Part shown: positions 1-23,785 of the stretch, piece by piece
Position numbering within the stretch: position 1 is the first letter of the stretch
Layout of the letters: the number at the start of each line of letters is the position of its first letter
DNA from: a virus
IMG/VR virus record: IMGVR_UViG_3300044630_005117
Span: 1-23,785 of that record
Reading direction: 5' to 3' (one strand)
Length of the DNA: 23,785 bases
The notes under the pieces: model-generated
The model's database searches: none
Told to the model about the DNA's origin: nothing
What the model saw: only the letters and a program-made list of their open reading frames with translations
Program-made: the position numbers and the translations under genes

Positions 1-3000
1 GAGGAAATTCACCTCTAAGACCATTTAAAACAATTCAAAGAGCTTTTCTTGAAGTAGCAAGATTCTCATATTTACCTGGAAAGGATAACGATAGATTTGA
101 CCAGTTTAGCATCATGTTGATGCCTGGTGATCACTATATCGATAACCGTCCTGGACTTATTGATCTTGATGATGCTGATAGACAGCGTTATTTTGATGCA
201 AGAAATCTAATCAACGCAAACCGTAACGAAATCGTTGATAGAGCATTTGCTCAAATTATGATAGATTACCGTGAAGATCTTTGGGGAACTAATTGGGTAG
301 TTCCTGGTGACGACACTACAGATGAATTTTCACGTTACAAAGATGCATATCGTTTAATTCAAAAAAATAGACAAGCAATTATTGATGGTGCTTATGCACA
401 AATTGCTATTTCTCATCCAACATTTGTAAATTCAAATCCAGCAAAATGTCAAAGAGATATTGGATATTTTGTTGATGCAGTTTCTCTTGATATTTCACTT
501 GGTGGTGCTAACAAATATACTAGAAAATTTTTACAAAATTACTTTTCTGGTAATACTTGGAAATCTAACACCCTTGAAGGTGAAGAGGTAGAATCTAATA
601 CTGCTTTTAATAAAGCAAAAGATTTGATGAAGCAAGCAGTTGCAAACCAACTTGCTTATAAAGATCTTACAATTACCCCAGATCCTTCCTATGGATCAAA
701 TACAAATGCTGCTGTTTGTGGTAATGTACAAACTTCAATTGATACTCTTGGTATTTTAGTAACTTCATATATTATTCAAGGTAATATTGATGATCTCGAC
801 ACAGAAGCACCAGAAAGCGTTCCAGAAGCTGGTGCTGGAATGTCAAAATGTAAGCGTGATATTGGTTATATTGTTGATGCGGTAGCATCTGACGTGGGAA
901 ATGGTGGTAATGCAAGTATCATTGCTGCAACTAAAGCATATTTTAATACTAATGGCACTCCAATTTCTGGTGGATTAGTTGGTGAGGAAACTCAGTCTGT
1001 TATTGCTTTTAATGCTGCACGAGATATGATGCAGAAGGCAGTAACTAATCAATTATATGTTAAAGATTTAACTTTATCTGAAGGACCATCGGTTTATTCT
1101 GAAGGTGGTGCTGCAGTTCCAAATCTTCCTTCAGGAAATTCAAATACTTGTGTTGATGTTCAAACAACTATTGCTACATTAATTGCTGTTATTACTTCTT
1201 CAATTGAAGATGGTAATCTAGATGCTCTTGCTGATCTTGAAATTAGTGGTGATATTCCTGTATTCTATTTTGATCAAGCGAAGCAAGAGTGGAATGATCA
1301 ATCAGTATTAGATCTTTCAAACCCAGATAACGTTCTCTACAAGTTTAACGCTTCTACTGGTGGTGCTATTGTTCCTAGAGGTTGTTCACTTGTTGGTTAT
1401 GACCTTCGTAGAACTATTGTTCGTCCTCTTTATGTTCCAGATCCTGCAGATGGAACACAGGGTAGAACTTCTATCTTTAACCTAACTGGTGGTTGCTATA
1501 TTTGGCAGTTTACTATCAAGGATGGAGATCTTTCAGAAAATTCACCACTTTATGATGCAAATGATAGAGTTGGTAAAGTATACTTCCAGAAGGGTAACAA
1601 TACTCAACTTGCAATTCCTGAGTATTCGCACCATAAAATTACAATTATGGAGTATGCGGAAGACTTTGAACTTACTAAGTATTATCAAAAAGTTGGTAAG
1701 GCATTCTCACTCTTCCAGCCAACAATTGATGATGGAGATTTTGAGGCACTTCCACAGGAAAATAGAATCGTTGGACCTCTATCAGATACAAGAAGTATTG
1801 TAAATCTTCGTCTTGTATCTGAATCTCAGGTAAATGGTAGAGATAAAACTCTTATTGAAGCAACTACTAAAATTCCTCATGGATATTTTATTGGTCAATA
1901 TATTGCAGTTATTGATACTGGATTAAGTGATTTACTTAATGGTACATTTAAAGTTATTTCTGTAGATGAAGAAGATCCGAAAAAATTCCGTTACGAAGTA
2001 GAAACAACTTCTATTATTCTTGGATTAGATGTAAATGCTGAAGGTTATGATGCAACAACAACTCCAGCACTAAGCGTAAACTGCAGAGGACAAGCAGAAA
2101 TCGATTCAGTTGAATCTGCATCTCCTTACGTCTTCAACTGCTCAATCAGATCCACCTGGGGTCTCTGTGGCATGTGGGCAGATGGTGCCAAGTCAACTGG
2201 CTTCCGTTCGATGGTTGTTGCCCAGTATACTGGTGTTTCTCTACAGAAAGACGACCGTGCATTCATCCGTTATGATGAGTTTAGTAACACTTGGAACCAA
2301 GCATCACTAACTGATGCATTTGCAACTGTTCCTTATCACACCAAAGGTGATGCATACTGGAAGGACGATTGGAGAAACTTCCATATTCGTGCTTCTAACG
2401 ATGCATTCATCCAGTGCGTTTCGGTCTTTGCTGTTGGATTCTTCGATCACTTCTTGATGGAATCTGGTGGTGACATGTCGATCACCAACTCTAACTCGAA
2501 CTTTGGTAATACTTCATTACATGCTGTTGGTTTCAAAGGATTTGCTTTTAATCAAGATAAGGGTGGATACATTACTGATATTATTCCAGTAAAAGAAATC
2601 GATGATAGTGAATTTAATTTAGAACAACAAAAGTATTATTCTATTGCGATTCAACCTACCAAAGATCCATCAAATAAAACTAAATTATATTATGGAACAG
2701 ATGAAGCATATAATCCATTCCAAAGACCAGCAACATCTATTAATGGATATAGATTAGGTGCTAAAACAAATGAAAAATTATTTGTTAAGATTAAATCAAC
2801 TGTAGGAACTACAATTCCATTTGAAACTACAGTATCTCCATCTGGATTTAAGCGTTATACCGTCGCATTAAACACATTAAATCCTGACGGTATTGTAATT
2901 AATAACTTTGCACAAGACGCTGCAAACTTAATTGAAGATAATAAAGTTTTTATTCAGAAAGAAGCTTACGGGTATATTACAGCAAAATATCCAGAACTTT

Positions 3001-6000
3001 TAACTAATACTAATATTACTATTTCTAAGTGTGAAAGAGATATTGGTTATTTTGTTGATGCTGTAGTCCAAGATTTACGTCTTGGTGGTAACATTAATAC
3101 TATTCAAGCAGCAGAAGGATATTATGTAGGTGGTCAGCTTGCATATATTCAAAGCGAACTTAATGAATCTCTAGAAGCATACGATTACGTCAAGAATCTA
3201 TGCATTTCTGCAATGAGAAATTTTGATTATCTCATTCGTAATTGCACTACAATTGCTGGATCTGCAATTGTAGATATTGGTGATACCACTGGTATTATCA
3301 TTGGAATGAAAGCAACTCAATATAATTTTAATACCACTAACTTTACCAATGGAAGATTAAATCCAGGTGCTACTCCAATTACATCAGCAATTCCAGCTGG
3401 TGCTTATGTAAAGAGAATTTTAGATAGTTCTAGAATTGAACTTGGTATTCAAGGAAGCTATCTCAATACAGGAACAACTGTAACTGCCAATATTTCAACT
3501 GGTTCGGCATTTATTTATTTTGAATTGCCACAAACAAGTAATATTAGTGATAGTGTAAATAATCTATCTGGTAAATGGTCTTCAGTACCAGCTAAAAAAG
3601 ATCCTACAGTAATACAAGATGCTACAGCTTGGGAAGTTGGAGATCCTGATGGATATCCAGAATGTAGTGGTGTTGCTACTACAATCATTGGATATTTTAC
3701 TAATATTGCACTTATTTTGAGTCAAGGATTAACTCCTGTTAGTAAAAGAAATGAAGATACTTCTAATTTAATTAGTGCTAACAAAGAACTTATTGCAAAA
3801 GAAGCATTAGATAGAATATTAAATGCAAATCTTGGATTCTCATTTGATATGAGTAATTCTGAATTTTTGGATAATGTTCTATCATCAGTAGATGCACTTG
3901 CATTTAATGTAAAATTTGGAAGCAATAACAGAGTTTATGATCATGCAAAAATTTATGTTGACGAACCTTCTTTATTAAATGGTGAAAGATCTGAAGCAAA
4001 TCAAGTTTATATTTTAGTTAAAGATTTAGCTATTCAAGTTATTCGTAATCAATCTATTACAATTCAAGGTTCTCACGGATTAACACAAGTTACAGATTTA
4101 AATGTAGTTGATGAAGATAATCAAGGGAATCCAGTGATTCCAGCATTTCAAGACATAGCTTCTATCATCACTTCTCTTTCAGCAATTATTACTGGTGCTA
4201 TCGGTACAAATGCAGATCCTGGAGATTTGATTGGTATAGTTAGAACTGCTCCTCAATTTACTAATATTACTAGAGTAGAACCAGTATTAGATACAGCAAA
4301 TCTTGCAGCAAGAGCAACAATATTTACTGTAAATACTGGTACTGGTTCATCTAACCCCCATAATTTTGAAACTGGAACTCCAGTACGTCTTGTTCCTAAA
4401 GCAAGACAAGGTACTAATCCAGATAAGCGAGTAATCAGATTACCAAGAGGATTCGAAACAAATACAATTTATTATGTAATTGCTCCTGGTAGAAAAACAA
4501 CTCCAGAAGATTACTCAAACTCCACTAAGTACCAGGATATCTTCACTGCTGATGCTTCGACTCGTTTGATGCTTGCATCAACAAAAGAAAATGCTGCTGC
4601 TGGTATTTACATTTATTCTTCGGAAACTGATGCAATTGATCCAGATGTACAAATTGAACTTCAGCAGTATGTATTAGATGATTCTTATAACTTACATCAA
4701 TATATCTGTAATTTTGCAACTGGTCAAACTGATGTAATTCAAACTGATGTTGCTCATATTTTTGATGTTCCAGGTTCTATCAATACTGTTCATAAAGTAT
4801 TCTTTAGAACATTTGGCGATCCAAATGAATCAGAACTTCCCCAAATTTCTTCTGGTGGAGTAAATGCTCAAGTAGATCCAAATAAGTATTATTATGTAAG
4901 ATATGTAACAAACAAAACATTTGCGGTATTTGATACTGCTGCTCAAGCAATTGCTGGAACTCCAAGAATTACGTTTACTCCTGGTTTTGGTAAAAACTTC
5001 TACGTATTCTCCGATAAGAGAGAAAGTCCAGTAAGATTTGATGCTGCTTTAGAAAATGACGAGACAACAACTGGTCAATGGTATGTTAATGTTTTAGATG
5101 AAACTTCAAATCCAAACAATATTATTGCAAGATTCCAAGAACTTGGAGACACATTAAAAGATAGCAGAAGTAAAAATACTTACTTCACTCGCCTTGTTGA
5201 TAAGAGAGAAAAAGAAGATAGAATTTATCGCCTACGTTATGTAATTCCTCAGTATGCAGATGGTGTTCGTGATCCATTAAATGGTTTTGTTCTTAAAGCT
5301 AGAACAGATACCACAAGAAAACTTCTTCCTCAACGTATTGTATTAAGTCCAGTATCATCTGGATCTCCTGACGTTGCTTATTTTGAGGTTCAAATTCCAA
5401 CAGAATCTGGCGGTACTATTGCTCAGCAACTGGGTCTTCCAAAAAATCAATTAGATCCAAATTTTGTATATGATCCATATGATACAACAAGCGTAAAAAT
5501 TGTTGAAAGTGATAGAACTTCAAGTAAAGTTTCTTTTAGTATTCAATCTGCTAGAAAAGTATCTGTATCAGACACAGAACTTCTTGAATTGACTGTATTT
5601 GATCATAGTATCACTAATGATGCTCTTAAGAATGAAACTTTTGTAACAGTCAAAATTGAAGCTCCACAGGAAGGAACTTTTAGATCCACTGAAGGATTTA
5701 ATACCATTACTTGGAACGGAAATTCCTCTGGTTCTGCAGCTGTTCAAGCATACTTTAATGTTCCTGAAACAAATGAACATTATGTTATATTGAAAGCAGT
5801 TACTGGTTCTATTGTTTATAATTCGTTAGTTGATACCACATTCTATCAACCATTGCTTGATGTAAACAATGATCCTGTTTTAGATGGTAGTAATCAACCT
5901 GTTCAAATTTATGCTAAGTTAATCAAAAAACCAAATAGTGTTGGTAGTTCAAATGAAGCTTTAAGTAAATCAGAAAAAGGAGATTACTTATACAGTAATA

Positions 6001-9000
6001 AAGATGCTAACGTATTAACTGTAACTCCTGGTGATATTATTGAAGATGATGATGCAACTCAGTATAGAGTTATCTCTGTCGAAGATTGTGGAGAAATTGA
6101 GGATTCGTTCTATATCTTTGACATTAATGAAATTCAAAGAAGAATACCTAATCAACAAGAAGGTGTATATTACCTAACTTGTGTTAAAGGTAATGTTTCA
6201 CCATATCCAGTTGGTGCTGGTGTTGGCACAAACTTTAGAAACTTTAAGTTCTCTCAGCCTATTTCACAATTATATCCACTTGATTATAAAAATGATCCAC
6301 TATGGTTCCAAGTAAGACCAGACGGATCTAGAGATACAACATTAACTGATGTACCAGCAACAATTTGTGCTGCTGATAACTATGTACATGGTTTGGTAAG
6401 AACTAATGACTACAAAAATAGTGAAACAAAAGAAGTTGTTCTTGATCTTGTCAATAATCCAGCATTAAATCGTTATGACTACACCAGTTTAATTGCAGCT
6501 CAATCTGGTAATGCAACTTCTGGTTCTGAAGATCGTAAGATTTCTATTGCTGGCAATTCACAATACCCAACTGAAAATAGACTATATGTAGAACTTCGTA
6601 GACCATCTATTGCTCGTTCTGGTAATCATACCTTCGAATATCTTGGTTTCGGTCCTGGTAACTACTCAACTGGTTTCCCACTTCGTCAAGAAGTAGTACT
6701 TACTGATAAGCAAGATTTTTATGCACAATCTAAGAAAGAAGATGGTGGTATTGTCTTCTACACTGGTCTAAACTCTAATGGTGATCTTTATATTGGTAAT
6801 AGAAAGATCAATGCTATTACTGGTGAAGAGACATTCCTCGAAAGAGCAGAACTAGTTTCTTCTGATGATGATGGGGGAGATCTTGGAAATCTTGTTACTA
6901 CATTTGAACTTCCTGTTGTATTTGAAAGAGACATTACTGTTGATGGTGATGCAACATTTAATAATCCAGTAACTATTAACGTTGAGCCAAATGAGCCAAA
7001 TGCATTAACAATTATATCTAATATAGATGCAAATTCTGGTGAAGATACTTCAATGGATAGTGCAACTTTTGCACTAAGCACTATTGAATCTGAAGGTAAT
7101 ATTACACTACACAAAAACAAAATCTATGCTGGTGTATATGCATTCAATCCAAGAGGTAGTGTAACAATTCCTGGTCAAAATTACAGTATTAGGACACATG
7201 CAGATCAAACTAATGGCAATTTACCTTCCAATATAACACCACATCAAACAAATGGAAGTCTTGGCAAGCAAGTACAATATGGATCAAAAAGTCCAATAGC
7301 TGGTGATATTTTATTTAAAGGAGTTGAAGTTGGTAAATCTGGCTCTCTTGGTTGGATTTTTGCTAATTTCTATACAAATAGAACAGCAAGTGTATTTACT
7401 GTAACGGCAGTTGGAAATCTATCAGTTACCTTCACAATGCAAATTGGAATTGCTCCAATTGATATTGGTATTGCACAAGGTACTGAAGTTAAATTTACTG
7501 GCTTTAATGGTAGATTTGAACCAGTAAATGGTGTAAGAACTGTTGTTTCCACTACAGCAACAACATTTACTGTCAATACACAAGTTGTTGTCTCTCAAAG
7601 TCCAGATGATCCAACTCGTTTAGATCAACAGCAAGTTAATGCGTCAATTGAAGTCGCAACTGTTCAATGGAAAGAAGTTGGTGTTCTTGGTGCAGAAGCA
7701 TTAAGAACTAATACTGATAATTATGGTGACTTTAGATTAGGTATTAATACTTTTGCAAGAGCAGATCATATTGATCGTTTACAAGGATTTGTTTCTACTG
7801 CTACTCAGCCAAGAGCAAACCTTGATATTGTCGGAACTGCTTTTGTAAGTGGTAAAACACTATCTACTTCGCCAGTTAATAACTTCATATCTAATCCAAC
7901 TGCTGCAAATAGAACATTTAATAATGTCGGAAATGCATTCTTAGTTGGTGGAGATAGTCTAAATCCAGACGCAAATTCTACTTTACGTGTTGCCACTACA
8001 AATAATGGTAGAGTTGGCATTAACACTAATTTAACAAATCTTGATAGAACATTTGTTGTTTATGGTGATGCTAGAATTACAGATGAAGTAAGGTTACAAA
8101 AAAATCTTGAGGTAAATGGTGGTAATATTACAACTACCCAAACTTCATTTAATTTAGCTGTTACCAATGCAACTTCCGCTGCTGCATTCAGTGTTGCTAG
8201 AAATATTTCTATTGGTACTTTAGTAAATAATACTCAAACAATTACTTTAGGAATTAATCCATCTGCACAGCAAGTTAATATCGGAACATTTACTCCAGAT
8301 GGAGAATTTAATGTTCATAATAATGGTACAAAATCTATTGTTAATTTAGGAACTTCAGATAATACAAGTACTGGAAGTATTAGTGTTGTCAGTGTTGGTG
8401 GTGCATTTGCTAGAAATTCAAACTCAAGAGAAAATGGTTCCGTATTTAATGTTAAAAATAGATATACTGAATTAGATGGTGATTTAAGTATTGGAACTGG
8501 ATTAGTTGTCGGTACTGGCATAGCAAGATTACAATCAAACGCTTTGCAAGTTGAGATGTTTACAGTAAACACCTCAAGATTAAACTTTGCTACTGGCGTT
8601 GGTAGATTAAGCATTGGTTCTAAAGGCGGAACTACAACAATTAATAACTCTTTAGTTGTTGAAGCAAATACAACTATGAAAGGTGATGTAACTCACCTTG
8701 GTGGATTGAATGCAGGTCAATATCAAATTAGAAGAGGATCATTCTCAACTCCAACTACTTCTCATATTAGAGGAAGTATTGATAATACTAACATTGACTT
8801 CTACTCAAGAGTAACAATTGATAGAACAATTGATACCCAAGGTGCCTCTGTATGGTCTGGTGCTGAATTTTTAGTAGATGCTGATGATCCTACAGAATAT
8901 TTCCTACCAATTGGTCAGGTAAGCACAAATGTTCAATTTGAAGTTGGTGCTTATCTATTAATTGATAGATCAGTACAAGTAGATCAACAAAATGTTATTA

Positions 9001-10379
9001 CTTCTCCAGTTGGAGAACAATATAGTGAATTATTATTGGTTACAGAATTAACTAACCTAAATAACGTTTCCGATTTGCCATTACGTGTTAAAGTAAAGAG
9101 AGCAAGAAACGTACTTGATCAAAATGGTAATATGATTATCGATGGAACTTCTCCATCTGGCTACAAATACTTGAGAAATGATCACCCAGATAATGCTAAA
9201 ATTATTAGATATAATTTATCAGAAGATGTAAGCTTTGTTGATAATGCAAATGGACTTCCAAATAGTTCTGCTGGAGCTTTGGAAAATCTCTCTACAGGAG
9301 TATTCAGTGGTACAATTAAGCAGGGTGATATCTTTAGATTAAGTGATTCTGAACTTACATTTATTAATGCTATTAATATTACATCTCCACAAAGATTTAT
9401 TATTAATGATGGAGGAAATCCTGCAGTTGATGTATTTACAGTTGATACTACTAATGGCGATACAGAAATTCTTGGTAATTTAACAGTTTACAAAGATATT
9501 CGTCTAATTGGTTCAAATACTGAAAATAACCAAAGATTAGTTATTAAGGATCAAAGTAATAATGAAAAGTTTGTTGTAGATAGTGCTACTGGAAAAACTT
9601 ATATTTTTGGTAACTTAAATGTAGGAAATTCTACAAGTTATGATCGTTTATTTGTTGATTCTTCTAATGGTAATACAACGATTAGAGGTGGTGATCTATT
9701 AATCACTGCAAATAATATTGGAAATCAAAAACTATTCTTACAAAATTCTACTGGTAATTTAACTATTAGTGGATTATTTAATTCTACTATTACCACTGGA
9801 GAAAATGTATTTAATACTGACCTCAAGATTAATGGTAATAACTTAACATTTAATAAAGTATTAAATATTGGCGGAGAAGATACTGAGGTTAATCTATTTA
9901 AAGTAAGATGGATTGAGCAAGCAACTAATAGGCCATCAGGAGGTGCGATTGATTTTGCTGGTCAACAAGGATTCTACACACAAACTGGTGCTAGAAAGTG
10001 GCAATATGTACAGGCAGGACAAGATGTAGTAGAAGTTAAATCCAATATAAATTATTTTGTATCTCCAACTGCATCTACTATTCTAAAATTACCACCAAAT
10101 CCACTTACTGGTGATGTAATTAGAGTGGTTGATGTTGGAGGAAACCTGACATATAATGTATCACTTAAATTTAGAGCACCATCTGGTGTAGCTATTCAAG
10201 GTGATACTACAAACTCTGGCGGTACTCCAGATCCAGGTACTACATATAATGGGGGAGAATTAGTAATTCAAACTCCAAATGCTGGATTAGGACTTGTGTA
10301 TATTGGTTCTGTTAATTATGATGGCACATCCACTGGAGCTCCAGCATCGCAACAAGGTTGGTGGTTGATGGAAATCTAA
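1..10379 (+). CDS. Giant virion structural protein, 5' end cut by window
   Basis: The reading frame is open from base 3 to the TAA at 10377-10379, giving 3458 visible residues. The first ATG is at 114, but the 37 codons before it have no stop and run straight into the same conserved block (RPFKTIQRAF, then MPGDHYIDNRPG), so the true start lies upstream. Visible parts in order are: helical repeats with a C-x-RDIGY-x-VDAV signature at about 447, 849 and 3030 and a degenerate one near 3860; a block with the motif GCSLVGYDLRRTIVRP near 1378; a compact beta-helix-like block at about 2085-2540; a conserved block at 6360-6840; a long repetitive beta region from 6900; short repeats at 9430-9790; and a C-terminal domain ending GWWLMEI. 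The composition is Asn/Thr/Ser/Gly-rich, with no transmembrane segments evident. I recognise it as the cyanomyovirus giant structural protein type, probably a tail fibre or baseplate-attached fibre. The exact position in the virion is inferred. Confidence 0.88.
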   Translation, partial: GNSPLRPFKTIQRAFLEVARFSYLPGKDNDRFDQFSIMLMPGDHYIDNRPGLIDLDDADRQRYFDARNLINANRNEIVDRAFAQIMIDYREDLWGTNWVVPGDDTTDEFSRYKDAYRLIQKNRQAIIDGAYAQIAISHPTFVNSNPAKCQRDIGYFVDAVSLDISLGGANKYTRKFLQNYFSGNTWKSNTLEGEEVESNTAFNKAKDLMKQAVANQLAYKDLTITPDPSYGSNTNAAVCGNVQTSIDTLGILVTSYIIQGNIDDLDTEAPESVPEAGAGMSKCKRDIGYIVDAVASDVGNGGNASIIAATKAYFNTNGTPISGGLVGEETQSVIAFNAARDMMQKAVTNQLYVKDLTLSEGPSVYSEGGAAVPNLPSGNSNTCVDVQTTIATLIAVITSSIEDGNLDALADLEISGDIPVFYFDQAKQEWNDQSVLDLSNPDNVLYKFNASTGGAIVPRGCSLVGYDLRRTIVRPLYVPDPADGTQGRTSIFNLTGGCYIWQFTIKDGDLSENSPLYDANDRVGKVYFQKGNNTQLAIPEYSHHKITIMEYAEDFELTKYYQKVGKAFSLFQPTIDDGDFEALPQENRIVGPLSDTRSIVNLRLVSESQVNGRDKTLIEATTKIPHGYFIGQYIAVIDTGLSDLLNGTFKVISVDEEDPKKFRYEVETTSIILGLDVNAEGYDATTTPALSVNCRGQAEIDSVESASPYVFNCSIRSTWGLCGMWADGAKSTGFRSMVVAQYTGVSLQKDDRAFIRYDEFSNTWNQASLTDAFATVPYHTKGDAYWKDDWRNFHIRASNDAFIQCVSVFAVGFFDHFLMESGGDMSITNSNSNFGNTSLHAVGFKGFAFNQDKGGYITDIIPVKEIDDSEFNLEQQKYYSIAIQPTKDPSNKTKLYYGTDEAYNPFQRPATSINGYRLGAKTNEKLFVKIKSTVGTTIPFETTVSPSGFKRYTVALNTLNPDGIVINNFAQDAANLIEDNKVFIQKEAYGYITAKYPELLTNTNITISKCERDIGYFVDAVVQDLRLGGNINTIQAAEGYYVGGQLAYIQSELNESLEAYDYVKNLCISAMRNFDYLIRNCTTIAGSAIVDIGDTTGIIIGMKATQYNFNTTNFTNGRLNPGATPITSAIPAGAYVKRILDSSRIELGIQGSYLNTGTTVTANISTGSAFIYFELPQTSNISDSVNNLSGKWSSVPAKKDPTVIQDATAWEVGDPDGYPECSGVATTIIGYFTNIALILSQGLTPVSKRNEDTSNLISANKELIAKEALDRILNANLGFSFDMSNSEFLDNVLSSVDALAFNVKFGSNNRVYDHAKIYVDEPSLLNGERSEANQVYILVKDLAIQVIRNQSITIQGSHGLTQVTDLNVVDEDNQGNPVIPAFQDIASIITSLSAIITGAIGTNADPGDLIGIVRTAPQFTNITRVEPVLDTANLAARATIFTVNTGTGSSNPHNFETGTPVRLVPKARQGTNPDKRVIRLPRGFETNTIYYVIAPGRKTTPEDYSNSTKYQDIFTADASTRLMLASTKENAAAGIYIYSSETDAIDPDVQIELQQYVLDDSYNLHQYICNFATGQTDVIQTDVAHIFDVPGSINTVHKVFFRTFGDPNESELPQISSGGVNAQVDPNKYYYVRYVTNKTFAVFDTAAQAIAGTPRITFTPGFGKNFYVFSDKRESPVRFDAALENDETTTGQWYVNVLDETSNPNNIIARFQELGDTLKDSRSKNTYFTRLVDKREKEDRIYRLRYVIPQYADGVRDPLNGFVLKARTDTTRKLLPQRIVLSPVSSGSPDVAYFEVQIPTESGGTIAQQLGLPKNQLDPNFVYDPYDTTSVKIVESDRTSSKVSFSIQSARKVSVSDTELLELTVFDHSITNDALKNETFVTVKIEAPQEGTFRSTEGFNTITWNGNSSGSAAVQAYFNVPETNEHYVILKAVTGSIVYNSLVDTTFYQPLLDVNNDPVLDGSNQPVQIYAKLIKKPNSVGSSNEALSKSEKGDYLYSNKDANVLTVTPGDIIEDDDATQYRVISVEDCGEIEDSFYIFDINEIQRRIPNQQEGVYYLTCVKGNVSPYPVGAGVGTNFRNFKFSQPISQLYPLDYKNDPLWFQVRPDGSRDTTLTDVPATICAADNYVHGLVRTNDYKNSETKEVVLDLVNNPALNRYDYTSLIAAQSGNATSGSEDRKISIAGNSQYPTENRLYVELRRPSIARSGNHTFEYLGFGPGNYSTGFPLRQEVVLTDKQDFYAQSKKEDGGIVFYTGLNSNGDLYIGNRKINAITGEETFLERAELVSSDDDGGDLGNLVTTFELPVVFERDITVDGDATFNNPVTINVEPNEPNALTIISNIDANSGEDTSMDSATFALSTIESEGNITLHKNKIYAGVYAFNPRGSVTIPGQNYSIRTHADQTNGNLPSNITPHQTNGSLGKQVQYGSKSPIAGDILFKGVEVGKSGSLGWIFANFYTNRTASVFTVTAVGNLSVTFTMQIGIAPIDIGIAQGTEVKFTGFNGRFEPVNGVRTVVSTTATTFTVNTQVVVSQSPDDPTRLDQQQVNASIEVATVQWKEVGVLGAEALRTNTDNYGDFRLGINTFARADHIDRLQGFVSTATQPRANLDIVGTAFVSGKTLSTSPVNNFISNPTAANRTFNNVGNAFLVGGDSLNPDANSTLRVATTNNGRVGINTNLTNLDRTFVVYGDARITDEVRLQKNLEVNGGNITTTQTSFNLAVTNATSAAAFSVARNISIGTLVNNTQTITLGINPSAQQVNIGTFTPDGEFNVHNNGTKSIVNLGTSDNTSTGSISVVSVGGAFARNSNSRENGSVFNVKNRYTELDGDLSIGTGLVVGTGIARLQSNALQVEMFTVNTSRLNFATGVGRLSIGSKGGTTTINNSLVVEANTTMKGDVTHLGGLNAGQYQIRRGSFSTPTTSHIRGSIDNTNIDFYSRVTIDRTIDTQGASVWSGAEFLVDADDPTEYFLPIGQVSTNVQFEVGAYLLIDRSVQVDQQNVITSPVGEQYSELLLVTELTNLNNVSDLPLRVKVKRARNVLDQNGNMIIDGTSPSGYKYLRNDHPDNAKIIRYNLSEDVSFVDNANGLPNSSAGALENLSTGVFSGTIKQGDIFRLSDSELTFINAINITSPQRFIINDGGNPAVDVFTVDTTNGDTEILGNLTVYKDIRLIGSNTENNQRLVIKDQSNNEKFVVDSATGKTYIFGNLNVGNSTSYDRLFVDSSNGNTTIRGGDLLITANNIGNQKLFLQNSTGNLTISGLFNSTITTGENVFNTDLKINGNNLTFNKVLNIGGEDTEVNLFKVRWIEQATNRPSGGAIDFAGQQGFYTQTGARKWQYVQAGQDVVEVKSNINYFVSPTASTILKLPPNPLTGDVIRVVDVGGNLTYNVSLKFRAPSGVAIQGDTTNSGGTPDPGTTYNGGELVIQTPNAGLGLVYIGSVNYDGTSTGAPASQQGWWLMEI
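420..4220 (+). repeat. Degenerate helical repeats in giant structural protein
   Basis: Each unit starts with a helix of the type N-L-I-x-x-N-x-x-x-I-x-x-x-A, then C-x-RDIGY-(F/I)-VDAV-x-x-D-x-x-x-GG, then a stretch with K-D-L-x-x-x-A-x-x-N-Q and a closing segment like V-Q-T-x-I-x-T-L. Clear copies have their Cys codon at 447, 849 and 3030. A fourth, lacking Cys and RDIGY, covers about 3750-4200 (SVDALAFNVKFGSNNR). A long unrelated insertion lies between copies two and three. The pattern suggests internal duplication followed by divergence. Confidence 0.75.
9420..9830 (+). repeat. Short tandem beta repeats near C-terminus of giant protein
   Basis: Four related units share the pattern F-x-V-D-x-x-x-G-(N/D/K)-T-x-I-x-G-(N/G)-L-x-(V/I). 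Their aligned Asp (or equivalent) codons fall at about 9444, 9579, 9657 and 9741, so the last three are 26-28 residues apart and the first gap is longer (45). Such short hydrophobic-Gly repeats are typical of trimeric beta-structured fibre shafts; the shaft role is inferred. Confidence 0.6.
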
Positions 10380-10380
10380 G

Positions 10381-12066
10381 ATGGCAAATTACGGATCTAT
10401 AAGAACAATGAAAGGGTTGCCCATTGGGTCTGTGCAACCCTGGGTTGGTCCTTTAACACAAATCCCGAAAGGATGGTTGCTAGCAAATGGTGCTGAATTA
10501 CAAGCAAGAGAATATCCTTTACTTGCTAGAATTTTAAAAAATACTTATGGTGGAGTAAATTTTTCTGGTGGATTTCCTAATTATAGTGGAACTTTTAGAT
10601 TACCACCAACAAATCAAAAAGGTCTTGCTGATATTAATATATCTTATTTTAGTGATAATCCTTTATTAAGAAATAATAAAATGGATACTACTGCTGCTGC
10701 TGCAGTAGTACAGCAATACATTGGTGATATTGGGGATTTAGGGACACCATCTACAGTATTTGCAAATACTGATATGAATTTTACATATGAACCAGATCCA
10801 GATGGTGTTGTTTTAACTTTTCAGTATGCTGGTGCTGCTCCTTCTACAACAATTGCACAAAAATATGATCCAGCAGAATTAACTTTATCTACAAATGGAA
10901 ATGGTTCTGGAATTACATTTCAGGTTGTCCAAAATACTAATTTAACTTATTCAGTTAAGATTATAAGTAGAGGACAAGATTTTATTCAAGGAGAAATTAT
11001 AAAAATTTTAGGTTCTTCTTTTACTAAAGGAACTACAGTTGGAACTTCGCCAGCAAATGACATTACCATAACAGTACAATCAACAGGAGATGGTTTTTTT
11101 GATGGCAGAATTGAGGGGCAATCAGTAATTCCTGGATTTGGTATTAAAACTGTATATGTTATTGGGAGAAAATTATCAAGAGAACATTTTCCTGCTCATT
11201 TTCACCCTTCACCTGAAGGTGGATATCGAACTATCAATAAAGGAGATTCTGGAGATAATCCTGGACTTGGTGTTGGTGTTTTTGATACCCCCGAAATTAG
11301 TGTTACTGGTTATTGGTGGAGAAAAGAACCATGTCCAGTAATTGCAGGAACGTGTGATAATGAAACACAAAAATTAACGGAAAGACCTAGAGTTTATGAT
11401 TTGAGGTGGGGCAGTGAAACAGGAACAATTCAAGATGGTTTAGATAATGTAGTTAGTCCAGGTGGAATGGTTCAACCTTTTGTTGCTGGAGCAGGTAGAT
11501 ATGCAATTGCTTCTGTAGAAGGATCGATACCATTTAAGTTTCATAGACCAGAAAGAACTTCTATAGATAGACATGGAGTTGGTAAATCTTGGTTTAATCA
11601 AGCAAAAAAATTAAGAGTTACTGATACAGTAACAAGTCCAGGAGAATCGTATTTAGCAAGTTTAATAAATGATAGTAAATTAATTGCTGGTATTTCTAGA
11701 ATACCTTTTTCCGATGAATCTAATGCAGTAGCGTCACCAAATTATGATAATGGAGGTGGTAGTACTTCCAATGGTCTTAGTGATGGTATTATTAGTCCAC
11801 CAACTCAAGTTTTACTTAATACTGGTGCTGTTAATTATAACGTTACTCAAAATCAAGGTGGAAATGTAGTAACAACAATTCAACCACATGATCATGGATC
11901 TGAATTTAATATTACATATAATGGCGATGCTTTATCAGTAACTCCAAGAATTTCTGCTAAAGTGCAACCAGTAGTAACTCCAGATAATGTAGAAAATGCA
12001 TTTCAGATGACATTTACAGTAACATCTCCATCACTTTCTTGTATACATTTAGTAAGAGCATATTAA
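10381..12066 (+). CDS. Phage collar-domain tail fibre protein (561 aa)
   Basis: The N-terminal part (residues about 13-75) matches the phage tail collar domain: LPIGSVQPW, then P-x-GWLLANG, E-Y-P-L-L, Y-G-G and F-R-L-P. Residues about 150-240 form a separate beta module of a kind often seen in cyanophage structural proteins (G-S-G-I-T-F-x-V, then G-x-D-F-x-x-G-E-x-I-x-I and N-D-I-T-I-T-V). Two HxH motifs follow, HFH at 273-275 and HDH at 503-505, resembling the metal-binding histidines of T4 fibre tips. The protein is likely a receptor-contacting or baseplate-associated fibre component. Its ATG lies one base after the stop of the giant gene, with no clear Shine-Dalgarno sequence, so translation is probably coupled. 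The exact T4 counterpart is not clear; it could equally be called a microcystin-dependent-protein-like collar protein. Confidence 0.85.
   Translation: MANYGSIRTMKGLPIGSVQPWVGPLTQIPKGWLLANGAELQAREYPLLARILKNTYGGVNFSGGFPNYSGTFRLPPTNQKGLADINISYFSDNPLLRNNKMDTTAAAAVVQQYIGDIGDLGTPSTVFANTDMNFTYEPDPDGVVLTFQYAGAAPSTTIAQKYDPAELTLSTNGNGSGITFQVVQNTNLTYSVKIISRGQDFIQGEIIKILGSSFTKGTTVGTSPANDITITVQSTGDGFFDGRIEGQSVIPGFGIKTVYVIGRKLSREHFPAHFHPSPEGGYRTINKGDSGDNPGLGVGVFDTPEISVTGYWWRKEPCPVIAGTCDNETQKLTERPRVYDLRWGSETGTIQDGLDNVVSPGGMVQPFVAGAGRYAIASVEGSIPFKFHRPERTSIDRHGVGKSWFNQAKKLRVTDTVTSPGESYLASLINDSKLIAGISRIPFSDESNAVASPNYDNGGGSTSNGLSDGIISPPTQVLLNTGAVNYNVTQNQGGNVVTTIQPHDHGSEFNITYNGDALSVTPRISAKVQPVVTPDNVENAFQMTFTVTSPSLSCIHLVRAY
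10686..10710 (+). repeat. Perfect 9-bp inverted repeat inside collar gene
   Basis: TACTACTGC at 10686-10694 is the exact reverse complement of GCAGTAGTA at 10702-10710, with a 7-base TGCTGCT loop. It sits in an alanine run (AAAAA). It may simply follow from the GCT/GCA codon run, and no T-tract follows, so a terminator role is unlikely. Confidence 0.4.
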
Positions 12067-12068
12067 AA

Positions 12069-12929
12069 ATGACAGTTTACTACTCAAAACAAAAAGCAAA
12101 ATTTGGTGGTGTAACTGGAACTATTATTCCATATCCAATAGCATTATCTGATAGTGTAAAGGAAAATTTTCTTCCAGCTGGATTTTTGAAATGTGATGGC
12201 TCTATCTTAAAAGCATCTGTCTATCCAGCACTCGCTAATACAATTGGTATAGGATCAAATTGTCGATTTGCTAAAAATCCAGATGATATTGCAGCAGACG
12301 AAATACAATTACCAGATTTAGGATCAAAATATATTAGATCTTCGACCTCTTCTGGGCAATATTTAAATATAACATTAGAACAAGATCCTTCTATTACTAA
12401 AGTTGGGGCAGAGGTAGAAGTAATTTCTTTGGTTGGAGATACTACAGAAATTTCTTATTCTGGTTATTTTGAAGTTCTTGGTCAAAATGGAATAGATTTT
12501 ATCGGAACTCCTATATTTGAATCTGACACTGGTTTTACTTTAACCGATGCACTAAATGAAGAGAATTTTCAGGCACATGGTCACTATGCAGATGTTGGAG
12601 TATTCACTTATCTAGGAAAATGGCAAGACAATGTTTTTGTTGAAGGTTATGCTAGAGGAGGAAATGCAGCACAAACAGAAGGATCTAATAATTTAGTTCA
12701 AGTTGAAGCCCCAGATCAATCATCAACGACAGTTTCTCATAATCATAAAATTAATTTACCAGGAAGTACTCAATTAAAAGCTAACAATACTTTGTCATAT
12801 CAATTTTCAAATACACAAATTCCAGCAGATGGATTACGAAGTGAAATAACTATTACTACAAGTAATATTAAAAAATTAGATGATGTTATATCTCCTTATA
12901 TTTTAGTAGAGTATATTATAAAAATATAA
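12069..12929 (+). CDS. Second collar-domain tail fibre protein (286 aa)
   Basis: The N-terminal half resembles a phage collar domain: GTIIPYPIAL, then L-P-A-GFLKCDGS, V-Y-P-A-L-A and I-Q-L-P-D-L. Two HxH motifs are present, HGH at residues 170-172 and HNH at 224-226, and the end (ISPYILVEYIIKI) resembles the end of the 1806-residue protein encoded at 16721 (ISPYIWVKWLIKAF). I chose the ATG at 12069, two bases after the previous stop, over the in-frame ATG at 12039. The earlier start would overlap the upstream gene by 28 bases and add ten residues unlike a collar protein start. The sequence before 12069 is A-rich with no Shine-Dalgarno. Role: probable fibre or tip protein, paralogous in fold to its upstream neighbour. 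Confidence 0.82.
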   Translation: MTVYYSKQKAKFGGVTGTIIPYPIALSDSVKENFLPAGFLKCDGSILKASVYPALANTIGIGSNCRFAKNPDDIAADEIQLPDLGSKYIRSSTSSGQYLNITLEQDPSITKVGAEVEVISLVGDTTEISYSGYFEVLGQNGIDFIGTPIFESDTGFTLTDALNEENFQAHGHYADVGVFTYLGKWQDNVFVEGYARGGNAAQTEGSNNLVQVEAPDQSSTTVSHNHKINLPGSTQLKANNTLSYQFSNTQIPADGLRSEITITTSNIKKLDDVISPYILVEYIIKI

Positions 12930-12931
12930 AA

Positions 12932-14320
12932 ATGACAATAGTAAATTCAAGTAATTGGTCTACACGATCATTAAATATATTTAATAATTTTTACGCTTTA
13001 CCTACACAAAGTTCTTCTTTGTGGACTAGTTTTTTATTAGATAATGGTATTCAAGATCAAGGAATATATGAATTTGATATTAGATTCGAGACATTTGGAA
13101 AACAAATTTTTAATACTGCAGCTGATGATTATGCACAATTTTATATTGATGGAGAATATCTCGGGCAGTTTGGGGCATTTACCGAAAGTAAATTAATTAC
13201 TACTACTAAATTTTATGATGCATTTAGTGTACATAGAATTACTATAGTAAGATCAGATATTGGAGCAAAACCAACTGCAATTGCTGCCAGATGGTATAAT
13301 AATATATACAATTTTGTCGATATTAATGATTTTGATGCTAGTCCACAGGTTTTATATAATACAAGAACCACAGTATTAAACTGGACTGTAAATAATGCTA
13401 GAAAAATTGAAATTAATCAAAATGTTGGTAATGTTACAGGAAAATCTCAACAATTAATAGATACTGGTCTACAATCTATAGTGGGTGTGAATTCACCAGC
13501 AAGTAAAATTTATACTTTAACTGCATATGGTGATGCACCTTCAGATATACAAACTACTACTGTAGAAGTATTTGCATTTAATGATACAACTCCTAATAAT
13601 ATAGAAATTCCCAATTTTTATAATAGGGAACCTTCTGAAACAATAGTTTATAGTTTACCAGCAATATCTGGTATTGATGCTCCTATCGTAGTTTCAAGTA
13701 ATGGAAATGTTTTAGTTTCTTCTGGATTATCTTCTTCGTATACAACAAGTATTACAGTTAATAATAATGCTACGGTAAATTTGAGATTTGTATCACCAGA
13801 ATTTAGTCAAGATCCATTAACATTAGATAACACAATTGAATATTATGTTGATTTTGGAACTATTCGTAAATATTTTACCGTAACTACTAGAGCACCAAAT
13901 GATAATGAAATTTTTGATTTTGGCGATGTTTTAAACTCTGTTCCTTATCCAGTACCTCCTGGAAACAGTGAGAACCCTCCACAATACCTTGTTTCTCCAG
14001 ATACAGTAGAACCATCTGCAGATCAATGGCAAGTAGAACTGCAATATCCTAATAACATAACTTTACAATCTGGCGTTGAAGTTAAGACTACATATAATGA
14101 TAAAACTCAGGTAAGAGTAAGACCATTTGGAGGTAATTGGGGTTCGTGGGTAAATACAGAGTATTTGTATGATGAAATAATTGATCCTGGTCCAAGAATA
14201 ATTGAAAATATGAATTGGTCTACATTAGGAACTAGAAATAATGGAAATATATCTAATTCACAACCAAGATCTGTTAATACTAGATCTTCTGGTGTTTTAA
14301 CAGCAAAAAATATAGCATAA
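12932..14320 (+). CDS. Modular fibre/adhesin-like structural protein (462 aa)
   Basis: No single family is recognised with certainty. Residues about 1-130 look like a beta-sandwich with a small-ligand-binding or PA14-like flavour (YAQFYIDGEYLGQF). Residues about 135-215 look like a PKD or Ig-like unit (TTVLNWTVNNARKIEIN, then IYTLTAYG). A second unit (about 220-330) and a signature RAP-x4-EIFDFGD at 13889-13927 follow, then P-Y-P and WQVEL. The region from 13335 to about 14090 is clearly paralogous to the C-terminal half of the next gene. The ATG begins two bases after the preceding stop, preceded only by A-rich sequence. A virion fibre or decoration role is inferred from neighbours and architecture. 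Confidence 0.75.
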   Translation: MTIVNSSNWSTRSLNIFNNFYALPTQSSSLWTSFLLDNGIQDQGIYEFDIRFETFGKQIFNTAADDYAQFYIDGEYLGQFGAFTESKLITTTKFYDAFSVHRITIVRSDIGAKPTAIAARWYNNIYNFVDINDFDASPQVLYNTRTTVLNWTVNNARKIEINQNVGNVTGKSQQLIDTGLQSIVGVNSPASKIYTLTAYGDAPSDIQTTTVEVFAFNDTTPNNIEIPNFYNREPSETIVYSLPAISGIDAPIVVSSNGNVLVSSGLSSSYTTSITVNNNATVNLRFVSPEFSQDPLTLDNTIEYYVDFGTIRKYFTVTTRAPNDNEIFDFGDVLNSVPYPVPPGNSENPPQYLVSPDTVEPSADQWQVELQYPNNITLQSGVEVKTTYNDKTQVRVRPFGGNWGSWVNTEYLYDEIIDPGPRIIENMNWSTLGTRNNGNISNSQPRSVNTRSSGVLTAKNIA

Positions 14321-14325
14321 TAAAA

Positions 14326-16272
14326 ATGCCAAATAAAATTAAATTCGGAACTGCTGGTGGATTAGGATTTGAAGGTACTGATAGTGCCGAAAATTTTGAT
14401 GTCCCAGCAAATGTAATAAGAGTATCTTATATTTGTTTAGGAGCTGGTGGTGGTGGAGGTCCATCTGGAGGTGGAGATCCAAGCGGTGGTGGAGGCGGTG
14501 GTGGTGGTCTATCCAAAGGATCTTTGCAGGTAGATCCATTTGGTAATATAAGAGTTAGAGCTGGTGGTGGAGGACAAGGAAGTACATCTCTTGGCAGTGG
14601 TTCTGAGTCTGGAACTAACGGTCAAGATAGTTTTGTGAGAACTAATTATGGAGAAAGAACAGGATCAGGTGGTAAAGGAGGAGAATCATTTAATGGTGGA
14701 AATGGTGGAAATGGTAATGTAAGAGATGGTCAAAATGGAGAAAATCCAGCATTACTTGTTCCTGGAGGAATATTTGGAGGTGGTACAACTCCTTGTAGAG
14801 GTGGTGGAGCTGCTGGATTAAATTCTGTTGCAGGGAGAGGATCTATTCCTGGTGCTGGAGGAAACGGTGTTAATTTTGTTTTTAATACTTCTGGTTTTAG
14901 TACAACTGTAGTAAATTCTGTTGGTCTTGATGGAGCTAATTATGGTGGCGGTGGTGGGGGAAGTGTCGATGCTATTGAAATAGATTCTGGTGGAGGAGAT
15001 CAAGCACCTGTTGCTAATCAGATTAACGTTAGTAGACCAGGCGGTGGTGGTGGTGGTATTGCATTTGTTGGATGGGTAGTATTAACTGCACCTAAAACTA
15101 TCTTAAGATCTGGAGAACCTGTAACAGTTACATATTCAGATTCTTTTGGAAATACAGGAACGGTACAAACATCTTTTACCAACGAAACTGAAGTAAATGT
15201 GCAACAAGAATACACATATACTGATAATTTAGGAGCACAATCAAAAATTATATTTACTATTTTACCTAAAGTAAAAATTAAATCTTTGACCGCATCTCCA
15301 AATCCACAAACAAGTGGATCAGATGGTATTCCAAATTATGATACATTTTTAATATGGGAAGGTATTAGCGTTTTATCTGCTGTTGCTACCAGAAATGATT
15401 CTGCAGTATCAGCTACTTGGGAACAAAAAGAACAACCAACAGATGTAACGCAATCTCCTACATTTTGGGAATTTGGTAGTAAATCTGTAACAAATTTATA
15501 TCAATCAATTTCTACTGGATCTTCTCAACCTGGGTCGGATACAACTTATACTTTAACAGCAACTGATGGGTTCAATACAGCCACAGCAAATGTTACTGTA
15601 AAAGCATATAATGATAATTGTCCAGATACAATTTCAATACCAGATCAATTAGGAAAGGAACCTGGAGAAGAAATAAGAATAAGTACATCTCCAGTAAGAG
15701 GAATTGATATGGTTACTTCTGTCGTATGTGGTCCAGGAGTACAAGTTATTGGAAGTGGGGGAAGTGGATATACTACTTCAACAACAATAATTTCAGGTTC
15801 TTCATTAAATATTCGTGTTTATGCAGAGCCTTTTAATACAGATGAAAATGGATTGGTTAATGAAAAAACTGTTTACTTGACAGTTGGTTGTCAAACAATA
15901 TCATTTAAAGTTCAAACTAGAGCACCAATTGTGCAAGAAATTTTTGATTTTGGTGATAATCAGTTTGCGTTTCCATATCCTAAAGTAGATACTAGAGTTG
16001 TTGGAGAAGTTCTTCCAGATGGAGGAACTTATAGATCACCAACAGAGTATTTAAATTCTCCTACTATTGTTGAACCATCTTCAACAGGATGGCAAGTTGA
16101 ATTAGAAAAACCATATGGTGTACAAATAAAATCAAAAGATATAAAATATTCTCCTCCAACCACTACAGCATATACTGATATATCTTCTCAAAATGATACT
16201 AATTTAGAAGTTAATGTTCAACGCCAGGGTGATCAACCTAATAATAACTGGACTAAGCCAAATATTATATAA
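14326..16272 (+). CDS. Glycine-rich modular fibre/adhesin protein (648 aa)
   Basis: After a short start containing AENFDVP, residues about 39-245 are extremely glycine-rich (runs such as GAGGGGG and GGGGGGGG). This is like the glycine-rich domains of phage tail-fibre adhesins that pack as polyglycine helices, as in Salmonella phage S16 gp38. Residues about 322-605 repeat the PKD/Ig-like plus RAP-x4-EIFDFGD architecture of the upstream gene (signature at 15919-15957), including YTTSTTI, P-Y-P and WQVEL-x-x-P. The start follows tandem TAATAA-like sequence and an A-rich stretch without Shine-Dalgarno. Function as a tip adhesin is inferred. The glycine domain could instead be a rigid spacer. Confidence 0.78.
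   Translation: MPNKIKFGTAGGLGFEGTDSAENFDVPANVIRVSYICLGAGGGGGPSGGGDPSGGGGGGGGLSKGSLQVDPFGNIRVRAGGGGQGSTSLGSGSESGTNGQDSFVRTNYGERTGSGGKGGESFNGGNGGNGNVRDGQNGENPALLVPGGIFGGGTTPCRGGGAAGLNSVAGRGSIPGAGGNGVNFVFNTSGFSTTVVNSVGLDGANYGGGGGGSVDAIEIDSGGGDQAPVANQINVSRPGGGGGGIAFVGWVVLTAPKTILRSGEPVTVTYSDSFGNTGTVQTSFTNETEVNVQQEYTYTDNLGAQSKIIFTILPKVKIKSLTASPNPQTSGSDGIPNYDTFLIWEGISVLSAVATRNDSAVSATWEQKEQPTDVTQSPTFWEFGSKSVTNLYQSISTGSSQPGSDTTYTLTATDGFNTATANVTVKAYNDNCPDTISIPDQLGKEPGEEIRISTSPVRGIDMVTSVVCGPGVQVIGSGGSGYTTSTTIISGSSLNIRVYAEPFNTDENGLVNEKTVYLTVGCQTISFKVQTRAPIVQEIFDFGDNQFAFPYPKVDTRVVGEVLPDGGTYRSPTEYLNSPTIVEPSSTGWQVELEKPYGVQIKSKDIKYSPPTTTAYTDISSQNDTNLEVNVQRQGDQPNNNWTKPNII
14436..15063 (+). repeat. GGT/GGA-rich tract encoding polyglycine domain
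   Basis: Dense runs of GGT, GGA and GGC codons occur, densest at about 14442-14508 and 15039-15060. They are imperfect trinucleotide repeats that keep the frame, so slippage or recombination here would change glycine-run length without breaking the protein. Confidence 0.75.
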
Positions 16273-16278
16273 TAAATA
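16271..16278 (+). promoter_or_regulatory. Possible late promoter core AATAAATA
   Basis: AATAAATA fits the NATAAATA form of T4-like late promoters and overlaps the stop of the glycine-rich protein. It lies only 10 bases before the next ATG, so transcription would start almost at the start codon. In such A-rich sequence it could be chance. Confidence 0.25.
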
Positions 16279-16288
16279 AAAATAAAAA

Positions 16289-16504
16289 ATGAAACGAGAA
16301 CTACAATCAGTAACTATTAGATATTATACAAAAAATGTTGATGAACAAATTGTTCCCGACCAATCTGTAGTAGTTACATACCGATTATTGGATGATCAAA
16401 ATAATTTATTGGCAGGAGATACTATTGTAATTTATCCATCAACAAATTATTCTATATACGAAGAAAAAATTCAAAAAATTTGCCAAATTGCATTTGAAGA
16501 ATAA
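16289..16504 (+). CDS. Small protein of unknown function (71 aa)
   Basis: I do not recognise a family. The protein begins MKRELQSVTIRYYTKN, is mainly beta-strand in character (alternating hydrophobics, VVVTYRLLDD, TIVIYPS) and has an acidic end with FEE. It has no signal peptide or membrane segment. The start codon follows an A-rich leader (ATAAAAAATG). Its stop TAA shares its last base with the start codon of the next small gene, so the two are probably translationally coupled. Position between two fibre genes suggests a small virion or assembly protein, but that is only contextual. Confidence 0.65.
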   Translation: MKRELQSVTIRYYTKNVDEQIVPDQSVVVTYRLLDDQNNLLAGDTIVIYPSTNYSIYEEKIQKICQIAFEE

Positions 16505-16680
16505 TGAAATTTTCAGATAAAAGAGCGACTAATTTAAAACCAGATGACATGTTTTATTCTAGATTAATTACTGTAGATGATGTTCCTGCTGGAGAGCTAC
16601 AAGAAATTAAATCAGATAAACCAATTCAAGTAAGAGTAAATAATGGAGAATGGATCACTATTGATCCATCAGACCTATAA
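16504..16680 (+). CDS. Very small coupled protein (58 aa)
   Basis: The ATG at 16504 overlaps the previous TAA by one base, and the frame runs to TAA at 16678-16680. The product starts MKFSDKRATNLKPDDMF and ends WITIDPSDL. It looks like a folded beta-rich small protein (LITVDDVPAG, PIQVRVNNGEW) and shares the acidic, beta-strand character of its neighbour. No family is recognised. Codon use matches the surrounding AT-rich genes, and the start/stop overlap supports it being real. Its last codons lie within the late promoter of the following gene. Confidence 0.68.
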   Translation: MKFSDKRATNLKPDDMFYSRLITVDDVPAGELQEIKSDKPIQVRVNNGEWITIDPSDL

Positions 16681-16683
16681 ATA
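16676..16683 (+). promoter_or_regulatory. T4-type late promoter (TATAAATA)
   Basis: TATAAATA is an exact match to the T4 late promoter core read by the gp55-type late sigma factor. It lies 37 bases before the ATG at 16721, in the only intergenic gap of that block, giving a predicted leader of about 30 bases. It overlaps the TAA stop of the 58-residue gene. It likely gives the 1806-residue fibre gene its own late transcript. Confidence 0.75.
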
Positions 16684-16720
16684 CTATGTGAGAAAGAAAA
16701 TCTGGTTTTGTAGACATTAA

Positions 16721-19700
16721 ATGGCTAGAGTTTTAGTAGGCAAAGGGGATCAGGTTCAAATTAGATATCCCACCCCATCGACTTGGAATACAAGAACTAC
16801 AGTTCAAGTTAAAATTGGTACTGGATTAGATCCTACTGATGTAACTTTTGGCACAAGAATTCCTGATGCAAAACCAGATCAATTTAATTTTACCAATCAA
16901 AGTGGAGCATTAACTCCTGGGGGAACTCCATTAACATCATTTGAAAAAAATACTTTTTATTATTCAAATTCTATTTTAATTAGTGGTATTGAAATTTTTG
17001 TTCCTGTCAGTATTTCTGTAACTACATCTGGACCAAGAAATTTATCATCAAATACATCACAAGCAGCATTTGAAGTTAACAATAGTGGGACTTGGGTAAC
17101 AACGGCACAAGTTAAAAATGGTGATGTAATTCGTTTGAGAATTAGAACAGAAAATTGGTATACAACAACAACAAATGTCACACTTAGTGTATCTGATGAA
17201 ACTTGGGGAGGAAATTTAGGTTTAAATCCTAATACAACTGTTGATACATGGTCTATTACAACTAGACCACAAGTTCAAAATATACCACAATTTTCTTTTA
17301 TTGATTATATTGATGTTACTGCTGGTGAATTTGGTAGTTACAAAACAATAACTATTCCAGTAAGTAATATTGATAATGATGCTGTATTAAGAGCAACATC
17401 AACTGGTAATGTTCAAATATCTAGTAATAATATAAATTGGTCGCAGTCACTTACTGGATTAGTATTAGGAGACACAATTTATACGAGAATTGCTATAGGT
17501 TCATATACAACAAAAACTACTGGTATAGTTAGAGTATTTGCTGTATCTAATGAAACTTATACTAGAGGATCTAATTCTTATGATAATAATACTCCTGGAA
17601 CTTATGGAAGACCAGATTTAGGAGTATCTGAAAGATATACTATAACACAAACTTTAGGGGATGTAACAGATAATTGGCAAGTATGGACTGAAGTTGATAG
17701 ATACCCAGATTCAATTTCATTGAGTCCAATTTATGCTATTTCTGATGGCGAAAAAGTATATGTTTCTAGTAAAAATTCATATAGTAGGGCAGAAGTTACA
17801 GAATTTGATCAGGAATTTTGGTATTATGCTGATTTTAATATTACTGGACTTGGAGTAGAATATCCAACTGGAACTTATTTTGATTTAGAAGAACCTTTTA
17901 GTTTCACATCAACTGGTAGACCATCATTACCAATAGATACATCATCTGTAAATGGAAGAAATGTTGAAATTAGATGTAGAATTGCACAAGGTAATGGGTC
18001 AATTAGAAAAAATGATACTGGCGAATGGGTACAATCATTATTTGTAAAAAATGGTGATAAAGTAACTGTACGTCAGTTATCTAGTGAATTATATAATCAA
18101 CAATTAACAACAAAAATTATTTTGGATGGTCCTCCTGATGGTGGTCCTATTCCATATGCCAATCCAACAAATGGACCAAGTGCTGCAAATAGATCATTTG
18201 CTAATTTAGAAGACACTATAACAATTAAAACTAGATTAGCAAGAGATACACCATATCCATTTAAAGGAACTAATATATACAGAGCAGATCCTGGAGAATC
18301 TTTATTAATTGGTATTCCTCTTGGTGGCTATGATATACCAGTTGATGCTACTATTGTATCTCAATCTGCTAATGCTGCTGCACAAATTAGTTATGATGGT
18401 TTAAATTATTCTTCTTCAACATTAAGTGATATTCCTGTAACATCTACATTATTAAGTTTAAGATTTTCTTCTTCTACAAGTTATGGTGGAGTATCTTTCG
18501 TAACCTACAGTATAGGAAATTATACAGATACAATTTATGCATATACCGTAAAAAGAAATTGGAATTATTCAACTTATATTGGCAATGATAGTAGAACAAG
18601 TCCAATAGAATATAATTTACCAGACTATGCAGAAAATTTTGATTTTGTTTTAGTTGGTGCTGGGGGAGGAAATGGTGGAGATGATGCTCCAAATAGTTAT
18701 GGTGGTAGAGGAGGTTTTGGTAACTTATTAAGAGGAAAAATTACTCTTCCACCAGAATTTTTTATAGGCAATGATTATCGAATTAAATTGTATCCAGCTG
18801 GAAGAGGAATAAACGGAGTAAACTTTAGTACAAATGCTCCTGGAGGAGCTGGTGGATGGGGATATGCAACTGGAGGAAGTGGAGGAGATTCGGGATTAGG
18901 AGATAGTTCGGGATCTGGTGGAGGTGGCGGAGGTGCTTCTGCTATAGCGTTTTTTAATGGCACATTAATTGCCCTTGCTGGTGGTGGAGCAGGAGGTGGA
19001 GGTGCTGGTAATGATACAGAAATACAAAAAGAAAATCAAAATGGTAATTATAATGGATTTGGTTCTCTTCAAAATACATTAAATGGATTAAATTTATCTG
19101 GAATTGATGGACAAAATAATTCTGCACAAGGTGGAGGTGCTGGTGGTTCTGGAGGAGGATTTGGATCTGCTGGTATAGTTCCATCAAACAAATTAGATGA
19201 ATTTAATGTTATCATACAAACTAATGATTTAGATGCCACAGGAGGTACTGGTGGGGGAGCATACTATGATTCAAATATAGTTGCATTAGAAACAACAAAC
19301 AATTTTTCAAATTTTGGATCTGGAGCAGAAACTCAAGGAACAATTATAATCGGAATTCCTCCACAAGATAGGACACCAAATCCATTTGCATTTACCTCTG
19401 TTTTACTTGCATCTACTAATACAACATATGAATCAGAAAAAGTACAAATTACTGGTATAACTGGAAGAGTTTTAGTTTCTACTTTTGAAAATCAATCAAA
19501 AATAAGAGTATGTGATTCCAATCAACAAAATTGTAGTGCATATACATCTACTCCTCAATTTGTAAGAAATAATGAGTGGATTCAAGTTCAGATGACAACA
19601 GGATTAGATTATTATACTCAATATCCAATTAGAGTTGTAGTTGGAGATACTGAAGTATATTGGATTGTTGAAACTGGAGAACCACCAGATACTATTCCTA

Positions 19701-22141
19701 ATCCATTTGAAATACCAGATAAATTATTTCCTGGAGTAGAACCAGACACACTAATAGAAAGTGACGAAGTTGAAATTAGTGGAATTAATACTTTAGTAAA
19801 TATTACAGCATCGGGTGGAGCAGAAATATCTATTTGTTCTTCTCCTGGAGTATGTGATGCATTTTTGCCAAGTCCAAGACAAATTGGCAATAATCAATTA
19901 TTTAAAGTTAGATTAAGATCTTCTACTCAGTATCTAACTACTGTTGGAACTACAGTAAGAGTTGGAGATTCTAATCCAGAATCATTTGACATAAGAACTA
20001 TCAAAGAGCCAGATAGAGATCCAAATTCATTTATATTTTTTGAAATTAATAAACAGCCATTACAAACAGTAGTTAAATCTAAAAACTCTGTTGTTATACA
20101 AGGAATTGATTCTCCTATACTATTTCGAGTTACCAGAGACGATGGATTATCGCCAAATGCTACTATTATTTTAAATGGAGTAAATACTAATCAATCATCA
20201 GTTCAAGTTGAATTATTTGATGTGGTAAGGTTACAGTATTTGACATCAAATATTCCAGGACAAAGAGTTGAATTTACAATTGAAGCTGGAGATTTTGAAA
20301 CATCTTGGGCAGTAACTAATGATGGATCTTTTGGTACAAATCCAGCACCATTTGTATTCACTCCAGTTTATGCAAATTCATTACAATATGGAGTATCTAA
20401 CGAAACTATAACAATATCTGGATTAGGTGTACCATCGGTATCTTTATATGGTACTAATGGAGCACAATTTTCTATAAATGGTGGTTCATTTACTGAATAT
20501 ACAGTATCTTCACCAGGATCCATTTCAAATGGACAAACATTTAGAGTAAGAATGTTGGCCAGTGCTATTGGAGGTTTTGATGTAGTTTCTTCTGTTACAG
20601 CTGGTTCTTATAGTACTTCATTTACAGTATATGCAAATGCAAATGTACAAGATCCTATTTTAGGACAATGGTATAGTAGTATTCAAACTATAAAACCAAG
20701 AAGTAGTGGAGAGCAAGTTAGATTTTCTACTAAATTTGAAGGATTGCCAATTGGAACAATTATGCCAGTATTCCAAGATGGTACAGAAAATGATAATTGG
20801 GGCAATTTAGATGGAAAAGCAGATTCTAGATTCCATGGTTGGATTTGGTGTAATGGTGATTTTATTAGCAATGAAAATTTTCCACTATTATTTGAAATTA
20901 TTGGAAAATCATATGGAGCTACTTCTGCAGACACTACTTTGTTTAGGTTACCAGATTTTAGAAATAGAAAAGTATTAGGAACTGGTCCTATTGATGGAAA
21001 TTCTGCATCTTCGCCAATTGTAAATCCTTTATATGGTCCTGGAAAAATTGGATTAAATGCTAGTGGAAATATTCCAGGTTCTCAAGGTGGTATGTGGTTT
21101 GTTGATACAATTGCCGATCCTGGGATTGACACCACTGGTAATAATAATGAATTGGAACAGGTAGAGACACCAGCAACTGGTCAGCCAGCACAATCAAGTG
21201 AATATTTTGCCATTGCTAGTATTAGAACAACTGGTTACGAGCAAATCACTGGAAGTATTGAATTTAGTACAGCAGGATCAATTAATGGAAGTGTTTCTTT
21301 AAGCAATACTAGAATATTTGAAGTTCCTAGACATATACATGAAATGGTAAGTGGCCAACCCGATCCAATTAGAAATAAAGGTTATGTTCAATGGGGTGGA
21401 AGAGGTGGTTTCCAGGGACAATTGCAAGTGACTAATGTCGCTGGACAGGTTGGACCACTATATCCAACAGATACATTTAGATTTAATGTTTGGGGATATT
21501 GTACTGACGATTACCAAATTGATGCAGGTAGTGATGATGTTCCTCCATTAAGTATTAGTGCCGAGCAAGGAAGTAATTTACCAAGATTTTTGAAAAATGT
21601 CGAAGAATGGGGGTCTGGTTCTGGTTATATTGGATTGAGAGAAGCTGATAGTGATCCGTATTGGAATTTTATAGAGGTAAAGCAACCAAATATTAGATCA
21701 GGTAGTCCTAATTTTACAGAAGTTAATAGTTATATTAATTTAAATACTTGGTCTGGAGGTTCTGCATCAAAATCTGGTGGATTATATAGATTCATTGGTG
21801 CATTAGATATACCAGAAAGATCTGTTACTGTTCAATCATTTACGCCAGAAAGAAAATCCCATTCACATTATATTAGCTTATCAAATCCAGGAGATCAAAA
21901 TAATACATTTAGCTGGGGTAAAGATAATGGTCCAGGTGCAATAACTCCTGGAAGTCAATTTGCTACAAATGTTATTAGTGTTTCTTTCGATGCTTTAGAA
22001 GTTGGAATGGAAGTTCTTCCTGGAACTTTTACATTGGCATCAACAAAACAATTAGTACCAGTGCCAGAATTTGCTCCACAAACTGAAGTACCACTAATAT
22101 CTCCATATATTTGGGTAAAATGGTTAATAAAAGCATTCTAA
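16721..22141 (+). CDS. Large repeat-built tail fibre protein with glycine-rich and collar domains (1806 aa)
   Basis: Residues about 50-620 contain roughly four divergent beta-sandwich-like units, marked by strands such as W-V-x-x-x-x-V-K-N-G-D-x-(I/V) and closing strands like TWSITTR. Residues about 640-870 are glycine-rich, entered through YAENFDFVLVGAGGG, much like the entry to the glycine domain of the gene at 14326. Four tandem units of 107-108 residues follow from about 887 to 1315. Residues about 1341-1410 are a collar domain: LPIGTIMP, then GWIWCNG, F-P-L-L, Y-G-A and F-R-L-P-D-F. HxH motifs occur at 1538-1540 and 1714-1716, and the C-terminus is SPYIWVKWLIKAF. It is probably a major host-binding fibre; receptor and position are not visible. 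A late promoter lies just upstream. Confidence 0.85.
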   Translation: MARVLVGKGDQVQIRYPTPSTWNTRTTVQVKIGTGLDPTDVTFGTRIPDAKPDQFNFTNQSGALTPGGTPLTSFEKNTFYYSNSILISGIEIFVPVSISVTTSGPRNLSSNTSQAAFEVNNSGTWVTTAQVKNGDVIRLRIRTENWYTTTTNVTLSVSDETWGGNLGLNPNTTVDTWSITTRPQVQNIPQFSFIDYIDVTAGEFGSYKTITIPVSNIDNDAVLRATSTGNVQISSNNINWSQSLTGLVLGDTIYTRIAIGSYTTKTTGIVRVFAVSNETYTRGSNSYDNNTPGTYGRPDLGVSERYTITQTLGDVTDNWQVWTEVDRYPDSISLSPIYAISDGEKVYVSSKNSYSRAEVTEFDQEFWYYADFNITGLGVEYPTGTYFDLEEPFSFTSTGRPSLPIDTSSVNGRNVEIRCRIAQGNGSIRKNDTGEWVQSLFVKNGDKVTVRQLSSELYNQQLTTKIILDGPPDGGPIPYANPTNGPSAANRSFANLEDTITIKTRLARDTPYPFKGTNIYRADPGESLLIGIPLGGYDIPVDATIVSQSANAAAQISYDGLNYSSSTLSDIPVTSTLLSLRFSSSTSYGGVSFVTYSIGNYTDTIYAYTVKRNWNYSTYIGNDSRTSPIEYNLPDYAENFDFVLVGAGGGNGGDDAPNSYGGRGGFGNLLRGKITLPPEFFIGNDYRIKLYPAGRGINGVNFSTNAPGGAGGWGYATGGSGGDSGLGDSSGSGGGGGGASAIAFFNGTLIALAGGGAGGGGAGNDTEIQKENQNGNYNGFGSLQNTLNGLNLSGIDGQNNSAQGGGAGGSGGGFGSAGIVPSNKLDEFNVIIQTNDLDATGGTGGGAYYDSNIVALETTNNFSNFGSGAETQGTIIIGIPPQDRTPNPFAFTSVLLASTNTTYESEKVQITGITGRVLVSTFENQSKIRVCDSNQQNCSAYTSTPQFVRNNEWIQVQMTTGLDYYTQYPIRVVVGDTEVYWIVETGEPPDTIPNPFEIPDKLFPGVEPDTLIESDEVEISGINTLVNITASGGAEISICSSPGVCDAFLPSPRQIGNNQLFKVRLRSSTQYLTTVGTTVRVGDSNPESFDIRTIKEPDRDPNSFIFFEINKQPLQTVVKSKNSVVIQGIDSPILFRVTRDDGLSPNATIILNGVNTNQSSVQVELFDVVRLQYLTSNIPGQRVEFTIEAGDFETSWAVTNDGSFGTNPAPFVFTPVYANSLQYGVSNETITISGLGVPSVSLYGTNGAQFSINGGSFTEYTVSSPGSISNGQTFRVRMLASAIGGFDVVSSVTAGSYSTSFTVYANANVQDPILGQWYSSIQTIKPRSSGEQVRFSTKFEGLPIGTIMPVFQDGTENDNWGNLDGKADSRFHGWIWCNGDFISNENFPLLFEIIGKSYGATSADTTLFRLPDFRNRKVLGTGPIDGNSASSPIVNPLYGPGKIGLNASGNIPGSQGGMWFVDTIADPGIDTTGNNNELEQVETPATGQPAQSSEYFAIASIRTTGYEQITGSIEFSTAGSINGSVSLSNTRIFEVPRHIHEMVSGQPDPIRNKGYVQWGGRGGFQGQLQVTNVAGQVGPLYPTDTFRFNVWGYCTDDYQIDAGSDDVPPLSISAEQGSNLPRFLKNVEEWGSGSGYIGLREADSDPYWNFIEVKQPNIRSGSPNFTEVNSYINLNTWSGGSASKSGGLYRFIGALDIPERSVTVQSFTPERKSHSHYISLSNPGDQNNTFSWGKDNGPGAITPGSQFATNVISVSFDALEVGMEVLPGTFTLASTKQLVPVPEFAPQTEVPLISPYIWVKWLIKAF
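18654..19350 (+). repeat. Second glycine-rich tract, inside large fibre gene
   Basis: GGT/GGA-dense sequence encodes runs such as GAGGG, GSGGGGGG and GGGAGGGGAG, interrupted by Asn/Asp/Ser-rich spacers and ending at ETQGTIIIG. It resembles the glycine-rich domain at 14436-15063 in entry motif and composition. Confidence 0.72.
19370..20660 (+). repeat. Four tandem ~107-residue Ig-like repeats
   Basis: Unit starts are marked by N-P-F-A-F (19379), N-P-F-E-I (19700), N-S-F-I-F (20024) and A-P-F-V-F (20345), a spacing of 107, 108 and 107 codons. Each unit then has a strand like V-x-I-x-G-(I/L), a middle turn, an (I/F)-x-V-(R/Q)-(L/M) strand and a closing strand before the next linker. Units one and two carry Cys pairs spaced CX6C and CX5C at the same place. 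An Ig-like or other beta-sandwich fold is inferred. Confidence 0.75.
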
Positions 22142-22163
22142 ATATTAAATAAACGCTCCTGCC

Positions 22164-23105
22164 ATGGCATCTACTTTTAATCCTAATGATTTTATATTAC
22201 AGGAAATTGCTCCACCTGAAAAAAAATCTACTATTTTAGAATATGATTCTAAAAGTAGAATGATTTTAGTGCGTGTTTTTGATAAAGAAAATGAAACAAA
22301 ATATAATGCAATTTATTTAAGTGAGCAATTAAATAAAAATATTTTAACTAATATTCCATCAGAATTATCCGATGAAAAAGATAAAATAGTTTTATTTGGT
22401 ATCTATGATGATGGAACTTTTATAATGTTTAAAGAGAAAATGAAATATGATTTTGCCACCAAGCAAGCAAAATGGGTAAAATATGAAGTAACAGATGCTA
22501 CTAATGAAGATGCAAAAGAAATTTTTACTGTACTAAAATCTGCAGTATTCATTCAACAAACTACAGATTCTGAAGAAAGAAATAATGCTATTCTAGAAAT
22601 TTTAACAAAAGATCAGTACATCGATGAATTATATAATAATCTTATATTTAAAAGAGATGACTTATTGAGAAATAGTGACTATAGAATATTAACAGATTAT
22701 CCAGAATTATTTGAAGGTGAGCAAAATCTTTGGATTAAATGGAGAAATGAACTAAGAGAGTGTGTTAAAGAAAGTAACAATTTTAATGATGAATTAGATT
22801 ATTTAATTTATCTTCAAGAATTTAAATGGCCAGTAGATCCTTTAGTTTATTATTCAAAATATCCTAATAAAGAAGTTGAATACCTATCAACAGATGATCA
22901 ATATAGTTTAGTTCCAGAAAAAATATCTACTGAAATTCAAGATTTTATTAGAAAAAATTCTATAGGTATTATCAACCAACAAAAACTTAGAAATGAACAG
23001 GGTATTCCTGTTGAAAAACAAATCTATGATATTATTAGAAAATATAATTTAAGTCAAGATTTACTTGATTTTGATCTATCTAAACTTAATGTAGGAGGTG
23101 TATAA
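22164..23105 (+). CDS. Probable tail fibre assembly chaperone (313 aa)
   Basis: The central part (residues about 165-225) reads RDDLLRNSDYRIL, then P, then LWIKWRNELRE, and finally FKWPVDP. This matches the phage tail assembly chaperone pattern of R-D-x-L-L-x-x-S-D-x-x-x-L, a W-x-x-(Y/W)-R-x-x-L-R helix and a closing W-P. Such proteins help fold or trimerise tail fibres and are usually encoded directly after their fibre gene, as here. The first ~130 residues are a separate beta-rich region (MILVRVFDKEN, IVLFGIYDDGTFIMF) that I cannot assign, and a helical tail follows to the end. The ATG at 22164 is preceded by GCTCCTGCC, not a Shine-Dalgarno. The family call is from recognised motifs only. 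Confidence 0.68.
   Translation: MASTFNPNDFILQEIAPPEKKSTILEYDSKSRMILVRVFDKENETKYNAIYLSEQLNKNILTNIPSELSDEKDKIVLFGIYDDGTFIMFKEKMKYDFATKQAKWVKYEVTDATNEDAKEIFTVLKSAVFIQQTTDSEERNNAILEILTKDQYIDELYNNLIFKRDDLLRNSDYRILTDYPELFEGEQNLWIKWRNELRECVKESNNFNDELDYLIYLQEFKWPVDPLVYYSKYPNKEVEYLSTDDQYSLVPEKISTEIQDFIRKNSIGIINQQKLRNEQGIPVEKQIYDIIRKYNLSQDLLDFDLSKLNVGGV
23093..23100 (+). promoter_or_regulatory. Strong Shine-Dalgarno AGGAGGTG
   Basis: AGGAGGTG lies four bases before the ATG at 23105, nearly full complementarity to the 16S anti-Shine-Dalgarno. It is inside the last codons (GGV) of the upstream chaperone gene and is the only strong ribosome binding site I saw in the window. Confidence 0.85.
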
Positions 23106-23485
23106 TGATTGTACATGATTTCTTAGAGTTTGCTAGATATATTACTGAAAGAGACCAATCAACTATTATGATCCTTCGTACAGTTGGTCCTGATGGCGTT
23201 ACAGATACAGAAAAAGCAAATGAAATTTACTCAGCATATCATCTCAATCTAGAACCATTAGGTGAAGGATTATTTGATAAATTACTATACAATGAATTTG
23301 TTTTTATTCATTTTAATTCAGAACAAGAAGCATATGATTTTTCTTTAGAAAACTTACCAATGAATAAAAAGAATATCGATTCTGATTACTTTGTACAGTT
23401 TTATATCTTTCATAATGGTGAGTTTGCTTATGGTAATAATAGTGTTAAAGGATTAACTGAGTTACCATATTCATCTAACCCCTGA
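23105..23485 (+). CDS. Small protein of unknown function (126 aa)
   Basis: I do not recognise a family. The product begins MIVHDFLEFARYITERDQS and is acidic, with mixed alpha/beta character and aromatic-rich strands (FVFIHFN, YFVQFYIF). It has no signal peptide or membrane helix. Its ATG shares one base with the stop TAA of the chaperone gene, and a near-perfect AGGAGGTG sits just before it. It is therefore probably made in excess of, or at least alongside, the chaperone. A strong terminator follows its stop, making it the last gene of the late block. A fibre-assembly accessory role is conceivable from position only. Confidence 0.72.
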   Translation: MIVHDFLEFARYITERDQSTIMILRTVGPDGVTDTEKANEIYSAYHLNLEPLGEGLFDKLLYNEFVFIHFNSEQEAYDFSLENLPMNKKNIDSDYFVQFYIFHNGEFAYGNNSVKGLTELPYSSNP

Positions 23486-23509
23486 CAGAGTTATTGTACT
23501 GGGTTTCTT

Positions 23510-23574
23510 GAGGTTTGTCAACCCCCCTGCAACAGTCAGCATTTTCTGACAGGGGTTGACAGCCTCCTTTTTTT
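23510..23574 (+). terminator. Rho-independent terminator ending the late block
   Basis: The left arm TGTCAACCCCCCTG (23516-23529) pairs with CAGGGGTTGACA (23550-23561) with a two-base C bulge. The outer GAGG (23510-23513) pairs with CCTC (23563-23566). An inner hairpin GTCAG/CTGAC (23535-23550 area) can form in the loop. Seven T residues (23568-23574) follow at once. This is the only clear terminator in the window. Confidence 0.85.
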
Positions 23575-23586
23575 GTGCCATACTAT
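23556..23586 (+). promoter_or_regulatory. Probable sigma70-type early promoter of helicase gene
   Basis: A perfect -35 box TTGACA (23556-23561) is followed by CATACT at 17 bases or TACTAT at 19 bases as possible -10 boxes (each 4/6 matches to TATAAT). Transcription would begin near 23592, about 15 bases before the ATG at 23608. The -35 box is part of the terminator's 3' arm. Confidence 0.55.
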
Positions 23587-23607
23587 CTTTGTTCAAACGC
23601 CTCCACC

Positions 23608-23785
23608 ATGAAACTTCGCCCCCAGCAAGAGCAATCCCTCGCCGCCATGCAACGCCACCAGTTCGGGCAGATCATCGCTCCTACTGGTGCTGGCAAGACC
23701 TTGATCATGATCTTCGATGCCATGCGTCGTATGCGTGAGGCAACCACGCCACAGACTATTGTTGTCTGTGCTCCCCGTATCCTAC
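23608..23785 (+). CDS. Superfamily 2 DNA helicase, 3' end cut by window
   Basis: The 59 visible residues begin MKLRPQQEQSLAAM, a Q-motif-like opening. They contain the Walker A motif APTGAGKT (residues 24-31) and end at VVCAPRIL, the expected motif Ia region. This matches the N-terminus of the DEAD/DEAH-type helicase widely found in cyanomyoviruses; a UvsW-like role in replication or recombination is possible but cannot be settled from this fragment. Codons are GC-rich (CGC, CTC, GCC, ATC), in sharp contrast to the AT-rich fibre genes. The ATG has no Shine-Dalgarno but carries CCTCCACC directly before it. It is separated from the late block by a terminator and has its own predicted promoter, consistent with early expression. 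Confidence 0.85.
   Translation, partial: MKLRPQQEQSLAAMQRHQFGQIIAPTGAGKTLIMIFDAMRRMREATTPQTIVVCAPRIL

Follow-up and report, generated by a model that had tools for sequence, protein, structure and literature searches.

How marine cyanomyoviruses attach to their hosts is poorly known. A 2010 review counts g12, g34 and g37 among the tail genes absent from these phages and expects unknown structural proteins in the attachment role (PMC2984593). The locus described here raises the question of why a long tail-fibre protein built from repeated domains begins with only half of one. The window (the whole stretch of DNA analysed) is an IMG/VR contig of 23,785 bases whose ORFs match tail-fibre genes of Kyanoviridae; by its sequence, the virus is assigned to the Kyanoviridae-type cyanophages, the kind that infects marine cyanobacteria. 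The protein in question, P0001 (1806 aa), is encoded by the ORF at 16721..22141 (positions written with two dots lie on the + strand).

The gp12-like protein, its repeat units and its neighbours

P0001 matches PHROG 4924 (E=2.3e-100, best stretch residues 929-1806), and its C-terminal region contains a Pfam Collar domain (PF07484; residues 1372-1416, 20834..20968) scoring 35.5 bits against a cut-off of 24. From these comparisons P0001 is classified as a gp12 (short-tail-fibre)-like protein. The Collar domain above the Pfam cut-off, the PHROG 4924 match and the position in a tail-fibre gene cluster are shared with T4-type gp12, from which P0001 differs in its long Ig-like arrays, a glycine-rich insert and a half-domain at the N-terminus. 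The best named relative, at 53.5% across the full length, is that of Synechococcus phage Sf-FR1; a search of PDB sequences gave only a weak match, to the solved T4 gp12 (1ocy, E=0.017).

The sequence-only reading had placed four tandem, diverged repeats at 19370-20660 (P0001 residues 884-1314), spaced by 107, 108 and 107 codons. The spacing is borne out by the unit-opening motifs NPF, NPF, NSF and APF, whose phenylalanines lie at residues 889, 996, 1104 and 1211. The divergence is equally real: a plain BLASTP self-comparison of P0001 detects no repeat at E<=1, so that profiles were needed. In the self-comparison named beforehand as the check, a six-ortholog profile aligned with itself over the array is periodic, the top three single offsets being 215, 107 and 322, and none of 1000 column permutations reached the observed periodicity statistic. 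Unit 5 (residues 884-990, 19370..19690), unit 6 (991-1097, 19691..20011) and unit 7 (1098-1205, 20012..20335) were delimited by self-profile, hhalign and AlphaFold2, and unit 8 (1206-1312, 20336..20656) by AlphaFold2. Comparison of the unit profiles by hhalign (six orthologs each) gave 98.3% for U5-U6, 98.6% for U6-U8, 93.4% for U5-U7, 92.7% for U7-U8, 76.9% for U5-U8 and only 47.5% for U6-U7; no array unit exceeded 20% against four C-terminal control segments. A further hhalign match, U3a-U3b, was discarded as an artefact of overlapping segments.

Structure prediction, in which differing folds would have spoken against a repeat, returned the same strand pattern four times: a single AlphaFold2 model of the array region (29 sequences, mean pLDDT 87.6) contains four beta-sandwiches. 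The array is thus predicted to consist of four homologous Ig-like beta-sandwiches. Its length is 428-473 residues in all 30 aligned family members. No named Ig family of Pfam or NCBIfam matches the repeat region at E<=0.1. Foldseek with the array model gave 336 matches at E<=0.001, and among solved structures, tandem beta-sandwich arrays, Ig-like or otherwise, match best. The best VIA-align Z was 9.0 (7som_D, rmsd 12.8, 358 aligned), in a search where absence of a family from the matches does not exclude that family. Central-pair proteins, titin, protocadherins and the RTX adhesin 6xi1 resemble the array in fold and tandem arrangement only; the solved arrays share about 10% identity with it and show a large rmsd over its whole length.

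About four more units had been suggested for the first ~620 residues. An AlphaFold2 model of residues 1-640 (26 sequences) shows strand-rich domains across residues 51-611, with 44 of the 56 ten-residue blocks at pLDDT >=90, and an iterated unit HMM also finds matches there. This HMM was trained on the loci compared, which include P0001-P0003 or their relatives. Because matched proteins or their relatives had taken part in the training, the search was repeated with a leave-out model, for which Sf-CH1b served as seed and the iterations drew solely on Sf-CH1b-like, S-PM2-like and L045 proteins. Unit 1 (residues 51-187, 16871..17281) is found by HMM, AlphaFold2 and the leave-out model (E=2.8e-13), as is unit 3 (about 330-505, 17708..18235; HMM core 406-466, leave-out E=8e-6), which carries an insertion and whose limits were set by eye from AlphaFold2 strands. 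The diverged unit 2 (190-324, 17288..17692) combines AlphaFold2 strands with a weak HMM match from a model that had seen relatives (E=8e-5), and unit 4 (510-611, 18248..18553) is found by HMM and AlphaFold2; the leave-out model gives these two units 6.2 and 6.9 bits, scores that decoys also reach (607 decoys, best 8.7). The suggestion thus stands on HMM matches and AlphaFold2, with units 2 and 4 indistinguishable from decoys when relatives are left out. From the HMM and AlphaFold2 evidence, P0001 would have about eight units plus one half. A six-ortholog self-profile found no 107-residue period in the N-terminal part; the units there are of greater length and irregular spacing and hence do not continue the period. 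The insertion between the two groups of units, previously read as polyglycine, does lie in that place and resembles a Gly_rich_2 domain (residues 628-869, 18602..19327), at 22.2 bits just below the Pfam cut-off of 24.3.

The idea that one domain family is spread through the cluster also holds, the leave-out model finding units in two proteins encoded upstream, P0002 (E=2e-10) and P0003 (E=1e-7). P0002 (12932..14320) contains one unit at residues 219-324; P0003 (14326..16272) combines a Gly-rich head, recognised by Pfam, with one unit at residues 433-535. Six of eight P0002 family members have weak PA14 matches (best E=0.0054), P0002 itself not being among the matches listed, and the family has no solved relative in the PDB (best E=0.6). 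Further upstream, family searches identify two Collar proteins, at 10381 and 12039, and a tail assembly chaperone lies elsewhere in the window; the window starts with a giant protein. The order giant fibre, Collar, Collar, heads, gp12 is annotated in most named cyanophages compared, where the stretch reaches; the annotation of S-MbCM7 has no heads and so falls outside it, and one further record compared is unannotated. Any ORF of 250 aa or more sited between the second Collar gene and gp12 was counted as a head. The 13 named loci (L008-L017, L019-L021) have 37 heads in total, from one to five each and with differing N-termini; in L011 and L013 the Collar gene is absent from the stretch, so that the five heads of L011 are a minimum. 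L022, L023 and L044, which share their contigs with L002, L003 and L005, were left out of the counts.

Several irregularities were seen among the heads. The close relatives L002, L003 and L024, which share 75-83% identity with the window in the gp12 repeats (residues 880-1345), have a third head gene (523-547 aa) that is absent from the window at 16272-16289; since the window lacks this gene, head content differs among phages with similar gp12 repeats. The highest GC skew of any 1-kb step in the window (0.40, at 14001-15000) falls over the glycine-rich head of P0003. In Sf-FR1 (L006:7961-9869), two adjacent coding sequences of 304 and 333 aa, heads 2 and 3 of that locus, resemble one P0003-type head broken by a frameshift. 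L015 (ACG-2014e; L015:3472-8841), L090 and L091 have long heads with an internal N-terminal half of the unit (residues about 1180-1228 in L015) and, after it, another head-like sequence, as though the stop between two heads had been lost. In ACG-2014e Syn7803C85 (L091:6995-10569), the annotation splits gp12 into two coding sequences in succession (6995-9490 and 9493-10569), unlike in the sister isolate L015, where it is one.

Halves of a unit at protein termini

P0001 starts directly after an in-frame TAA (16718-16720), and its residues 4-49 (16730..16867) correspond to the C-terminal half of the unit (HMM 61-107). This half is recognised by hhalign (95.3% against the unit with six window-like gp12s) and by the leave-out model (E=5.5e-7, residues 5-34). 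AlphaFold2 predicts two strands only in residues 1-50, at pLDDT 68-74. When gp12 N-termini were aligned by hhalign to 240 non-redundant units, they fell at 55-108, 55-107 and 61-107 (97.1, 96.7 and 95.3%, respectively). An HMM of the C-terminal half made from the L029-like lineage matches the gp12s of 12 of the 13 named loci at 1e-3 and of all 13 at 1e-2, its only other matches being the gp12s of the window and Sf-FR1. The half is conserved, with a dN of 0.018-0.037 against a dS of 0.23-0.55.

The complementary half lies upstream. In the 13 named loci, the gp12s start with the C-terminal half of the unit and the 37 heads end in its N-terminal half. An HMM of the latter trained only on L029-like phages places it within 14 aa of the C-terminus in 20 of the 37 heads and within 25 aa in 30; after one round of iteration all 37 are found. 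None of 218 further ORFs with a length of 150 aa or more has the N-terminal half at its C-terminus, and some carry it within full units. Against the 240 non-redundant units, hhalign places L029-like head ends at 4-52 (94.0%) and S-PM2-like ones at 1-50 (66.9%), while none of 80 control termini (single sequences, from 40 of 135 ORFs) exceeded 30%. In heads of the window type, direct comparison detects no N-terminal half (hhalign, 0.7% for 16 such heads together, 0.2% for the P0003 type and 1.3% for the P0002 type). An indirect link exists for the P0003 type, whose C-terminal profile matches L029-like head C-termini at 89.7%; the C-terminus of P0003 is possibly a diverged N-terminal half.

Another carrier of the N-terminal half is a 58-aa mini-gene (16504..16680) located between the heads and gp12, which would make a stand-alone half-unit (HMM about 6-53). 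A profile of 21 mini-proteins matches the unit at 91.7% by hhalign and the N-half HMM at E=8e-9; it also matches two kinds of head C-terminus, at 96.8% (S-PM2-like) and 96.9%. The mini-gene is present in all 21 loci whose stretch covers the upstream DNA, five more starting too near gp12, and in Sf-FR1 it corresponds to SfFR1_27, annotated as hypothetical. Its dN/dS is 0-0.08 in the window clade and up to 0.46 elsewhere, below 0.5 in every pair computed, pointing to purifying selection in the window clade. On a common unit HMM that had seen many of the sequences counted, gp12 N-termini start at 55-62 in 28 of 28 cases, mini-proteins end at 52-61 in 20 of 20 and heads end at 47-61 in 59 of 76 (identical termini counted once). 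The 17 heads outside this range are 16 window-like heads, including both heads of the window, and one head of L014. An incomplete Ig-like domain is thus accompanied by its missing strands at the terminus of another protein, in the window for gp12 and the mini-protein and not for the heads. Since the ends of P0002 and P0003 lack a match to the unit, the partner of the half-unit in the window's gp12 is most likely the mini-protein, as far as profile comparison can tell. The 71-aa ORF preceding the mini-gene (16289-16504) was rejected as a partner: its profile, used as a control, gave 0.1-0.3%, with 0.2% or below against the unit and both head C-terminal profiles. ORFs of 69-95 aa occupy the same place in many related loci; the one in the window matches neither units nor PHROGs.

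Separate genes and a second cut site

The two halves are encoded apart. In the 13 named loci, the last head and gp12 are separated by 32-43 nt in all three frame relations, and an in-frame stop lies 0-10 codons upstream of the gp12 start. A T4-type late promoter sequence, TATAAATA, occurs between the mini-gene and gp12 (16676..16683) in the window and in five window-like relatives, and each of the 22 loci examined has the TAAATA core of such promoters 29-43 nt ahead of gp12, as a raw count. The motif has been described for T4 and S-PM2 (PMC2984593). A frameshift fusion of heads and gp12 was judged unlikely in view of gaps, frame relations, upstream stops and promoter core. The last head and the collar gene of L007 overlap by one base.

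In Sf-CH1b and its IMG/VR relatives, the cut lies elsewhere. The heads end at HMM 89-90, just past strand F, and the strand that follows is the first of the Collar protein. Residue 2 of the latter aligns to P0001 residue 1296, where the AlphaFold2 model predicts a turn linking strands F (1287-1294) and G (1297-1305). The last strand of P0001 unit 8 (about 1297-1305) corresponds to the N-terminus of the Sf-CH1b-type collar; in P0001, where unit 8 and collar are in one chain, the pieces split in Sf-CH1b are thus naturally fused. The match of the single collar strand to the unit is weak (hhalign, 21.5%); on the HMM, its six distinct sequences all fall at 92-106 with E values of 0.04-0.2, one of the six at E<0.05. 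All 20 distinct Sf-CH1b-type heads end at HMM 89-90, partly by construction since heads were picked by their last residues; in an unselected table the same end was found for eight heads of L007, L078, L083 and L085, heads cut by a contig end stopping elsewhere. These numbers come from 30 heads and 9 collars, recounted as 20 and 6 distinct sequences, some loci being from the same contigs. Other lineages have no cut. In L045, head, four units and collar form one protein and there are no separate heads; S-MbCM7, S-H9-1 and S-RSM4 have no head between the second Collar gene and gp12, and the half-unit was not found in them. Taken with Sf-CH1b, these phages indicate that the cut moves or vanishes on both sides together.

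A proposed joint between heads and stalk

We consider it probable that a beta-sandwich completed across two polypeptides, in a donor-strand-like manner, couples the heads to a common gp12 stalk. Ig-like beta-sandwiches would serve as spacers in the gp12-type tail fibre, and the same domain family would also make the joint. The gp12 N-terminus would offer the second half of one sandwich only, from about position 55 of 108, and the first half would be supplied by the C-termini of the upstream virion heads, of the 58-aa mini-protein, or of both. Folding together, the two halves would complete the sandwich; their binding to each other would attach the head or heads to gp12. In the Sf-CH1b lineage the joint would have moved, with strand G coming from the collar N-terminus and the array through strand F from the heads. 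The heads may then be alternative or mixed adhesins. A more tentative extension, which we hold possible without favouring it, is that several heads share or compete for the identical half-sandwich sockets of one gp12 stalk, resulting in mixed display, that heads are gained, lost and swapped as cassettes, and that the mini-protein is a head-less plug capping or anchoring the socket.

Heads encoded in one genome are on average 69% identical over their last 45 aa and 14% over their first 200 aa (39 pairs, 12 genomes); between genomes, the last 45 residues are 50% identical (591 pairs, 12 genomes). Similar ends on heads with differing N-termini are as expected of alternative parts fitting one socket, and gene conversion could do the same. 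That within-genome head ends are far more alike than the rest of the head, together with the variable number of heads in the named loci and the lack in the window of the third head of its relatives, also suits a reading in which module exchange within repeat units has left the shared head ends and the half-unit start of gp12 as scars, a landing pad for recombination with no physical joint. We regard this as unlikely: it leaves unexplained a stand-alone mini-gene kept under purifying selection, two different cut sites that are each complementary on both sides, and the low dN of the gp12 half. It is also conceivable that the halves pair homotypically, heads swapping strands with heads and gp12 with gp12 inside their own oligomers, in place of a pairing between the two. 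As a rule tail fibres are trimeric, with identical termini side by side. Each half, however, lacks the positions carried by the other, the cut shifts jointly on both sides in the Sf-CH1b lineage, and the mini-protein adjoins gp12 in the window clade, making such pairing rather improbable.

The remaining explanations appear more remote still. Ig-like arrays are common in phage fibres, so that P0001 might have an ordinary tandem array and nothing else, the half-units being decaying leftovers; the recognition of both halves across genera and the constraint on every mini-gene pair leave this very little room. Finally, frameshifting or read-through might join heads and gp12 in a single chain, the unit being whole after translation. 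The one-base overlap in L007 would fit; the gaps in every frame relation, the stops ahead of gp12 and the promoter core do not, and where as many as five heads have the same end, only one can adjoin gp12. We give this reading hardly any credence.

The proposed joint between heads and gp12 has partial parallels. In donor-strand complementation of chaperone-usher pili, an Ig-like domain without its last strand obtains it from the N-terminus of a second subunit. Sf-CH1b is alike in having the last strand encoded at the N-terminus of another protein; the S-PM2-like and window-like lineages differ in that about half a domain, not one strand, would be exchanged. The present structure is a phage fibre, not a pilus, and membership in the pilin family is not claimed. 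Split CnaB2 pairs such as SpyTag/SpyCatcher are engineered Ig-like domains in two pieces that reassemble and couple proteins; the phage domain is alike in its two-piece cut, which would couple two proteins, and is natural. Among phage families, PHROG 2155 (T4-GC 737-739) is matched by the three S-PM2 heads at E 1e-161 or better, and by the window mini-protein over only the last 40 or so positions (1150-1183 of 1193, E=2.2e-4). Its genes are mostly annotated "virion structural protein" or "hypothetical protein", with no docking role in the records compared. No description of a split Ig-like joint in phage fibres was found in open-access text, which omits most subscription papers. In a phage-host coexistence experiment, the structural genes that acquired selected mutations early on include S-PM2d224 (PMC9910659); by its locus tag, this gene is the gp12 of S-PM2d.

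If true, the split-domain socket would provide an assembly logic for clusters T4-GC 737-740 and would explain why one C-terminal tail is common to several different "virion structural" proteins. Host-range switching through exchange of heads would become directly testable, and the phages would offer split Ig-like coupling pairs of natural origin.
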